Positions 1 to 64,000 of a stretch of DNA of 64,000 nucleotides are shown piece after piece. The notes under the pieces were generated by a model. It was not told where the DNA came from. It made no database searches and saw only the letters and a program-made list of their open reading frames with translations. The position numbers and the translations under genes were made by a program. Source of the DNA: Methanomicrobium antiquum (GTDB taxonomy: Archaea; Halobacteriota; Methanomicrobia; Methanomicrobiales; Methanomicrobiaceae). The stretch covers positions 2,046,001 to 2,110,000 of the forward strand of contig NZ_CP091092.1 in assembly GCF_029633915.1 (NCBI RefSeq), written 5' to 3'. Within the stretch, counting starts at the first letter, position 1. The number at the start of each line of letters is the position of its first letter.

Positions 1-2
1 AG

Positions 3-131
3 CTGACACCGTCTGAAATGGTCGATATCTGTGCAAAAAAATACGAAGAGAGAAAGATAATGCCATTTGATGAGGCATATGAATTAAACCTTAAGATAAT
101 TCCCGAACTGAGGCGCTGGAAGTTCAAATAA
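3..131 (+). CDS. 3' end of an unidentified protein (truncated at window edge)
   Basis: An open frame enters from the left edge and ends in TAA at 129-131, giving 42 residues of a C-terminus that finishes with the basic run RRWKFK. It is charged, probably helical and has no motif I recognise. It converges on the methyltransferase gene, with about 40 bases between the two stops. The frame has no stop back to the edge, so it is probably the end of a real gene, but the product cannot be named. Confidence 0.55.
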   Translation: MTPSEMVDICAKKYEERKIMPFDEAYELNLKIIPELRRWKFK

Positions 132-170
132 AAAACCTCTCCAGAAAATTAACGCATTAAAAACAGGGAT

Positions 171-845
171 TTAATTTTTCTTCCGTCCTGTTATACAAAT
201 CCCGAAAGGATTTTCAGATACAGAAAAATCCTCCAAGAGCTTTGTCTCTCCAAGAATTTCAGTAATTTCTTCTTTTGTATAGGCAGCATTAACAGAGGAT
301 TCAAATCCATATGCAAGGCTTTTTGGATTAACAGTTAATTTCATAGCAAAAAATAAAACTGATGAGATGTTTCGCTTCAAATCGGATATAAAAAACCGCC
401 CCCCATCTTTTAATACGCGGTGAATTTCCAAAAAAACCCTCACAGGTTCCTCCCATTCATGAAGAGAACCGTTTGAAAAGACAAAATCAAATGACCGGGA
501 AGAAAACGGCATAAAAAGAGCATTTCCTTCATAATAAGAAACTCTCCCGGAAAGATTATAATCAAGGGAATTTTTAAGAGCCGTATTTATCATAGCCGGA
601 CTTATCTCAAGTCCGTAAAGATGGGTCTTTTTTGTTTTGACTAGCCACTCAAGACCAAGGTATCCGGGACCAGGCCCTATCTCAAGCCCCAGTCCATAAT
701 TCATGCCTGATTTGATAATTTTTTCTGTTGGAAGACGATTTTTATCCCTCATTTCTCTTTGCATAATGTCAATCTCTGAAACAGTGACAGGCGACTGAAT
801 GCCGTCATAAGTCTCAGGAATACGGATTTTTCTCTTCATAAACAT
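171..845 (-). CDS. Class I SAM-dependent methyltransferase
   Basis: A 224-residue protein with a Rossmann methyltransferase core. Motif I is LEIGPGPGYLGLEW near residues 55-68, followed by an acidic end of strand 2 (YGLEIS) and the motif IV/V region FDFVFSNGSLHEWEEP. This layout matches the Methyltransf_11/UbiE-like group, which methylates small molecules; the substrate is not readable. The first ATG is supported by a GGGAGGT Shine-Dalgarno 4 bases upstream on the minus strand. It lies 18 bases downstream of a MarR-type regulator on the same strand, so the two probably form one operon and the regulator probably controls the enzyme in response to a ligand. The operon context is clear; the chemistry is unknown. 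Confidence 0.85.
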   Translation of the reverse strand: MFMKRKIRIPETYDGIQSPVTVSEIDIMQREMRDKNRLPTEKIIKSGMNYGLGLEIGPGPGYLGLEWLVKTKKTHLYGLEISPAMINTALKNSLDYNLSGRVSYYEGNALFMPFSSRSFDFVFSNGSLHEWEEPVRVFLEIHRVLKDGGRFFISDLKRNISSVLFFAMKLTVNPKSLAYGFESSVNAAYTKEEITEILGETKLLEDFSVSENPFGICITGRKKN

Positions 846-863
846 TTTTACCTCCCGGAATTT

Positions 864-1433
864 TCAAAATTCTCTTTTTTTTTCATAAACTCTTCTTACC
901 ATATCACAAACCCTCTCAGATTCTATTCTGTTTTCTGTTTGAACTTCAGATTTCATCAGAAATACAGTCTTTAGTGTCTCCATTAAAACACATTCATGGT
1001 CTTTTCCATCGCCATATCCGGTAAACTTAGAAAGGAGAGAGAGAAATGTCTCCTGTTCATCCTGTGATAAAACCGAAAGCCTGCTGTTTAAAAATGAAAA
1101 AATTGCAGTTTCGGTCTCCAAAATCCATTTTTCACCTTTTTTATCAGGAATAATGTAAATATCGCGTTTGTCGCTTTCATCCTTAACACGCCTGACATAG
1201 CCCCGCTTTTCAAGATTGTTAACATAATCGGTTGCAGTGCTTCTTGATATATTGAATTTACCGGGGATATCTCCCATCTTTATCTTATGAAAATATGACA
1301 TATACAAAATCCCAAGTGCAACAGGAGAAAATGAGCTTTTTTTCCCCCTGTCAGTTCCTAAAAGAGCACTCATCCATGAATGAACAAATACCATACATTC
1401 ACGAAGAACAACAATCCCCGGTGTGTCAGACAT
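864..1433 (-). CDS. MarR-family transcriptional regulator
   Basis: A 189-residue winged-helix regulator of the MarR type. A helical dimerisation N-terminus is followed by the recognition region KFNISRSTATDYVNNLEKRG and the wing YVRRVKDESDKRDIYI, whose DxRD-like tip is typical of MarR. I chose the ATG at 1433 rather than the TTG at 1481. The interval between them holds a TATA-like box and a perfect inverted repeat, so transcription should start at or near 1433 and the message is probably leaderless. It is followed after 18 bases by a methyltransferase. Likely role: repressor of its own two-gene operon, relieved by an unknown small molecule. Confidence 0.85.
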   Translation of the reverse strand: MSDTPGIVVLRECMVFVHSWMSALLGTDRGKKSSFSPVALGILYMSYFHKIKMGDIPGKFNISRSTATDYVNNLEKRGYVRRVKDESDKRDIYIIPDKKGEKWILETETAIFSFLNSRLSVLSQDEQETFLSLLSKFTGYGDGKDHECVLMETLKTVFLMKSEVQTENRIESERVCDMVRRVYEKKREF

Positions 1434-1436
1434 ATA

Positions 1437-1464
1437 ATTACGGTTATCCGTAATAATATATAAA
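1437..1464 (-). promoter_or_regulatory. Promoter and operator of the MarR/methyltransferase operon
   Basis: Read on the minus strand, a TATA-like box TTTATATATT (1455-1464) is followed by the inverted repeat ATTACGG-ATAA-CCGTAAT (1437-1454), which ends 3 bases before the MarR ATG. The seven-base arms are perfect. A dyad between TATA box and start site is the usual position for archaeal repressors that block polymerase recruitment, so autorepression by the MarR protein is the simple reading. Confidence 0.65.
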
Positions 1465-1504
1465 CTAAAAGACTCCGCCAATAAAAGCTAAAAAAATATT
1501 CATT

Positions 1505-3148
1505 TTATTTAGCTACTGCGCCTTTGTCAGCCTGGCCGACATATCTTGCATATCTTGCAAGAACGCCTTTTAAATCCCTTTCAAACGGCTTCCACAATTT
1601 TCTTCTGTTTGCAAGCTCTGATTCGTCAACCAAAAGGTCAAGCCTTCTTTCATAGAGATCTATTGAAATTGTATCTCCGTCATGTACAAGTCCAATCGGG
1701 CCTCCAACACTCGCTTCTGGTGCAACATGCCCGATGCACGGGCCCCGTGTGCCGCCGGAGAACCTTCCGTCTGTTACAAGCGCAACGCGGCTGTATCCAA
1801 GACCCATAAGGGCAGATGTCGGAGAGAGCATCTCAGGCATTCCCGGACCTCCGACAGGCCCTTCATAGCGGATTACTATGACATCACCCTCATTTATTTT
1901 TCCGGCAAGTATTGCATCCATTGCGGCGTTTTCACCATCATATACACGTGCAGGCCCCTCATGCCTCCACATTTCATCAGAAACAGCCGCTGATTTAATT
2001 ACACATCCGTTTGGTGCAAGTGTGCCTTTTAATATTTTAAGCCCTCCGGCGCTGTGAACAGGATTTTCAATGCTATTTATTACTTTTTCATCAACATATC
2101 TGACATCATCGGCAATCTCATAGACAGTTTTTCCCGAAACTGTCATACTCTCCTCAAGATGCCCTTTAATCTGTTTAAAAACGCCGGGAATACCTCCGGA
2201 ATGATGGAGAACCTGCATAGAGTGAGGACCGCCCGGCTGCATTGCACAGATATGCGGCACAGTTTCTCCGACTTTAGTAAAATCATCAAGACTTAAACTA
2301 ACCCCTGCTTCCTCTGCAACCGCCATTAAGTGAAGCACTGTGTTGGTAGAGCCTCCAAGAGCCATATCAACGGCAATTGCGTTTTTAAGAGACTTTGTAG
2401 TGATTATATCAGACGGCTTTATATTCTCCTTTAAAAGCTCTACTGAACGATATCCTGTTTCATATGCAATTCTAAGCTTTGCTGATTCAACCGCAGGAAT
2501 TGCCGCACAGCCTGGAAGAGACATTCCCATCGCCTCTGTCATGCACGCCATTGTATTTGCGGTATAAAGCCCCTGACAGCTTCCGCATCCGGGCATTGCA
2601 GACATTTCAATCTCTTTTAGCTCCTCCTCAGTCATTTTTTTGGCTGCTACTTTTCCAACACCCTCAAAAACATCAGTAAGTGAAATTTCACATCCCCTGA
2701 AATGGCCGGGAAGCATATTTCCGCCTGTTACAACAATCGCCGGAATGTTGCACCTTGCCGCCGCCATAAGCATTCCGGGCACAATCTTATCACAGGTGCA
2801 GATACAGACCAAAGCGTCAAAGCGGTGGGCATTTACCATAAGCTCGACTGAATCAGCAATATTCTCCCTTGACGCAAGCGAATAGCGCATTCCTTCATGC
2901 CCCATCGCAATTCCGTCACAGATGCCTATTGTATTAAACTCAAAAGGAACTCCGCCAGCGGCCGCAATTCCCTCACGAACACGCTCGCCAAGCATTCTAA
3001 GATGCATATGCCCCGGAACCACTGTGTTCCACGAATTTGCTATCCCTATAAATGGCTTATTCATCTCCTGATCAGATATTCCAAGAGAGCGTATCAAAGA
3101 CCGGTTGGGTGCTCTTGTATATCCTGACTTTACATCATCGCTTCGCAT
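1505..3148 (-). CDS. ilvD: Dihydroxy-acid dehydratase
   Basis: A 547-residue IlvD/Edd-family iron-sulfur dehydratase. It converts 2,3-dihydroxy-isovalerate and its ethyl homologue to the 2-oxo acids in valine and isoleucine synthesis. Conserved elements are the N-terminal [15 protein letters not shown], the cysteines of [15 protein letters not shown] and [19 protein letters not shown], and the C-terminal [15 protein letters not shown] and [14 protein letters not shown] blocks. The frame extends 37 residues upstream, but that extension is hydrophobic and unlike the family. The ATG at 3148 gives the usual length and start ([10 protein letters not shown]). No other branched-chain genes adjoin it; it stands alone between the MarR operon and tRNA-Ser. 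Confidence 0.97.
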
Positions 3149-3402
3149 GATAACCACAGAAATAAACGCACTATAAAATATTAAAACAAACGGACAAACT
3201 TCCAAAAAATTAAAATATCTGGTGCATTTAAAAAGAAAAAAGTAGATCTTTTGCACCACATATAAATTTACAAATTATAGACAGGGTATTTTCTGCCAAT
3301 TAAAATTTCCTGATGATTAAGCGTTATTATTATCTTTTAAGATTGACAATATATAACTTCAAAGCCTGTGATTTTTAATTATCAGGCAATTTTATCTAAT
3401 CT

Positions 3403-3485
3403 GCCGGGGTAGTCTAGTCCGGAAAGGCGGCGGCCTCGAAAGCCGTTGGTGTTTCACCTCAGGAGTTCAAATCTCCTTCCCGGCG
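3403..3485 (+). tRNA. tRNA-Ser (anticodon CGA)
   Basis: A class II cloverleaf. The acceptor GCCGGGG pairs with TCCCGGC (one G-T), the discriminator is G, and the D stem is GTCT/AGGC. The anticodon stem GCGGC/GCCGT encloses the loop CTCGAAA, so the anticodon is CGA, reading UCG. The long variable arm has a GGTG-TTT-CACC stem and the T arm is AGGAG-TTCAAAT-CTCCT. CCA is not encoded. A T-rich stretch follows and probably ends transcription. Upstream, 3364-3387 can fold into a small GCCT/AGGC hairpin. Confidence 0.95.
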
Positions 3486-3556
3486 CTTTTGTAAAAAAAA
3501 AACGTATCTTTTTTAGATTTGGTTGGATTTAATCTTCTATTTGCGCATTTTATCCT

Positions 3557-4309
3557 TTAATTATCTGTTCCGTTTGATACTTCTCCAATTACCTGTTTTG
3601 CCGCACGCGACAGATAATAACTTACAATTCTGCCGTCTTTTATTGTAAAAACCGCACCTGAATCCAAAAGACGTTTCATATGCCACGATACAGTAGAACA
3701 GGTCATCTTAGCAAAAGATACTATATCTTCTCTGCAGGCGCCGGGACAATCCATAAGATAGTCGCATATTGCATATCCGGTATCGTTTCTTAGTGCTGAA
3801 TAAATCTCCATCTCACATGCAGAGTATTTACCGGAATTTTCAAAATAAAAACCGCGTCTTTTCTTTGTCAAAACCGCTATTCTGTGCTCACGCTTTAAAA
3901 TTCCCAGATGGTATTCGAGCGTTCCGCGATTAACTGACATACCCTTTTCAATATCTGTAAAACATACTCCCGGATTTTCAACAATAAAAGAGTAGATTTT
4001 GCCACGCATCTCATTGTCAAGAACTGTCCTTTTCTCAACCCTTCTGAAATTAAGTGAGGCAATACCAAGCCCTGCCAAAAGAATCTCTGAAACAATAACC
4101 AGAGACGGAGAGATAATTGTTAGTAAAACTGCTATCAGCACAACAGGAGAAACCTGCCAGAAATCAAGAGGAACAGGCGCTTTTGAATCTTTCACCATAT
4201 CAGACTCTGAAAAACCATCAACGCTGTACCCTGTCTGCAAAGAAGAGACAGGACTTACGAGAAGAAGCAGAAAACAAACGAAAACAAAATCTTTTTTTAT
4301 CCCTGACAT
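3557..4309 (-). CDS. Membrane-anchored winged-helix transcriptional regulator
   Basis: A 250-residue protein with a hydrophobic N-terminal segment (VFVCFLLLLVSPVSSL, residues 9-24) and a second long membrane segment at about 52-85 (PVVLIAVLLTIISPSLVIV). Two winged-helix units follow. The first (about 100-160) has FTDIEKGMSVNRGTLEYHLGI; the second (about 175-240) has the ArsR-like SFAKMTCSTVSWHMKRLLD. Such membrane-tethered tandem winged-helix proteins are common in Methanomicrobiales and presumably couple an envelope signal to local transcription. It is divergent from the exported-protein array beginning at 4630, with a mosaic repeat in the shared promoter region, so it may regulate that array (inference). 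Confidence 0.75.
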   Translation of the reverse strand: MSGIKKDFVFVCFLLLLVSPVSSLQTGYSVDGFSESDMVKDSKAPVPLDFWQVSPVVLIAVLLTIISPSLVIVSEILLAGLGIASLNFRRVEKRTVLDNEMRGKIYSFIVENPGVCFTDIEKGMSVNRGTLEYHLGILKREHRIAVLTKKRRGFYFENSGKYSACEMEIYSALRNDTGYAICDYLMDCPGACREDIVSFAKMTCSTVSWHMKRLLDSGAVFTIKDGRIVSYYLSRAAKQVIGEVSNGTDN

Positions 4310-4401
4310 ATCCCCTATCTAACCCCAAGAACTTAATTCAAAATTTATATAGCATTTTATATTAATCTTATGTGACAAATGTCAACACATTAAATTTTTT
4401 A

Positions 4402-4537
4402 CATGAAAGTCTAAAATCCCTGATAAACTTATCATCACTTTTTGTGTGATGAAAAAAGCTCATCATGTGCGTTTGTTATGAAAGTTACTTCGTAACTTAC
4501 ATGAAATTGTGCATGAAAAAAATTAATGGACGTTTTT
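4402..4537 (-). repeat. Mosaic intergenic repeat, copy 1
   Basis: Reverse-oriented member of the ATGAAA/TTTCAT hairpin family. On the minus strand it begins with the AAAACGTCCAT-type end (4524-4536), then the AAGTTAC/GTAACTT hairpin (about 4482-4498), then the TGATGAGC/TTCATCA module and the GATAA-GT-TTATC palindrome. Positions 4403-4474 are identical in inverse orientation to 53198-53269. It occupies most of the divergent intergenic region between the winged-helix regulator and the exported-protein array. Confidence 0.85.
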
Positions 4538-4572
4538 ACTATAAAGCCGGTGCACTTAGAAAAGATCGAGTC

Positions 4573-4600
4573 CTCTCACAGAAATCATATACATACTACT
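4573..4600 (+). promoter_or_regulatory. Leader motif shared with the third paralogue
   Basis: The 15-base string CTCTCACAGAAATCA followed shortly by TACATA lies 30-57 bases before the ATG at 4630. The same string followed by TACATA recurs at 7719-7740, before the ATG of the third paralogue at 7775. The duplication of these exported-protein genes therefore probably carried its upstream region along, and 7719-7740 may be an internal promoter or leader element. Confidence 0.45.
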
Positions 4601-4629
4601 AACGAAAAAATTCATATCAGGCGTTAGAG

Positions 4630-6150
4630 ATGACAAAAATTTGGGAAAAACTGAAAAAAAAGGCGTTTATTTCATTAGTTACTGCACTACTTCTTCTATC
4701 AGTTATCGTATTTCCGGCAGGAGCAAAGTGTCTGTTTATAGATGATATAAAAGAGCCTGTAATTTCTGGAGATAAAATTAAGTTTACAGGAATAACTTCT
4801 GTTTCTCCTGAAAAAGAGCTGAAATGGTCATTTGGAACAGAGAATTATGTATATGAAGAATATTTCAAAATCTCTGATGGTGAGGATTTTCGCTATTATA
4901 AAGAAGGAACTACAAAGACCCTCGAGAGCAAAACAGGACTATTCAGATACGAAGTTTTTATAGACACCAATGATTTAGAACAGGGATATTATAATTTTCA
5001 AATAGCAGGCGGGGATTGTTACGCCGAGGCCTCAGTAAGAATTGGTGATGAAATAAATGACGGAATAGAGACACCTGAATATTTTCCATCCGCTGATTTT
5101 TACAAAAGCCCAAACTCAAAGATAATAACAGATAAAAAAACATCAGGCCTGAGAAAATTTGCACAGGCACAGATGAATGAGCGGGATTTTATTCCCTCTC
5201 CATATATATATTCAAAAAATACGGTTGTCAGGGGAAATAATATTGACATCAGTTTTTTTACAACTCCATACAGGAATATTGGATTGTGGATATACAGCGT
5301 ATTTCCGGATAACAGCTACCGTTATTTCAGGCTGACCTCTTCTGATGTAATTACCGGAAAGGCAGATATTTCGTTTGGCCCTGATGTTACTTCTAATTTG
5401 AAAAAAGGGGAATATTATATTTTTGCGGAGATTTCAGGATTAAATCACCTTGAAGCAGAAAAATTTGATTTTAGAGATAGCACATATAGATATCTTCCCG
5501 TAACTCCCGATTCCGGAGGCGAAAACAGCTTATATTCTGATGTTTCAGGAAATGACATCTACTCTCCTGCATCATCAGTCGCACTTGATTCAGCACTTAA
5601 GGCATCAGAAGATGAGATGAAATATCTCCGGTTAAAAATCAATGTTGAAGACCCCTGGATAAACCTGGAAAAGTCAGATGAGATTGCTATCGGCAAAAAC
5701 ATCATAATTTCCGGAAAAACCAATTTTGAAGAGGGAACAACTCTTTTAGCCGAGATAATTTCGCTTGATGACAGACCTGATACAGGGCCTGTTGTATGGA
5801 CAGCAAAGATTCCTGTAAGCACCGGAACAGACGGGGAAGAAAACTTCAGAATTGAAGTAAACTCATACAAAATTGGTGCAGGCACATATATTGTCCGCGT
5901 AAGTGATGAAAAATACAAATTAACAGAAGATAATGAGATTATTAAAGTAACTGACAACTCCTACGCCGCTGAAGAGGGAGAATCAGACACTTTGTCTGTA
6001 AAATCATATAGTGTGGATCCCATCTCAAAAAAAGTTGTCCGCTTAAACGATGATGCAAAAGAAAGCCCTGTCAATATTTTCCTTTTGGTTTTTATCACAG
6101 GACTTATAGTTTTTATATCTGTTCTGATTAAGAGGAGGAAAAGTCCGTGA
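4630..6150 (+). CDS. Exported membrane-anchored surface protein, DUF3821-like, paralogue 1
   Basis: 506 residues. It has an N-terminal signal peptide (basic start, hydrophobic FISLVTALLLLSVIVFPAGA, residues 15-34), a long beta-rich extracellular part, and a C-terminal anchor VNIFLLVFITGLIVFISVLI followed by KRRK (about 479-503). The block DPWINLEKSDEIAIGK, followed by ISGKTNFEEGTTLL (about 345-375), recurs in the next two genes. It resembles the repeated GTTNL-type motif of DUF3821 surface proteins of Methanomicrobiales; I assign that family from memory of its pattern. It is first of four exported-protein genes and overlaps the next by GTGA. Probably an envelope protein of unknown function. 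Confidence 0.75.
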   Translation: MTKIWEKLKKKAFISLVTALLLLSVIVFPAGAKCLFIDDIKEPVISGDKIKFTGITSVSPEKELKWSFGTENYVYEEYFKISDGEDFRYYKEGTTKTLESKTGLFRYEVFIDTNDLEQGYYNFQIAGGDCYAEASVRIGDEINDGIETPEYFPSADFYKSPNSKIITDKKTSGLRKFAQAQMNERDFIPSPYIYSKNTVVRGNNIDISFFTTPYRNIGLWIYSVFPDNSYRYFRLTSSDVITGKADISFGPDVTSNLKKGEYYIFAEISGLNHLEAEKFDFRDSTYRYLPVTPDSGGENSLYSDVSGNDIYSPASSVALDSALKASEDEMKYLRLKINVEDPWINLEKSDEIAIGKNIIISGKTNFEEGTTLLAEIISLDDRPDTGPVVWTAKIPVSTGTDGEENFRIEVNSYKIGAGTYIVRVSDEKYKLTEDNEIIKVTDNSYAAEEGESDTLSVKSYSVDPISKKVVRLNDDAKESPVNIFLLVFITGLIVFISVLIKRRKSP

Positions 6151-7691
6151 ACTATAAAAGGATAATTACTCTTAAAAAATGCTTTTTAAAACCCGGGTTG
6201 CCTGGAAAAATTCCATCTGCATTCAAAAATATATCTGAAATATCATTCTTTATTTTATTTTTAGCTCTGATATGCCTCTTTTTTATCCCTTCTGCCACAG
6301 CTTTGGATGAAAAAACAGCATCTGTCAATCCAGTGCAAAACAAAATAATATGGAATGAATTTATTTTATTAAGCGGCAAAAATCCGGTTTTAAAAGAAGA
6401 GGTGCTGAATATTGATTTTCACAAAAAAGAGTGCTTTGACAGTGAAGGAAACCTCTTATCACCAATGTCCGGCTCAAAAGTGATAAAAAGGACATTAATG
6501 CCAGACAGGGAGGAGAACTGGTCTGTCGGGGTTGGGCTGAATTCACCTGCACCGGGAGAGTATGTACTACGAGTCTGGATTGAGGATAATCCCAAACAAA
6601 AACAGATTAAAAGCGCTTATGTAAGCACTCTGCCATCAGGCATCAGTAAAATTGAAATTTCGGATTTTGAAGACGGAGAAGAAGAACACAGTCTCTCTAC
6701 AGATACTAGCACTTTACACGGAATATATACAGGGTTTTACGAGCAGAATACCTATAAAACCCCCGGCAGTCAGATGAATCTCTTCTTAAAACCTGATCTT
6801 TCAAAGAACGAAGGAGTGATTGTAAAAGGGGAAAGTCTGGCCATTACAGGAAGTATACCAAAAGATAATGAGCTTTTAATACTTATCTGCCGGCCTTCTT
6901 TTCCGGATGACTTCATCTACAAAAAAATCCTTACGTTAAACCCTGATGAAAAAGGCTTCATCAAAGAGACCGAAATTTTATCATCAGATGAGACAACCGG
7001 ACTTTTATCAGCAAAATATCACATCTACGCAATAAGCAAAAAAGAAGAAGAATTAAGTGAAATCAGAATTAATCCAACGGGAATTGACCCCTATTACGGA
7101 TTTTTAAAAACACAGGAGGATAAAAATCCCTGGCAGATGTTTACAATTATTCTCTCTGAACCCGGGATAGAAATTGATGAAGATGAAGACCAATTTTGTT
7201 TCGAGTCCGGCGAAATCGTGAAGATAAGCGGAACAACCAACCTAAAAGCCGGAACAGTTCTTTTTGCATATATTAATCCTACAGCAAACCCTGATGATAA
7301 AAAACTTTTATCACGGGAAATTATTGTAAAACAGGGAAAATCTGTTAATACATGGTCTTTTGAGTTCAGATCAAAAAAAACAGGCACAGGTGAATTTATG
7401 CTCTCTGTTCTGGATGTAAACGGCATTGCCAGTGCGTGTAAAACAATAAACATATTTGACAAAAGCTACTCCGGCGAAAAAATGGATGAAGGGTATCTTC
7501 TGGTCCAGTCATACAAAATAGACCCCGTATCCAAAAAATTAACAGAAGATAACGAAAGCGCCAAAAAAACTCCTGTTTTTTTTGGAGTCTCAATTACAGG
7601 CCTCCTGACAGGAGCTCTTATACTAAGACTTAGAACTATCCTGAAAGGTGAAGAAAAAAACAGCCATAAAAATATTATTGAGGAGATATGA
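6147..7691 (+). CDS. Exported membrane-anchored surface protein, DUF3821-like, paralogue 2
   Basis: 514 residues starting at GTG (6147), which overlaps the previous stop as GTGA and is preceded by AGGAGG. The long, basic N-region precedes a hydrophobic signal (ISFFILFLALICLFFIPSATA, about 32-52). The body shares blocks with paralogues 1 and 3: a YKTPGSQMNLFLKPDLS-like segment near 206-222 (compare YKTKNSEINLILEPDLS in paralogue 3), and SEPGIEIDEDEDQF, followed by ISGTTNLKAGTVLFA, near 335-375. The C-terminus has a TM segment (VFFGVSITGLLTGALILRL) and a basic tail. Translational coupling to both neighbours suggests the three proteins are made together, perhaps as a surface complex. Confidence 0.75.
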   Translation: MNYKRIITLKKCFLKPGLPGKIPSAFKNISEISFFILFLALICLFFIPSATALDEKTASVNPVQNKIIWNEFILLSGKNPVLKEEVLNIDFHKKECFDSEGNLLSPMSGSKVIKRTLMPDREENWSVGVGLNSPAPGEYVLRVWIEDNPKQKQIKSAYVSTLPSGISKIEISDFEDGEEEHSLSTDTSTLHGIYTGFYEQNTYKTPGSQMNLFLKPDLSKNEGVIVKGESLAITGSIPKDNELLILICRPSFPDDFIYKKILTLNPDEKGFIKETEILSSDETTGLLSAKYHIYAISKKEEELSEIRINPTGIDPYYGFLKTQEDKNPWQMFTIILSEPGIEIDEDEDQFCFESGEIVKISGTTNLKAGTVLFAYINPTANPDDKKLLSREIIVKQGKSVNTWSFEFRSKKTGTGEFMLSVLDVNGIASACKTINIFDKSYSGEKMDEGYLLVQSYKIDPVSKKLTEDNESAKKTPVFFGVSITGLLTGALILRLRTILKGEEKNSHKNIIEEI

Positions 7692-7774
7692 ACAGACTCA
7701 CTTCAGATGTGACGAAATCTCTCACAGAAATCACTTACATAAAGATGACAACCTTTATTCAAACGAGGTATGTT

Positions 7775-9208
7775 ATGAAAAAAAACAGAATTCAAAAAAA
7801 ATTCTTTGCATTAGCTTTGCTATTGTTTTGTATATGTATTTCAACCGCATCTGCAGTATCAGAAAAAGAAGATATAATTACAATCGATTATGTCTCTGAC
7901 GAACTTGTTTTGACTGACAAACTGGTTATTTCCGGAAACGCATGGCTAAATGAAGAAAACTTTGTTGAGTACGATTTCAATCAGAAAGAAAGTTTTGATG
8001 AAAAAGGAGAACTGATTACCGAAAAATTATCCCAATCTTCAGGAGGCATGACTCTTGTCAGGGCAAAAACCGATACAAAATGGTACTTTAGCACTTATTT
8101 AAAAGACACACCTCCCGGAGACTACATCTTCAGGATATGGAAAAACGGCGATAATGAAAACAAAATCACAAAGGAGATATACATATCACCCGCCTTAACA
8201 GAGCTTGCGAAATCCTATCAGCCGGAAAAAACACCAATGCCACAAACAAATTCAGATGATAACTACTTCCTGAGCAATTCCTATAAAACAAAAAATTCAG
8301 AGATTAACCTCATTTTAGAACCTGATCTCTCATCAACCAAAGGGACATTTGCAAAAGGCCAAAAACTCCTTCTTTCAGGAGAAAGCATTCCTGAGAAAAA
8401 TATTCTTGTATGGATTGAAAAAAAGCTGTATACTCAAAAACCTCCCTTTAAAAAGAGCATAATGTTTGAGACTGACAAAAACAAAAAGATTACAGGCGAA
8501 GGTCTTTTATTATCCTCATATGAGACAAAAGAGATGAGTTCAGGGCAGTATTTCATCTATGCCATAACAGGTGATGAAAAAAACCTCAACATTATTAAAA
8601 ATCTTCTTGAATCAGGAAAACAGCCCGATGAAATACTCACTGATTATGAAAACAATAATCCATATCAGAAATTTGTAATGCTTCTCGAAGAGCCCTGGAT
8701 AAGGTTTGACTTTTCTGAATATGGAGAACTACCACAGGCAGTACTTGATGATTACTCTTACAAAGCGCTTTTGGGAACAACTAACCTAAATCCGGGCACA
8801 CCTCTCTCTCTTACAATAGAGCCTTTAGACACAGAAAGCCACTTTGAAAAAAAGACAATTAACGACATTGAAATAAAAAGGCAGGATACAGGACGTGAGA
8901 ATGTCTGGACTGCAAAAGTAAAGATAAATGAATACTTCCCAAATCCTGGTGAGTATATAGTTGAAATAAACGACAAAACAGGACTTTGCAGTGCTACAAG
9001 TGTAATCGAAATCCTCGATGAAGATGAACTAAAAACCCCGGCAGACGAAAATTCTCTTGTTGTTGAATCATACAAAGTAGATCAATATACAAAGGATATT
9101 CAAAATTCCGATACGCCAAAACAGAAAAGCGCAATTCCAACAGCGGTTTTATTATTCGAAGGATTACTAATCATTTGTATAATAGGACTTGCATTTAGAA
9201 AGGAATGA
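7775..9208 (+). CDS. Exported membrane-anchored surface protein, DUF3821-like, paralogue 3
   Basis: 477 residues from the ATG at 7775. The frame is open from an ATG at 7688 that overlaps the preceding stop. The 7775 start is preferred: a GAGGT Shine-Dalgarno precedes it and it leads straight into a signal peptide (KKFFALALLLFCICISTASA). The body repeats the family blocks, including EEPWIRFDFSEYGELP, followed by LGTTNLNPGTPLSL, near 315-350. The C-terminus is a single membrane helix (IPTAVLLFEGLLIICIIGLAF) with a short RKE tail. The segment 7719-7740 upstream copies the leader of paralogue 1, so this gene may have its own promoter. Confidence 0.72.
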   Translation: MKKNRIQKKFFALALLLFCICISTASAVSEKEDIITIDYVSDELVLTDKLVISGNAWLNEENFVEYDFNQKESFDEKGELITEKLSQSSGGMTLVRAKTDTKWYFSTYLKDTPPGDYIFRIWKNGDNENKITKEIYISPALTELAKSYQPEKTPMPQTNSDDNYFLSNSYKTKNSEINLILEPDLSSTKGTFAKGQKLLLSGESIPEKNILVWIEKKLYTQKPPFKKSIMFETDKNKKITGEGLLLSSYETKEMSSGQYFIYAITGDEKNLNIIKNLLESGKQPDEILTDYENNNPYQKFVMLLEEPWIRFDFSEYGELPQAVLDDYSYKALLGTTNLNPGTPLSLTIEPLDTESHFEKKTINDIEIKRQDTGRENVWTAKVKINEYFPNPGEYIVEINDKTGLCSATSVIEILDEDELKTPADENSLVVESYKVDQYTKDIQNSDTPKQKSAIPTAVLLFEGLLIICIIGLAFRKE

Positions 9209-9212
9209 ATCT

Positions 9213-10607
9213 ATGAAAATTAAGGCAGTGGTAATAATAATAACAATTATTTTTTTTCTGCCTGTATCCCCTTCTACAGCTGTTGATATAACAGAACCTG
9301 TAATCATTGCAAAAAGCGATTCAGCAAGATACAATTCTATTTCATTTGACAATGACAAAGTTGCATGGATTGAATACGGATTTAATGAAGATGATTCTCT
9401 TGCAAGCTCGGTTCATTCATTTGACATAAAAACCGGAAGGCAGGAGACTGTTATAGTAGATCCTTCTGGAAAGTTTTCCCTTGATTTATCAGGTAACCGT
9501 TATGTATGGTCAGACAACCGCGGCATTTTCTTATATGACGATGATGAAAAAATTCTCACATTTCTCTATTCTGCAAATGCACAGTATAATCCGGTTATAG
9601 ACGGCGACATCATCGTATGGGAGGAAAGAGATAAAAACAGATCTTTTCTTAGAATGTATGACATCAAATCAAAAAATTACAGTGATGAAATTTTAAATCA
9701 GAAAGATTACTGTGACTATTATTATCCGGCAATTTCTAAAAACAACCTTGCATTCATTGAAAAGAACAAAAAGACTCTGGAAATAAACCTGATTTTTTGC
9801 AATCTTACATCAGGTGTTTCAACTTATGTTTCAGACCTGCCATATATCTATCAGCCTCCATCAATAGATGCCGATAAGATAGTATGGACAGGAAAAAACA
9901 AAGATGATTATTCGGTTTTTATCTATGACACAAATACAGGGGCTAAAAAAATTCTATCTGCAAAGCCCGGATATCAGATGTATCCTGATGTATCCAACGG
10001 AAATGTAGTCTGGGTATATTACAAAGATTCAGGCAGGAATTTTAGTAACGGCGGAGATATTTTTCTTTTCGATATAAATACAAATAACTGTTCAATGATT
10101 TCTCCGCCGGAGGAGAAACAGGATTTTCCAAAGGTATCTAAAGATTTCGTTGTGTGGACAGACAGAAGGGGCAGTGCACATGACATCTATCTGTATGCAA
10201 TTCCGCAAAAAACAGGAGAAATTACAGAATACACAAATTTTAATTCAGAAAATGCTTTTGTAACTCCTAATCCAACGCCTGACACAAAGGTAAGATACTA
10301 CAGCAGTCTTTGCAAAGGCGATACGCAGTGGTACTCAATTGAACCATCAGAGGATGATAAAGCGATATCCTTTGAGTTAAGGTGGAAGGATGCTGATACA
10401 AACCTTTTTTTATCGGTTGCAAGTCCTGATAATTCAATGTGGCGTTTTTCAGATGAGGATGACAATTCAAAGGATTGTTCTGTCAGGATGACAATTTCCG
10501 ATATAAAAAACAGATATTATCCAAAAAAAGCATGGACAATCGCAGTCTCCGGGGAATTTAACAACGATAACAAAACAGAAACTTTCTACGATATCTGCTG
10601 GTATTAA
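9213..10607 (+). CDS. Exported protein with TolB-like beta-propeller and C-terminal beta domain
   Basis: 464 residues, starting at the ATG at 9213 four bases after the previous stop; a weak AAGGAA lies upstream. A signal peptide (AVVIIITIIFFLPVSPSTAV) is followed by at least six propeller-like repeats with the theme [DGN]-x-[IV]-V-W, for example GDIIVWEERDKNRSFLRMYD, DADKIVWTGKNKDDYSVFIYD and KDFVVWTDRRGSAHDIYLYA. The last 100 residues form a separate domain resembling bacterial pre-peptidase C-terminal (PPC) domains, with GDTQWYSIEPSEDDKAISF. There is no C-terminal anchor. Probably a secreted binding protein acting with the three membrane-anchored paralogues upstream. The 3' end is the likely source of the 56-bp tandem array that follows. 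Confidence 0.72.
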   Translation: MKIKAVVIIITIIFFLPVSPSTAVDITEPVIIAKSDSARYNSISFDNDKVAWIEYGFNEDDSLASSVHSFDIKTGRQETVIVDPSGKFSLDLSGNRYVWSDNRGIFLYDDDEKILTFLYSANAQYNPVIDGDIIVWEERDKNRSFLRMYDIKSKNYSDEILNQKDYCDYYYPAISKNNLAFIEKNKKTLEINLIFCNLTSGVSTYVSDLPYIYQPPSIDADKIVWTGKNKDDYSVFIYDTNTGAKKILSAKPGYQMYPDVSNGNVVWVYYKDSGRNFSNGGDIFLFDINTNNCSMISPPEEKQDFPKVSKDFVVWTDRRGSAHDIYLYAIPQKTGEITEYTNFNSENAFVTPNPTPDTKVRYYSSLCKGDTQWYSIEPSEDDKAISFELRWKDADTNLFLSVASPDNSMWRFSDEDDNSKDCSVRMTISDIKNRYYPKKAWTIAVSGEFNNDNKTETFYDICWY

Positions 10608-10831
10608 GAAGATTTTGAAACGGTCTGTTTTGCCAAAATTTAGTTTTAGTCTGCCGGTATCAGGTATATTTTGATAAGGTCTGTTTTGCCCAAGTTTAGT
10701 TTTAGTCTGCCGGTATCAGGTATATTTTGATAAGGTCTGTTTTGCCCAAATTTAGTTTTAGTCTGCTGGTATCAGGTATATTTTGATCAGGTCTGTTTTG
10801 CCAAAATTTAGTTTTAGTCTGCGGGTATCAG
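10594..10831. repeat. 56-bp tandem repeat array
   Basis: Units begin with GGTCTGTTTTGCC at 10622, 10678, 10734 and 10790, exactly 56 bases apart, with few substitutions. The last unit is cut at about 10831. A half unit at 10594-10621 overlaps the last codons and stop of the propeller gene (CTGCTGGTATTAAG compared with CTGCTGGTATCAGG), so the array seems to have grown from the gene's 3' end. It fills the whole convergent gap before the ATPase stop at 10840. The units abut without spacers, so this is not CRISPR. The period is not a multiple of three, so it is not coding. Confidence 0.95.
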
Positions 10832-10839
10832 TGTTATTT

Positions 10840-12204
10840 TTACAGCCTCCCGGCAACCGCTAAAAGGTGCTTTTTAAGTTTAAGCCTGAACTCTTCTCTG
10901 TTAATTCCGGATGGCTGATGATTTTTAAATTCCATTATCCTGTCGGCTTCTGCAACTAAAATATCCATTGTTGCCGCCGCAAAAAGAACTGATGAGTCAC
11001 CAAGCTTTTGACGGTTATCCTTACAGATAACAGATAAAGGAACAACATCTTCTGACTGCATACAGTTTGGAATTAATAGATTTGTTGCAGATTTGTCTTC
11101 GTCAATAATAATAATTGATGATTTTTTTAAGAGAGCCTTTGAAAACATAGCCGCCATCCCCATCGAGCCTGAACCACGGCCTGTTACGCATTTTGGCGTT
11201 CCTGATATTCCGGGAGGAAGACTTTTGAAAAAGAGGCTGATATCTGATCCTGAAATGTCCTCTTCTGCAGATTCAGCACTCATCAAATTCGTTTTTGTAA
11301 CAACAAAACAGCGGCCGTCTCCTCTCAGGTGATCGTCAAATCCTGAACGGACTGTCTGCAGAAATGTTGATTTCCCCTCGGCATTAGATCCTGTAACTGC
11401 AAAAATCTCTTTTTTTCGGATTCCAAGTCCGCTAACAACACCTCCGGATGCCATCAGCTCCATCTCAACCGGCATAAGCTCTTTTGGAAAGAAATATGGA
11501 ATATTGCAGTTTGGATTCGGACCTGCAATCCGAAATGTTCCCCTGTATTTTGTGTAGGACCGAACCGGCCTTGTTCCGTCCGCGATGAAGGATACAAGGC
11601 CATATCTGGAAAGATTCTCTCTCATAATCTTTTGATCAAGAGATAAAAGAGCACTTCTCAAAGCCTCTTTTTTGTCAAATTGAGACACAATATCTGCAAC
11701 TGATTCAAGAAGAGCAAAAAAAATCTCTTTTGTTTCTTTTACATCTCTGACAGTCTGCCTTTCCGGATATGAAATTGCGCCTGAAAGATTCAGGCAGACC
11801 TCGTCATTGTTGCAGTAATTATTGCAGTCTGCCTTCCAAAGCCTCTGTCCTGCACCGGGCGATGTTTTGCAAAAGGTTACAGGTTCAAGATTTGAGGCAT
11901 AATCGGATGGATTTTTTGTAGCCAGTCCTGCAAGCGGGTATAATTCAGGTGTTGTTCTTATACTTTTTTTTATTTTTTCAATAAGTTCAGCAGTAAAGCC
12001 GTCCTCTCCGCCTCTTCCTTCTGAAAAATCATCTAAAATACTGCACTTTATCTTGACAGGAAAGGAAAAGATAAGCGAATTATTATTATGTGATCTTAAA
12101 AAGTAGAAATTCGAGCAATAGTTTATCTTTTCTTCGTGAAGTTTTGCATCAGGGCATTCGGCGCATTTTAGTTCAGATAACAGAGCTGACGACCAAAAAT
12201 CCAA
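10840..12204 (-). CDS. Predicted ATPase of the ABC class (PF09818-like)
   Basis: 454 residues. The C-terminal half carries a P-loop AVTGSNAEGKSTFLQTV (about 270-286), an HLRGDGRCFVVT block, and a Q/signature-like CVTGRGSGSMGMAAMFSKAL. The Walker B variant IIIIDEDKSATNLLIP (about 370-385) has the DEDxSATN form typical of the predicted ABC-class ATPase family, in contrast to the DEPT/S of transporters. The N-terminal half has several cysteines (CAECPDAKLHE, NYCSN) and is shorter than the usual family N-domain of about 550-residue homologues. There is no transmembrane partner. Role unknown; nucleic-acid binding has been shown for distant relatives. Confidence 0.75.
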   Translation of the reverse strand: MDFWSSALLSELKCAECPDAKLHEEKINYCSNFYFLRSHNNNSLIFSFPVKIKCSILDDFSEGRGGEDGFTAELIEKIKKSIRTTPELYPLAGLATKNPSDYASNLEPVTFCKTSPGAGQRLWKADCNNYCNNDEVCLNLSGAISYPERQTVRDVKETKEIFFALLESVADIVSQFDKKEALRSALLSLDQKIMRENLSRYGLVSFIADGTRPVRSYTKYRGTFRIAGPNPNCNIPYFFPKELMPVEMELMASGGVVSGLGIRKKEIFAVTGSNAEGKSTFLQTVRSGFDDHLRGDGRCFVVTKTNLMSAESAEEDISGSDISLFFKSLPPGISGTPKCVTGRGSGSMGMAAMFSKALLKKSSIIIIDEDKSATNLLIPNCMQSEDVVPLSVICKDNRQKLGDSSVLFAAATMDILVAEADRIMEFKNHQPSGINREEFRLKLKKHLLAVAGRL

Positions 12205-12350
12205 TTTTTCACCTGTTATATTCTTTATTGTTTTTCTAAAACAATAATTTAATTCCAGTCACCTAAAGCTAAAAAAAGAATAAAATTAAGTCAGCCTTTA
12301 AAATTTCAGGTTATAAAAAGGTATAAAAAATTTGTTGATTTGCTATCAAT

Positions 12351-12411
12351 GTTAACTCGTAACTTATATGAAACTGTTTTTTTCATAAAATATATTTTTT
12401 AATGGATGTTT
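12351..12411 (-). repeat. Mosaic intergenic repeat, degenerate copy 2
   Basis: Matches the reverse-oriented elements with substitutions: a worn GTTAC-CGTAAC hairpin (12351-12364), TATGAAACTG, TTTCAT and the end AATGGATGTTTT next to the stop codon of the unknown gene at 12412. No full distal module is present. Confidence 0.55.
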
Positions 12412-12780
12412 TCAGCTAAAAATCATATCTTTTATATTCATTGTCTTCATTGAATCATCAGTCATTATAAAAGCAACTCCCCACCTGTCTGTTGCAAGGA
12501 CAGACTGTTCTTCAAGCTCCTTGGTCAAAGGATGATATGAACTGATATTTTTTAAATCCACAATTTCTTCCAGATTTCTCTCCTCCTCAAATTCATCTTT
12601 TAACATTGAAAGAACTTTTTGCATCTCCTCAAAATATGACATCAGCTTAAATGATGTTCCGTCAAATTTTACAGGATCCCATTTTTTAATTAAATCAGCA
12701 AGGATAATTATATACTCATCAAGCTTCTCCTTTGAAAAAAGAGTTCTGTCATCCCAATAAATCGCTTTTAATTTCGCCAT
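12412..12780 (-). CDS. Small acidic protein of unknown function
   Basis: 122 residues, mostly helical and acidic (FEEMQKVLSMLKDEFEEERNLEE), with a short beta-like end DRWGVAFIMTDDSMKT. No membrane segment or recognised motif. On the minus strand an AAGGAGA sequence lies about 10 bases before the ATG, supporting the start. It ends beside a repeat copy. The regular codon use and the Shine-Dalgarno make it a likely real gene; no function can be offered. Confidence 0.6.
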   Translation of the reverse strand: MAKLKAIYWDDRTLFSKEKLDEYIIILADLIKKWDPVKFDGTSFKLMSYFEEMQKVLSMLKDEFEEERNLEEIVDLKNISSYHPLTKELEEQSVLATDRWGVAFIMTDDSMKTMNIKDMIFS

Positions 12781-13075
12781 TTTCCCAAAAATCTCCTTTA
12801 ATTAAATTCCCCAAATAATAAAAAGACCAAAAACCCTAAAAAGAGATTTAATTTTGGCCTTTCAATATGAATATATTTATTATTATTATGTTTTTTATAG
12901 TGTTTAATAATGTTGAAGAAACAACTAAAAAAAGACAATCATGTATAAAAAAATTCGTATATTACACAACGATTAATTTTATATCTCAACAATACAACTA
13001 TGAGACTGTTGAATAAAAAAACGATAATGAAGATTTGAAAATTTTAATCTCAAAGACGGGGGGAGATTTTTTAAA

Positions 13076-13582
13076 ATGCAGGATTTTGATGAGAAGAAAA
13101 AAGCTGAAATCAGGTGGAATATTGCGGCAGATTTTGCGAATTACATGCCTGTCGTATTTGATGAGGAGTTCAGAAAGATTTCAGCAGGAAGATGCGATGC
13201 AAAGATAAAAGAAGCAGAATCAAAAATTTTTTCAGAAGCGGCAAAAAGAGAAAAAAAGTATGCACTTTCGTTAAACATGCCGGTTGATACAGCATATGAT
13301 GTCGCAAAAACACATGAATTTTTATCTTCCGCAATCTTTGGAAGCGAAATGAAGCTTGAAATTACCAAAGAGAGGAATGACTCGGCAAGAATTACTGTCA
13401 AATCATGCCCTCTTCTAAAGACATCGCTTGAGAGAGGAACAGATATCAGGATTACAGCAGAATCATGCAGTGTCTATTCCAAAACGGCAGTTAAGAGTTT
13501 AAATCCCAAATATGTACTGGTTCAGCAGAAAAGCATGTGTAACATGGACGGGGAATGCGAACTCCTTGTGATTAAAAAATAA
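13076..13582 (+). CDS. Conserved-cysteine protein of unknown function (possible sensor/output domain)
   Basis: 168 residues; the start is well supported by GGGGGGAGA about 10 bases upstream. The first half is helical and charged. The second half has strands with three spaced cysteines (VKSCPLLKT, AESCSVYSK, KSMCNMDGECELLV), a layout reminiscent of heme- or metal-binding output domains found at the ends of methanogen signalling proteins; this likeness is weak. It is transcribed towards the large sensor kinase at 13860. Function unknown. Confidence 0.65.
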   Translation: MQDFDEKKKAEIRWNIAADFANYMPVVFDEEFRKISAGRCDAKIKEAESKIFSEAAKREKKYALSLNMPVDTAYDVAKTHEFLSSAIFGSEMKLEITKERNDSARITVKSCPLLKTSLERGTDIRITAESCSVYSKTAVKSLNPKYVLVQQKSMCNMDGECELLVIKK

Positions 13583-13604
13583 TAAAAAGACACACTAAAT
13601 TTTT

Positions 13605-13808
13605 AAAAAAACGTTCATGAAACTAATTTTTCATGCAATGTTTCATGAAAATCAGATTTGGTTTTCATGGTAAAATGTAAAACCCAATTTTTTTTCATGC
13701 ATGATTATATGTAAATCACAAAGTGATTTTCATAATAAACGCACATGATGAGCTTTTTTCATCACACAAAAAGTCTGATAAGTTTATCCGGAATTTTGAC
13801 TTTCATAG
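13605..13808 (+). repeat. Mosaic intergenic repeat, copy 3 (long)
   Basis: One of the longest copies. It starts AAAAAAACGTTCATGA (13605-13620), followed by an ATGAAAATC/GGTTTTCAT hairpin and then TTTCATGC. The next hairpin is AAATCAC-AAA-GTGATTT, which replaces the usual AAGTTAC-GAA-GTAACTT with both strands changed together. The TGATGAGC module, GATAA-GT-TTATC and terminal TTTTGACTTTCAT follow. It fills the gap between convergent genes. Confidence 0.9.
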
Positions 13809-13859
13809 CAACGTTTGTGATACTATTTTTATTTTTTATTTTATTTTTAAGAGGGCCGG

Positions 13860-16800
13860 TTATATCCGTGGCAGTTCTATTATCCATTTAGTTCCGGCGT
13901 TCCTCGAAAGCCTTACACTTCCCTCAAGCTGAAGAGTGATTATATTTCTGATAAGAGTCATGCCAAGAGATTCAGTCTTTAGGGGATCAAAATCTTTCGG
14001 AATGCCTACACCGTCATCACCAACCACAAGAGTTGTCTTATCAGACCCGCAGTTCATTCTTATGTAGACTCTTCCTTTTTCCCTGCCTTTAAAAGCATAT
14101 TTTATGGAGTTTGTAATAAGTTCGTTTACAACAAGGCTTATTGGAATTGCGACGTTGAGTCCAAGTTCACAGTTTTTGGCGCATACATCAAGGTTAATTC
14201 TGAAATCAGGCGAATAATTACCTATAATCTGTTCTGCAAGTGAAATAAAATGGGCTTCTGCAGGAATAGAAGAGATTGACACTGACTTGTAGAGGCCTTC
14301 GTGGACAGCGGCGATAGAATAGATTCTTGTTTCAGCATCACGCAGGGATTCTGCAACCTCTTCTGAGGATGATGTCCGAACCTGCATTGAAAGAAGTGAA
14401 TTGATAAGGGCAAGATTGTTTTTAACACGGTGATGCACCTCCTGAAGAAGAATAGTTTTTTCATCAAGTGCTTTTTCGATGAGCTTTGTTGATTCAATCT
14501 TATCAGTGATGTCTATTAAGAAGTTTAATGTCGCAGGTCTTCTGTTCCATTTAATAACTGTCGTGTTGAAATCAAGAATCCTTAAATCACCGTTTGAATT
14601 ATAGGCACGTATTGTATAGTTTTCAGGGGGAGGCTCATCAATTTTTTCAGAAAGCCTTAATCTGTGGTTCTCCAGAACTTTTTTTCGGTCATCTTCGAAG
14701 ATAAAATCCAAAAAATTTCTTGAGGCAAGCTCTTCATTTGAAAGGCCCAAAAACCGTGCTGTTGAAGGATTTGCATAGCATATCTTTTCATCCTGGGCAA
14801 TCAGGATATTTATCTTCGAATTTTCAACAACACTTCTGTAACGCTCCTCGCTCTCTCTTATAGCCTCATCAAACTTCTCCTTCTCGGTTATATCAGTGAG
14901 GAAGTTTAATGTTGCAGGCTTTTTATTCCATTCAATTAAGACAACATGAACATCAACAACCCGTATATTTTTATATTTGTCAATTACCCTGACCTTGTAG
15001 TTGTCTGCCGCTTTAAGGCCTGCACGGCGTCTTTTGTTTGACTCCAGAATAAATTCATAATCTTTTTTGCATACAAGCTCAGAGAAATCTTTCTGCATTA
15101 ATTCTTCCCTGCTCATAGAGACAATTTTTTCAATTGAAGGATTTATGTAGACAAGCTGGCCGTCCTGAAAAATTTCAATTCCTATTGGGGAATTGTCAAC
15201 AAGGCTTCTGTAACGCTCCTCGCTCTTTCTCAACTCCTGTTCTGTTTTTTTCTCCTCGGTTATATCACGGATAATTAAAAATGTATGAATATGTCCAGTC
15301 GTTACAACCGAACTCAGACTAATTCTGGTATCGATATATTCGTTTGTCTTTTTTACAAACTGCCAGTCAAAAGTACCTATATCCTCACCGGAAATTGACC
15401 TTTCAACGTAATCATTCAGCTTATCCTCAGAACGACTGCCGTCAGGCTGAAACTCAGGAGAAAAATCAGCAATACATGCCCCTGTTATCTCATCTTTGCT
15501 GTAGCCGAGAAGAGTGCTCATCTTCGTATTGCAGTCTGTACATATTTTTTCATCGCCGACATAAATTGCATCGCTGGCATTCTCGAATAAAATGCGATAT
15601 TTTTGTTCAGATTCAAAAAGATTAAGTTCAGATTCCTTGGCTTTTGTTATATCAACTGCAATTGCACCTATAGCGTCATAAAATTCACACCCTGTAATAG
15701 GGAATAGAATAAACTGAAAAGTATGCGTTTTTTTGTCACCTAAAATAAAGGTGGATTCTGTTTCAAGAAAACCGTTCTCTGCAATTCTTCTGTTAATATC
15801 GTCAAGTACTCCGCTATCCCTCTCACCAAAAATTTCAGGAATTGAAAGGAGGTTATAATTGTCAAGGCCAAAGACATCTTTTGTATAGCGGTTTGCATAC
15901 AAAATATCCCCATTTAAACCGCGTATATAAGCACATGCAGGAAGTTTATCCATAAAAGCTGTAAAACGAGCGGTAATTTTAAGAAGACTGTTTTCGTATA
16001 CCTTCTCTTTTGTTATATTTCTCCCGCATCCAACCGTTCCAAGAATGGTTTTTTTATCATCGCAGTAGGGAGCCTCATAGAGATCATAATAAATGTCTGT
16101 ATCATCTTTTTTTATTTCATATACATCCTGATGAGGACCTTCAAACAACCCGTCTTTTAGGGGATATTCCTTTTTTCTCTGCTCAAAAACATCGATCATT
16201 GGATTGTCCGGGTTTTTGTCCTTTAGAAATTCAATTAGATATTCAATGTCTTTTCCCAAAGGCAGATTTGTATCATTAATTTTTAGTGCATCGTTGCAGA
16301 AGGTGCGATTTACAAATGTGTACCTGCCTGATGTGTCTTTTGCCCATATCATGTCAGGCACATTGTCACACATAATCCTCAGGAGATTGTATAACGAATG
16401 ATACTTCTCCTCTTTAAATCTTAAATCAATGTTGAGTTTTTCATTTAAAATTGCCGAGCTGATAATCTTTCCAGCGGTAAAAAGCCCTTCCTTTTCTCCC
16501 TGCGACCATTCATCGCTTTTTTTGGATGTCTCAAAACTTAAAAAACCAGGCCAGAAGTCACCTGAAAAAACAGGGACTATAAGGACTGATTCAATTAACC
16601 GGGAATTTATGAAATCATCCCTTTTAATAAAAACTGAGTCTTTGCCTTTAGAGATGAATTTGTTATTTTTTAAATCTTCTTCAAACCTGTAGGGAAGATC
16701 AGAATAATAGATCCTTTTTTTGTTTATTGATTCATTTATTCCTGATTCTGAATTCCATTCAATGAAGCATTCCATAACAGGTCTTTTTTCTTCATCATAT

Positions 16801-17345
16801 CCTTTTTTAAAAAGAGAAAGCCTTTCAAAGCCGGGAATTTTGCCAAGCTCAATAAATGTTTCTTTTAGTCCCTCTTCAAAAGTATTTCCGGACAAAAAAG
16901 CTTCTGTGGCGAATGCAACCGCTTTTAGAATAGACTCCTTTTTTTTAATGCTTTCTTCGGCTTTTAATGCCCGGTGCCTGTTTACCGCTATTTCAATTGC
17001 GGCCTTTATCTCCTGTTGTCCCGCCGGTTTTGTTAAAAATCCATAGGGAGCTGTATTAATGCATCTTTCTATTGATTTATCATCGTCATAGGCGGTGAGA
17101 TAAATTACCGGTATGCTCAAATTCTTATTTATTCTCTCAGATGCCTCAATCCCGTCCATATCGCCGATAATATGAATGTCCATTAAAATTATATCAGGCT
17201 TTTTTGTCAGGGCAAGATTTATTGCTTCTTCTCCGGTTACAGCAACACCTGCACAACAGTATCCAAGCTTTTTAAGCATATTTTCAAGGCTGAGACCTAC
17301 AATTGCCTCATCCTCAACAATAAGTACTTTTATCTTTTTCTCCAC
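13860..17345 (-). CDS. Receiver-GAF-multi-PAS sensor histidine kinase (HisKA_2)
   Basis: 1161 residues without membrane segments, so cytoplasmic. Order: a receiver domain at 5-120 (phosphoacceptor D56 in ILMDIHI, K106 in FLTKP), a GAF-like region at about 140-300, then about five PAS domains between 320 and 950. The PAS domains end with repeated ITEKE/ITDK linkers, and two adjacent ones are near-duplicates (ESEERYRSVVENS, KSEERYRSLVDNS). The HisKA_2 dimerisation helix HHRVKNNLALINSLLSM has its histidine near 970, and the HATPase domain has NELITNSIKYAF, GDDGVGIP and a GT.W-type end. A receiver at the N-terminus of a kinase suggests an upstream kinase controls it. Ligands unknown. Confidence 0.9.
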   Translation of the reverse strand: MEKKIKVLIVEDEAIVGLSLENMLKKLGYCCAGVAVTGEEAINLALTKKPDIILMDIHIIGDMDGIEASERINKNLSIPVIYLTAYDDDKSIERCINTAPYGFLTKPAGQQEIKAAIEIAVNRHRALKAEESIKKKESILKAVAFATEAFLSGNTFEEGLKETFIELGKIPGFERLSLFKKGYDEEKRPVMECFIEWNSESGINESINKKRIYYSDLPYRFEEDLKNNKFISKGKDSVFIKRDDFINSRLIESVLIVPVFSGDFWPGFLSFETSKKSDEWSQGEKEGLFTAGKIISSAILNEKLNIDLRFKEEKYHSLYNLLRIMCDNVPDMIWAKDTSGRYTFVNRTFCNDALKINDTNLPLGKDIEYLIEFLKDKNPDNPMIDVFEQRKKEYPLKDGLFEGPHQDVYEIKKDDTDIYYDLYEAPYCDDKKTILGTVGCGRNITKEKVYENSLLKITARFTAFMDKLPACAYIRGLNGDILYANRYTKDVFGLDNYNLLSIPEIFGERDSGVLDDINRRIAENGFLETESTFILGDKKTHTFQFILFPITGCEFYDAIGAIAVDITKAKESELNLFESEQKYRILFENASDAIYVGDEKICTDCNTKMSTLLGYSKDEITGACIADFSPEFQPDGSRSEDKLNDYVERSISGEDIGTFDWQFVKKTNEYIDTRISLSSVVTTGHIHTFLIIRDITEEKKTEQELRKSEERYRSLVDNSPIGIEIFQDGQLVYINPSIEKIVSMSREELMQKDFSELVCKKDYEFILESNKRRRAGLKAADNYKVRVIDKYKNIRVVDVHVVLIEWNKKPATLNFLTDITEKEKFDEAIRESEERYRSVVENSKINILIAQDEKICYANPSTARFLGLSNEELASRNFLDFIFEDDRKKVLENHRLRLSEKIDEPPPENYTIRAYNSNGDLRILDFNTTVIKWNRRPATLNFLIDITDKIESTKLIEKALDEKTILLQEVHHRVKNNLALINSLLSMQVRTSSSEEVAESLRDAETRIYSIAAVHEGLYKSVSISSIPAEAHFISLAEQIIGNYSPDFRINLDVCAKNCELGLNVAIPISLVVNELITNSIKYAFKGREKGRVYIRMNCGSDKTTLVVGDDGVGIPKDFDPLKTESLGMTLIRNIITLQLEGSVRLSRNAGTKWIIELPRI

Positions 17346-17446
17346 CTGTCAAAACCCCGAATCTCCTGATTTAAAAAAGAGATATTATTTCTCTAACGTT
17401 TTTGAAATTAAATAATACTTTCCCTGATACTAACAGGAATGAGGAT

Positions 17447-17670
17447 AAAAAACGTTCATGAAACAAATTTTTCATGCACAGTTTAATGAAAATCATGATT
17501 TGATTTGTTATGAAAGTCAAAATTCCGGATAAACTTATCAGGCTTTTTGTGTGATGAAAAAAGCTCATCATGTGCGTTTTACATGAAAGTTACTTCGGAA
17601 ACTTACATGAAACCGGTGCATGAAAAAAATTATCATGGACGTTTTCATGGTAAATGATACCATGAAAAAT
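17447..17670 (-). repeat. Mosaic intergenic repeat, copy 4 (composite with terminal inverted repeats)
   Basis: The left end AAAACGTTCATGAAAC through TTTTTCATGC (about 17450-17478) and the right end GCATGAAAA through CATGGACGTTTT (about 17618-17645) are imperfect inverted repeats of about 28 bases. Between them are the ATGAAAATCA-type stem, the GATAA-type palindrome with CTTTTTGTGTGATG, the TGATGAGC module and the variant stem AAGTT-ACTTCGGA-AACTT. A further hairpin CATGGTA-AATGA-TACCATG (17646-17664) is attached. It lies between divergent genes. The inverted ends make it look like a small non-autonomous element. Confidence 0.88.
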
Positions 17671-17720
17671 ATTATATATTTTTCAAAATACTCTACTATC
17701 AAATATGGAGTCTTTCTGAT

Positions 17721-17912
17721 ATGTGGGTTCTTATGAAAAGACCGGATGGCAGTGAGGAAGAAGTATATCTGTCTGACTATCCCTATCTGGAAGAAGGGGA
17801 CATCTTAGATGACGGATCAGTTGTTATTGCAGTCAGATACAAAAACGAAGAAGAAACAGATGCAATATCAATGGGATTTTTTGCTGACGAAACCGATGAC
17901 GATTCACTCTAA
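17721..17912 (+). CDS. Small acidic protein of unknown function
   Basis: 63 residues, strongly acidic, probably beta-rich (MWVLMKRPDGSEEEVYLSDY, then GDILDDGSVVIAVRYKNEEE), with no cysteines or membrane segment. It lies between two mosaic repeats, with a TATA-like AATATTATATATT about 45 bases before the ATG and no clear Shine-Dalgarno. The layout, a few strands and a hydrophilic tail, suits a small cytoplasmic protein. Nothing identifies its role. Confidence 0.6.
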   Translation: MWVLMKRPDGSEEEVYLSDYPYLEEGDILDDGSVVIAVRYKNEEETDAISMGFFADETDDDSL

Positions 17913-17915
17913 GCT

Positions 17916-17953
17916 AAAAACGTTCATGAAATTATCATTTCATGGACGTTTTA
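17916..17953. repeat. Minimal palindromic repeat, copy 5
   Basis: A near-perfect palindrome AAAACGTTCATGAAA-TTATCA-TTTCATGGACGTTTT: both element ends joined with only a six-base loop, one G-T mismatch. It starts a few bases after a stop codon and may act as a terminator hairpin. It looks like the family's minimal unit. Confidence 0.85.
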
Positions 17954-18018
17954 TAGCAAATAAGTTTCATAGATACTATAAATCTCAAATATAAAATATA
18001 AATTAAATATACGGAGCA

Positions 18019-18969
18019 GTGATCATTCTGAATCCTGAAAATATAATAGAAGTCAAAAACCTAAGCCATTCATACGGGGATTTCAGGGCAGTTGACAATA
18101 TCTCATTTAATGTTAAAAAAGGAGAATTCTTTTCATTTTTAGGTCCAAACGGGGCTGGAAAAAGCACTGCAATAAACATTTTAATAACTCTTCTAAACCT
18201 TCAACAGGGCAGTGTTTTTATTGCAGGCCACTCATTGAACGAAAATCCAAAAAAAGTTCGAAATTCAATTGGAATCGTTTTTCAGGAAATAACCCTTGAC
18301 CGCGATATGACTGTATATGAAACACTTGAGTTTCATGCCCGTCTTTATTCAATGCCAAAAGAGGAAAGGGAGAAGAGAATAGAATATCTTTTAAATCTTG
18401 TTGAACTGTCTGAAAAAAGAGACGATCTTACAAAAAATCTCTCCGGCGGAATGAAAAGACGCCTTGAAATTGCAAGAGGGCTTATTACAAAACCAATGAT
18501 TTTGTTTCTTGATGAACCTACAATCGGACTTGACCCGCAGACAAGAATGAAGACGTGGGATTACCTTCGTGAAGTAAACAAAAGCGGAACAACAATTTTT
18601 CTGACAACCCATTACATGGATGAGGCAGACAGCCTTTCAGACAGAATCTCAATAATTGACAACGGAAAGATAATTACGACTGGAACACCTGAAGAATTAA
18701 AAAACAGTCTTGGAAAAGACATAATTTATCTTGAAACTTCCGATGATAATAAAGCTTTGAAAATTCTCAGAGATAATCCTGAAATTCAGGATGCAGTCAA
18801 AAAAGACAGCCACATCCTTATTATAACAAAATCAGACGGAGCTAAAATACTACCACAAATAATGCACACTCTTGAGAAGAACAGCTTAAAGACAATATCA
18901 GTAAACTTAAAAAAGCCCTCGATGGATGATGTGTTTTTGCATTACACCGGAAGGGCACTAAGAGAGTGA
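18019..18969 (+). CDS. ABC transporter ATP-binding protein (DrrA/CcmA-like exporter)
   Basis: 316 residues starting at GTG (18019) with CGGAG just upstream. Walker A LGPNGAGKST at 41-50, Q-loop IVFQEITLDRDM, signature LSGGMKRRLE, Walker B ILFLDEPTIGLDP and the H-loop TTHYMDEAD are all intact. The C-terminal 80 residues match the regulatory extension of DrrA-type subunits, ending PSMDDVFLHYTGRALRE. It powers the ABC-2 permease 168 bases downstream, giving a two-gene exporter for a drug, lipid or polysaccharide; the substrate is unknown. A mosaic repeat lies between the two genes. Confidence 0.93.
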   Translation: MIILNPENIIEVKNLSHSYGDFRAVDNISFNVKKGEFFSFLGPNGAGKSTAINILITLLNLQQGSVFIAGHSLNENPKKVRNSIGIVFQEITLDRDMTVYETLEFHARLYSMPKEEREKRIEYLLNLVELSEKRDDLTKNLSGGMKRRLEIARGLITKPMILFLDEPTIGLDPQTRMKTWDYLREVNKSGTTIFLTTHYMDEADSLSDRISIIDNGKIITTGTPEELKNSLGKDIIYLETSDDNKALKILRDNPEIQDAVKKDSHILIITKSDGAKILPQIMHTLEKNSLKTISVNLKKPSMDDVFLHYTGRALRE

Positions 18970-19026
18970 AAATAAGAGATATTTAAGAATATCATATTAA
19001 AGAGACAGGAAAAAAAACAAAACAGG

Positions 19027-19098
19027 TTTTACATGAAAATTATTTCGGAAACTTACATGAAACAATTAGCATGAAATGATAATTTCATGAACGATTTC
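19027..19098 (-). repeat. Mosaic intergenic repeat, copy 6
   Basis: Reverse-oriented copy: TTACATGAAAA, a worn AAATTATTTCGGAAACTT hairpin, ACATGAAACAATTAGCATGAAA and the end TTTCATGAACGATTTC. It lies between the ATPase and permease genes of one transporter, so it must be transcribed through or separate two promoters. Confidence 0.8.
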
Positions 19099-19137
19099 AG
19101 AAAAATTAAAAATTTTTAAGACAATTCAGGGACAAAT

Positions 19138-19977
19138 ATGGGAGAAAAAGGGTTTTTAAACATATACAAAAGGGATATGACACGATACCTGCGTTTTAAA
19201 ACACAGTTTGTGTCATCCCTTCTTCAGCCGGCATTGTGGCTTTCTTTCTTTGGAATTTCAATGGCAGGAACTTTTGACAGGGTTTTGTCAGACACCAGTC
19301 CTGTCCTTGCTGTACAGTCTATAGGCTATCTGACTTTCATGTGCGCAGGAATAATTGCGGTTACAATTCTTTTTACAAACATTTTTGGAGGGTTTATCCT
19401 TCTCTTCGATAAAAACTGGGGTCTATTAAGAGAGATACTTGCAAGTCCGATGCCAAGAAAGGATTTGATTCTTGGAATTATAATGTCCGGAATTACAAAG
19501 TCGTGGATTCAGTCATCAATAATTATTGTATTTGGACTGTTGCTTGGAGTATCTTTTTTTGCCGGCTTTTCTTTTTTTCAGGTTATTGTATCAATTGCAG
19601 GCATATTCGCATTCATCTCACTTTTCGCGGCCTCATTTCTTTCAATCTCATCGGCAATAGCGCTTAAGATGGATTCTCCGGAGGGATTTCAGGGGATTAC
19701 AACGCTTCTTACAATGCCTATATTTTTTGTTTCAAATGCATTGTACCCTGTTGACGGATTTCCCCCGATTCTTCAGGACATTGCATATTTTAATCCATTG
19801 ACCCATCTTATTAACGGAATAAGGTATTTTGCAATAGGAGATGACTTTACAGCAATAGGTATTCACTTTACATACACTTCTGCAGATATTGCTTTTTCAT
19901 TTGCATACCTCTGTGTTTTTTGTGCAATTACATTCATATTTGCGTGGAGAACAGTCGAAAAAGTAGTGGTTACATGA
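19138..19977 (+). CDS. ABC-2 type transporter permease
   Basis: 279 residues with about six membrane helices, starting with a cytoplasmic amphipathic segment (FLNIYKRDMTRYLRFKTQF). The family signature EILASPMPRKDLILG precedes the third helix and the last third has the ABC-2 motif PIFFVSNALYPVDGFPPIL and FNPLTHLINGIRY. It is the membrane half of the DrrAB-like exporter encoded with the ATPase at 18019. The stop codon TGA lies inside a short ATGAAAC/GTTTCAT hairpin of the repeat family. Confidence 0.92.
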   Translation: MGEKGFLNIYKRDMTRYLRFKTQFVSSLLQPALWLSFFGISMAGTFDRVLSDTSPVLAVQSIGYLTFMCAGIIAVTILFTNIFGGFILLFDKNWGLLREILASPMPRKDLILGIIMSGITKSWIQSSIIIVFGLLLGVSFFAGFSFFQVIVSIAGIFAFISLFAASFLSISSAIALKMDSPEGFQGITTLLTMPIFFVSNALYPVDGFPPILQDIAYFNPLTHLINGIRYFAIGDDFTAIGIHFTYTSADIAFSFAYLCVFCAITFIFAWRTVEKVVVT

Positions 19978-19993
19978 AACCTTATGTTTCATA
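19973..19993. repeat. Minimal repeat hairpin overlapping a stop codon
   Basis: CATGAAAC-CTTAT-GTTTCAT: seven-base arms, with the permease stop TGA inside the left arm. This matches the ATGAAA/TTTCAT boundary theme of the mosaic repeats, reduced to one hairpin, and is possibly a terminator. Confidence 0.55.
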
Positions 19994-20171
19994 AACACTT
20001 TTAAAAAAAATATAACCTTTTTAAAAATTTTAACACTTTCAAAGATCTAATTTCTCCCTGAAACTTTTTTGCTGATGAATACAATAAGTCTGGATTATAC
20101 CTTTGGTTATTAAAAATCAGACATTAAAGAGATTTTTAAGGATTTTAGGAAAGAAGAGGAGAAAAAGTATT

Positions 20172-21281
20172 ATGCCGTCAGTTGTTTATTTTGCAGATTT
20201 TAAGGAGAAAAAACCATTTGAAAGCAAGGAGGATATAATCGAAAGACTCTTTGAAACCGCTGATATTGGAAGTGTTCTCTCAGACGGGGATTTGACTGCA
20301 GTCAAGGTTCATTTCGGCGAGAAAGGCTGTGATACCTATACAAATCCTGTATTTGTCAGAAAAATAACAGATAAAATAAAAGAAAATAAAGCAAATCCCT
20401 TTTTAACTGATACAAACACTCTTTATTCAGGTTCAAGATTCAACTCTGCAGATCATTTGAAAACTGCAATTGAACACGGATTTGGATTTTCAGTCACAAA
20501 CGCACCGATAATTATCGGCGGAGGGCTAAGAGAGGATGTTTTTACAGATGTCACAATCAACAAAAAGCATTTCAAAACCGTCAAAATTGCTCCTGAAATT
20601 TGCGACTGCGACAGTATGGTTGTGATTTCCCACTTCAAAGGCCACGTTGTCGCAGGATTTGGAGGAGCAATCAAAAACCTTGGAATGGGCTGTGCAACAA
20701 AAGAGGGTAAACGCGACCAGCACAGGGTTTTACAACCGCAGATAGATATTTCTCTCTGCACCGGATGTGGAAGATGTGTAGAAATCTGCAGTTTTTCCGC
20801 ACCGGAGATAACTGACGGAATCTCAGTTATTGATTCAGATAAATGTGCATCCTGCGGACAGTGTGTATCAGAATGTCCCGAAGGTGCGGTTTCGTTCTGC
20901 TGGGAAGAAGACATTGCACCCTTTACAGAAAGAATATCAGAATATGCACTTGGAGCTGTGCTTGGAAAAGAGAAAAAAACAGCATACATAAATTTCCTTG
21001 TCAACATAACACCACACTGTGACTGTGCATCATGGAGTGATGCACCAATTGTTCCTGATATAGGTATTCTTGCATCTTTTGATCCTGTTGCAATTGATAC
21101 TGCATGCCGCGATCTTGTAAACATGCAGGCAGGAAACACAGGGACACATCTTCTCTGCAACCACAAACCAGGAGAGGACAAATTCAAAGGCACATGGGGT
21201 TATACCGATGCTGATAAACAGTTGTCCCATGGAGAAAAAATCGGTCTTGGAACTACTGATTACAGGCTGATTAAAATCTAA
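20172..21281 (+). CDS. DUF362 protein with two [4Fe-4S] ferredoxin motifs
   Basis: 369 residues. The frame opens at 20103, but the ATG at 20172 (MPSVVYFADF) gives the usual DUF362 start. The DUF362 part has AVKVHFGEKGCDTYTNP and CDSMVVISHFKGHVVAGFGG, followed by AIKNLGMGCATKEGK. An inserted ferredoxin module follows, with CTGCGRCVEIC and CASCGQCVSECP, each binding one cubane cluster. The C-terminus resumes DUF362 with GILASFDPVAIDTACRDLV. The family is frequent in anaerobes; its reaction is not established, and electron transfer is inferred from the clusters. Confidence 0.92.
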   Translation: MPSVVYFADFKEKKPFESKEDIIERLFETADIGSVLSDGDLTAVKVHFGEKGCDTYTNPVFVRKITDKIKENKANPFLTDTNTLYSGSRFNSADHLKTAIEHGFGFSVTNAPIIIGGGLREDVFTDVTINKKHFKTVKIAPEICDCDSMVVISHFKGHVVAGFGGAIKNLGMGCATKEGKRDQHRVLQPQIDISLCTGCGRCVEICSFSAPEITDGISVIDSDKCASCGQCVSECPEGAVSFCWEEDIAPFTERISEYALGAVLGKEKKTAYINFLVNITPHCDCASWSDAPIVPDIGILASFDPVAIDTACRDLVNMQAGNTGTHLLCNHKPGEDKFKGTWGYTDADKQLSHGEKIGLGTTDYRLIKI

Positions 21282-21289
21282 AATAACCT

Positions 21290-21424
21290 AAAAAACGTTC
21301 ATCATAATTTTTTATGCAATCTTTTCATGTAAGTTACGAAGTAACATTTATAGCAAAGCCCCATGATGAGCGTTTTTCATCACACAAAAAGCCTGATAAG
21401 TTTATCCGGAATTTTGACTTTCAT
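21290..21424 (+). repeat. Mosaic intergenic repeat, copy 7
   Basis: Forward copy starting AAAAAACGTTCATCAT, then TTTTCATGTAAGTTAC-GAA-GTAAC, the ATGATGAGC-GTTTTTCATCA module, GATAA-GT-TTATC and TTTTGACTTTCAT. It starts nine bases after the DUF362 stop. Confidence 0.9.
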
Positions 21425-21527
21425 TGCAAAAGATAAAATTTAAAAAAAGCCGGATGACAGAGATAAAAAAGGTAAAAAAGGTAAAAAAGAATAATAACTG
21501 GGATAAAAACTTCAGACAAGTGATAAA

Positions 21528-22100
21528 ATGACAGATGTTATAATACTAAATGCAAGTCCGAGAGAAAGCGGAAATACACATATTTTATGTAAGGAGTGTG
21601 CAGATGCAATTGAAAAAACAGGGCTTAGCACCCATATTATTTCATTTCGGGGCAAAAACATAAAATCCTGTATTGCCTGCAACTCCTGTAAGAAAAACAC
21701 CGGCAGATGTGCAATTGATGATGACGGATTAAACGAAATTATAGATGAGATTAAAGACGCAAAAGGCCTTATTGTTGCATCTCCGGTCTATTTCGGAACA
21801 GCGAGAGGAGACCTTATGTCGGCAATACAAAGAATATCAATGGTCTCATACGGCGGTGACAGATTCCTCTCAAAGATGGTCGGAGGGCCTGTAGCGGTTG
21901 GAAGAAGAGGAGGTCATACTGCTACAATCCAGGAGCTTTTGATGTTTTATTTCATAAACGATATGATTGTCGCAGGTTCAGACTACTGGAATATCGCTTT
22001 TGGAAAGGCAAAAGGCGAAGTTTCAGAAGATGAGGAAGGACTCTCAACCGTCAGGAAGTTTGGCGAAAACGTAAGTTTAATCATTAATTCTCTTCAATAA
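21528..22100 (+). CDS. Iron-sulfur flavoprotein / NADPH-dependent FMN reductase family
   Basis: 190 residues. The N-terminal flavodoxin fold has the FMN phosphate loop LNASPRESGNTHILCKE (6-22) and the second loop ASPVYFGTARGDLMS (about 85-99). A cysteine cluster CIACNSCKKNTGRC (about 46-59) matches the compact motif of methanogen iron-sulfur flavoproteins, which bind FMN and one 4Fe-4S cluster and shuttle electrons, sometimes to oxygen or peroxide. A GTGAT sequence precedes the ATG. Its stop codon abuts a mosaic repeat. It follows the DUF362 ferredoxin but is separated by 246 bases, so co-transcription is uncertain. Confidence 0.9.
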   Translation: MTDVIILNASPRESGNTHILCKECADAIEKTGLSTHIISFRGKNIKSCIACNSCKKNTGRCAIDDDGLNEIIDEIKDAKGLIVASPVYFGTARGDLMSAIQRISMVSYGGDRFLSKMVGGPVAVGRRGGHTATIQELLMFYFINDMIVAGSDYWNIAFGKAKGEVSEDEEGLSTVRKFGENVSLIINSLQ

Positions 22101-22161
22101 AAACGTCCATGATAATTTTTTTCATGCACGATTTCATGTAAGTTACGAAGTAACTTTCATG
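22099..22161 (+). repeat. Mosaic intergenic repeat, copy 8
   Basis: AAAAACGTCCATGAT at the flavoprotein stop, then TTTTTTTCATGC and TTTCATGT-AAGTTAC-GAA-GTAACTT-TCATG. The stem is perfect. The distal TGATGAGC and GATAA modules are absent. Confidence 0.88.
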
Positions 22162-22720
22162 TAAATATCATAATTTCTGAATCTTAAATCTTTTTTTTAG
22201 ATGCAAACAGGCATTGAAAAAGCCAAATGCCGGGCATCTGAAGAGATTTAAAATAGATTTGAAGACGAAAAAAAGAAATTACAATAAATCTGAAAAAACT
22301 AAAAACAAAAGACTCATAAACCGTATTTGAGTTTATGGACCTTGTGATTGTGAAATAAAAACAATTTTGTGTGATTTTTTTTTAATGACCGCTGATGTCA
22401 CCGAAACTTTTCAAAGTATTTTAAAAAAACGTTCATGAAACAAATTTTTCATGCAATGTTTAATGAAAATCATGATTTGATTTTCATGGTAACTTATAAA
22501 AACTTTAAAAAATGTTTTGGGTACAAATGACGAATTTTTCCTGAGAAATACACATTAATATAAAGAAAACACTCCCTTTTTGAGAAGATATCAAACGAAA
22601 AGAGAGATGATACACTTAAATTATAAATGGCTAAATTATGAGGATCTAAAAAAAGGCTTAAAAAGTAAACTAATTTAATTTGGGATAATAATCCCGAAAT
22701 TTTTTTCCAGCTTTCAAAAA
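22162..22720. other. Gene-free stretch holding one repeat copy
   Basis: About 560 very AT-rich bases without a convincing gene. It contains repeat copy 9 (22424-22491). A small GGGAT-TATT-ATCCC hairpin (22682-22695) sits just past the stop of the minus-strand gene at 22721 and could mark its 3' end. I see nothing else in it. Confidence 0.6.
22424..22491 (+). repeat. Mosaic intergenic repeat, copy 9
   Basis: AAAAAAACGTTCATGAAAC, TTTTTCATGC and the perfect ten-base stem ATGAAAATCA-TGATT-TGATTTTCAT. It shares this pair of modules with the left halves of copies 3 and 4. Confidence 0.88.
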
Positions 22721-22996
22721 TCAGTCTACTTCTCTCTGTCCCGATGAGCCGGGAATTTTAAATTCAGTTCTGCAGGCTGAATCTTTGAGATTCTCTGATG
22801 CTGAAGAAAAACTACAGTAGCATTCTTCTTTGTCTATGACCTCTGACAGGGGCATAGGCTTTAGAATGTGCCAGTCTTCACAATTGAAAGGATTTATCAT
22901 CTTTTTTGTCCAACAGGAGTTAATCTCTAACACCTTATAAAGGTTTCTGCCAATGCAATCACTATCGGCACTTTGAAAAAATAAACATTTAAGCAT
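22721..22996 (-). CDS. Small cysteine-rich protein, doubtful
   Basis: 91 residues with seven cysteines (including CYCSF and NCEDWH) and no membrane segment. There is no Shine-Dalgarno and no recognised family, but it is the only frame in this gap with protein-like composition, and a small hairpin follows its stop. The cysteines could bind metal. It may equally be a chance ORF. Confidence 0.4.
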   Translation of the reverse strand: MLKCLFFQSADSDCIGRNLYKVLEINSCWTKKMINPFNCEDWHILKPMPLSEVIDKEECYCSFSSASENLKDSACRTEFKIPGSSGQREVD

Positions 22997-23065
22997 AGCT
23001 CAGGCAAATTCCGACACTAAAGAATTTTTTATGAGATTTTTAAAATGTCTTTGTCAATCGGAAAT

Positions 23066-23107
23066 CTTTTGACAGGAAGTAAATTTCCACCCCCCATACA
23101 TCAAAAG
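23066..23107 (+). other. Stem-loop in the gap before the sensor kinase
   Basis: CTTTTGA (23066-23072) pairs with TCAAAAG (23101-23107) around an inner GGAA/TTCC hairpin (23075-23088) and the run CCACCCCCCATACA. The rest of the 440-base gap 22997-23435 shows only AT-rich sequence and a TATA-like TTATATATTCTATATATA near 23200. The fold could be a small RNA or an attenuator; this is shape only. Confidence 0.25.
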
Positions 23108-23435
23108 AAGGTTATATTTTTAAAAAATAAAGCCATATTTTAGTTATTTCCAATATAAAGGGGCATTTAATGAGATTGTTGCGCGCATCAAAGAGATGTT
23201 TTTTTATATATTCTATATATACCACAGGGCACTGGCACTCACATTTTTTTAACAACACAAAAAAAATAAAAAACAAAGCTTTATACCTGGAAAAATTTAC
23301 TCAAAAATGATAGAAGACCAAAAAGAGATAAAAGAAGGATTTTTAATAGCAAAACAGAGGATATATATTAAAGGCATTGAAAATTACAGGAAAACAGAGA
23401 ACTTAAGGCATAAAAAATAGAGGAATTGTTCAGAA

Positions 23436-25661
23436 ATGCGATATAACTGCCCAAAAGAGATTTCCGGTACAGGAATTTTTATTACTGCGATAATTCTCCT
23501 GCTTATTTTTGCTTCACAATCAGCATCTGCTGTATCGAATGATTCAGATGAATATGAAATACTCTACATAAACTCATATCATCAGGGACATGACTGGAGT
23601 GATAATATCGCCAAAGGCGTAACTGATTATTTCAAAGATGATAATGATGTAAAAATTTTTACCGAATACATGGATACAAAACAGTATCCGCAGGAATCTC
23701 ATCTTGAAAATTTATACAGCCTTTATCTTGAAAAATATAAAAACAGACAATTTGATGCAATAATTACTTCAGATGATAATGCATTGTTTTTTGTTTTAAA
23801 ACACCAAAAAAATCTTTTCCAGGACACTCCTGTAATTTTCTGCGGCGTAAATGAAGTCCCCGCGGATTTTCAGGAAAAATACCCAAAAGTTACCGGGATT
23901 TTAGAATCACTGCCGATAAAAGAGACAATTGATACTGCAATAAAAGTTAATCCAAAACCTCTAAAAGAGATATATATCATCACAGATACAACAGAAACCG
24001 GCCTTTCATACAGGATTTTAACTGATGATATTATTCAGAATTACCCGCAAGTCAGATTCACACAGATATATAACATAACAATGAATCAGCTTTCATATGA
24101 TGTCAAAAACTTATCAAAAGACTCGGCAATCATATATATAGCATTCAACAGAGACAGCGAGGGCAATACTTTCACAAACAAAGAAGCTGTGAGGCTGATC
24201 TCCAAAAATTCAGATGTACCGATATATACAATGACTGATTATCTCCTCGATTCAGATGTTGCAGGAGGAATTGTTGTTTCATCATACGATCACGGATATC
24301 AGGCATCAGAAATTGCCCATGAAGTAATTAGAGGCAGGAATCCTTCAGATATTGCAATCGAAAAAGATTCAAAATACTACCCTGCATTTAACTATGAAAC
24401 ACTTAAGAAATTTAATTTTGACACATCAAAACTTCCAGAAAATAGTGTTATTGTAAATAAACCTGAAGAATCTGTTGAAATTCCAATAATTACCTACCTA
24501 ATCATCCTTACAGCATTCGTTTTATTATTCCTGCTTTCAGTTCTTCTCGTCATATACAACAGAAGACTAAAGATTACCGGAGAATTACTGAAATCAAGCG
24601 AAGACAGACTTTCAATGGCAATTCTGGCCACAAAAGACGGCATATTGGACTGGAATTCAAAAGAAAATCAGATCTATTTAAACAAGGCAGGCCTTGAAAT
24701 ACTTGGCTATAAAGCAAAAGATACCATAGTCTCCCCTGAACGGTGGACAGAATCAATTCATCCTGATGATAAAAAAGGAGCAATGGAATTATTCAGGAGA
24801 TTTAAAGAGAATCAGGGAAATTTCACAACAGAATACAGGGTAAAAACAAGAAAAGGCGACTATAAATGGATTCGTACAAGAGCAAAATCATTTGAAAGCA
24901 CTGATGGTAAAACAACAAGAATTATAGGGACATTCACAGATATTAATGAGACAGTAAGATACAAAAACGCACTTCTGGAAGCAAACAAAAAATTAAGCAT
25001 ACTGTCATCTGTTACAAGGCATGACATCCTAAACCAGGCAACAGCACTTCTTGGCTACATCGAAATTATGAAAGATATGTTTGCCGACAATAAGGATATT
25101 TCATCTTTTATTCCCAAACTTACAAGATCTGTGGAAACTATCCAGCAACAGATAAACTTCTCAAAAGATTATGAAGAGATGGGAAACACTGAGCCAAAAT
25201 GGCAGAATGTGTCAGACGTTGCAAAAAGAGCGGCTGTATCAGCAGGAGATGAAAAAATAAAAATATCAGTCGATACCGGAAATGTAGAGATTTTTGCCGA
25301 TCATATGCTTCAAAAGGTCTTCTATAATCTCTTTGACAATACAAAAAGGCATGGAGAAGATGCCACACAGATTAATGTAACATTCAAAAAAACCATAAAC
25401 AAAACAGGAATTATTATCGTTGAAGACAACGGGAAAGGAATAGAACCTTCCAAAAAAGAGTATGTTTTTGAGAAAGGGTTTGGCGGAAATTCAGGATATG
25501 GTCTGTTTCTGATAAAAAACATCCTTGAAATAACAGGAATAAAAATAAAGGAGACCGGAATTTATCAAAAAGGAGCAAAATTCGAGATAATAGTTCCTGA
25601 AAACCTCTGGTACATTCCTACAGACATTAATGATTTAGACATTAATGAATTTGTGAAATGA
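23436..25661 (+). CDS. Membrane sensor kinase with ABC substrate-binding-like sensor, PAS and HATPase
   Basis: 741 residues; the start is supported by GAGGAA. A signal helix (about 10-33) is followed by an extracytoplasmic periplasmic-binding fold at 36-340 (EYEILYINSYHQGHDWSDNI, and DAIITSDDNALFFVLKH) like the PF04392 substrate-binding group. A TM helix at about 350-376, a PAS domain at about 388-515, an H-box VTRHDILNQATALLGYIEI (H529) and an HATPase domain ending GFGGNSGYGLFLIKNILE follow. The methanogen H-box type RHDILNQ is typical. The sensor probably binds a small extracellular solute. It has no adjacent receiver; the pair to its right is on the other strand. Confidence 0.88.
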   Translation: MRYNCPKEISGTGIFITAIILLLIFASQSASAVSNDSDEYEILYINSYHQGHDWSDNIAKGVTDYFKDDNDVKIFTEYMDTKQYPQESHLENLYSLYLEKYKNRQFDAIITSDDNALFFVLKHQKNLFQDTPVIFCGVNEVPADFQEKYPKVTGILESLPIKETIDTAIKVNPKPLKEIYIITDTTETGLSYRILTDDIIQNYPQVRFTQIYNITMNQLSYDVKNLSKDSAIIYIAFNRDSEGNTFTNKEAVRLISKNSDVPIYTMTDYLLDSDVAGGIVVSSYDHGYQASEIAHEVIRGRNPSDIAIEKDSKYYPAFNYETLKKFNFDTSKLPENSVIVNKPEESVEIPIITYLIILTAFVLLFLLSVLLVIYNRRLKITGELLKSSEDRLSMAILATKDGILDWNSKENQIYLNKAGLEILGYKAKDTIVSPERWTESIHPDDKKGAMELFRRFKENQGNFTTEYRVKTRKGDYKWIRTRAKSFESTDGKTTRIIGTFTDINETVRYKNALLEANKKLSILSSVTRHDILNQATALLGYIEIMKDMFADNKDISSFIPKLTRSVETIQQQINFSKDYEEMGNTEPKWQNVSDVAKRAAVSAGDEKIKISVDTGNVEIFADHMLQKVFYNLFDNTKRHGEDATQINVTFKKTINKTGIIIVEDNGKGIEPSKKEYVFEKGFGGNSGYGLFLIKNILEITGIKIKETGIYQKGAKFEIIVPENLWYIPTDINDLDINEFVK

Positions 25662-25789
25662 CTTATGAGAAAATAAAAATTAAACCAAAAATAAGTATTG
25701 AAAAAAATGTGAATTAAAAAAATAAGAATTAAAAAAATAGGAATTAAAAAATATGAGTTCCCAAAATTATGAATTAATAAAAATATGAA

Positions 25790-27232
25790 TTAATCAGGAA
25801 TCGTAATCTCCTTTTCCTCACTTTCTTCAGGAACAGACCCGCCTCTCACATCAAAATAATTTTTTATCTGTTCATATCTGAGCCATTTCATATCAATATT
25901 AAAAAGTATATCAGACATCTCTGAAACTTCATTTATGATTGCCCTGTTCTCAGGAGAAGTCTTTTTTTCTGCAATTCTTCTAATCCTTGAAAGAGGCTGT
26001 TTTAAAAGTGCACATAGATCTGCTATTTCCTCTGCATTTTTGCTGTGAGCCTTAAAGTTTCGTGCAATTTTTTCATCCCTCTCATCCATCTCCTTCTCCC
26101 ATGTAACATCATTTGAAACCACTGCAACATGTGTGATGGAATCTCCGTCAGATAGTGGAATTGTCTCAATTGTAAGATAACGTGTATTTTTATCAGTTTT
26201 ATATGACCTCTCTTTTTTATATGCGGTTTTGGTCTTGAAAATCTCCTCATAATCCCACCGGCCGCCAAAAATATCCTGAGGCAAAATCTCATACACGGGA
26301 TTATTTAGGTTTGTTAAATCAACTCCCAAAACTCCGCAGAGATCTGAAAACGCCTGATTATAAAGAACAATCTTCATATCAGAATCTGATAAAAATACAG
26401 GGTCGCCTATAGCGTCCAAGACAATCCTGTAATACCTCTCAAGAGTCTCCGGAGTACAATTGTCATCCAGGCTGTCAGGTATTAAAACAAAGAAGAACTC
26501 ATCCGGATTAATCTTATTTCCCCTGACAAAACCTATATTTAAGGAAAGAGATATTATATCCCCGTTCTTTTTCTTAAGCAAAAGCCCGTCAACCCACGAG
26601 AGAAGATTTCGTTTCTCAAAATTATCCATCCTGACAGAGTCCATAAGTCCTATTATTTTTTCTCTGTCAAGCTCAAAAATTGTGAAAATATCAAAGCCCA
26701 GCGCATCACCGCGTGACCATCCTGTCAGGGATTCTGCTGATGGATTGATTCTTGTAATATTTCCGCGTGTATCAGTTGAGATTACAGCATCAGACACAAG
26801 TGTTAAAGTAGAGTCTATAATTTCGGCAGGCTCAACATTCTTCATAATCCTGTGCTTATGAAGCGTCATCTCAATATTGCTGTATAACTCGCGGTCGTTG
26901 AAGGGCTTTATGAGATATCCAAATGCATTTGTTTTAAGGGCTCTTTTAAGTGTAGCTTCATCAGAATGGGATGTAAGATAAATTACAGGGATATTGTAAA
27001 GAGTATATATCCGCTCTGCCGCTTCTATTCCATCCATATCGCCCTGAAGGACAATATCCATTAAAACAAGATCAGGAGTCTTATCCTTTGCCATCTCTAT
27101 TGCTTCTAATCCTGATCTGGCCTCCCCTACCACAATATATCCAAGGTTTTCAAGAGTCTCCCTTATCTCCAGTGAAACAATTCCTTCATCTTCGACAATA
27201 AGGATCTTTTTATTAGTGGCCAAAAAATTCAC
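25790..27232 (-). CDS. Response regulator with PAS domains
   Basis: 480 residues: receiver at 8-125 (acidic pair E15/D16, phosphoacceptor D59 in LVLMDIVLQGDMDG, lysine in YLIKP) followed by two PAS domains (about 140-260 and 275-390). The C-terminal helical region of about 90 residues resembles a kinase dimerisation helix (FKAHSKNAEEIADLCALL) but lacks a histidine H-box and any ATPase domain. It therefore probably signals by protein contact rather than DNA binding. It lies 17 bases downstream of the HisKA_2 kinase at 27250 on the same strand, so that kinase is its likely partner. Confidence 0.87.
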   Translation of the reverse strand: MNFLATNKKILIVEDEGIVSLEIRETLENLGYIVVGEARSGLEAIEMAKDKTPDLVLMDIVLQGDMDGIEAAERIYTLYNIPVIYLTSHSDEATLKRALKTNAFGYLIKPFNDRELYSNIEMTLHKHRIMKNVEPAEIIDSTLTLVSDAVISTDTRGNITRINPSAESLTGWSRGDALGFDIFTIFELDREKIIGLMDSVRMDNFEKRNLLSWVDGLLLKKKNGDIISLSLNIGFVRGNKINPDEFFFVLIPDSLDDNCTPETLERYYRIVLDAIGDPVFLSDSDMKIVLYNQAFSDLCGVLGVDLTNLNNPVYEILPQDIFGGRWDYEEIFKTKTAYKKERSYKTDKNTRYLTIETIPLSDGDSITHVAVVSNDVTWEKEMDERDEKIARNFKAHSKNAEEIADLCALLKQPLSRIRRIAEKKTSPENRAIINEVSEMSDILFNIDMKWLRYEQIKNYFDVRGGSVPEESEEKEITIPD

Positions 27233-27249
27233 CCTTCATTAATAGCGTA

Positions 27250-28590
27250 TTATTTCTCACTCGGAAAAGTTATGATAATTTCTGTTCCGGCATTACTCTT
27301 AATTTCCATTTCTCCCCTTAGCTGTCTGACAAGAGATCGGACAATCTTTACTCCAAGAGTATTTGTCTTTTCGGGGTCATAATCCACAGGCATTCCTATC
27401 CCGTCATCTTTGTATGTGAATATGTACGGCGGTTTTTTTCCTGCAAAATTTATACTTATATGGCCTGATTCTTTATTTGGAAATGCATATTTTAAGGAAT
27501 TTGTCAAAAGTTCGTTTGTAATAAGTGCACAGGGGACAATTGTATCGAGATCAAAATTTAAGTCCTTTTCTGCTGTTATATCAACACTGACTCTTCCCAT
27601 AATTCCTGAATACTGCATCACAATGTCTTTTGAGAGGCTTTCTAAGTATTCTTTTATGTTAATTGTTGCAAAACTGTCTGATCTATACATCTTTTCATGC
27701 ACAAGAGACATTGAATATACTCTGTTCTGGCAGTCTCTTAAGGTCTCAGATGCCTGTTCATCGCAGGTCCTGTTAAGCTGAAGCTTTAGTATGCTTACAA
27801 TTATCTGGAGATTGTTTTTGACACGGTGATGAACCTCTTTTAAAAGCATCTCCTTCTCCTTTAAAGAGAGTTTTATCCTTTTTTCTGCGATAACATTATC
27901 AGTTATGTCCAAAAGGGCAATCATGTTCATCTCTGTCTCGCCCCATTCATCATAAAGAGTGTTTGAAAAAAAACGGCATGTATGTATGAATCCTTTTTCA
28001 TCTTCAATGTGAACCAAAAAGGGCTTTTTTTGCGTCTCACCGCTTTTAATCTGGTGGATGTATTTCTCAATTTCAGGTCTGCTTTCTTCTGCAATAAAAT
28101 CAAGCTCTTTGATATTTTTTCCTGCAAGAGAATCTTTTTCGTAGCCGAAAAGTTCATGGAAATTTTCGTTTACATCTGTAATTGCTCCTTTTCCATCAAT
28201 TACAATAAAAGGTGCAGGAGAGGTCTCAAATAAAAGCCTGTATCTTTTTTCACTGTCATGTAGTGCAATGCTTAACAGTGTAATGATAAGAGCAATTCCA
28301 ATCATTACAATTACATGTTCACCGGCGTTTAGAAGATTTACAGACTGTGGAGACAAAAAATATGAAAAGCACAGATACAAAATCATCACAGCAAAGGTGT
28401 ATAAAAGCCCTTTTTTCTGATAGAGAAAAGTTGCAACAATTACCGGTATCAAAAACAAATTTGCAACAGAGTATGTAATCTCAAATACAAAAGCAATAAA
28501 ATTAACAGCAAAGGCCATTATGGTCAGAATTAGAATTATAAAAATCCAGTGACTGCCCAGATTCATATATTTCTGAGAATTTTCCGCCAT
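27250..28590 (-). CDS. Membrane histidine kinase, PAS + HisKA_2 + HATPase
   Basis: 446 residues. Four hydrophobic helices fill residues 14-110 with very short loops, so sensing is probably within the membrane. A PAS domain follows at about 118-235 (RYRLLFETSPAPFIVIDGKG). The HisKA_2 helix is EVHHRVKNNLQIIVSILKL (histidine near 253). The HATPase domain has NELLTNSLKYAFPNKESG, YKDDGIGMP and a NAGTEIIITFP end. It is the first gene of a two-gene operon with the receiver-PAS protein at 25790, and probably phosphorylates its D59. Confidence 0.88.
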   Translation of the reverse strand: MAENSQKYMNLGSHWIFIILILTIMAFAVNFIAFVFEITYSVANLFLIPVIVATFLYQKKGLLYTFAVMILYLCFSYFLSPQSVNLLNAGEHVIVMIGIALIITLLSIALHDSEKRYRLLFETSPAPFIVIDGKGAITDVNENFHELFGYEKDSLAGKNIKELDFIAEESRPEIEKYIHQIKSGETQKKPFLVHIEDEKGFIHTCRFFSNTLYDEWGETEMNMIALLDITDNVIAEKRIKLSLKEKEMLLKEVHHRVKNNLQIIVSILKLQLNRTCDEQASETLRDCQNRVYSMSLVHEKMYRSDSFATINIKEYLESLSKDIVMQYSGIMGRVSVDITAEKDLNFDLDTIVPCALITNELLTNSLKYAFPNKESGHISINFAGKKPPYIFTYKDDGIGMPVDYDPEKTNTLGVKIVRSLVRQLRGEMEIKSNAGTEIIITFPSEK

Positions 28591-29039
28591 AAGCCGCCAG
28601 AAGATGTATTTAGAGTGTTAATATGGATAAACCTTTGCGGTCAGGAGGGTCAATACAATAAAATAAACATATATCACCACATTTTAGAAAAATATCCCAT
28701 ATTTTTAAAAGATAATGAAATAATTATCACCTTTGACTGAAAATGACCAAAGACTAAAAATGAAAACCATATTAGAAAATAAAATCTTTAATTAAAAATA
28801 GAATTGTATTAAATTGTTATCAGGTTTTTATCAAATTTTTATCAGGTTCTTATAAATAATTATCAAATTTAACCAAATTTAACCAAATATTTACCATTCA
28901 GGTATCCTGTATCAAAATTTTGATTACTTTTGCATCAAAGTATTGTATCAAAGTATTGTATCAAAATATTGCATCAAAATATTGCATCAAAATATTGCAT
29001 CAAAATATTGCATCAAAAACTGATTTTGTTAATAAATTT
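28591..29039. other. Gene-free AT-rich stretch with short repeats
   Basis: Divergent leader of the kinase, then low-complexity sequence with TTATCA-rich runs (28817-28870), two copies of ATTTAACCAA, and the 13-bp tandem array recorded separately. No ORF here is believable. Confidence 0.6.
28929..29019. repeat. 13-bp tandem repeat array
   Basis: Seven head-to-tail copies of ATTGCATCAAAAT-like units (starting 28929, 28942, 28955, 28968, 28981, 28994, 29007); the central ones are identical and the outer ones carry one or two changes. It sits just past the stop of the gene at 29040. The Lys/Ile-rich ORF that crosses it is an artefact. Confidence 0.93.
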
Positions 29040-29888
29040 TCAATTCTTTCTGCTGAATTTTGCCACATTGGGCGGATTAAGAACAGATAAAAGCTCATCT
29101 GCCGAAGATACAACAATCGATGACTCTTCAAGCATGAGATTTGTGCATTCCGATGCACCAACCCGGCGAAAATCTGTTCTTAAAGAGACAATCTTCTTCC
29201 CGCAGGCATATGCATAACCCATCTCCCATGAAGTGCCTGAATCCGCATCCGCACCATCTATTACCGAAACTACAATATCAGCCTCTTTTAATGCACGAAG
29301 ATTTTCGTCAAATATTTTTCTGTTCTGCAATTCATCCCTCATAGGTTTATTATCGCCAATCTCCTGTGGAAGATGGACCAAAAACATATTTTTACGAAGA
29401 ATTCCTGCAAGCTTTTCATTAAAATTTTGTTCTGCAGAAGAAAACAGAGGTGCCGCCAGATAAATTTTATACTTTGAAAACTCTGAAACATCGAATGCAG
29501 AGATATTGCTAAATTTCTCTAAAAATGCGCCTCTTTTGTTTTCCTTAACATCAGAATAATATGTTTTGTTAACACCGCATGATGGAGATGAATCAACTCC
29601 GACAATGCACAAAGGCTCGCCCTTCTCATCAATTAATTTTTTAACATCCTCAGAAAGCCTCTCAATAAGTTCTGCAAATTCCTTTGTATTCAGTTTCTCA
29701 AGAAAACTTCCAGGTTCTCTGTTCTTTCCAAGATATATTGTCTCAGGGCATGGAAGACAGACAATTTCAACTGAAAAATCCTCACAACGCCTGATGCAGG
29801 CCGAAAATTCCCTTATATCGGACTGCGTTGTGATTCCTCTTGCTCTAAGACGGGGGTCTTTTATGCACGGGCACATCAGTATAAACAT
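29040..29888 (-). CDS. Fusion: DUF523/TudS-related domain + nucleoside 2-deoxyribosyltransferase-like domain
   Basis: 282 residues from the ATG at 29888; a GTG at 29909 is an alternative. The N-terminal half (1-145) has CPCIKDPRLRARG, EIVCLPCPETIYLG and VGVDSSPSCGV. These cysteine positions recall the TudS/DUF523 desulfidase group, whose members bind a [4Fe-4S] cluster and remove sulfur from thiouracil-type compounds. The C-terminal half (150-282) has IYLAAPLFSSAEQNFN, ADIVVSVIDGADADSGTSWE and MGYAYACGKKIVSLRTD, as in nucleoside 2-deoxyribosyltransferases. It may salvage or clean up modified nucleosides. The gene is divergent from tsr3, with about 30 bases between the starts. Confidence 0.75.
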   Translation of the reverse strand: MFILMCPCIKDPRLRARGITTQSDIREFSACIRRCEDFSVEIVCLPCPETIYLGKNREPGSFLEKLNTKEFAELIERLSEDVKKLIDEKGEPLCIVGVDSSPSCGVNKTYYSDVKENKRGAFLEKFSNISAFDVSEFSKYKIYLAAPLFSSAEQNFNEKLAGILRKNMFLVHLPQEIGDNKPMRDELQNRKIFDENLRALKEADIVVSVIDGADADSGTSWEMGYAYACGKKIVSLRTDFRRVGASECTNLMLEESSIVVSSADELLSVLNPPNVAKFSRKN

Positions 29889-29918
29889 TGATAGGATTTT
29901 GGTTACCACAATATAATG

Positions 29919-30410
29919 ATGATACCGCTTCTGGCCTGGCGGGATAACAGCTGTAACCCGAAAGTCTGCTCTGTCAAAAAGCTTGAAAAATTCAGACTTG
30001 TCAAAATTTATCCCAGGGTCACCTCAATACCAAAAAATACTCTGATGCTTGACCCTACTGCACCTCAGGCGCTCTCGCCGGCGGATAAAATTTCACCATC
30101 TCTCACAGTCCTTGACTGCACATGGGAGACTTTAAACACCGGAATCATTGACGGATGGCACAAAAGACGGGCGCTCCCGTTTCTGGTTGCAGCAAATCCG
30201 GGTCATTTCGGAAGACCTTTTATGCTAAACTCAGTTGAAGCGTTTGCGGCGGCTCTCTATATTCTAGGCGAGGCTGAACAGGCAAAATTAATTCTTTCAA
30301 AGTTTAACTGGGGTCTTAGATTCCTTGAGGTGAATGCAAAACCATTAGAAGAGTACGCCGGTGCAAAAGACTCCTCTGAAATTCTTGAGATTCAGTCTTA
30401 CTATTACTAA
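29919..30410 (+). CDS. tsr3: 16S rRNA aminocarboxypropyltransferase Tsr3 (DUF367)
   Basis: 163 residues. Two ATGs are adjacent (29916, 29919). It matches archaeal and eukaryotic Tsr3, which transfers the aminocarboxypropyl group of SAM to a hypermodified uridine of small-subunit rRNA late in ribosome maturation. Diagnostic blocks are LDPTAPQALSPADK, VLDCTWETL, RRALPFLVAANPGHFGRP and LNSVEAFAAALYILG, followed by FNWGLRFLEVN near the end. The length is normal. The gene has no room for a long leader and is probably leaderless. Confidence 0.93.
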   Translation: MIPLLAWRDNSCNPKVCSVKKLEKFRLVKIYPRVTSIPKNTLMLDPTAPQALSPADKISPSLTVLDCTWETLNTGIIDGWHKRRALPFLVAANPGHFGRPFMLNSVEAFAAALYILGEAEQAKLILSKFNWGLRFLEVNAKPLEEYAGAKDSSEILEIQSYYY

Positions 30411-30515
30411 TACCGGTCTGAAACCACTGATCTGAACGGCTGATATGGAAGTCGTGATCTGAATTAATTCTTTTAGAATTTTCGCGATAAAAAATAAAAA
30501 TACAGGAGAATTGAG

Positions 30516-31367
30516 ATGGATAAAATACCATACGAAAAAATCTGGAAAGAGATGATGCTTGAGGTTTTTGAAAACGATGAAAAGACCAACAACCGCATTA
30601 AATGGGAATCGGTTGAGCATGCACGTGAATATTGGGAAAGGACAAAAAGGGATAAAAAAAGACCTTTAAACCAGCTTGAATTGATTAATCCAAAAAAAGA
30701 TGACAGAATATTAGACATAGGTTCAGGGCCCGGTACAATTGCAATCCCGGCTGCTAAAATATCAAAAGAGGTGCTTGCAGTAGAGCCGTCTATTGGGATG
30801 TGCACAGTTTTATTAGAACGGGCAAAAGAAGAGAATCTTTCAAACATAAGCGTCATTCAAAAGAAATGGGAGGATGTATCAGAAGAAGAACTGGGTGAGA
30901 ATAAATTTGACATTGTTGTTGCATCATTTTCAATTTCAATCCCCGATATCGCTGAAGAAATTAAAAAGATGAATTCGGTCTGCAAAGGACGTGTTTTTAT
31001 ATTCTGGTTTGCAGGCAGTTTTTCATGGGATGATTTGGAATTTGAGGAATTTTGGAAGGGCATAAAATCAAAGGACTTCTATCCGGGACCAAAAGCAGAT
31101 CTTCTCTACGCAATCTTATCAGATCTTAAAATATATCCGGATGTTTCAACATATTCCCTTAAGGTATCAGACTCTTTTGATTCAGTAGAAAAGGCATGCA
31201 AAAAAATCTGCCAGAGACATTCTGTGACTGATGAACTTGATAAAAAACAGGTCCTGGAATTTTTAAAATCAAAATACAAAGACAATTCAGAAAAAATTAA
31301 GATTACAGGAAGTTCAAACCGCGTCTGTATGTGGTGGAATGTCAAAACGAAAACAGGTCAAAACTAA
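30516..31367 (+). CDS. Class I SAM-dependent methyltransferase
   Basis: 283 residues with motif I ILDIGSGPGTIAIPAAK (about 66-82), an acidic post-II residue in LAVEPSIGMC and motif IV FDIVVASFSISIPDI. The C-terminal 100 residues have no extra motif I recognise. An AGGAGA sequence lies 7 bases before the ATG. The substrate is unknown; the layout suits a small-molecule or corrinoid-pathway enzyme. The stop is close to a 21-bp tandem array shared with the convergent phospholipase D-like gene. Confidence 0.85.
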   Translation: MDKIPYEKIWKEMMLEVFENDEKTNNRIKWESVEHAREYWERTKRDKKRPLNQLELINPKKDDRILDIGSGPGTIAIPAAKISKEVLAVEPSIGMCTVLLERAKEENLSNISVIQKKWEDVSEEELGENKFDIVVASFSISIPDIAEEIKKMNSVCKGRVFIFWFAGSFSWDDLEFEEFWKGIKSKDFYPGPKADLLYAILSDLKIYPDVSTYSLKVSDSFDSVEKACKKICQRHSVTDELDKKQVLEFLKSKYKDNSEKIKITGSSNRVCMWWNVKTKTGQN

Positions 31368-31400
31368 AAAAAAGGTTTTTCATCTTTTATCACAGTATCT

Positions 31401-31480
31401 CATCATTTATCTCAAGTATTTCATCATTTATCTCAAGTATTTCATCATTTATCTCAAGTATTTCATCATTTATCTCATCG
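31401..31480. repeat. 21-bp tandem repeat array
   Basis: Three exact copies of CATCATTTATCTCAAGTATTT (31401, 31422, 31443), a cut fourth copy from 31464 and a degraded copy before 31400. The array runs into the stop codon of the minus-strand gene at 31475. The serine/isoleucine-rich ORFs across it are artefacts. Confidence 0.93.
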
Positions 31481-33184
31481 TCTTCGAACCAGATAAATTA
31501 CGGCAAAAAGAAATATTACAATAATCCCTGTCAGGCATTTAGCCCCGTATCCGTCATTTTCAGACAAACCTGAAAAAACTGCGCTTTCTGCACCCTGCCT
31601 TCTTTCCCAATCATAATCAAAGACTTTTTTGTAATATTTTGAAACATTCCCGCCGGAGAGAATAACTCCTGCCTCACGGTTATATGAAGGCGAATTTTCA
31701 TTCCAGTTGACAGAGCTTATAAGAACAGATTCGCCGTCAGTAATTACTGCCTTGTTGTGAATCTTCTCAATTCCAAGGCGGTTTAAATCAGCAAGGCCTG
31801 CTTCAAGCGGCAGATTTTCTGATTTTGCAACCGAATTTATATATTCAGCCATTTCATCGTTGTCCAGGTCACCTTCTGTATTAAACCAGTACGAATCAAG
31901 AAGAATCCTGACATTGGCACCACGCCTTGCCGCGTCAATTGCGGCCTCAAGATAGGGATTTTTCCCTGTTGACCAGTTTTTGATGTATGCCTGTTCTATA
32001 TCAACAGAATACTTCGCATTCGAAATCATATCCTCAATCAGATAACTTGTGTCAGGAGAGATAACAGGAGTTAAAAAAACGCCCGTAAAAACCTCAGGCT
32101 TAAATTCCGGAGAAAAAGATTTCAAAGACTCCTCATCCGGACTTAGACTTCCTCTTTTGGGAGTGAAAGCCCCGACCCATCCGCCATTTATGTCCTCTTC
32201 GAAGACAGATTTGAAATACTCCGAAGTCTGTTTGTCATTCACATAAACGCCATACCCGCGGTTTCCGGTTTTTCCTTGCGGCGGAAATCCGGTTAAACCA
32301 AAATTTTCGCTTGCTAAAAGGATATTTTCATCATCGGTTATCATGTATTTTGCATGATTATATCTGTAGGGTGTATGAAAAGGCCCGATTTCGGTCTCAA
32401 CTGAATATACAGACGCTCCTGCACCTGTGATTTCTGACACTGCATAATTCTCATCAGAAGATATTCCTCCAACAGGCCCTCCTTCTAAAAGAACAGTAAG
32501 TTTTACCCCGCTTTTTGATTTTCCTTTCAGAATTTCGGCGATATAGGGGCTTGTAAATTCATAGACATTAAGTTTTATATCTGATTTTGCATCCAAAACG
32601 GCATCCTTTAAGACTTCATATGAACAGTCAGGCGATACAAAGGCAGTGAGTGTCACATCCTCAAAAGTCTCCGGTGAAAATTCCGACTGCCCAATAAAAT
32701 ACGGACGGGCATCCCAGATGCCGTCTTTTAAAAAATGAACTCTTCCTTCTCCTTTTGAGACATCCCCAGGCCAGGAGACAGTCTGAATGACTTTGCTGTT
32801 TTTGTAAAGCGTCAGTTCATCGCCGCTGTTTCCCATCTGAAGATTTCCGGTTCTTATTGCATCAGGAATTGCCGGACTTGTGTCATACATCTCATAATCA
32901 GGAGGTTTTTTGTGAATCTTTTCATACGCTTCTCCCTCGCGGGCTACAACAACTAAGCCCGAACAATACGAATTTTCAGGAAACCTTACACTTCCTTCAC
33001 CGTCTGATACCATTATGCCATTTAAGCTTCCAGTTCCGGAAAGAACAAAAAATTCATCACCCTCACCTTTTAGCCAGGTATCAGGACAAAATGATGTAAT
33101 CAAAAATGCCTGCGAAGAGCAGACTAAAATAAAAATTAAGAAAACAGACAAAACTGCTTTAAAAAAAATTCTGCCGGTCTTCAT
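31475..33184 (-). CDS. Exported membrane-anchored phospholipase D-like protein
   Basis: 569 residues. A signal peptide (FFKAVLSVFLIFILVCSSQAF) leads to a beta-rich N-domain of about 160 residues resembling lamin-tail or competence-nuclease-linked domains. Two HKD half-sites follow: HAKYMITDDENILLASENFG near 276 and HNKAVITDGESVLISSVNWN near 475, both with His, Lys and Asp in place. The C-terminus is a TM helix (LTGIIVIFLFAVIYLV) with RRR inside. The active site is therefore outside the cell, acting on phosphodiesters in lipid or nucleic acid. The stop lies in the 21-bp array. Neighbours do not explain it. Confidence 0.88.
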   Translation of the reverse strand: MKTGRIFFKAVLSVFLIFILVCSSQAFLITSFCPDTWLKGEGDEFFVLSGTGSLNGIMVSDGEGSVRFPENSYCSGLVVVAREGEAYEKIHKKPPDYEMYDTSPAIPDAIRTGNLQMGNSGDELTLYKNSKVIQTVSWPGDVSKGEGRVHFLKDGIWDARPYFIGQSEFSPETFEDVTLTAFVSPDCSYEVLKDAVLDAKSDIKLNVYEFTSPYIAEILKGKSKSGVKLTVLLEGGPVGGISSDENYAVSEITGAGASVYSVETEIGPFHTPYRYNHAKYMITDDENILLASENFGLTGFPPQGKTGNRGYGVYVNDKQTSEYFKSVFEEDINGGWVGAFTPKRGSLSPDEESLKSFSPEFKPEVFTGVFLTPVISPDTSYLIEDMISNAKYSVDIEQAYIKNWSTGKNPYLEAAIDAARRGANVRILLDSYWFNTEGDLDNDEMAEYINSVAKSENLPLEAGLADLNRLGIEKIHNKAVITDGESVLISSVNWNENSPSYNREAGVILSGGNVSKYYKKVFDYDWERRQGAESAVFSGLSENDGYGAKCLTGIIVIFLFAVIYLVRRR

Positions 33185-33225
33185 TTAGAAGTTATTATGA
33201 CTTTTTAAGTATTATATCTGGCGAA

Positions 33226-33915
33226 GTGAATGAAAACAAAAAAAAGCGGTTGAAAAAAATTAACTCTTCAGAAAAAGAGACCTCTGAAGAGAAATTACTC
33301 CGTTTAAATGATAAAATCCTTGTTGTAAAAATTGGCGGAAGTCTGCTGGACGAAATAGAGGGAATTTTAAATATCCTGAAAAAAACAAGAAGAAAAATTC
33401 TGATAGTTCCGGGAGGAGGAATCTTTGCAGACTCTGTAAGAGAGATAGATCCAGACCCTGACGCTGCCCACTGGATGGCAATTCTTGCAATGGAGCAGTT
33501 TGGATATTACATATCATCATTTGGTGTTTTTACAACAGATAATCTTAGAGCATACGATTTTAACGCGGATTTAAATGTTCTTTTACCATACAAAATTTTG
33601 AAAGAGACTGACTCTCTTCCCCATTCATGGGATGTAACATCAGACTCAATTGCCGCGTGGGTTGCTGACAGATTATCATCAGATCTATTAATTCTTAAAT
33701 CAGTAGACGGTATCACAAACAACTCAAAACTATTAGAAGAGATAACAGATATTTGCGCAGATTTCTCATGCGAAGAGGTTGACTCATTTTTGATTAAGTT
33801 CCTTCTTGAGAAAAGAATAAACACATGGATTTTAAATGCCAGAAAACCGGAGATTCTGGTTGATTTTTTAAGTGGGAAGAATTTTTCAGGAACTCACATC
33901 CATGGAAGTTTTTAA
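33226..33915 (+). CDS. mfnE: Amino acid kinase-family protein, probably MfnE
   Basis: 229 residues from GTG at 33226. The kinase fold begins after a basic leader of about 30 residues: LVVKIGGSLLDE (phosphate-binding) and ILIVPGGGIFADSVREID, then DPDAAHWMAILAMEQFGYY. WDVTSDSIAAWVADRLSSDLLILKSVDGI matches the substrate/Mg part. Archaeal members of this branch include MfnE, which adds phosphate to aminomethylfuran methyl phosphate in methanofuran synthesis; the pattern and genome type fit. The N-terminal lysine-rich leader is unusual and the true start could lie later. It is divergent from the phospholipase D-like gene. Confidence 0.78.
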   Translation: MNENKKKRLKKINSSEKETSEEKLLRLNDKILVVKIGGSLLDEIEGILNILKKTRRKILIVPGGGIFADSVREIDPDPDAAHWMAILAMEQFGYYISSFGVFTTDNLRAYDFNADLNVLLPYKILKETDSLPHSWDVTSDSIAAWVADRLSSDLLILKSVDGITNNSKLLEEITDICADFSCEEVDSFLIKFLLEKRINTWILNARKPEILVDFLSGKNFSGTHIHGSF

Positions 33916-33960
33916 GTGCGAATACGCCGAATTTATAAGATAATTTTAGGAGAAAAGAAT

Positions 33961-34122
33961 ATGCAGACAGAAAAATGCACATCGTGCAAAGCACCTCTTT
34001 CAGAGCCGGGATGGACAAAATTCGCCTGCCCAAAGTGCGGCGAGCCAATCTACAGATGCCACAGATGCAGACACCAGAGCATTCCTTATACATGCCAGAA
34101 ATGCGGATATGAGGGGCCATAA
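33961..34122 (+). CDS. Small zinc-ribbon protein next to EF-1 beta
   Basis: 53 residues with four CxxC pairs: CTSC, CPKC, CHRC and CQKC, two zinc ribbons in all. The ATG has GGAG upstream. It ends two bases before the EF-1 beta start. The same pair, zinc-ribbon plus EF-1 beta, recurs in many archaeal genomes, so the protein probably works in or near translation; its exact task is not known to me. Confidence 0.9.
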   Translation: MQTEKCTSCKAPLSEPGWTKFACPKCGEPIYRCHRCRHQSIPYTCQKCGYEGP

Positions 34123-34124
34123 GA

Positions 34125-34385
34125 ATGGGTGACGTAGCAATTATTGTAAAGGTCATGCCGGAATCTCCGGATGTTGACTTAGAGGAGTTAAAAGCGGCAA
34201 TCAAGGAGAAGTATCCCGGAACACAGGATATGCAGGCAGAACCAATAGGATTTGGATTATCTGCACTAAAGGTTGCAATTGTAATACCGGACGGCGAGGC
34301 AGGCGCATCAGAAGAGGCAGAACAGATTCTTGCATCTATAAAAGGCGTCCAGAGTGCTGAGATTGTATCTCTTACACTTACATAA
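34125..34385 (+). CDS. ef1b: Elongation factor 1-beta
   Basis: 86 residues, the normal archaeal length. VAIIVKVMPESPDVDLEELK at the start, then EPIGFGLSALKVAIVIPD and the C-terminal VQSAEIVSLTLT are diagnostic of the nucleotide exchange domain that recycles EF-1 alpha from GDP to GTP form. It is translated together with the zinc-ribbon gene two bases upstream. Confidence 0.95.
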   Translation: MGDVAIIVKVMPESPDVDLEELKAAIKEKYPGTQDMQAEPIGFGLSALKVAIVIPDGEAGASEEAEQILASIKGVQSAEIVSLTLT

Positions 34386-34692
34386 ATTTTTTTTTACGAA
34401 TTGTAATTTTTTGATGAATTTGCCTTAACAGATAATTGTTAATGCAGATTTAAAAAATTTTCAAAGACAGATATTGGAATTTCAGATTCCAAATATTTTT
34501 TTCACTTCAAAATTTAAACATTACTTAAAAAAAAATCTCACTTAAATTTTAACCTTTATTTAAAAATTTGCAAAAATCAAAATTTGTAAAAATCAAAGTC
34601 GGTTTTTTTCACAGCATATAATTAATACTGATTCAGGAGTCTATAAAAGCAAATAATCACAGTCAGAAGTTACATGCAGTAAGTTATGTATT
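34386..34692. other. Gene-free AT-rich stretch
   Basis: About 300 bases between convergent genes, rich in T and A tracts that can end transcription in both directions. No ORF, strong hairpin or repeat-family copy seen. Confidence 0.6.
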
Positions 34693-35640
34693 TCAGCTTT
34701 CAAGCTCTTCTATTACTTCGGCTGTTACAATTCGGATTTTTTCAACAGATTCCTGAAATTTTTTAACCTCATCCTCAGAGATTCTTATCGGCACCGGAAA
34801 TGCTCCCATACGGTTAAGCCTTGCAGGGACGCCTATGCAGACATTTCCAATATCATGAACCTCGCTTTTAATGTAGGCTGAAACTGTCAATATTCTGTTT
34901 TCATTGCCAAGAACAGTTTTTACAAGCGAAGCAATCGCCGCACCCGGACCGTAAACAGTGGCTCCGCTCTTTGCGATTATATGTGAGCCTGCTGTTTTTA
35001 CCCAGTGAACCATCTCTTCTTTTGGAAGGCTTGCAAATGCCGGAAGATTACTTATCTGAATTCCTCCGATTGTTGTTGCCGACCACAAAGGCACCATACT
35101 GTTTCCGTGTTCACCGATAATACGGGTGTGAACCTCACTTACATGAACCTGAAAATGATTTGCAACAAATGATTTAAGCCTCATAGAGTCAAGGTGTGTT
35201 CCAAGACCAAAAACACGGTTCTGTGGAAATCCTGAATATTTCAATGCTACTGCAGTCATTATGTCAACAGGATTTGATACGACAAAAATAATGCTTTCAG
35301 GAGCGTTTTTGGAGATCATCTCAGCATACATTCTGATAAGATCTGCATTCTTCTTTGCCAAATCGAGTCTGTCCTGACCATTGCACCTCGGAATTCCGGC
35401 TGTTATTATTACAATATCAGAATCCTTAAGTTCCTTTGGATCAACACTCCAGAATAGCTTTAAATTTCTCCCAAGGGCCGCAAATGAATCGATAAAATCC
35501 CATTTCGTGCCCTCAAGCACATCTTCATTTCCTTCTCTTCCAAAAAGAATTATCTTTGTCACAAAAGGAATCTGCGACACTGAGTACGCAGCAAACTGAC
35601 CTACTCTGCCTGAAGCACCGATAATGGTTACTTTTGCCAT
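34693..35640 (-). CDS. mdh: Malate dehydrogenase (LDH/MDH family)
   Basis: 315 residues. The frame extends to 35718, but the ATG at 35640 begins directly with the Rossmann fold MAKVTIIGASGRVGQFAAY, and the extension is part of the SRP RNA region. Substrate-binding arginines occur in IPRCNGQDRLDLAKKNADLI, the catalytic pair in LGTHLDSMRLKSF and IIGEHGNSMVPLWS, and NPVDIMTAVAL is typical. GASGRVG in place of GxGxxG is usual for the archaeal NADP-type malate dehydrogenases. It reduces oxaloacetate in the partial reductive citric acid pathway of methanogens. Confidence 0.93.
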   Translation of the reverse strand: MAKVTIIGASGRVGQFAAYSVSQIPFVTKIILFGREGNEDVLEGTKWDFIDSFAALGRNLKLFWSVDPKELKDSDIVIITAGIPRCNGQDRLDLAKKNADLIRMYAEMISKNAPESIIFVVSNPVDIMTAVALKYSGFPQNRVFGLGTHLDSMRLKSFVANHFQVHVSEVHTRIIGEHGNSMVPLWSATTIGGIQISNLPAFASLPKEEMVHWVKTAGSHIIAKSGATVYGPGAAIASLVKTVLGNENRILTVSAYIKSEVHDIGNVCIGVPARLNRMGAFPVPIRISEDEVKKFQESVEKIRIVTAEVIEELES

Positions 35641-35657
35641 TAACCCCACCAAAAAAA

Positions 35658-35970
35658 CAGGGACACGTAAGAAGGTGGGAATTACGTGCCTGAACTTTAT
35701 GCATTTCCCCTTCTCCACCCTGCAACCCCTGTGGGCACCAGACGCTTACGGTAAGTCTGCTCCCTTCCGGGCCTGAACCGGTCCCCGCAATAAAAGGTAT
35801 CAATTCCCTCCGGAATCTCAATTGCTCTACGCTGATCTCACAGGACAAGGCTTCGCAGTCGGGGAAGATGCACTCAGGACAGGTCGCCAAAGCCGCTCTT
35901 CAAACTTCGTCCCCCGCATAACGGCGGTTTCAGGTAACAGGTGACGCCTAACCACCCGGACTAGTCCCCA
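35658..35970 (-). ncRNA. ffs: Signal recognition particle RNA (7S RNA)
   Basis: On the minus strand the conserved helix 8 core CAGGCCCGGAAGGGAGCAG occurs near 35760-35785 and the Alu-like start GGGTGGTTAGGCGTCACCTG near 35940-35957. Outer ends pair (GGGGAC at 35964-35969 with GTCCC at 35660-35664, and GGTGG with CCACC), as does TGCATCTTCCCC with GGGGAAATGCA of helix 5. A T7 run at 35651-35657 follows and should end transcription. The length of about 310 fits archaeal SRP RNA. Ends are approximate. It scaffolds SRP19 and SRP54 for co-translational targeting. Confidence 0.93.
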
Positions 35971-35984
35971 ATATAAATGGGGAC

Positions 35985-37106
35985 TCATGGAATAAAAGCA
36001 TCACCACCTGTCTTTGCCTTCCAGCTGACAACCGCATCTTTTAGTTTGTCAGGGTCATTTTTGCCAAATAAATCCAGAGCTGTAAGCGTGCCTTCCCATA
36101 ATGGCGGAGAGCCGAGCTGATTTAGCATATTGTAATCTCCCAAATAAACATCAAATGAGGTGAACGGGCCGCTGAAATGACAGGCACAAACAGGCTTTTT
36201 TACGCCGGATTTCTCTTTTAGTTCATCAAATGAAAGATAAAACTCACATTTTTCAATGTCAAGAACCCTTCTGTTTGAATAGAGATTCATTCCTGTCCAG
36301 TATGCCGCCGGATACCACAGATCATTGAATATAACGTTGTTTATCCCAAAAAGCGCTGAAGAAATCCCAAGCGTTCCCGCGCCCGAACATGCATCAATAA
36401 ATGTGTGGGGGAGGTATCTTCGCACATTTTCGCCAACGGAATTTATCTTTGGATAAAAACCACGCGGAAATTCAATATGCATCATCGACTGATTTTTATA
36501 TATCACAAAAGGAACTCTTCCTGCATGAAAGATATCGCATCTGACGTCACATCCGGCAAGAAGGGTGTTTGTATGACTTATTAATTCAGAATCGGGATTT
36601 TTTTCAGGTTTTAATTTATTACGGGAAAAATCATTTTTTGAGTTGGTATTTAAGCCCGGAATTACCAGTTTGTCTTTTATTACACCTTTAACTTCCAAAA
36701 CTTCATCTACGATTCTCTTCGCTGATTGGGAAGAAGCATACGGAGTGATTAGTATAAGACTTCTTTTTGGCAGAAAAGGCGGATTTCTCATCGCAAATCC
36801 GGGTGTTACAAGAGGAATCCCTGTTTTTGAAAGTGGAAGAGTGTCTTTTATGTCATTATTTTCTTTTAAAATATTGTAACAGTGCGCTATTACATCATTT
36901 ATAAACCTCTTTTTACAGTCAGGGCATGGTTCTTTAATCTCTGACGGTGGTGGTTTGTGTGTTTCCAAAATCCCGGTTTTGCATGAAGGGCATTTTTGAA
37001 AAACAGTATCTATGGATGATATAACAACTTCTGCGTCCTTTATGCAGTCAAAACTCTCGCAGATCGGACACACTGCCGCATCTGTTCTGTTAAAACTATC
37101 AGGCAT
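35985..37106 (-). CDS. Zinc-ribbon plus Rossmann methyltransferase-like protein
   Basis: 373 residues. The N-terminal 65 contain paired cysteines (CPICESFDC, CPSC, CPDC) that should bind zinc. After a mid region (ILITPYASSQSAKRIVDEVL) comes a methyltransferase-like motif TFIDACSGAGTLGISSALFG (about 240-259), with NNVIFNDLWYPAAYWTGMNL after it and CACHFSGPF where a catalytic motif IV would be. Homologues seem confined to methanogens as far as I recall; no function is known to me. It lies immediately upstream of the SRP RNA on the same strand, so RNA work is an attractive but unproven idea. Confidence 0.7.
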   Translation of the reverse strand: MPDSFNRTDAAVCPICESFDCIKDAEVVISSIDTVFQKCPSCKTGILETHKPPPSEIKEPCPDCKKRFINDVIAHCYNILKENNDIKDTLPLSKTGIPLVTPGFAMRNPPFLPKRSLILITPYASSQSAKRIVDEVLEVKGVIKDKLVIPGLNTNSKNDFSRNKLKPEKNPDSELISHTNTLLAGCDVRCDIFHAGRVPFVIYKNQSMMHIEFPRGFYPKINSVGENVRRYLPHTFIDACSGAGTLGISSALFGINNVIFNDLWYPAAYWTGMNLYSNRRVLDIEKCEFYLSFDELKEKSGVKKPVCACHFSGPFTSFDVYLGDYNMLNQLGSPPLWEGTLTALDLFGKNDPDKLKDAVVSWKAKTGGDAFIP

Positions 37107-37155
37107 TAAAAAAATATAATGATATTATTTATCTTATTTCTTTTTGCCCGAATTA

Positions 37156-37257
37156 TCTAAATATTTTTATTGATTTTAGTATTTTCTAATATTTTTATTG
37201 GTTTTTAGTATTTTCTAATATCTTTATTGATTGTAGTATTGTCTAATATTTTTGATT
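37156..37257. repeat. 29-bp tandem repeat
   Basis: Units starting TCTAATATTTTTATTG at 37156, 37185, 37214 and 37242, period 29 with one 28, last one cut. Very AT-rich, in the 170-base gap between two minus-strand genes. Confidence 0.8.
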
Positions 37258-37277
37258 TCCAAGGTTTTTCCCGGATT

Positions 37278-37898
37278 TTACTGGATGTTTGAAAGCCTTC
37301 CTATTACATCCTCTATTCCGCAGTGCTTCATCTCCATAAGAGATGCTACGACTGCGTCTGAAAAAATCATTGCTGAAGTCTCAAACAGCGTCCCCAATGG
37401 TGCAAGCGGAAGCGAGAGTGATTTGTATCCGCCGGTAAGCTGTCTCACTTCAAACGTATTTGGCCATTCGGTATCGTTTGGCGGTTTTGAGGGAAGAACA
37501 ATTTTGCAGTCGGCAATATCAGAAATCCTGGATTTTTCACGCGATGTTATCAGGCATATAAATCCGCCGAGTGATTTTGCAGTCTCTGCAATATCTACAA
37601 CAGAATTTGTCTCACCCGACCCTGAAAAAAGAATAACAAGATCTCCTTTTTCCATCGCAGGAGTTACTGTCTCTCCAACAACATAGCTGTCAAGACCAAG
37701 ATGCATAAGACGCATTGCAAAAGCACGGCCGATAAGCCCTGAGCGGCCCGCTCCTGCAACATATATTGTCCTGTCCTTTACAAGCTCCGATAGAAACTCT
37801 TCTGTTTTTTCATCAGACATCTTATCTATCAAAGAGGCGACTTCCTCTATCATCAGCCGCATGCTGTCTTTAACATGAGGAATTTCACACCCGCACAT
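37278..37898 (-). CDS. hxlB: 6-phospho-3-hexuloisomerase (SIS domain)
   Basis: 206 residues from the ATG at 37898; the longer frame adds an AT-rich stretch unlike the family. A SIS fold with TIYVAGAGRSGLIGRAFAMR, LHLGL-type MRLMHLGLDSYVVGE and LVILFSGSGETNSVVDIAE is closely like archaeal PHI/HxlB. It interconverts hexulose 6-phosphate and fructose 6-phosphate in the reverse ribulose monophosphate route by which methanogens make pentoses. The C-terminus DAVVASLMEMKHCGIEDVIGR is normal. The partner hexulose-phosphate synthase is not in this window. Confidence 0.9.
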   Translation of the reverse strand: MCGCEIPHVKDSMRLMIEEVASLIDKMSDEKTEEFLSELVKDRTIYVAGAGRSGLIGRAFAMRLMHLGLDSYVVGETVTPAMEKGDLVILFSGSGETNSVVDIAETAKSLGGFICLITSREKSRISDIADCKIVLPSKPPNDTEWPNTFEVRQLTGGYKSLSLPLAPLGTLFETSAMIFSDAVVASLMEMKHCGIEDVIGRLSNIQ

Positions 37899-38142
37899 AA
37901 GTAAAAATTTTATTGCAGGTAGTACTTGAATTATCGTCTTTTTAAAAATACAAAAAAGCAGGACATATAAACTTCCATTTTTTAAATAAAACACACAATC
38001 TTCTTTTTTTAAATCAAATACAGCAGTAAAAAAATATTTCGTCTTCAAAAGGCCGGCTTTTATAATTCCTTTTCACTTTCACTCCGCGCACGGCATTATT
38101 GTTTATATACGAAAGATTAATTCAGAGATAAGAGGTGCAGTA

Positions 38143-38547
38143 ATGATAAAGGCAGGCTATATCCAGAGATCAGGTTATCCGGCTTTCGACTATGAGGGCA
38201 ACAGACACCAAATCCTCGAGATCTGCATTTCAAAGAATACATATGCGGTTTTGGTCCGCGATCTCAGAAGGATTTTGTACACCGGCGATGCCGGATTTGT
38301 CTGGAGAATAAAACAGAACTGGGGCAGACACTTAACCGTCAAAACAGGTGAAATGTCACTATCACGATCAAAAAAGGCAGTAAATCTGACACTTGAGAAT
38401 GGAAAGAGATACACTATTTCAACAGGTGCTATCAAAAACATACTTTCCGGCCACAGCACATACTCATCTGTTGCAGAGATAGAATCAAAACCGGCAAAGG
38501 TTCTTACATCATACCAAAGTCCCATCTCACCATGGGTTGCGGTGTAA
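38143..38547 (+). CDS. Small basic protein of unknown function
   Basis: 134 residues, basic and beta-rich, e.g. YAVLVRDLRRILYTGDAGFVW and LTLENGKRYTISTGAIKNIL. No cysteine cluster or membrane segment. AGAGGTG lies 7 bases before the ATG. I do not recognise the family; the short strands and positive charge would suit nucleic-acid binding, which is only a guess. Confidence 0.7.
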   Translation: MIKAGYIQRSGYPAFDYEGNRHQILEICISKNTYAVLVRDLRRILYTGDAGFVWRIKQNWGRHLTVKTGEMSLSRSKKAVNLTLENGKRYTISTGAIKNILSGHSTYSSVAEIESKPAKVLTSYQSPISPWVAV

Positions 38548-38690
38548 AATAATAATTCAAATAATATTTGAATAATAATTTGAATGTCAATCTTAGTAAT
38601 GATTTAAATGATAATTTAAAGAGCGTTGATGAAATAAAATGAAATGATCTGGATTTTATTTGGATTTTAGATCAAATTCAAATTGAATTT
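38548..38690. other. AT-rich palindromes before a repeat copy
   Basis: Contains TTCAAATA-A-TATTTGAA (38557-38573), a perfect palindrome about a centre base, and CAAATTCAA-A-TTGAATTTG (about 38673-38691) of the same form. These could end transcription of the gene at 38143. Confidence 0.4.
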
Positions 38691-38769
38691 GCATGAAAGT
38701 TACTTTATAACTTACATGAAACTGATATGAAACTTTTTTTCATGAAACAAAATTTCATGGACGTTTTTA
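38691..38769 (-). repeat. Mosaic intergenic repeat, copy 10
   Basis: GCATGAAAGTTA-CTT-TATAACTTACATGAAAC, then TTTTTTTCATGAAAC and the end TTTCATGGACGTTTTT. Its last base is followed at once by the GTG start of the methyltransferase, so the repeat forms that gene's whole 5' leader. Confidence 0.87.
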
Positions 38770-39429
38770 GTGAATGCTAAATCCTCAAAAGTCCAAATTA
38801 ATATATCTGAAATGAATGAATCACCGGTCTTTTGGGATGAGCACTACAGGCTGTGCAAAAATATCTGGGCAGGAAGTGTCAGCCTTCCGAAATACCCTTC
38901 CGGGACAAAAGTTCTTGAGGCCGGATGCGGGAATGGAAAAACACTTGCTTCGATGAAAGAGACCGGCTGGGATATTACAGCTTTTGATTTCTCAAAAGAA
39001 GCCGCCCTTCTTTCAAGGAAAAATTCTCCGGGTTTTTTCAATGCTGACATTTTTGTATCCGATGCATCATATCTTCCATTTAAGGATGAAGTGTTTGATT
39101 TGGTCTTTGCCCGGCATATAACAGGTCATTCCAAAAAGAAAAAAAGGGATTTTATCGCCGGTGAACTAATCAGGGTTCTAAAATCAGGCGGAGAACTGCA
39201 TTTTGTTGAATTTGAAATTTCAGATATGCGAAACAAAAAAGAAACTTTCGTGGAAGATAATACTTTTTTGAATAAAAACGGCATTATAACTCATTTTTTT
39301 TCCGAAGATGAAGTAAGAAACCTCCTTTCAAAGGTAAATGAAAAATTCATACAGACTGAAAAATGGCCTCTTAAAATAAAGGGAAAAGATTACCAAAGGG
39401 CTGAAATTAACGCTGTTTTTGAGAAATAA
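38770..39429 (+). CDS. Class I SAM-dependent methyltransferase
   Basis: 219 residues from GTG 38770; an ATG at 38812 (MNESPVFWDEHYRL) would give 205 and may be the true start, since the family often begins with an FWDEHY-like segment. Motif I is VLEAGCGNGKTLASMKE, an acidic strand-2 end follows in ITAFDFSKEAA, and motif IV is FDLVFARHITGHSKK. Substrate unknown. If translation starts at GTG the leader is a mosaic repeat; if at 38812, the repeat is 43 bases upstream. Confidence 0.8.
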   Translation: MNAKSSKVQINISEMNESPVFWDEHYRLCKNIWAGSVSLPKYPSGTKVLEAGCGNGKTLASMKETGWDITAFDFSKEAALLSRKNSPGFFNADIFVSDASYLPFKDEVFDLVFARHITGHSKKKKRDFIAGELIRVLKSGGELHFVEFEISDMRNKKETFVEDNTFLNKNGIITHFFSEDEVRNLLSKVNEKFIQTEKWPLKIKGKDYQRAEINAVFEK

Positions 39430-39489
39430 TATCTAAAAAAACCCGGATAATATCCAGTAACAGATTGAGGCCATTACTTTCAGGATATT

Positions 39490-39556
39490 ACATGAAAGTT
39501 ACTTCGTAACTTACATGAAACAGTTAGCATGAAAAAAATTATCATGGACGTTTTTT
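39490..39556 (-). repeat. Mosaic intergenic repeat, copy 11, overlapping a coding end
   Basis: ACATGAAAGTTAC-TTC-GTAACTTACATGAAAC, then GCATGAAAA and the end TCATGGACGTTTTTT. On the minus strand the end AAAAAACGTCCATGA supplies the last codons and stop of the IMPACT-family gene at 39542. Confidence 0.9.
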
Positions 39557-39925
39557 ATCAAGATAAAGCTTTACAGCGCAAACACCGCTCTTTCGAAATG
39601 CGCGTGAAACACCTGCGGGCCCAAGCTTTATACCGCCAAAAAGCCTTGATACAATAATTGCATGGGTTAAAAGGCCGTTGTTTTCAAGAACTGAATAAAG
39701 CACTCTTCCGGGATGACCAACTTCTCCGTCATTTTTGGATTCAGAAAAAACTCTTCCTTCTTTGTCTTCATATTTCATTGCAGAACAGTGATGTGCCGCC
39801 TTTTTGTATAATTTCTGATGCCTTACTAAAAGTTCAAAAAATTCATCCGGAGAGTCAATAAGATAGAGATGTGCATAAAACCGGGATTTTTTCTCTTCAT
39901 ACTTTACTGCTGACAACTCCTGCAT
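39542..39925 (-). CDS. IMPACT/YigZ family protein (UPF0029)
   Basis: 127 residues, the N-terminal IMPACT domain only. SRFYAHLYLIDSPDEFFELL, AHHCSAMKY, ESKNDGEVGHPGRVLYSVLEN, the signature IVSRLFGGIKLGPAGVSRAF and KSGV are present. Bacterial YigZ proteins are about 200 residues with a second domain, absent here as in many archaeal members. The family is linked to translation control and ribosome binding in eukaryotes; the archaeal role is unknown. The C-terminal KKRP and stop are encoded by the end of repeat copy 11, so the original C-terminus may have been replaced by insertion. Confidence 0.87.
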   Translation of the reverse strand: MQELSAVKYEEKKSRFYAHLYLIDSPDEFFELLVRHQKLYKKAAHHCSAMKYEDKEGRVFSESKNDGEVGHPGRVLYSVLENNGLLTHAIIVSRLFGGIKLGPAGVSRAFRKSGVCAVKLYLDKKRP

Positions 39926-40015
39926 TAAAGAGATTTATTAAATTAACAATAAAGATACTTTTTTGTTTCATATGCCAGGCTTGAATTAGTCATTTCTTTT
40001 TGGCATTTGTTTCAC

Positions 40016-40090
40016 AAAAACGTTCATGATATTATTTTCATGCAAACAATTTCATGTAAGATTTCATGTAAGTTATGAAGTAATTTTCAT
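40016..40090 (+). repeat. Mosaic intergenic repeat, copy 12
   Basis: AAAAACGTTCATGAT, TTTTCATGC, two TTTCATGTAAG starts, then the stem AAGTTAT-GAA-GTAATTT, which keeps pairing through two G-T pairs, and TTTTCAT. It lies between the IMPACT-family gene and the tRNA-Met promoter region. Confidence 0.87.
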
Positions 40091-40120
40091 TTAGAAATTT
40101 AAAAAAAAGCAATTTTTACA

Positions 40121-40250
40121 GGTCCGGTTCAAAATCTTTTTATCCGTACCGGCCCAAATATAATTGCACAACCTTTGTGCATGGCCGGATTTAATGAATA
40201 CTTTTGATCAAATGCCCCCCATTGAGTCATTTGTATTCTAATTCCGGCAC
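40121..40250 (+). other. Structured region with competing hairpins before tRNA-Met
   Basis: Four CCGG-type blocks (about 40124, 40149, 40183 and 40244) can pair in alternative ways: CCGGCC (40149-40154) with GGCCGG (40183-40188) around the hairpin GCACAA-CCT-TTGTGC (40166-40180), or GCCGGA (40184-40189) with TCCGGC (40243-40248) together with GAATAC/GTATTC and a CCCCCC loop. A TATA-like AAATATAATT lies at 40156-40165, about 25 bases before GCCGGA, so a short RNA could start there. Nature unknown. Confidence 0.4.
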
Positions 40251-40262
40251 ACTAAAAATTAA

Positions 40263-40334
40263 GGGCCTGTAGCTTAGTGGTGGAGCGCCCGGCTCATAAC
40301 CGGGCGGTCATGCGTTCGAATCGCATCAGGCCCA
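40263..40334 (+). tRNA. tRNA-Met (anticodon CAT; elongator, or tRNA-Ile2)
   Basis: Acceptor GGGCCTG pairs with CAGGCCC, discriminator A. The anticodon stem CCCGG/CCGGG holds the loop CTCATAA. The T arm is ATGCG-TTCGAAT-CGCAT. It lacks the three G-C pairs placed as in an initiator, so it is an elongator tRNA-Met or an isoleucine tRNA whose C34 is modified to agmatidine; the bases alone do not decide. No CCA is encoded. Confidence 0.95.
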
Positions 40335-40386
40335 TCACATTTCTTTTTATCGCATTTTTCATTTTTATAGGGTGCTTTTATCTGAA

Positions 40387-40944
40387 TTATCTGTCTGATT
40401 TATCTGCAAGATCACCGCGGCCAAGCATCTTAACAGCCTTTCCTGCCGCCATTCTTACATCTGCATCCAAATCATTAAGAAGAGGAATTACATCATCGAC
40501 AAAATCCCAATAACTCATAAGACCTATTGCCTCTGCGGCAGATGCGCGTATTTTTGGGTTTGAATCGGAAAGCAACGGAAGAATGTGTCCAATACACTCC
40601 TTATCACCAATAGCGCCAAGTGCTTTTGCCGCCCCGCGTCTTACCCACTTATCATCGCACTTAAGAAGTGAAATTAAAGGAATAACTGTTCTTTTGTCCT
40701 TAAATACAGAGATTGAATTTACAGCAACATACAATACTCCGGAATCTGTTTCATTCTCAATACATTCGATTAAATAAGGAACGGCACGGGGGTCGCCATA
40801 GTTTCCAAGCGCTTCTGCGGCCCTCACACGGTATGAAATTCCAATATCCTTTAGCTGTTTTATGTATATCCAGAAGTTTTCCTCTTCCCTTCGCACTCTT
40901 TCGGCGCGAAGCCTTTCTGATTTTTTTTCATATTCCGAACTCAT
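40387..40944 (-). CDS. HEAT-repeat protein
   Basis: 185 residues. After a charged N-terminal helix (SERLRAERVRREEENFWIYI) there are about four HEAT repeats, each with an RxxAAEALG-type helix: RVRAAEALGNYGDPRAVPYL, WVRRGAAKALGAIGDKECIG, IRASAAEAIGLMSYWDF and VRMAAGKAVKMLG. It is soluble and acts as a scaffold in protein contacts; related archaeal proteins also include phycocyanobilin-lyase-like forms. No partner is indicated by neighbours (tRNA-Met and dys). Confidence 0.88.
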   Translation of the reverse strand: MSSEYEKKSERLRAERVRREEENFWIYIKQLKDIGISYRVRAAEALGNYGDPRAVPYLIECIENETDSGVLYVAVNSISVFKDKRTVIPLISLLKCDDKWVRRGAAKALGAIGDKECIGHILPLLSDSNPKIRASAAEAIGLMSYWDFVDDVIPLLNDLDADVRMAAGKAVKMLGRGDLADKSDR

Positions 40945-41055
40945 CAGGATAAATCCAGATAGAACATGAAACTTCTTAAATTTAGTGCAAAAATCATTTA
41001 AATAATAAATAATCCCTCCTGTAAAAAAAAGAGTCCAGGCTTTTTTTTATGTTTA

Positions 41056-41122
41056 CCATGAAAATCAAATTATGATTTTCATTAAAAAGTCCATGAAAAA
41101 TTTGTTTCATGAACGTTTTTTT
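41056..41122 (-). repeat. Mosaic intergenic repeat, copy 13
   Basis: CATGAAAATCA-AATTA-TGATTTTCAT with a perfect ten-base stem, then GTCCATGAAAAATTTGTTTCATGAACGTTTTTTT. It lies in the divergent gap between the HEAT gene and dys. Confidence 0.88.
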
Positions 41123-41195
41123 AAATACCTCTCTAACACTTATCGCTTATAAGGACAAATATTATTGAGCAATAAAAAGAGGCATATTCTAAACT

Positions 41196-42137
41196 ATGAA
41201 TCATGATGATATCTGCGGCACACCCGTCATACAGGCAAAAGTAAGAGCGGGAATGACCGTAAACGAACTTATCGAAGAATTTGGCAAATCACGTGCATAC
41301 AATGCAGGATCACTATGGCGTGCGGCAAACATTTATGAAAATATGCTCCGGGACGAAGATACAGTAAAATTCTTTGGACTCTCCGGTGCAATGGTTCCCG
41401 GAGGAATGGGTGGAATTGTATCTGATCTGATAGATAAAGGCCATATAGACATTCTGGTCTCAACAGGGGCAAACTTAACACATGATACAATAGAGGCAAT
41501 AGGATGTAGGCATTATCATGGAACAGAGATCTGCGATGATGTTCTTCTCCGTGAAGAAGAGATCAACAGAATATATGATGTATATCTTCCAAGCGATGCA
41601 TTTGTCAAATTCGAAGAGTTCCTCCAGGACACTTTCGGAAAACTTGAAAAAGGAAAAAAATACTCAATTCAGGAATTAACACGTTTAATTGGTGATAATC
41701 TAAACACAGGAATACTTGCAACAGCGGCTGAGAAGAACATTCCGGTCTACTGCCCTGCAATTCAGGATTCAATGATAGGTCTTCAGTACTGGCTTTTTAA
41801 CCAGACAGGCGGTGTTACAATTGATGCCTTTGCCGATATGAACAAACTTCTTGATGCCTGCTTTGAGGCAAAAAAGGCAGGCGCAATGCTCATCGGCGGA
41901 GGAGTTCCCAAAAATTATATCTTCCAGAGCATGCTTATGACACCTAAAGGCTTTGACTATGCAGTCCAGCTTACCGGAGACAGACCTGACCTTGGAGGAC
42001 TGTCCGGTGCGACACTTGATGAGGCAAAATCATGGGGAAAAATTACAGAAGAGGCAACCTCACAGACAGTCTATGGAGACGCTTCTATAAACATGCCTTT
42101 GCTTGTTGCCGCAGTTCTAGAGAGGCTTGAAAAATAA
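41196..42137 (+). CDS. dys: Deoxyhypusine synthase
   Basis: 313 residues, normal archaeal length. It transfers the aminobutyl part of spermidine to a lysine of aIF5A. NAD-binding and active-site blocks are present: GAMVPGGMGGIVSDLI, VSTGANLTHDTIEAIG, NIPVYCPAIQDSMIGLQYW and LIGGGVPKNYIFQS with the catalytic lysine at K239. The final YGDASINMPLLVAAVL is also typical. The pyrF gene follows after one base, so the two are co-transcribed. Confidence 0.95.
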   Translation: MNHDDICGTPVIQAKVRAGMTVNELIEEFGKSRAYNAGSLWRAANIYENMLRDEDTVKFFGLSGAMVPGGMGGIVSDLIDKGHIDILVSTGANLTHDTIEAIGCRHYHGTEICDDVLLREEEINRIYDVYLPSDAFVKFEEFLQDTFGKLEKGKKYSIQELTRLIGDNLNTGILATAAEKNIPVYCPAIQDSMIGLQYWLFNQTGGVTIDAFADMNKLLDACFEAKKAGAMLIGGGVPKNYIFQSMLMTPKGFDYAVQLTGDRPDLGGLSGATLDEAKSWGKITEEATSQTVYGDASINMPLLVAAVLERLEK

Positions 42138-42138
42138 A

Positions 42139-42774
42139 ATGACCGAACTTATACTTGCACTTGATGTGCTGACACGGGAAGAGGCGCTTGAAATTGCAGA
42201 AGAGACATATCCTTATCTTGATGCAATAAAGCTTGGATACCCGCTTGTTTTAGGAGCAGGGCTTTCTGTTGCAAGAGAACTTTCACAGTTTGATCTGCCG
42301 CTTATCGCAGATTTTAAAGTCGCAGACATTCCTAACACAAACCGGCTTATTGCAGAGCATGTCTTTGAATCCGGTTTTTCAGCAATAATTGCACATGGAT
42401 TTGCCGGAAGTGATTCACTAAAGGCTATTGTTGAGGCCACGGAAAACGCCGGCGGAGAATGCTATGTCGTAGCCGAGATGAGCCATCCGGGCGCACTTGA
42501 ATTCCTCTCCGGCGAAACTGCAGAAAAAATAGCGCAAATGGCAGTTGACTGCGGAACAGACGGCATTATTGCTCCTGCAACAAGACCTGAGCGTGTGAAA
42601 GCGCTTAGAAGCATTATCAAAGATAAAAAAATTCTCTCACCAGGTGTTGGCGCACAGGGCGGAGATGCAAGGGAAATTGCACCATTAATTGACGGAATGA
42701 TAGTGGGACGCTCAATATATAACTCTGAAAATCCTGCAAAGGAAGCTGAAAAATTTGCTTTCGTTCGCCGATGA
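42139..42774 (+). CDS. pyrF: Orotidine 5'-phosphate decarboxylase
   Basis: 211 residues from the ATG at 42139, one base after the dys stop. The last step of UMP synthesis. Active-site tetrad elements are visible: LALDVL at the start, DFKVADIP with D58, K60 and D63, and ILSPGVGAQGGDAREIAP as phosphate loop with VGRSIYNSENP. The length is that of the archaeal branch. The two genes dys and pyrF form a short housekeeping operon. Confidence 0.95.
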   Translation: MTELILALDVLTREEALEIAEETYPYLDAIKLGYPLVLGAGLSVARELSQFDLPLIADFKVADIPNTNRLIAEHVFESGFSAIIAHGFAGSDSLKAIVEATENAGGECYVVAEMSHPGALEFLSGETAEKIAQMAVDCGTDGIIAPATRPERVKALRSIIKDKKILSPGVGAQGGDAREIAPLIDGMIVGRSIYNSENPAKEAEKFAFVRR

Positions 42775-43298
42775 TGAGATGACCCGTTCTGAAATAAGCC
42801 GGTATTATTTCCAGTATTACTTAACGTAAGTACAGGCATACAGGCAGTGATGAACCCTATGAGTCGCCTGAGGCGATATTAAATCAATACAAAATTATTC
42901 AGAATAATTCTAAATTATTCAAACTATCCAAAATTTCAAACAAGTCAAAAAAATAAAAATTAAAACCAAAAAAATAAAAATTAAAACCAAAAAAATAAAA
43001 ATTGAAAATAAAAATTAAAACCGTAAAAAAAGAAAAATTTTCAGATTTTGAAATTCTTTTAAACCTAAATTTGTTTTCTCAATTTAGAAAGTGGAGATTT
43101 TTGGATTTCTTAATTTTGATTCCTTTAATTTTGCTTTGCTGGCTTATTTTGTCGCTTCCCTGAATTATCAGACTTTTTGAACTGAATTTTTTTCCAATAT
43201 ATTCCAACAATATTTATTTAACCAATTGAATAAGTGACTTTTTAATCGGTTTTACCTGTGTTTTTTCTAACTGTTTTAATTAATTATTTAGAATCAAA
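42775..43298. other. Gene-free stretch with short repeats
   Basis: Holds box C/D-like motifs just after pyrF (see findings), a small GTCGCCTGAGGCGAT hairpin (42863-42877), and two exact copies plus partial copies of a 21-base A-rich unit TAAAACCAAAAAAATAAAAAT (42961, 42982). The rest is T-rich sequence before the minus-strand gene's stop. No coding frame. Confidence 0.55.
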
Positions 43299-43574
43299 TC
43301 AGTAAAAATCCATTGAACTGCCTCTTTCCATCGTCATTTTATATTTTTTAACGAGAGCATAGCCAAAATCATCCTCTTTTCCTTTAGGAGGATTTAAACC
43401 TGCTTTTTCAATTTCAAAGAGAAGTTCATCTTTCAGCCCGTCACGGGAGGATATGCCCTTTTTGTATACTGCATAAAAAATCATATCCATTTTTGGAATA
43501 TCTATTTTTTCTCCGTCAAACATAATGCCTGACATATCCTCATCGAAATCTGCAGAAGAAGATTTTTTTGCCAT
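43299..43574 (-). CDS. Small acidic protein of unknown function
   Basis: 91 residues, with a middle MDMIFYAVYKKGISSRDGLKDELLFEIE and end DFGYALVKKYKMTMERG. No membrane segment or cysteine. The composition is protein-like. A worn repeat fragment lies upstream of the start at about 43617-43647. No function known to me. Confidence 0.65.
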   Translation of the reverse strand: MAKKSSSADFDEDMSGIMFDGEKIDIPKMDMIFYAVYKKGISSRDGLKDELLFEIEKAGLNPPKGKEDDFGYALVKKYKMTMERGSSMDFY

Positions 43575-43616
43575 TATAAATTAGATTTCCATGCAAAAGA
43601 TAAAAGAGTGATGGAT

Positions 43617-43647
43617 AAAATCGTTCGTGAAACTTCGATTTCATCTG
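43617..43647. repeat. Degenerate mosaic repeat fragment
   Basis: AAAATCGTTCGTGAAAC-TTCGA-TTTCATC resembles the minimal palindromic copy at 17916 with several changes; weak match. Confidence 0.35.
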
Positions 43648-43702
43648 CGAGTATTTCTACCGCCAACAAAACCTTTAATTTCTATGCAGAAGATTTTAAT
43701 GC

Positions 43703-44065
43703 ATGATATGGACTGAAGAGCAACTCAAAACCGCCAAAAAATACAAATCACTTGAGGAGATTCCAGTCGAGGAGAGGCGTTACAAGTGCCACACCTGCCA
43801 CCATGTGGTCACAGATACTCCATGCCCCTGTTGCGGCGAGACAAATCTTGAGATTATGTGTCCGCTTGATCACTGCAACTGCCAGCACTCAATTATTGAA
43901 AAGATTGAGTACTGCCCGTTATGCGGCCAGCCCGTCTGCCCGGAGTGCGGCTCACATGATGTTTCACAGGTCTCAAGAGTGACAGGCTACCTGGCCGATG
44001 TTGCCGGATGGAACCAGGGCAAACAGCAGGAATTAAAAGATCGTGCACATTACAACGTCGCATGA
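43703..44065 (+). CDS. Stand-alone C-terminal domain of anaerobic ribonucleotide reductase (NrdD)
   Basis: 120 residues. The last 50 match the end of class III reductases: a zinc site with CPLCGQPVCPECGSHDVS, then the glycyl-radical loop SRVTGYLADVAGWNQGKQQE with the radical glycine at G95. The first half carries more cysteines (CHTC, CPCC, CPLDHCNC). The catalytic barrel, usually over 550 residues, is absent, and the frame is complete with its own start and stop. It may be a separate subunit, or a spare part that replaces a damaged radical domain as YfiD does for pyruvate formate-lyase. It overlaps cbiZ by ATGA. Confidence 0.75.
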   Translation: MIWTEEQLKTAKKYKSLEEIPVEERRYKCHTCHHVVTDTPCPCCGETNLEIMCPLDHCNCQHSIIEKIEYCPLCGQPVCPECGSHDVSQVSRVTGYLADVAGWNQGKQQELKDRAHYNVA

Positions 44066-45033
44066 GATATTTTATTTCAGACAATACTCTTTTTATAAGA
44101 GGCTCTTTTAAAGCCGCCAGCACAGGTATAAAAGGCGGAATTTCAGATATAGAGACAGTTATTAACCATACTGTGCCCAGGAATTTTAGTCATGACAATC
44201 CATACGTCTGCCTGCGCGAAATAATTCAAAATAAAGGATATAGTGATAATTTTTTTGGAATGCTCACCGCCGTTCCGATAAAAAACCTGTGCGTTTTTTC
44301 ATATGATTATATCACAGTCTTCATCACAGCCGGAGTCTCAAATCCAAATCCAAAAGGGCCAAACACAATAAATATAATTATCCATTCAAGAGAGCCTTTA
44401 TCAGACGGTGCTCTTTTAGAGATGATAATCACCGCAACCGAGGCCAAGGCAGATGCACTGTTTTCTATGGGCTATGATTTTGCCGGAACAACTACTGATG
44501 AGGTTGTTGTTCTCTATGACAGATATAATGTAAATAATGAAAATGATGAAAAATCTCTCAAAAGCGAAATTGAGGCAGAACCGGATAAATCAACGAATTT
44601 TATTCATGAATATGCAGGAACTTATACCGATTGCGGAAAAAAAGTTTATACATGCGTCAAAATGGGTATTCCTGAGGCAATAAAAAGACATGAAGAGATA
44701 ATTCATGCAAAAGAACCGTCATTTTTTGTATTCAGCACAAGAGGCGGATTTAAGATGACACTCTGGCAGAAGGAGAACTGTGAATATTATCCCTGCCACT
44801 TTAACGGGCAAAGATGTTTACTCTGCTTTTGCCCCTTTTACCCCTGCAAAGACGAATCGCTTGGAGAATGGTTCATCTCATCTGAAAAAAAGGCAAAGAT
44901 ATGGTCTTGCAAAAGATGTTTCCTGAATCATTATCCGGAGATAGTAGAGATTTACCTTAAAAACCCGGATATTTCACTAGAATCACTAAAAGTTAAAGCA
45001 CGGGAATTAAACCTTAAATTAACTGAATCTTAA
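44062..45033 (+). CDS. cbiZ: Adenosylcobinamide amidohydrolase CbiZ fused to Cys-rich domain
   Basis: 323 residues starting at ATG in the ATGA overlap. CbiZ part (about 1-185): FKAASTGIKGGISDIETVIN, VFITAGVSNPNPKGPNTINI and TATEAKADALFSMGYDFAGTT are typical. It removes the amino-propanol side chain of adenosylcobinamide so archaea can salvage it to cobyric acid. The C-terminal part (about 235-310) is the PF04071-type Cys-rich domain: CEYYPCHFNGQRCLLCFCPF, then YPC and WSCKRCFLNHYPE. This fusion is seen in methanogens. Coupling to the NrdD-like gene suggests shared supply or control of radical/corrinoid chemistry (inference). Confidence 0.9.
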   Translation: MRYFISDNTLFIRGSFKAASTGIKGGISDIETVINHTVPRNFSHDNPYVCLREIIQNKGYSDNFFGMLTAVPIKNLCVFSYDYITVFITAGVSNPNPKGPNTINIIIHSREPLSDGALLEMIITATEAKADALFSMGYDFAGTTTDEVVVLYDRYNVNNENDEKSLKSEIEAEPDKSTNFIHEYAGTYTDCGKKVYTCVKMGIPEAIKRHEEIIHAKEPSFFVFSTRGGFKMTLWQKENCEYYPCHFNGQRCLLCFCPFYPCKDESLGEWFISSEKKAKIWSCKRCFLNHYPEIVEIYLKNPDISLESLKVKARELNLKLTES

Positions 45034-45162
45034 ACTAACAGAATGTGTGATATCTAATCCGAAATACAGCATAGAAAATAAAAAAATAAATTAGATTTTT
45101 GATTTTAAGCTTAATTTTTTGCTTTTTTACTGCTTTAATAATGTTTTTTTCTACTTTCAGTA

Positions 45163-45354
45163 TTACTGTTCAATTCCAAGTGCGTCTAAGAGTTCTTCAA
45201 GAGGAATCCCGTGACCTGCGGCGGCCTGTCTGATTGACTCTCCTGAAGCAAGTGCACATCCAACACATCCCATGCCAAAGCGCATCAATATCTCTGCCGC
45301 TTTTGGATTTTCCTGAAGCAATTCTGTTAAAGGACTGTCTGCTGTTAATACCAT
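45163..45354 (-). CDS. DUF1858-domain protein
   Basis: 63 residues, the complete small helical DUF1858 fold: LTELLQENPKAAEILMRFGM, then CVGCALASGESIRQAAAGHG. The CxxC pair (C50-region in MGCVGCAL) is typical and probably redox- or cluster-linked. Often found with, or fused to, hybrid-cluster and sulfur-metabolism proteins; no such neighbour here. The function is not known to me. Confidence 0.88.
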   Translation of the reverse strand: MVLTADSPLTELLQENPKAAEILMRFGMGCVGCALASGESIRQAAAGHGIPLEELLDALGIEQ

Positions 45355-45749
45355 AGTTATCTATGTTGGCATTTAATGTACTTAAAAAATTCTAAAAAAA
45401 CATGCATCAGGAAACTTCCTCATGTATAAATATATATATCAGACTTCTATTTGCTATTATTATAGAAATTCCAGAAAGATTTGGTTGTTTTTGTATGAGA
45501 AAAAACGCTAATCATCATGCAGGTATTACACGAAAATTTGCATGAAACATTTATTCTATAAACTATTCATTTAACACTAAATTTGAATTTAAAAACTACT
45601 TTTGAACATAAAACAACATTTGAGTGTCCGGGTTTTTTTATCTTTAAGCCTGAGTTATGATTTTTCATTTTAATTTTCACTTTCGGACTGCACGCTAATA
45701 AAATTATATACTTGATAAGTGCTGATTATTGATCGGAGATGTGAAAAAT
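45355..45749. other. Gene-free stretch with a worn repeat copy
   Basis: About 395 AT-rich bases. It has a TATA-like TATAAATATATATATC near 45424 and a degenerate mosaic repeat at 45495-45550 (TGAGAAAAAACGCTAATCATC and CATGAAAC parts). The TATA-like TAAAATTATATACTTG near 45700 probably drives the RPA operon. Confidence 0.5.
45495..45550 (-). repeat. Mosaic repeat, degenerate copy
   Basis: Compared with copy 1 it keeps the GAAAAAA..CATCAT module and the GCATGAAAC end but with indels; hairpins are mostly lost. Confidence 0.4.
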
Positions 45750-46997
45750 ATGGACATTGATCCTCAGGTAACAGAAAGAATCTCCCGGAAAATAGAAGAG
45801 AAAGGCGCAAGTGTGGACATTGAAAGGATACAGTCCAAACTGAATCTGCTAATATCCGACTTTGGAATTCCGGTTGAAGAGGCTGAAAGAACAGTAACAA
45901 ATGAGTTTATACGCGAACTCAATTTAAATAGCCAGGAGAACAGAGGCAATCCGGATATCATTGATATCGCAGATGCAAACCCCGGAGACTGGGTTACAGT
46001 TGAAGGAAAAATAGTATCGCTTTCAACACCGCCTTCACCATCCATGGCACAGACAGGAATCATCGCCGATGATTCAGGCGCAATAAGATTTGTCGTCTGG
46101 GCAAAGGCAGACTGTCAGGAGATGGAAGTTGGCAAATGGTACAGGCTTGAATCCGCAACTGTTGATGAATATCGCGGATCTCCAAGCATGAAAATTCATT
46201 CAGGAACCACAGTTACAGAAATAGAAGACAAAGTTTCTGTGATGCCAGACCCTGTTGGAATATCGGAGTTAAAACCGGGCGTTGCAACAGTGCGTGTCAA
46301 AGTTATCCAGGACTGGGAGCCGCGGCATGAGAGAATTTTCCAGACCGGAATTCTTGGTGATGAATCAGGAACAGCCAAATTTGTGACATGGAAGGATATT
46401 AATAATACAAGACTTGAGGAAGGAAAGGTCTACAATATCTACTATGCAGGTGTGGATGAATACCAGGGAAGAATCTCACTTAATCTTACAGGCACAATGT
46501 TTGTCGAAGATGAAGGTGCAGATATAGAAGTTTCCGGCGGCAAAACAACAATTACCGGAGCCTTCATCAATTTAGGACCGGGATCAGGTCTTATAAAAAG
46601 ATGCCCTGTAGAAGGATGTAGTCGCGTTTTAAACAGACAGAATTTCTGCCCCATTCATGAAATTCAGAATAAATTCAGATACGATTTAAGGATTACCGGC
46701 GTTTTGGACGATGGAAATTCGGCAACAAACGTCCTCATTCAAAGAGAAGAGACTGAAAAAATAACAGGAATTGCTCTTGAAAAAGCAATTGAGATAGCGG
46801 AGAACAATCCTCTTGGAATGGACGATGTCTTCATGAGAATGCAGGATATTTTAATGGGCAGGTACTTCAGCTGTCGTGGAAATGATATGGATGGAACAAT
46901 TCTTGTAAAAAGCTGTGAACCACTTGGTTTTGACAGTGAGAAGCACACTGCTCTTATTAACCGCGCTGACAGGGCGGATATGGAGGTTGATTTATAA
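45750..46997 (+). CDS. rpa: Replication protein A-like single-strand DNA-binding protein
   Basis: 415 residues from the ATG at 45750, with GGAGATG upstream. An N-terminal helical region is followed by two OB folds (about 65-165 and 170-270), each with W-V-x-V-x-G and FVVWAK or FVTWKD repeats. The zinc finger is CPVEGCSR then FCPIH (about 288-306), and a third OB-like unit follows. This domain order is that of euryarchaeal RPA, which coats single-stranded DNA in replication and repair. It overlaps the next gene by TAATG, as in other euryarchaeal RPA operons. Confidence 0.93.
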   Translation: MDIDPQVTERISRKIEEKGASVDIERIQSKLNLLISDFGIPVEEAERTVTNEFIRELNLNSQENRGNPDIIDIADANPGDWVTVEGKIVSLSTPPSPSMAQTGIIADDSGAIRFVVWAKADCQEMEVGKWYRLESATVDEYRGSPSMKIHSGTTVTEIEDKVSVMPDPVGISELKPGVATVRVKVIQDWEPRHERIFQTGILGDESGTAKFVTWKDINNTRLEEGKVYNIYYAGVDEYQGRISLNLTGTMFVEDEGADIEVSGGKTTITGAFINLGPGSGLIKRCPVEGCSRVLNRQNFCPIHEIQNKFRYDLRITGVLDDGNSATNVLIQREETEKITGIALEKAIEIAENNPLGMDDVFMRMQDILMGRYFSCRGNDMDGTILVKSCEPLGFDSEKHTALINRADRADMEVDL

Positions 46998-47584
46998 TGA
47001 CACCTGAAAGAGCGGAAAAAAACAACCAGAGAAAGTACATAAGAGAGCCTGCCAAACGCATTTTTGCATCAGAACTCCGTGAGACAAGACTTCAGTTCAA
47101 AGACGGCGAAGACGAAAAAAGTCCGGTTTATGTCATGCTTCCAACTGGAGAGAGATGCAACAGGATATTCTTCTGCGGTCAGATGACACAAAAAGAAAGG
47201 AAAGGTGATGAAAACCCGTTTTACACCGCACGTGTAACAGACCCGACAGGAATTTTCTTTATCAACGCCGGAAGCTACCAGCAGGAGGCAATGCTAAAAA
47301 TCTCACAGATTGAAGCAGGTGCATATGTATCAGTTGTTGGAAAACCTATTGTCCGTGAAACACCGGACGGTTCTGTTTTTGTATCAGTCAGAGTAGAGAA
47401 TATATCTGAAACCGATATCGAAACAACCAAAATCTGGGTTGATGATGCGGCAGAGGCAACACTGAACCGTCTTGACAAATTTGGGGAGACTGACGACTCA
47501 GTAAAAGCAAACGAATTCTACAACACTAATAAAAACGTCTTTAGAAAAATGGCATACGAAGCTCTCGTAAGAACAGAGATTTAA
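46997..47584 (+). CDS. RPA-associated OB-fold protein
   Basis: 195 residues, starting in the TAATG overlap with rpa. An N-terminal basic part (KYIREPAKRIFASELRETRL) leads to an OB fold (VYVMLPTGERCNRIFFCGQM, then YTARVTDPTGIFFINAGSYQ). The protein matches the COG3390-type partners always encoded beside archaeal RPA and thought to bind it. It probably forms a complex with the upstream protein on single-stranded DNA. Confidence 0.9.
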   Translation: MTPERAEKNNQRKYIREPAKRIFASELRETRLQFKDGEDEKSPVYVMLPTGERCNRIFFCGQMTQKERKGDENPFYTARVTDPTGIFFINAGSYQQEAMLKISQIEAGAYVSVVGKPIVRETPDGSVFVSVRVENISETDIETTKIWVDDAAEATLNRLDKFGETDDSVKANEFYNTNKNVFRKMAYEALVRTEI

Positions 47585-47643
47585 AAAAGCCTAAAAAAGT
47601 AAAAAAGCTAAAAAAAGGTTTAAATTTTTAAAAACCTTTAAAA

Positions 47644-47826
47644 TCATTTAAAACTCTCACAAATTAATTTTTTCTTATTTTCATATTGTTTAAGTTTTTT
47701 TAAAACAGCACCCCTTTTAAAATTTAAAAGAAAAGAATGCCTAATATAAAATAAAAGTCCGACTGATAAGAATACAGGAAACAGTATTATCCGGATGTTA
47801 ACTAAATTGAAAATTTCATATGACAT
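47644..47826 (-). CDS. Small membrane protein, doubtful
   Basis: 60 residues with one hydrophobic helix (IRIILFPVFLSVGLLFYI) followed by a lysine-rich tail. No Shine-Dalgarno clearly placed and the region is AT-rich, so it may be a chance ORF. If real, it would be a single-pass inner-membrane peptide with basic inside end. Confidence 0.3.
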   Translation of the reverse strand: MSYEIFNLVNIRIILFPVFLSVGLLFYIRHSFLLNFKRGAVLKKLKQYENKKKLICESFK

Positions 47827-47888
47827 TCAGATAGAATATTTGCTTCAGAAGTCTAATTTTAAAAAAGGCTTTCGGGAATGGGAAATTA

Positions 47889-48338
47889 ATGTCATCAGGA
47901 CGTGAACTTGAAAACAAAAAAAAAGTCCTTTCTGAATACCTACGGGTATCGCCTGACAAAATCACCGAGTCAAAAGGAACCCTTTATTCATTCAGGGCAC
48001 TTTATCACGGTCCAAACCGGGCATATCTTGTCCTTACAGACATTGAAGCAAACGTTGCTGCAAGAAGGGCAATAAAATCACGCATGTGGCTTATCTCTTT
48101 GGAATCAATCTTTTCATACTTTGACATCGACTCATATCCGGCAGATGCACTGAATAAAATATCAACTGAAGAAATTCGAAAAATAAATGCAGAGATTACA
48201 AAACTGGTTGATAAAACCTGTGGAACAGAGATTCTTGCCGAAAAAATGCTTCAGCTTGGAAACAGGGCGAATATTCTGGCAGATTATGATCAAAAAGAAA
48301 GAATTTTTAATAATTACTTCATTTACAGACTTTTTTAA
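47889..48338 (+). CDS. Protein of unknown function
   Basis: 149 residues. Beta-rich middle (TLYSFRALYHGPNRAYLVLTD) and helical C-terminal part (IRKINAEITKLVDKTCGTEIL). No membrane segment or known motif. The regular composition and clear ATG make it likely real. It lies between the RPA pair and the chemotaxis genes with its own spacing on both sides. Confidence 0.65.
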   Translation: MSSGRELENKKKVLSEYLRVSPDKITESKGTLYSFRALYHGPNRAYLVLTDIEANVAARRAIKSRMWLISLESIFSYFDIDSYPADALNKISTEEIRKINAEITKLVDKTCGTEILAEKMLQLGNRANILADYDQKERIFNNYFIYRLF

Positions 48339-48607
48339 GACTTTTAATTTTAACCGGACAGACTGAAAAATAAATATGAAAACTTCTAAAAATATTGTTT
48401 GAAAATAATGATTGGAAATATTGTTTAAAATATTGACGTCTTATTGAATAATATTTCTAAAAATTAAAAAAAATACATTACTTTTGTTAAATAAAGGGTG
48501 GGAATAAATAACATTCTTTTTATAGGGGTGTATCCAGAATTATATCATTAGCAGAACTAATTAAAAAAAGTTTCTGCTTTCCACATGGGGATAGTAGGGT
48601 GGAATAG

Positions 48608-50617
48608 ATGAGTGTAGGATTGATATCTAAAATTTTAAAAAGAGCATTAGAAGGAGACTATTCTGTAAGAATAAATTCAGAAGAAGTCGGAGAAGAGTAC
48701 AAAGAACTTGCAGAAGCAATAAACACTGCTATTGAATTTCTTATTGACTCAAAAAGCACGTGTGATAATGTTCAGATGATGATTCGGCAAAATCCGGTTC
48801 CAATGGTTTTGCTTGACAAAAACTTCAGGGCAATTGATGTCAATGCCGCATATGAAAAGATGATGGGTGAGACAAGACAAAAACTGCTTGGCATGGAGGC
48901 AACAGATTATAAAATAAAAACCCTGAAAGGTAACGGAGTTGATAATCTCTTCATTGCCGGAAAGAAAGTAACCTCCATCCTTGAATTTACATTCAAAGAC
49001 GGAAGAAAAATTATTGTCGAACAACAGGGAGTGCCTCTTAAAGACAGGTCCGGAAACACTGAGATGGGTCTTTTTGTATTCTATGACATAACAAAGCAAA
49101 AGGAAGAGGAAGAAGAGATTAAAAAGCAGATGAACCAGATAAAGGTTCTTCAGGAAAGGACAGAGTCTATTGTTCAGGAAAACCCGATGCCCATTATACT
49201 CTGTGACAAATCCTTCAACATAAGAGTTGTGAACCAGGCATATTCAGCTATTTCAGGAATAAGCAGAGAAAAACTTCTTAAGATGACCCTTCGTGACTTT
49301 GAGGTGTTAAACACAGAAGGTGAAGGACTAAAGAAGGTTTTTGAGAACAAAACAAGAAGCACCGGGATTGTAACCGTTAAATTCCCAACCGGCATCGCCA
49401 TTTTAGAACAGTACGGAATACCAATACTAAACTCAAACGGGGATATTGTAAACATATTAATTGTCTACAATGACATCACAGAAGTCCGCTCAAAACAGGA
49501 AGAAGTCGAAAATTTAATGAAAGAAGCTCATGAAAAAGCTGATATTTTAGAGAAAAGTGCCAATGAGGTCGCAGAAGCGATGAATTCAATAAAAGACGGC
49601 AATTTCACAAATAGACTTGAAATAATCGATGGCGATCCTTTAAAATCATTAAAAGAGGACTACAACAGTTCAGTTGCACACTGCAGTCAGTTATTCTCTG
49701 ATGCAATATCATGCATGACTGATATTCAAAACAACATGAAAGACGCTTCATCAGGTTCTGCAGAAATTACGAAAGCATCAGAACAGGTTGCTCTAAGAAG
49801 TCAGAAATCTGCAGATCTTTCAGGTACACTCCAGCTTCAGATAGAAAATATCACACGCTCAATTTCAGATCTTTCTGCATCAAACGAAGAGATTGCAAGC
49901 ACCTCACAGGAAGTCTTGGACCAGGCCAAATCAGTATCAGGAATGGGAAAGGATGCACAAAATCTCGGACTCGAAGCAACAGAAAGAATGAATTCAGTTG
50001 CAGATATCACAAACGAAAGTGTAAATGAGATTGAGGATTTAAACAAACAGCTCTTTGAGATAAACAACGTAATCAAACTCATAAATGAAATAACAAGCCA
50101 GATAAATATGCTTGCGTTAAACGCCGCAATCGAAGCCGCACGTGCCGGCGAACACGGACGCGGATTTGCAGTTGTCGCAGGAGAGGTTAAAAACCTTGCA
50201 ACAGATGCCAGAAACGCAACCGAAAAAATTGACAATGTCGTAACAAGACTGCAAAAAACCAGCGAAAATACAGTAGTATCGATAAAATCGGCAAACACTC
50301 AGGTAGAGTCAGGTGTTGAAAGTGTAAATGCCGCAATTGACTCATTAAACCAGATTGTCTCCGGCGCAGAGCAGGTGACTGTCAATATGGGTGAGATTGC
50401 ACGTGCAATAGAAGATCAGGCAAACATCACAAATCAGATAGTTGTTGACTCAGAAAAGAGCAGTGAGATAACTCTAACTTCACGAAAAGAGATTGAAGAA
50501 CTTGCCGCACTCTCTGAAGAGACAAACGCCGCTGTCGAAGAAATTAACAGCGCAATATTAGAAGTCACTTCCCTTTCAGAAGAGCTTGGAGACTCTTTAG
50601 GAAAAATGAAAGTCTGA
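48608..50617 (+). CDS. Soluble methyl-accepting chemotaxis protein with PAS and HAMP-like domains
   Basis: 669 residues without any membrane helix. Order: a HAMP-like start ([20 protein letters not shown]), PAS 1 (about 55-165), PAS 2 (about 185-300), HAMP-like (about 315-360) and a long MCP signalling helix pair. The hairpin tip has [20 protein letters not shown], then [20 protein letters not shown], the canonical CheA/CheW contact. Being cytoplasmic, it probably senses redox or internal ligands through PAS. A GGGTGG sequence precedes the ATG. CheW follows after 20 bases; no CheA is in the window. Confidence 0.93.
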
Positions 50618-50637
50618 TAAAATGAGGTATTAATGAA

Positions 50638-51108
50638 ATGTCTTTGATTGACGTAGTTGAATTCGAAATCTGCAATGAGCACTATGCATTAGACATCAGT
50701 CTCACCAGAGAAATTGTTGAAATGGTTCCGATAACTCCTGTTCCAAGAGCTCCGCCACATATTGCAGGAATTATAAATCTAAGGGGAGAGATTACAAATA
50801 TAATCAACCTGAATCAGATTTTAAACCTTAAGGAGAATGCTGAGAGAGAAACACAAAAGATAATTGTGCTTGTCCCGGATGCCGCCGAAGGCTCAAATAC
50901 AGGTATCATTGTAGATGACGTACACGCTGTCCTTCAGATATCTGAGGATGAGATAGAACCAATGAAAGGCTCACTTTCAAGTGAAGCTTATGTTAAGGGA
51001 ATCATTAAAATCAAAGAGATGGCAGATGGAGAGGAGAAGAAAAAACTGATACTCTGGCTTGATGTCGGAAAAGTACTGACAGATATGCTCGCGGCGGCAA
51101 AGGCTTAA
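50638..51108 (+). CDS. cheW: Chemotaxis coupling protein CheW
   Basis: 156 residues with the two-barrel CheW fold: VVEFEICNEHYALDISLTRE, then APPHIAGIINLRGEITNIIN and TGIIVDDVHAVLQISEDEIE. It links the chemoreceptor upstream to CheA. Co-transcribed with the receptor at 48608 (20-base spacer). Confidence 0.93.
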   Translation: MSLIDVVEFEICNEHYALDISLTREIVEMVPITPVPRAPPHIAGIINLRGEITNIINLNQILNLKENAERETQKIIVLVPDAAEGSNTGIIVDDVHAVLQISEDEIEPMKGSLSSEAYVKGIIKIKEMADGEEKKKLILWLDVGKVLTDMLAAAKA

Positions 51109-51298
51109 AAACCGCCTGAAAACCATCATTTCACAAATATTTTTTAAAAAATTTCATCAGTCGCTTTTTTATCCGTTCCATTTTCAAAATCAAAAAAAAA
51201 TGTATAATTGCTCCTGATTTTAAAAGACAACACACTTAAATATCTCTTTGATTCATATTAAATTAATAAAACCCATATTTTGGATTTATACACACGCC

Positions 51299-51994
51299 AT
51301 GCTTTCAGATGCAAAAGAAACAATCACTGAGGTCGCACAGGCAACTCTTCCAATCGTAATTGTAATTTTAATTCTTCAGATCATTCTGCCTGGTTTTTCT
51401 TTCTCATCAATTATTCAGTTTATAGCCGGAAGTGCGATGGTAATTATCGGCATGGCTTTGTTTTTGCTTGGAGTTAAAACAGGCCTTCTTCCAATGGGAG
51501 AAGCAGTCGGATCAGAGATTCCAAAATACAACTCAATTCTTTTGATAGCAGTAATTGCATTCTTTTTTGGTTTTTTAGCAACTATTGCCGAACCTGACGT
51601 TCGTGTTCTTTCAACAATGATTGACAGCGTATCACAGAGCAGTATCGATAAAACCAGCCTTATTATTATAATCTCATGTGGGGTCGGTTTTTTTGTCTCA
51701 ACCGCAATTTTAAGAATCATATACAATGTTTCGATAGTATACCTTTATGCAACAGGATATTTAGTCGTAATAGCTCTTTCATTCTTCACATCACCTGATT
51801 ATCTTCCAATAGCCTTTGATGCAGGCGGCGTTACAACAGGCCCGATTACCGTTCCTTTCATATTGTCGCTTGGAACAGGTGTTACAGCAATTCTTGGCGG
51901 ACGTTCTCAGCTTTCTGACGGATTCGGCCTTATCGGCCTTGCGTCAATAGGGCCTGTTATAGGTGTCCTCTTAATGGGGGTATTCTGGACATGA
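51299..51994 (+). CDS. DUF1538 membrane protein, subunit 1
   Basis: 231 residues from the ATG at 51299, with about seven membrane helices. Conserved blocks are FLLGVKTGLLPMGEAVGSEI, FLATIAEPDVRVL and DAGGVTTGPITVPFILSLGT, with the acidic/Gly-rich motifs repeated in the next gene. The stop overlaps the next start by ATGA. DUF1538 proteins are predicted integral membrane proteins of unknown function. Pairing two of them with a PII-like protein suggests a regulated channel or transporter. Confidence 0.85.
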   Translation: MLSDAKETITEVAQATLPIVIVILILQIILPGFSFSSIIQFIAGSAMVIIGMALFLLGVKTGLLPMGEAVGSEIPKYNSILLIAVIAFFFGFLATIAEPDVRVLSTMIDSVSQSSIDKTSLIIIISCGVGFFVSTAILRIIYNVSIVYLYATGYLVVIALSFFTSPDYLPIAFDAGGVTTGPITVPFILSLGTGVTAILGGRSQLSDGFGLIGLASIGPVIGVLLMGVFWT

Positions 51995-52731
51995 CAGAAC
52001 TCCTGATTTTTGATGGAATTTTTGCAGTAATTCTCGATGTACTCCAGGCACTTTTACCGCTGATTTTCTTTTTTTGCATATTTCAGGTAGTCTCTTTAAA
52101 ACTGCCGGAGGAATATGTTGTAAACCTTGGAAAAGGTATTTTAATTACACTGATAGGAATGGTTCTTTTTTTCCAGGGCGTTCATATTGCATTTCTCCCC
52201 GCAGGAACAAAAATAGGAGCCTTTTTTGGAACCTTTGAGATTTTGTGGATCTTAATTCCGTTTGGATTTTTACTGGGATTTTTGGCGACATTTGCCGAAC
52301 CTGCGGTTCGTGTTCTCTGCTATGAGATAGAAAAATCATCAAGCGGCTACATACAGGGCTCTCTTATTCTTTATTCATTATCGATTGGAGTTGCAGCATC
52401 TGTAAGCCTTGGAATGGCAAGAATCCTCTATGAACTGCCGTTTCATATTATGATTATTGCAGGATACCTGCTTGCACTTATTCTTATGAGATTTTCTGAT
52501 AAAGATTTCATAGCGATTGCATTTGATTCCGGAGGAGTTGCAACAGGGCCGATGGCTGTCACATTTATAATGGCCTTTTCAGTCGGAGTTGCAGATTCCA
52601 TGGGAGGAAGAAACGCTTTACTTGACGGATTCGGGATGATTGCCTTTATTGCGCTGACTCCTATCCTGACCCTTTTAGTACTTGGAATATATTTTAAACA
52701 CAAAAAACAGGAGATTAATCATGGATTATGA
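51991..52731 (+). CDS. DUF1538 membrane protein, subunit 2
   Basis: 246 residues, again about seven helices. FFQGVHIAFLPAGTKIG, FLATFAEPAVRVL and FDSGGVATGPMAVTFIMAFS align with the same blocks of subunit 1, so the pair arose by duplication and may form a heterodimer. The gene overlaps both neighbours: ATGA with subunit 1, and 11 bases with the PII-like gene. Confidence 0.85.
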   Translation: MTELLIFDGIFAVILDVLQALLPLIFFFCIFQVVSLKLPEEYVVNLGKGILITLIGMVLFFQGVHIAFLPAGTKIGAFFGTFEILWILIPFGFLLGFLATFAEPAVRVLCYEIEKSSSGYIQGSLILYSLSIGVAASVSLGMARILYELPFHIMIIAGYLLALILMRFSDKDFIAIAFDSGGVATGPMAVTFIMAFSVGVADSMGGRNALLDGFGMIAFIALTPILTLLVLGIYFKHKKQEINHGL

Positions 52732-53071
52732 AGGAAGTCAAAATCTGATAGTAACAATTGTAAAGAAAGGCTGGGCTGAAAGAGTAATTAAGGCATCTAA
52801 AAGTGCCGGTGCAGAAGGCGGAACAATTCTGATGGGAAGAGGAACAGGCATCAATGAAAAACAGTCTGTATTCGGCCTTCCAATAGAGCCTGAAAAAGAG
52901 ATTGTCCTGACTATTATTGATGCCGGACAGACAGATGCCATACTTTCCGCTATCGAATCTGCCGCAAAACTAAATATTCCGGGAATGGGCATTGCATTTG
53001 TAGTAAATCTTGAGAAAATTGCAGGTCGCGTCCATATGTTCTCCAAATACCCTGAAGAAGAAAAAAATTAA
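52721..53071 (+). CDS. PII-family signalling protein
   Basis: 116 residues from ATG 52721, with AGGAGA upstream. The ferredoxin-like PII fold is visible: IVTIVKKGWAERVIKASKSA and GAEGGTILMGRGTGI, then EKEIVLTIIDAGQTDAILSA. In place of the usual T-loop tyrosine region there is a short NEKQSVFGLPIEPEKE segment, so it is a diverged PII-like protein rather than GlnB/GlnK proper. It probably binds a nucleotide or small ligand and gates the DUF1538 pair encoded just before it. Confidence 0.87.
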   Translation: MDYEGSQNLIVTIVKKGWAERVIKASKSAGAEGGTILMGRGTGINEKQSVFGLPIEPEKEIVLTIIDAGQTDAILSAIESAAKLNIPGMGIAFVVNLEKIAGRVHMFSKYPEEEKN

Positions 53072-53130
53072 ATCAGCAAATAAAGAATTATCAGATATAA
53101 GAAGACTTCAAAAAAAAGCATCTGTTAACT

Positions 53131-53270
53131 AAAAACGTCCATGATAATTTTTTTTATGCTAACTGTTTCATGTAAGTTACGAAGTAACTTTCATAGCAAA
53201 CGCACATGATGAGCTTTTTTCATCACACAAAAAGTGATGATAAGTTTATCAGGGATTTTAGACTTTCATA
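53131..53270 (+). repeat. Mosaic intergenic repeat, copy 14
   Basis: Full forward element: AAAAACGTCCATGAT, TTTTATGC, TTTCATGTAAGTTAC-GAA-GTAACTTTCAT, the CACATGATGAGC module, TCATCAC/GTGATGA stem, GATAA-GT-TTATC and TTTTAGACTTTCAT. Positions 53198-53269 are identical to the inverse of 4403-4474 over 72 bases, 48.7 kb away. Confidence 0.92.
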
Positions 53271-53471
53271 ACAAATTATGTAAAAGCCTTTTTGAATTGA
53301 AAAGAGATGAAAAATTTATGCGAAAAATTAAGCAAAATAAAAGTTTAAACTTATAATCTTCTAATTTAAAAATTCGAACCAAATCCTTAAAATCTCAAAT
53401 TAAAATCCAGAGCATAAAAATCTAAATCAAAATCTAAATTTAAATCTAAATCTAAACTTCAAACGCTGGAA

Positions 53472-53524
53472 ATGTTTATAGATACCTGATATAAATCTAA
53501 TGTTTAAGGATACCTGATATAAAT
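53472..53524 (+). promoter_or_regulatory. Duplicated promoter-like segment
   Basis: ATGTTTATAGATACCTGATA (53472) recurs as ATGTTTAAGGATACCTGATA (53500), each followed by TAAAT. The second copy runs into the ATG at 53523, so a leaderless start is likely and the first copy supplies the TATA-like element about 30 bases upstream. Confidence 0.5.
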
Positions 53525-54221
53525 GAGAGATAAAATTCTAAAAGCGGCTGACATCGCAAAACTGTGCGGAGTTTCAGAAGAAGAGGTTAAAAAATTAACA
53601 GATGAATTTTCAAAGGCTGTTCCCTCAAGAGATTTTGGAAGGATAAAAGTGTATGAGGAAAAAGCCGCAGGGGTAATTTCTAAAATATCAGGTCTTAGTA
53701 AAAACGGACTTTCAAAGGATGAAATTTTATCATCCCTTGGATGCATCCCGGACAAAAAAAGCACAAAAGAGAAAGTATCAGAAAAGATTAATAAAAATTC
53801 TCTTTCTCCAGAAAACAAACCCAAAAGAAAGCCTGGCGTCATTGAAGGTGCAGAGAAAAAAGTTAATGATGTGAAACTTAAGGCATCAATGACACTGAAC
53901 CGGGAATCTGACAGATATGGAGCTTTGGATGTAAAATTATCCAAAATAACAGCAAGAGTTGAAAAAATTGAAAAAGATATAGAGCAAAACAAAAAAGACT
54001 CCGATGAAAAATATGATGAATTAAAAGAGATGATAAAAAGCCTCGATAAAAAAATCTCAGTCTCACAGGAATGGGTTGACTATTTCGAAAAGTCACTTGA
54101 TTCATACAAAAATTCCCAGGATTCATTAACAATGAATTTATCTGAATGGACAAATTATCTGGACTCTGAGTTAGAAGAGATTAAAAAACCGTTTTGGAAG
54201 CGAAACAAAAAAATAATATGA
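53523..54221 (+). CDS. MerR-like DNA-binding protein with long coiled coil
   Basis: 232 residues. Residues 1-55 resemble the MerR winged helix (ILKAADIAKLCGVSEEEVKK). A linker rich in Lys/Ser follows, then a coiled coil (about 120-190: VKLSKITARVEKIEKDIEQN and KKDSDEKYDELKEMIKSLDK) and a basic tail KPFWKRNKKII. It may bind DNA as a dimer and reach another partner with the coil. The start at 53523 is the only ATG and lies at the end of a duplicated promoter-like segment. No neighbour suggests its target. Confidence 0.7.
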   Translation: MRDKILKAADIAKLCGVSEEEVKKLTDEFSKAVPSRDFGRIKVYEEKAAGVISKISGLSKNGLSKDEILSSLGCIPDKKSTKEKVSEKINKNSLSPENKPKRKPGVIEGAEKKVNDVKLKASMTLNRESDRYGALDVKLSKITARVEKIEKDIEQNKKDSDEKYDELKEMIKSLDKKISVSQEWVDYFEKSLDSYKNSQDSLTMNLSEWTNYLDSELEEIKKPFWKRNKKII

Positions 54222-54302
54222 AATATGCATGAGAAAATCAGGAATCATAATATGTATGAGACAAACAATTGCCGGTAAAATGAATCCGAAAGGCATGAGT
54301 GG

Positions 54303-54396
54303 AAGTCACATACAATGAGACTCCCGGGATTTGATTGAGACTTAATTGAAAAATTCAAACAATCTGCAATAAAAAGTCACATACAATGAGACTCCC
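54303..54396. repeat. Spaced direct repeat of 23 bases
   Basis: AAGTCACATACAATGAGACT plus CCC occurs at 54303-54325 and again at 54374-54396, with 48 bases between. The second copy adjoins the decayed ORF below. Possibly the scar of an insertion or of recombination. Confidence 0.8.
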
Positions 54397-54548
54397 CGGA
54401 TTCGGTCACAACACCAGGCACTTTTCCAAACGTTCTTTTTTCAGCCGGAATGGCAGTTGCACTTAAAAAGCACAGATTATCTCTTATGGCAACAGCCGCT
54501 GTTCTCTCGCAGATTTTAAAAGCCCTGAAAATGAAAGAGAGTAATTAA
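54390..54548 (+). pseudogene. Remnant of a decayed ORF
   Basis: A frame of 52 residues without a start codon, from a stop at 54387-54389 to TAA at 54546-54548. The part TTPGTFPNVLFSAGMAVALK and the helical end LMATAAVLSQILKALKMKE look like the C-terminus of a real protein, using the codons of the neighbours. I cannot name the parent. The 23-base direct repeat overlaps its first codons, so it may be what an upstream deletion left. Confidence 0.5.
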
Positions 54549-54689
54549 CAGAAAATATTATTTGGAAACAATAGTTTTTTTTAACCTTAAAAAAATCTGA
54601 TTATAACTTCGGAAATTTCTGAAGTCATAGAATTTTATTAATATCAGTTGAGCCTAATATTCAACTATAATATAACAGGAGGAATAGCG

Positions 54690-55085
54690 ATGAAAAAATT
54701 ATTCATGGGAATTTTAGCACTTTCTGTACTTTTAGCGGCAATATCAGTCGCCGGATGTACAGGGACATGCTACACAATGTTTTATGACGATGACAACGGT
54801 TCAGAAAGGGAAGTAAAAGAGAACTGCATCATAATAATTGAGCTTTCAGAAAACCCGACAACGGGATATACATGGGAGATGGACACCGGCGGTCTTACTC
54901 TGATAAACGATGAATACATTCAGGATAAAAATACAGAAGGCATGACAGGCGCCGGCGGAATACACAAATGGGAAATTTCTGCTGATAAGAAGGGAGAATT
55001 TACCATAAAAGGAATCTACAAACGCTCCTGGGAAGAAACAACACCGGATGATAAGACATGGACTTCTTTAGTCAATGTTGTATAA
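54690..55085 (+). CDS. Chagasin-like (inhibitor family I42) lipoprotein
   Basis: 131 residues from ATG 54690, with GGAGG upstream. A lipobox-type signal (LSVLLAAISVAGCTGTC) precedes the inhibitor fold. The three I42 loops are visible: ENPTTGYTWEM, a Gly-rich loop at GMTGAGGIHKWE, and the third loop as KRSWEETT in place of RPW. Chagasin-type proteins block papain-like cysteine peptidases; the archaeal members are probably cell-surface protectants. It is slightly shorter at the C-end than usual and ends WTSLVNVV. Confidence 0.85.
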   Translation: MKKLFMGILALSVLLAAISVAGCTGTCYTMFYDDDNGSEREVKENCIIIIELSENPTTGYTWEMDTGGLTLINDEYIQDKNTEGMTGAGGIHKWEISADKKGEFTIKGIYKRSWEETTPDDKTWTSLVNVV

Positions 55086-55492
55086 GTAAAATGTTTTTAT
55101 AAGTATAGCTAAAAACCAAAAAAACAGCTAAAAACAAAAAAACCTTTTTTTTTAGATTTCTAAATTATCTTTGAAAATACCTAATCTTCTATTGCAAATT
55201 TCTTCATATTATCAGTTGAGAGTTTGCTTGATTTTTCCTATTTTTAATAAACTGACAAGCTCTAATAAACATAAAAGACCAATAAAATAATTCATCTTCA
55301 TAGTTGAATTTACACATAAAAAAGATACATATAAAGATTCAAAGCATTTAATCAGATTTCAAAACTTTCAATTCACTTATATCAGTAAACTAAAAAAAAG
55401 AAAGTATCCTGAAAATAAGAGTCTGTCCGGAAAGAGTATTTCAGGATTCAGAAAGATTTTGTAGATAAAAACATCACTCACAGATTTTTGCC
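55086..55492. other. Gene-free AT-rich stretch
   Basis: Between the inhibitor gene and the MFS transporter. Poly-A/T tracts only; no repeat-family copy, ORF or strong hairpin seen. Confidence 0.6.
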
Positions 55493-56950
55493 ATGCAAAT
55501 TCATTTAACTGAGAAAAACTACTTCAGAATTGCTCTTCCGCTGTTTTCGGCCTGCATAGTTTTACCTATGTTTTCAGAATCAATGCTTGTTGCCGCACTT
55601 CCGGCAATAGAGCATGAATTTAACACATCAGGGATAATTGGTGCATGGATTCTTCCTGTAGTTTTATTGGTGGGCGCCGCCTTATGCCCTTTTTTTGGAA
55701 CACTTGGTGATTCTTACGGAAGAAAAAAGATTTTAGCGATTTGTCTATTTATCTATTCAATCGGAGTTATAGCGGCAGGATTTTCCTTTGATATCTGGTC
55801 GCTTCTCTTCTTCAGGTCACTTCAGGGAATGGGAATTGCGGCAATACCAATCGCTTTTGCAATGATTTCAGAGCAGTTTCCGCCGAAAAAAGTGCCGGTC
55901 GGCATTGGTGTTCTTGCCGCATCGTATGGTGTTGGAACAATGACCGGAATTTTGTGCGGTTCATATATAATCAACTACTGGGGATGGAGATGGACTTACT
56001 TCACGCTGATTCCGATAGTTATTATCCACCTGTTTTTGATTCTTTTTGTTCTCAAAAACGCTCATGAAACTGATAACTTTGGCACTGTTTCAAACAGTTC
56101 TGAAAATGATTCTGTTGTGAAATCAAAGGGAATTTCAGAGAGAAAAGCTGACTACAAGGGTGCATTTTTGCTTTTATTAGCGATGTTTTTCTTTTTACTT
56201 ACAATAACTGAAGGCTTTGAGTCAGGATGGTTCGTGCCGGAGGTATTTATTCATGCATTATTAACTGTAATTTTTACAGCCGCTTTCATCTCTGCTGAAA
56301 AAAAGGCTCTGGTGCCTGCAATAGACTTAAGCCTTGTTAAAAGGCCGGTTGTAATTATAATATCAGCAGTTGCTTTTTTGGTTAACTGCATGACATTTTT
56401 GTATATACAGGCTCTTCCGTTCATAATCCAGTCACCATCAGGACTGTTTCTGGAGGAGAGATTTGTCGGCCTTATCATGATTCCCGGATCAGTTGCCGAT
56501 ATGATTGCAAGTCCGCTTTCCAGTTTCTGGATAAGAGAAAAAGGCTTTTTGGCTCCTGTAATCTTTGGCTCTTTGTGCATGGCTCTGACACCGGCAATCT
56601 TCTTTTTATTCCCGCTTACAATTATTTCACTCTCGGCAGGATGGATTTTTTTCAGCATCGGAATGGCAGTTGTATCAACAGCCTATTTATTAAAGATAAT
56701 AAAAGTAGTTCCGCCCAACAGAACAGCAGGTGCAACAGGGCTTTTGCACAGCAGTATCAACATTGGCGGAATGACAGGGCCGGTTTTTGCAGGAGTAATT
56801 ATTGCTTCATCTGCATCACGGTTTTTAATCGCCGGAGAATACTGGACTTTTCCTTCATCTGAAGCATTCACATTTATTTTTGCCACAGGAGGAGTAATGT
56901 CAGCTGTTATTCTTATACTTGCAGTGAAATCCACACGAATTCCAGAGTGA
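55493..56950 (+). CDS. MFS transporter, DHA2-like with 14 helices
   Basis: 485 residues with about 14 membrane helices. Motif A is seen as GTLGDSYGRKKILA (loop 2-3), and GIGVLAASYGVGTMTGILCG is the motif C-like helix 5 of antiporters. The extra pair of helices between the two halves (KGAFLLLLAMFFFLLTI) gives the DHA2 form, which exports drugs, dyes or metabolites by proton exchange. Start ATG 55493 has no strong Shine-Dalgarno. The converging neighbour is an SLC13/ArsB-like transporter. Substrate unknown. Confidence 0.88.
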   Translation: MQIHLTEKNYFRIALPLFSACIVLPMFSESMLVAALPAIEHEFNTSGIIGAWILPVVLLVGAALCPFFGTLGDSYGRKKILAICLFIYSIGVIAAGFSFDIWSLLFFRSLQGMGIAAIPIAFAMISEQFPPKKVPVGIGVLAASYGVGTMTGILCGSYIINYWGWRWTYFTLIPIVIIHLFLILFVLKNAHETDNFGTVSNSSENDSVVKSKGISERKADYKGAFLLLLAMFFFLLTITEGFESGWFVPEVFIHALLTVIFTAAFISAEKKALVPAIDLSLVKRPVVIIISAVAFLVNCMTFLYIQALPFIIQSPSGLFLEERFVGLIMIPGSVADMIASPLSSFWIREKGFLAPVIFGSLCMALTPAIFFLFPLTIISLSAGWIFFSIGMAVVSTAYLLKIIKVVPPNRTAGATGLLHSSINIGGMTGPVFAGVIIASSASRFLIAGEYWTFPSSEAFTFIFATGGVMSAVILILAVKSTRIPE

Positions 56951-57045
56951 ATTAAAAAAAACGAAAGAATTTAAAAATCTCTTAGTGAAATAAAATTGAT
57001 AAATTTCTAAGTAAAATAAAAATTAACCAGATATTTGCCTTAAAT

Positions 57046-58224
57046 TTAAGGCATGATATATACAAGCCATATGATGTATACTGCAGATTGGGCAATAGTC
57101 AGTGGAATTCCAACCCTTGCAAACCGAAGAAAGCTTAATTTTTCTCCTCTTTTTTCAGCATTCTGAACAATTATGATATTGCTTGCCGCTCCAAACAAAA
57201 GAAGGTTTCCGGCAAGTGTGCTTCCGGCGGCAAGTGCCATATACGAACTTTCCGGTGATTCCATTATAAGGAGCAGGGGCATGAAAAGAGCGACAAAGGG
57301 AACGTTTGACAAAATCTGGCTTAATAAAACTCCGGATATGAATATACCGCCGTTAGACAAAAGAAGGTTTTCTGATCCTGTAAAAATTCCCTGAATAAAG
57401 CCTGCAGACCAGACACTCTGCATCAAAACAAACATTGCAGAGAAAAACACAAGCGTCTGCCAGTCAATATTTTTCAAAATAAAAAGACGCTTCTTTGAGA
57501 GAACAATTACAGGAAGTGCAGTAAAAACTGCAATTAGTGTCAGGGGAAAATATTCAGAATATCCAAAAAAGCCTGCAATAATCTTTAAAAATATCATTAC
57601 AAAAAGGATGATAATCGAAAGTGCTGATATTTTAGAGAGATTTTTATCCAGAACACAGACATCTGCACTGAATTTTTCGCTCTCATCAAAAACAAAAGAT
57701 GTTTTGTCTTCAGGCCTATACGGATAAAAAAATTTTAGTGCCGGATATATTAAAAAAAGTGAGATTATCGTTGGAATCAACAGATACTCAGCAAATATTA
57801 AAAACGGATTTTCAAGGCCTGCACCTGATGCAATTAAAAGATTCTGCGGGTTTCCAACCGGACTTAATACACTGCCGGTAGTTACCGAAAATGCAAGGGC
57901 TAAAAGAAGCATTTCTGATGGAATATCAGTCTTTTTGGCAAGCAGGATAACAAATACCGTCCCTATTATTGCAACAGTGTCATTCATCAAAAATGCGGAT
58001 AAAAAACCTGAGCCAAAAATCAGAACCAAAAAAAAGTTTCCCCGGCTTTTTATGCCCTTAAAGACCCTCTCCATTAAAGGAATCAATGCACCGCTTTGAA
58101 AAAGCGCTTCACCTGCGACAAAAACTCCAAACAAAAAGATAAGGACATCGTAGTTTATTGCAAAAAGTGCAGATACAGGGCTTATTTCTCCGGTGATTAA
58201 AACAGCCAGGGCTCCAAGAAGCAT
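57046..58224 (-). CDS. SLC13/ArsB-NhaD-type membrane transporter
   Basis: 392 residues from the first ATG, with about ten helices. Family blocks include FLMNDTVAIIGTVFVILL, GSVLSPVGNPQNLLIASG and LAGNLLLFGAASNIIIVQNA, the last two being the paired re-entrant NPQN/AASN loops. It belongs to the ion transporter superfamily, moving anions (citrate, sulfate, arsenite) or Na+/H+. The frame is open 117 bases upstream of this ATG and encodes a plausible first helix (YSVIILFAVLFLIAVR), but no ATG, GTG or TTG lies in frame there. So either the start is atypical or there is a small change upstream. Confidence 0.85.
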   Translation of the reverse strand: MLLGALAVLITGEISPVSALFAINYDVLIFLFGVFVAGEALFQSGALIPLMERVFKGIKSRGNFFLVLIFGSGFLSAFLMNDTVAIIGTVFVILLAKKTDIPSEMLLLALAFSVTTGSVLSPVGNPQNLLIASGAGLENPFLIFAEYLLIPTIISLFLIYPALKFFYPYRPEDKTSFVFDESEKFSADVCVLDKNLSKISALSIIILFVMIFLKIIAGFFGYSEYFPLTLIAVFTALPVIVLSKKRLFILKNIDWQTLVFFSAMFVLMQSVWSAGFIQGIFTGSENLLLSNGGIFISGVLLSQILSNVPFVALFMPLLLIMESPESSYMALAAGSTLAGNLLLFGAASNIIIVQNAEKRGEKLSFLRFARVGIPLTIAQSAVYIIWLVYIMP

Positions 58225-58436
58225 TATCTGCCAGATCTGAAGTCTTATACGGATTGTATTCCTGACTGCAATTAAAAATAAAACTGCAAAGAGGATAATA
58301 ACTGAATAATGCGTAAATAGAAGTATTGTCGTTTTTTTATGTTAATCCTTTGACAGAAAAAATTCCTTATGAGAGGCTTTTGCAAACAGCAATAGTTTGA
58401 GAAATATTTAACTGTTTTAAAATAAATCTTCTCAGT

Positions 58437-59213
58437 ATGCTAAGAAGTTTAAACAGAATCATCTGCATCCCGGCAGTACTTTTAACAGCAGTCTTTCTGC
58501 TGTGCCTGCCTGTATCTGCAGTGGTATCTGAAGTAACGGATGGAAATCTTTTGAATTCGCAAAATGAGGGTGAATTAATACAATATACAATAGATGTGAG
58601 TGCTATACCAAAACAGGCAAGGACAATTGTTTTAAGCACTGACTTAACACCTGTTGCCGGCAATAACCTCTGGCAGCCACAGGGAGAAGGATTTTTGGTT
58701 TCAGGCGGAAACAACTCAATAAATGAACAAAAAATAGAGCTTTACAGTGAAGACGGATTCTCAGAAGAGGTTATAGTAACAGTCTATGGCAGAGCACCGG
58801 TTTTGACAGCCATTGAAGTTGTTGACGGCGTTGTTGTGACAAAGCCGGTTACAAAAACGACAGGATACATATACTATCACGTACAGGCTCTTGATGAAAA
58901 CAACGATATTTTGGGAACAAGTTCGACAGAGACATTTTCAATTGTAATTCCCGGAGAAGAACAGTTCAAAGAGAGGCTAAACGCCGTTTCAGACACAAAT
59001 CTTCGCGGTTTAATAGACAGCCTTTACAGAAAAGGCCTTCGTGATGAAGCAAACGATCTCTTAACTTATGCAGAATCTCCAAAGGATGCATCACTTCCTC
59101 TAACAACCGCAGTTATTATAGGAATTGTTTTATTCGTAATCGGTCTTGCAATAGGAGTGATACTGGGCCAGATTCGTGCCAGAAACATGCAGGATTTTCA
59201 GAGTGAATATTAA
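58437..59213 (+). CDS. Exported membrane-anchored protein of the tubulin-like operon
   Basis: 258 residues. A signal peptide (IICIPAVLLTAVFLLCLPVSA) precedes an extracellular beta-sandwich (about 30-170: YTIDVSAIPKQARTIVLST, VIVTVYGRAPVLTAIEVVDG). A helical stalk (QFKERLNAVSDTNLRGLIDS) leads to a C-terminal TM helix (AVIIGIVLFVIGLAIGVILG) and a short cytoplasmic tail RARNMQDFQSEY. I know no family for it. It is first in the operon, 27 bases before the FtsZ/tubulin-like gene, so the tail may anchor that protein to the membrane (inference). Confidence 0.8.
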   Translation: MLRSLNRIICIPAVLLTAVFLLCLPVSAVVSEVTDGNLLNSQNEGELIQYTIDVSAIPKQARTIVLSTDLTPVAGNNLWQPQGEGFLVSGGNNSINEQKIELYSEDGFSEEVIVTVYGRAPVLTAIEVVDGVVVTKPVTKTTGYIYYHVQALDENNDILGTSSTETFSIVIPGEEQFKERLNAVSDTNLRGLIDSLYRKGLRDEANDLLTYAESPKDASLPLTTAVIIGIVLFVIGLAIGVILGQIRARNMQDFQSEY

Positions 59214-59240
59214 AAGTTACAAAGAGTGAGGAGAAAAAAA

Positions 59241-62200
59241 ATGGCAAACAATGATATAATTGAGGGAAAGCCGTTTCAGATGCCTGACGAACTTACTGTT
59301 GTTGCAGTAGGAGGATGCGGCAAGAAGCTTATTACAAATCTCTATGATCATGAGTGGTTCTTAAAGCACTTCTTATCAGATGGGAAACGACTTACGCTTT
59401 ATACTCTTGATACAGACTCAAATCAGAGAAAAGACGATATTTTGCGTGCAGAAAAAGTTGAGGCAAAAGTTGGTGAAATGCAAAGAACCAACAGCCAGAT
59501 GGGAGGAAGTGTAAAAAGCTACCATTACCATCTGCCTGACCTTGCAAATGTCGAGCGTGTTTCATCCCTTACATCAAAAGAGATATGTGAACAGATAAAA
59601 AAGAGGCGTGAGCGGCCTCTTGTTGATGTCTGGTGGATGAATGATCCTGAATATGGTTTTGACTACCAGATGCTTAAAAAAGTTGACAAAAATATAGTTG
59701 ACGATTTTGGCGGCGGTGTCCACCGAAGGCGTGCTATCTCAAAGGCTGTATTTTACAAGGCAATTACACAGGGCGGAGAGCAGTTCCCGTCATTTCAGGG
59801 GCACGGGCCTGTTGCAATAATTGTTGGTCTTGGCGGCGGAACAGGTTCGGGGATGTTCATTGATCTTGCACGGTACATAAAAGAAAAAAGAGGGCAGGAA
59901 TCAAAAATATGGCTCTTTATTGTACTTCCGGCGGCAAGCGAGGGTGAAAAAGAGCAGTTAAACGCGGCAATAGCACTTTCAGAGATTGAATATCTCAATA
60001 TGAAAGATGACAAGCTTTTCAACTACATAATAGTCTCTTCATTAAGCCCTACAGGCTACGTTGACGGAGGCGACAGAAAGCAGGAAGTAATAGAGTTTGA
60101 TTCGGCATTTCCATATATGTTCATAAACTCATTTTATCTTCCAACAGCAGACATCTCAGCAATTGTCGATGCCAAAAAGGATTACTCCGGCTTTATCTTC
60201 GCAGATTCGCATGTAATTGAATACCCTGTTGAAAATTTAAGATCTCTAAAGAAAGGCTTTGAGGATGTAATTGACAAATATGCAGGATTTGGCCATAACA
60301 GAGCAAAGATTCTAAAAGAGGTCTCGGATTTTGTCACAACAAACGAAAATCTCTATCCTGACGAGTTTACAAAGACAGATTCTGAAATAACCCACGATGA
60401 TGTAAACCTATACAGAAAAGAGATTGAAAAGATAAAAAAGGTCTGGGAAAATGAAATTACCGATCTTTTAAACTTTAAGACACAGTCAATTATTGAATCA
60501 GCAATCTCAAACAATATGCCTGAAGAGCTAAAAGACATCTCCAAAATAAAAGAGTTTGACAAGCTTTCAGAGTATATTTCAAGGCTTAAAAGATCCCTTG
60601 AAAACGAGAGCAAGCCGCACGAAAACGCAAAAGATCAGGAGCTTTACGAACAGATTAAAAGAAATCTCCATCTTTTGGAGGATATGGCGGATCTTCAGAA
60701 AAAAATACTCTCTGTAAATGAAAAATCAGCAAGAACCGCTCTTTTAAATCTTATTCGCGGCGAGGAGAACTTTGGCAAAATTTCCGGTGAGCTTTCAGTA
60801 AGGCAGTCCTCCCTAAAGGCTGAGATGAGCGAGGCTGATGTAAAGGTTAAAACCAGGCGCAATGAGCTAGATGATGTAACAAAAGAAGGAGAGCAGATGC
60901 TCGACCGCGTCAGAACCGAGGTAAATGCACTTGCAAAACCGGTTGACGATTATGTTGCACTTGGACATGGCGGATCTTCATCAGGAAAAGAGTCAATTGA
61001 GGAGCTTGAAAGTGCATTTCTGGAAAAGTTCTCATCACTTTTATTCCTTTTAAAAGAGAAGCTGAACCAGACCGAAAAAGGAAAGGCAAAGCCGATAAAA
61101 AGAGAGGCATGGTTATCCTCGCTCCCGCTGGGAGATCTCCAGGGCGATATCGAAAGGCTTGAAAATGCAACATCTGCTGACTTTACATATCTAAAAGATC
61201 TTGCTGAGTCGATATCTTTGTACATCTACAATGACTACATGCTTAAAATTGCCAAAAAACAGGGTTTTGCAGACAGTCTTTTAGGAAAAAAGCTCAACTC
61301 CGAGATGTTTAGAAACGAAAAGGCAACAAAAGAGGAGAGAATAAGAAAGATTTCCCAGATGCATCCGGGAAAGATTTCAATCCGTGACCCCTTCGAGGTA
61401 TTCATACAGGACAAGTTTTTGACCCGCGAATTTGACTCGAAGCTTGGATCACTTCGTGAAGCAACACTGGCTCCAATTGTTTCCCAGTTTAACCTTGAAT
61501 CTGAAGAGAAGCGTGAACTTATCAGGTCTTTTAACGGACGCGACACAGCAGAGATTTTAACATCTGTTCGTGAGAGATTAACTGAGATTATTAACGAGCG
61601 TGAAGGGTATCCGGCAAAGACTCAAAACATAAACTCAGAGATTGACCTTTTGATTCAGTCACAAAAATCAATGCAGCAACAGCTTGAGTTCATCCAGAAG
61701 ATTGACAATTTAATCGGTGCAACATTTGATGCAAGAAAGAAGTTCAACGCCGATACTGATGCATATGAATCAGGACTTCGCTTAATTGACGAAAAGAGGC
61801 AGAGCGGAAACTCAACAATCGAAGGAATGTACAGAACCTGGTTTGGAGAGATAAATCCTGCCATTCTTTCACTTTTGAATGACGATTCCGATCTTTCTGT
61901 CCTTGATTATGACGAAGAAGGGAAAAAGGAGATAGAAAAGCTGTATAATATCGTCCAGTGGAAATACAAAGAACTTGTTGACTCACACAAACTCGGTATT
62001 AACAATCTGTCAGTCGGATACGGTACAGGCGGGACAGAGAGGTGGAGCTTTGACAAATCCGCCCTTGTAGCCGCATCCCCGTCAAGATGGCTGTCACAGC
62101 TAATCGATAACAAAGGAAGCGATCTTAGACGTTATCTTGTAAAACTGCTTGACTTAAAAGGTTTTGACAGTGCAAAGGTAAACTCACACAATTACACAAA

Positions 62201-62498
62201 GCCGTGGGAGATATCACTGACATTTTTTGCAGCCGCAAGTTTCCTTGACAACATTTCACCTCTTACAACCGGCGGCGGATACTGGGAGAAATATGAAAAG
62301 GGGCGTGATAATATCCTTCACCATGCACTCTACCTGCATGAGGGAAAATACATTGTCCGTAACAAAACACTGCTTTTAACTGAGGCGGCAGAAATTGCAG
62401 ATCTTGAAACAGGCACCAAAGCACAGATAGAAGAGGCGAAAGACAGGGTTTTAGACCTCTACACTGTTAAGGATATCAAAGAGGCAGCCGGTGAATGA
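59241..62498 (+). CDS. FtsZ/tubulin-like GTPase with long coiled-coil body
   Basis: 1085 residues from the ATG at 59241; a GTG at 59226 is less likely. The N-terminal third is a tubulin-superfamily domain: LTVVAVGGCGKKLITNLYDH (nucleotide strand 1) and the signature GLGGGTGSGMFIDLARYI with GGGTGSG at 198-204. Residues about 390-600 and 780-850 are helical and coiled-coil (KKRRERPLVDV type charge, EMSEADVKVKTRRNELDDVT), followed by a C-terminal globular part. It is three times longer than FtsZ. It should bind GTP and may polymerise, acting with the membrane GTPase whose start overlaps its stop (ATGA). Confidence 0.88.
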   Translation: MANNDIIEGKPFQMPDELTVVAVGGCGKKLITNLYDHEWFLKHFLSDGKRLTLYTLDTDSNQRKDDILRAEKVEAKVGEMQRTNSQMGGSVKSYHYHLPDLANVERVSSLTSKEICEQIKKRRERPLVDVWWMNDPEYGFDYQMLKKVDKNIVDDFGGGVHRRRAISKAVFYKAITQGGEQFPSFQGHGPVAIIVGLGGGTGSGMFIDLARYIKEKRGQESKIWLFIVLPAASEGEKEQLNAAIALSEIEYLNMKDDKLFNYIIVSSLSPTGYVDGGDRKQEVIEFDSAFPYMFINSFYLPTADISAIVDAKKDYSGFIFADSHVIEYPVENLRSLKKGFEDVIDKYAGFGHNRAKILKEVSDFVTTNENLYPDEFTKTDSEITHDDVNLYRKEIEKIKKVWENEITDLLNFKTQSIIESAISNNMPEELKDISKIKEFDKLSEYISRLKRSLENESKPHENAKDQELYEQIKRNLHLLEDMADLQKKILSVNEKSARTALLNLIRGEENFGKISGELSVRQSSLKAEMSEADVKVKTRRNELDDVTKEGEQMLDRVRTEVNALAKPVDDYVALGHGGSSSGKESIEELESAFLEKFSSLLFLLKEKLNQTEKGKAKPIKREAWLSSLPLGDLQGDIERLENATSADFTYLKDLAESISLYIYNDYMLKIAKKQGFADSLLGKKLNSEMFRNEKATKEERIRKISQMHPGKISIRDPFEVFIQDKFLTREFDSKLGSLREATLAPIVSQFNLESEEKRELIRSFNGRDTAEILTSVRERLTEIINEREGYPAKTQNINSEIDLLIQSQKSMQQQLEFIQKIDNLIGATFDARKKFNADTDAYESGLRLIDEKRQSGNSTIEGMYRTWFGEINPAILSLLNDDSDLSVLDYDEEGKKEIEKLYNIVQWKYKELVDSHKLGINNLSVGYGTGGTERWSFDKSALVAASPSRWLSQLIDNKGSDLRRYLVKLLDLKGFDSAKVNSHNYTKPWEISLTFFAAASFLDNISPLTTGGGYWEKYEKGRDNILHHALYLHEGKYIVRNKTLLLTEAAEIADLETGTKAQIEEAKDRVLDLYTVKDIKEAAGE

Positions 62499-64000
62499 TA
62501 ATAAACAATAAAAGAAGGAAGATCTATCTTCTTTTAGCGTTGCCGCTGAGCATATTTGTAGCATATGTTTTCACAACGATAGCGCCGGTATTCAAAATTC
62601 ATCCCGCACCGGTTGAACTTACAGTAATTGTTGAATTTTTATGCGGCCTTTTTTTCATAATTGCCGCAGGAATGATATTCAACGAGGACTCAAGAATAAA
62701 CGGGGTAATTTATGCAGGCATATTTGCCGCAATACCCTGTTTTTATGTTTATCTCTCTCCATGGGCAAATATAGGGCTTTTGCTGATTTCTTTTTCATCA
62801 GGAGTACTTATAGGACTTGTATTTGTTGCACGGGCTGTTCTTAATAACCGCTATGATAATCTTGCAGTAATGGCGAAAATTCTTTTTACAGTATTTTTCG
62901 CAATAATTGTAGGATTTTTAGCTTATGAGATGTGGATTTTTGCAATTGAGCCGGAGTCTGAGACTACATCGGCATATGCAGCACAAAACATATTTTTCTT
63001 CGGTGCAGGAATCGTTGTATCTGTAATTCTCTATATTCTTGCAGTCAAATTAACAATTGGTGTTCGTGCATCGGAAATTTTTATTTTCGGACCCAGATCA
63101 TCCGGAAAAACCTACTTTGTGATGGGGCTTTGGAATTACATATCGCAGAACTTTGATAAAGGCCACTCAAACGAAGGCGTTGTCTTAACAGGCGATCCAA
63201 ACGATGAGGGAGACGACCTTAGAATTTCAAGCCTTTATGCAAATATTCTGGACGGGAGGATTCTTTCAAGAACATACCGCTATCAGATGGTCATATACCA
63301 GCTTACAGGCAAAAAATACGGCCTCATTCCGGTTAAATGGACAGTTGTTGACTATGCAGGCGAATATTACGATGAACTAAACGAAATTAACTTCAAAAAG
63401 GCTGTCAGTCTTTTAAGTGAAAGACTGGAAATGGCGCAGGGAGAAGTCAGAAAAAATGCAGGAACAATCCCGTTTGTCAAATACATAAAGCTTCACCATC
63501 CTGAAAAACTTCTTGATCCTGAATTTACCAAGAGTGTAATTATTGCAACAATGTATGGCAACTTCCTAAAGGCGGGAAAGGTCATTTTCTTAATTGACGG
63601 CGAGAAGATAACCGATAACAGAAAAGGGCATTCCCAGCTCGCAAGGGAATTTGGAGGTTATATGAAGACGCTGATTGATCTTGAGGGGAAAAATTACTTT
63701 GGATTTTTCAGCTCAAACAAGAAATATGCACTTGTTGTGACAAAAGCAGATCTGATTTTATGGAAAAACAAGGAGATAAGAAACCTTATTCACTCAATGA
63801 ACGCGTCAAAACTTTCAGACATTCCTGAAAAATCAAAACAGGCTCTTGCAATAGAAAAGAATCTGTTTGAGATTTTAAGTTCAAATATGGTCTTTAAAAA
63901 TCTTGTTAATATGATGAACGACATCTCTATGTATTTCGTTTGTGTATCGGTTGACGCAACAGCCGAACCTTTTCCAACCGAAGAGGGAATGGAAGAGGAG
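62495..64000 (+). CDS. Membrane-embedded GTPase of the tubulin-like operon (3' truncated)
   Basis: 502 residues present; the gene continues past the window. The start overlaps the previous stop by ATGA. Six hydrophobic helices occupy about 10-190 (e.g. IYLLLALPLSIFVAYVF, AKILFTVFFAIIVGFLAYEM). The soluble domain then begins with a P-loop GPRSSGKT at 199-206, a Walker B/switch II-like VDYAGE (D286) and a specificity motif TKAD at 416-419 in place of NKxD. This is a TRAFAC-like GTPase fused to a membrane part, facing the cytoplasm. Together with the tubulin-like protein it suggests a membrane-remodelling or trafficking device. Confidence 0.85.
   Translation, partial: MIINNKRRKIYLLLALPLSIFVAYVFTTIAPVFKIHPAPVELTVIVEFLCGLFFIIAAGMIFNEDSRINGVIYAGIFAAIPCFYVYLSPWANIGLLLISFSSGVLIGLVFVARAVLNNRYDNLAVMAKILFTVFFAIIVGFLAYEMWIFAIEPESETTSAYAAQNIFFFGAGIVVSVILYILAVKLTIGVRASEIFIFGPRSSGKTYFVMGLWNYISQNFDKGHSNEGVVLTGDPNDEGDDLRISSLYANILDGRILSRTYRYQMVIYQLTGKKYGLIPVKWTVVDYAGEYYDELNEINFKKAVSLLSERLEMAQGEVRKNAGTIPFVKYIKLHHPEKLLDPEFTKSVIIATMYGNFLKAGKVIFLIDGEKITDNRKGHSQLAREFGGYMKTLIDLEGKNYFGFFSSNKKYALVVTKADLILWKNKEIRNLIHSMNASKLSDIPEKSKQALAIEKNLFEILSSNMVFKNLVNMMNDISMYFVCVSVDATAEPFPTEEGMEEE

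Follow-up and report, generated by a model that had tools for sequence, protein, structure and literature searches.

The chromosome of the archaeon Methanomicrobium antiquum (Methanomicrobiaceae; 2,438,126 bases) contains at least 172 copies, as identified by a covariance model, of a two-hairpin repeat that is probably a non-autonomous miniature mobile DNA element, with its fold selected in the copies that transpose. The hairpins matter, but the covariation within them is no proof that the repeat functions as RNA. In the mechanism that we favour, an enzyme supplied in trans would read the folded hairpins, as single-stranded or cruciform DNA, by their shape over their stem sequence, and only lineages with pairing kept would continue to spread; once inserted, most copies are probably free of selection and lose their stems by decay. 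We infer that selection acts on the DNA rather than on a transcribed transposition intermediate.

Structure, subfamilies and distribution of the repeat

The repeat unit is approximately 62 nt long and consists of two adjacent hairpins. Hairpin 1 (CGTYCATGAAA-loop-TTTCATG) has a stem that opens with C-G, directly 5′ of which lies an unpaired CGTC or CGTT tag. A variable linker with GTTT at its end leads to hairpin 2 (TTTCATGTAAG..CTTTCATG), which has a conserved T.T mismatch at mid-stem (T43 in 96 % and T61 in 98 % of copies), and the unit tail is CACCGG/CTAACTG, among others. Symmetric CATGAAA/TTTCATG boxes recur in the repeat, 1–4 nt from the unit ends; near-terminal palindromes are present and long terminal inverted repeats absent. 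A third module of 74 bp (module C) often lies directly 3′ of hairpin 2, beginning after an A-run, and was preceded by hairpin 2 in 60 of 78 cases and by another module C in 10. The repeat is built, then, of a modular head and a tandemly repeatable body. Some copies have no linker and fused hairpins (L305 3510–3564, L322 3485–3542 and L251 12176–12232), which looks like the outcome of a deletion between two TTTCATG repeats.

Three main types of hairpin 2 stem define the subfamilies S1 (AAGTTAC/GTAACTT, 136 own-genome copies), S2 (AAATCAC/GTGATTT, the nearest type for 22 copies, mostly full-length elements) and S3 (AAATCAT/TTGATTT, 13 copies). S2 is the predominant stem type in the sister genus Methanolacinia. 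Identical cores were found at four to eight unrelated loci, and such identity at up to eight loci suggests a recent spread of the repeat.

Among 100 related genomes, the covariance model matched nine, from five genera that all belong to the Methanomicrobiaceae; the genomes of other families of the order in this set gave no match. Nor was the repeat matched in the viral contigs, phages and plasmids that were searched. A limited literature search returned no description of it, which is weak evidence of novelty. One genome of 3.2 Mb (G016, genus g7) has only two copies, at L251 6250–6318 and 12176–12232, in opposite orientation and 5.9 kb apart; they flank SepSecS-like, Cys/Met, alpha/beta hydrolase-CBS and ThiI genes, and one of them is nearly identical to the main type of M. 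antiquum. Transfer of the flanked block is therefore possible. As L256 2746–3229 of Methanolacinia shows, the unit can also be embedded in a larger, composite repeat between genes, some 500 bp long, which has dozens of partial relatives in a second Methanolacinia genome, G013.

The window, that is, the whole 64-kb stretch analysed here, contained 13 matches to the 17-mer AAGTTAC-GAA-GTAACTT and its variants (up to three mismatches), against 0.25 expected by chance. Two-hairpin elements of S1 type were found with the covariance model at 4472–4538 (−; also by stem match), 21290–21357 (+), 22098–22166 (+, without module C), 38688–38769 (−, with a longer linker), 39486–39556 (−, 84.9 bits) and 53130–53200 (+). 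Comparison with the C consensus places a module C beside three of these, at 4403–4471 (−), 21362–21431 (+) and 53201–53273 (+), respectively, for the elements at 4472, 21290 and 53130. The model also detected S3-type elements at 17447–17515 (+), 22424–22493 (+) and 41052–41121 (−), a diverged two-hairpin element at 12339–12414 (−, 49.6 bits) and a palindrome with the first hairpin only at 17915–17960 (+, 41 bits). At 13606–13674 (+, 74.9 bits) lies a complete two-hairpin element with an S3-like stem (AAAATC..GGTTTT). It is followed at 13677–13739 (+, 43.4 bits) by a copy that has the stem AAATCAC/GTGATTT in hairpin 2 and has lost the left arm of hairpin 1; a module C (13740–13812, +, 94.5 % to the C consensus) continues directly from there, starting at the A-run.

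Insertion sites and probable mobility

The repeat unit was shown to be present or absent alone, as one block, between two sister species of Methanolacinia. At locus L254 of Methanolacinia petrolearia (G007), the two flanks of one copy adjoin each other in G013, a net difference of 64 nt, with the insert at AAAAAA, before GCCGCG. At L256, near 11736–11805, the occupied site reads GATATAAAA, unit, AAAAGATC and the empty one GATATAAAAAAGATC; this insert was placed by eye, as the BLAST alignment splits the gap. The flanks at both empty sites were 93–96 % identical between the sister species. In principle, either difference could be an exact loss in G013, not a gain in G007. The locus L213 was tried as a further empty site and discarded: a 280-bp array is absent there in two relatives, and the locus is too rearranged for exact ends to be read.

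Insertions occurred in the context TTTT-N4-AAAAA, with the unit 3′ of the A-run. This context, in which positions −13 to −10 are rich in T and −5 to −1 are A, is common to both genera: T stood at −11 in 85 % and A at −4 to −2 in 97–100 % of 139 own copies, and in 62 copies of relatives T reached 60–69 % at −12 to −10. No target duplication beyond two to four A's was found at the empty sites or in the copy flanks, where both ends are A-rich, and word sharing between left and right flanks with A's excluded averaged 4.67, against 4.50±0.10 in permutations. As the unit ends and the target both consist of A's, the exact ends and a duplication of up to about four A's are unreadable. At two loci of this genome, a 28-nt derivative comprising the first hairpin was nested in an S3 element, at its AAAA.

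With these two Methanolacinia sites, their empty counterparts and the insertion context, the identity of the mover of small transposase-free archaeal repeats becomes directly testable.

Covariation and the question of an RNA function

The earlier note had singled out a stem at 13711 as a case of compensatory change. The bases are as it described: AAATCAC (13713–13719) and GTGATTT (13723–13729) enclose AAA (13720–13722), and relative to AAGTTAC/GTAACTT both partners are altered at two pairs (G-C to A-T and T-A to C-G). The double change is not local, however, for the same stem marks subfamily S2. Because the copy carries the S2 stem together with a decayed first hairpin, the change was inherited, and the best explanation is that the stem derives from lineage S2, with no compensation event at that locus.

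Covariation was found when we ran our own R-scape-like test (FastTree phylogeny, parsimony substitutions, redistribution on branches and a background-corrected G statistic). The alignment comprised 263 copies (172 from the own genome, 91 from relatives; reverse-strand shadows removed), taken from the sequence stretches around copy sites. In the 255 distinct copies, three pairs covaried, and they ranked first among all column pairs in the order 48:56, 46:58 and 17:22. Under a branch-preserving null, their E values over 20 pairs were 0, 7e-4 and 3e-3, respectively, and under a harsher null 0.01–0.05. Pairs 48:56 and 46:58 are exactly the two changes seen at 13711, and 17:22 belongs to the other hairpin. 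Three covarying pairs are few, and the lineages split by one hairpin 2 pair are largely those split by the other. Copies from other genomes showed a both-sided change in 16 of 19 pairs (7.1 in shuffles) and had 93 % paired cells, a signal that was lost when the partners were slid by one to three columns. Taken together, the tree-based covariation and the both-sided changes in other genomes indicate that the fold is kept across lineages.

The claim that the fold, and not just the sequence, is kept thus stood between subfamilies and genera, and failed within S1 once pair 46:58 was set aside. Own-genome S1 copies without this pair had 1255 paired cells, against 1254.1±1.8 under independent decay of the arms. 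In individual S1 copies, pairing decays, and there is no per-locus maintenance apart from pair 46:58.

A folded single strand tolerates G.T and not A.C, whereas mutation of duplex DNA yields both equally, at mirror-image sites. The '40064' copy (40015–40096, +; stem match and covariance model) does have the stem AAGTTAT-GAA-GTAATTT with two G.T pairs (40070–40086), and from such pairs it had been argued that G-T tolerance points to RNA. The counts do not support that argument: single transitions in S1 that keep a G.T pair numbered 46, and those that break pairing to A.C numbered 61. In the inner second stem of S1 the figures were 18 and 16, and with one clade-dominated pair removed from the S1 transitions they were 43 and 36 (P=0.5). 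Orientation was likewise even: where the neighbouring genes are co-directional, 43 copies ran with the gene direction and 42 against it, and 39 copies lay between genes that converge and 40 between genes that diverge. An apparent strand skew among the pattern matches listed was an artefact, as the minus-strand places listed were incomplete.

It is accordingly unlikely that the hairpins act in RNA, as terminators, mRNA stabilizers or processing sites, with the fold selected locus by locus. Such a role would agree with the strong predicted RNA folds of the consensus on both strands (−18.7 and −21.1 kcal/mol), with the covariation between genera and with a post hoc count at the two covarying pairs only, where G.T intermediates outnumbered A.C by 10 to 2. 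It is at odds with the missing overall G.T bias, the even orientation and the S1 pairing that is no better than independent decay, and an Rfam search of the window gave no family match for the repeat, returning only an SRP RNA and two tRNAs. A UUCG-type tip was rejected as evidence for RNA. The copy at 17577–17647 (−; stem match and covariance model; module C at 17504–17576, −, by C consensus comparison), designated '17590' and having a CCGAA loop, does read CTTCGG on the + strand as had been noticed, but an unpaired A.A adjoins it. The variant recurs in two further own-genome copies, one in the window (19027–19099, −, CCGAA loop, covariance model) and one at genome position 513374, and therefore represents a small lineage, to which it is confined, rather than a special tip.

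The transition counts, orientation and arm decay favour mostly unselected copies together with selection on spreading lineages. The repeat offers a worked case in which covariation of a dispersed repeat would arise from selection on the copies that spread rather than from a role of each single locus, and as such it is a pitfall for covariation-based RNA discovery.

Alternatively, the palindromes might be double-stranded sites bound by a chromatin protein or another dimeric DNA-binding protein, having spread and been retained for that function. The recurring CATGAAA/TTTCATG boxes and a symmetry that survives base changes fit such sites, but the inner stem varies (AAGTTAC, AAATCAC, AAATCAT) with complementarity kept, unlike a fixed recognition sequence, and sister species differ in copies at single sites; we consider this reading very unlikely.

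Candidate mobilizing enzymes and likeness to known elements

The closest parallels to a transposing hairpin unit are the palindrome-associated transposable elements (PATEs) and small mobile repeats of Haloquadratum walsbyi, which are archaeal and transposase-free, with strain- or species-specific insertions, near-terminal palindromes and a short 5′ targeting sequence that is constant, and without detectable duplication (PMC3119063). The PATEs are related to IS605-type transposons, and in one strain every IS200-type gene is a pseudogene (PMC3119063). The present repeat differs in its length of about 62 nt, its abutting hairpins, its A-run with an upstream T-tract and its modular tail. A search of the copy-rich genomes for a Y1 transposase with matching ends found none, nor was a related IS found.

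The two hairpins might serve an IS200/IS605-type (Y1, single-stranded) system as its left and right recognition hairpins, the unit being a minimal PATE that targets AAAA and is cleaved on the right at a similar site. Two near-terminal hairpins, the lack of a detectable duplication, a constant 5′ targeting oligonucleotide and the conserved mid-stem T.T mismatch are all in keeping with this, and the first-hairpin-only forms resemble repeat-mediated core deletions; these traits are shared by the Haloquadratum PATEs (PMC3119063). We nevertheless find it doubtful, as the Y1 transposase (PF01797) was absent from the own genome and from G001, G004, G006, G007, G013 and G019, the Y1 loci of G009, G011 and G016 contained no copy of the repeat, and the preferred context is gapped and spans about 12 nt, compared with the 4–5 nt targeting sequences of IS605-type elements. 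The Y1 transposase was rejected as the mobilizer on the first two of these grounds. An autonomous version, in which hairpins 1 and 2 would enclose a gene, was also sought and discarded: at 28 first-hairpin sites beyond the first copy list, the immediate 3′ sequence belonged to a copy that was ordinary, decayed or fused and gave no hint of a transposon inside, and the interval 2003098–2003723 comprises two separate copies with non-repeat sequence in between.

Returning to a non-autonomous mobile element, it is possible, and we put this forward tentatively, that the hairpin-dependent unit of about 62 nt is active, or recently was, without Y1, and is moved by an enzyme new for such elements that reads hairpin shape and the gapped TTTT-N4-AAAAA; arrays would grow because the unit ends in an A-run that the next module follows.

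The repeat behaves like small non-autonomous elements and fits no single one of the PATE, REP, BOX and MITE families. CGTC-tagged REPs such as dRS3 and RPE, which are listed for bacterial phyla, are likewise short intergenic palindromes of high copy number with a CGTC/CGTT tag 5′ of the stem and no known dedicated transposase, but they are single hairpins of 20–40 bp whose stems start A-T, T-A and whose tail is mostly CCA (PMC3733652). Here, the stem starts with C-G and the full unit always has a second, different hairpin. The BOX elements of Streptococcus pneumoniae are similarly modular and interspersed, with a hairpin head, a tandemly repeatable module and predicted stem-loops, and have terminal inverted repeats, target duplications and IS-like ends (PMC3049150), none of which was found here; no sequence kinship was seen. 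With classical MITEs, the repeat shares short length, AT-richness, non-autonomy, foldability and presence or absence at otherwise identical sites. It departs from them in that the inverted CATGAAA box close to each end is only weak, and in that neither a clear duplication nor a parent IS was found, the transposase search being for Y1 (PF01797).

Other features of the window

The archaeal SRP RNA lies at 35657–35971 (−) and the tRNA genes at 3403–3485 (+) and 40263–40334 (+), the latter just downstream of the repeat copy at 40015–40096. Short tandem repeats occupy 10594–10873 (56 bp unit), 28917–29020 (13 bp), 31373–31477 (21 bp) and 42946–43029 (21 bp). Between 4630 and 10607, four ORFs of roughly 500 aa each follow one another, the first of them without a Pfam match.
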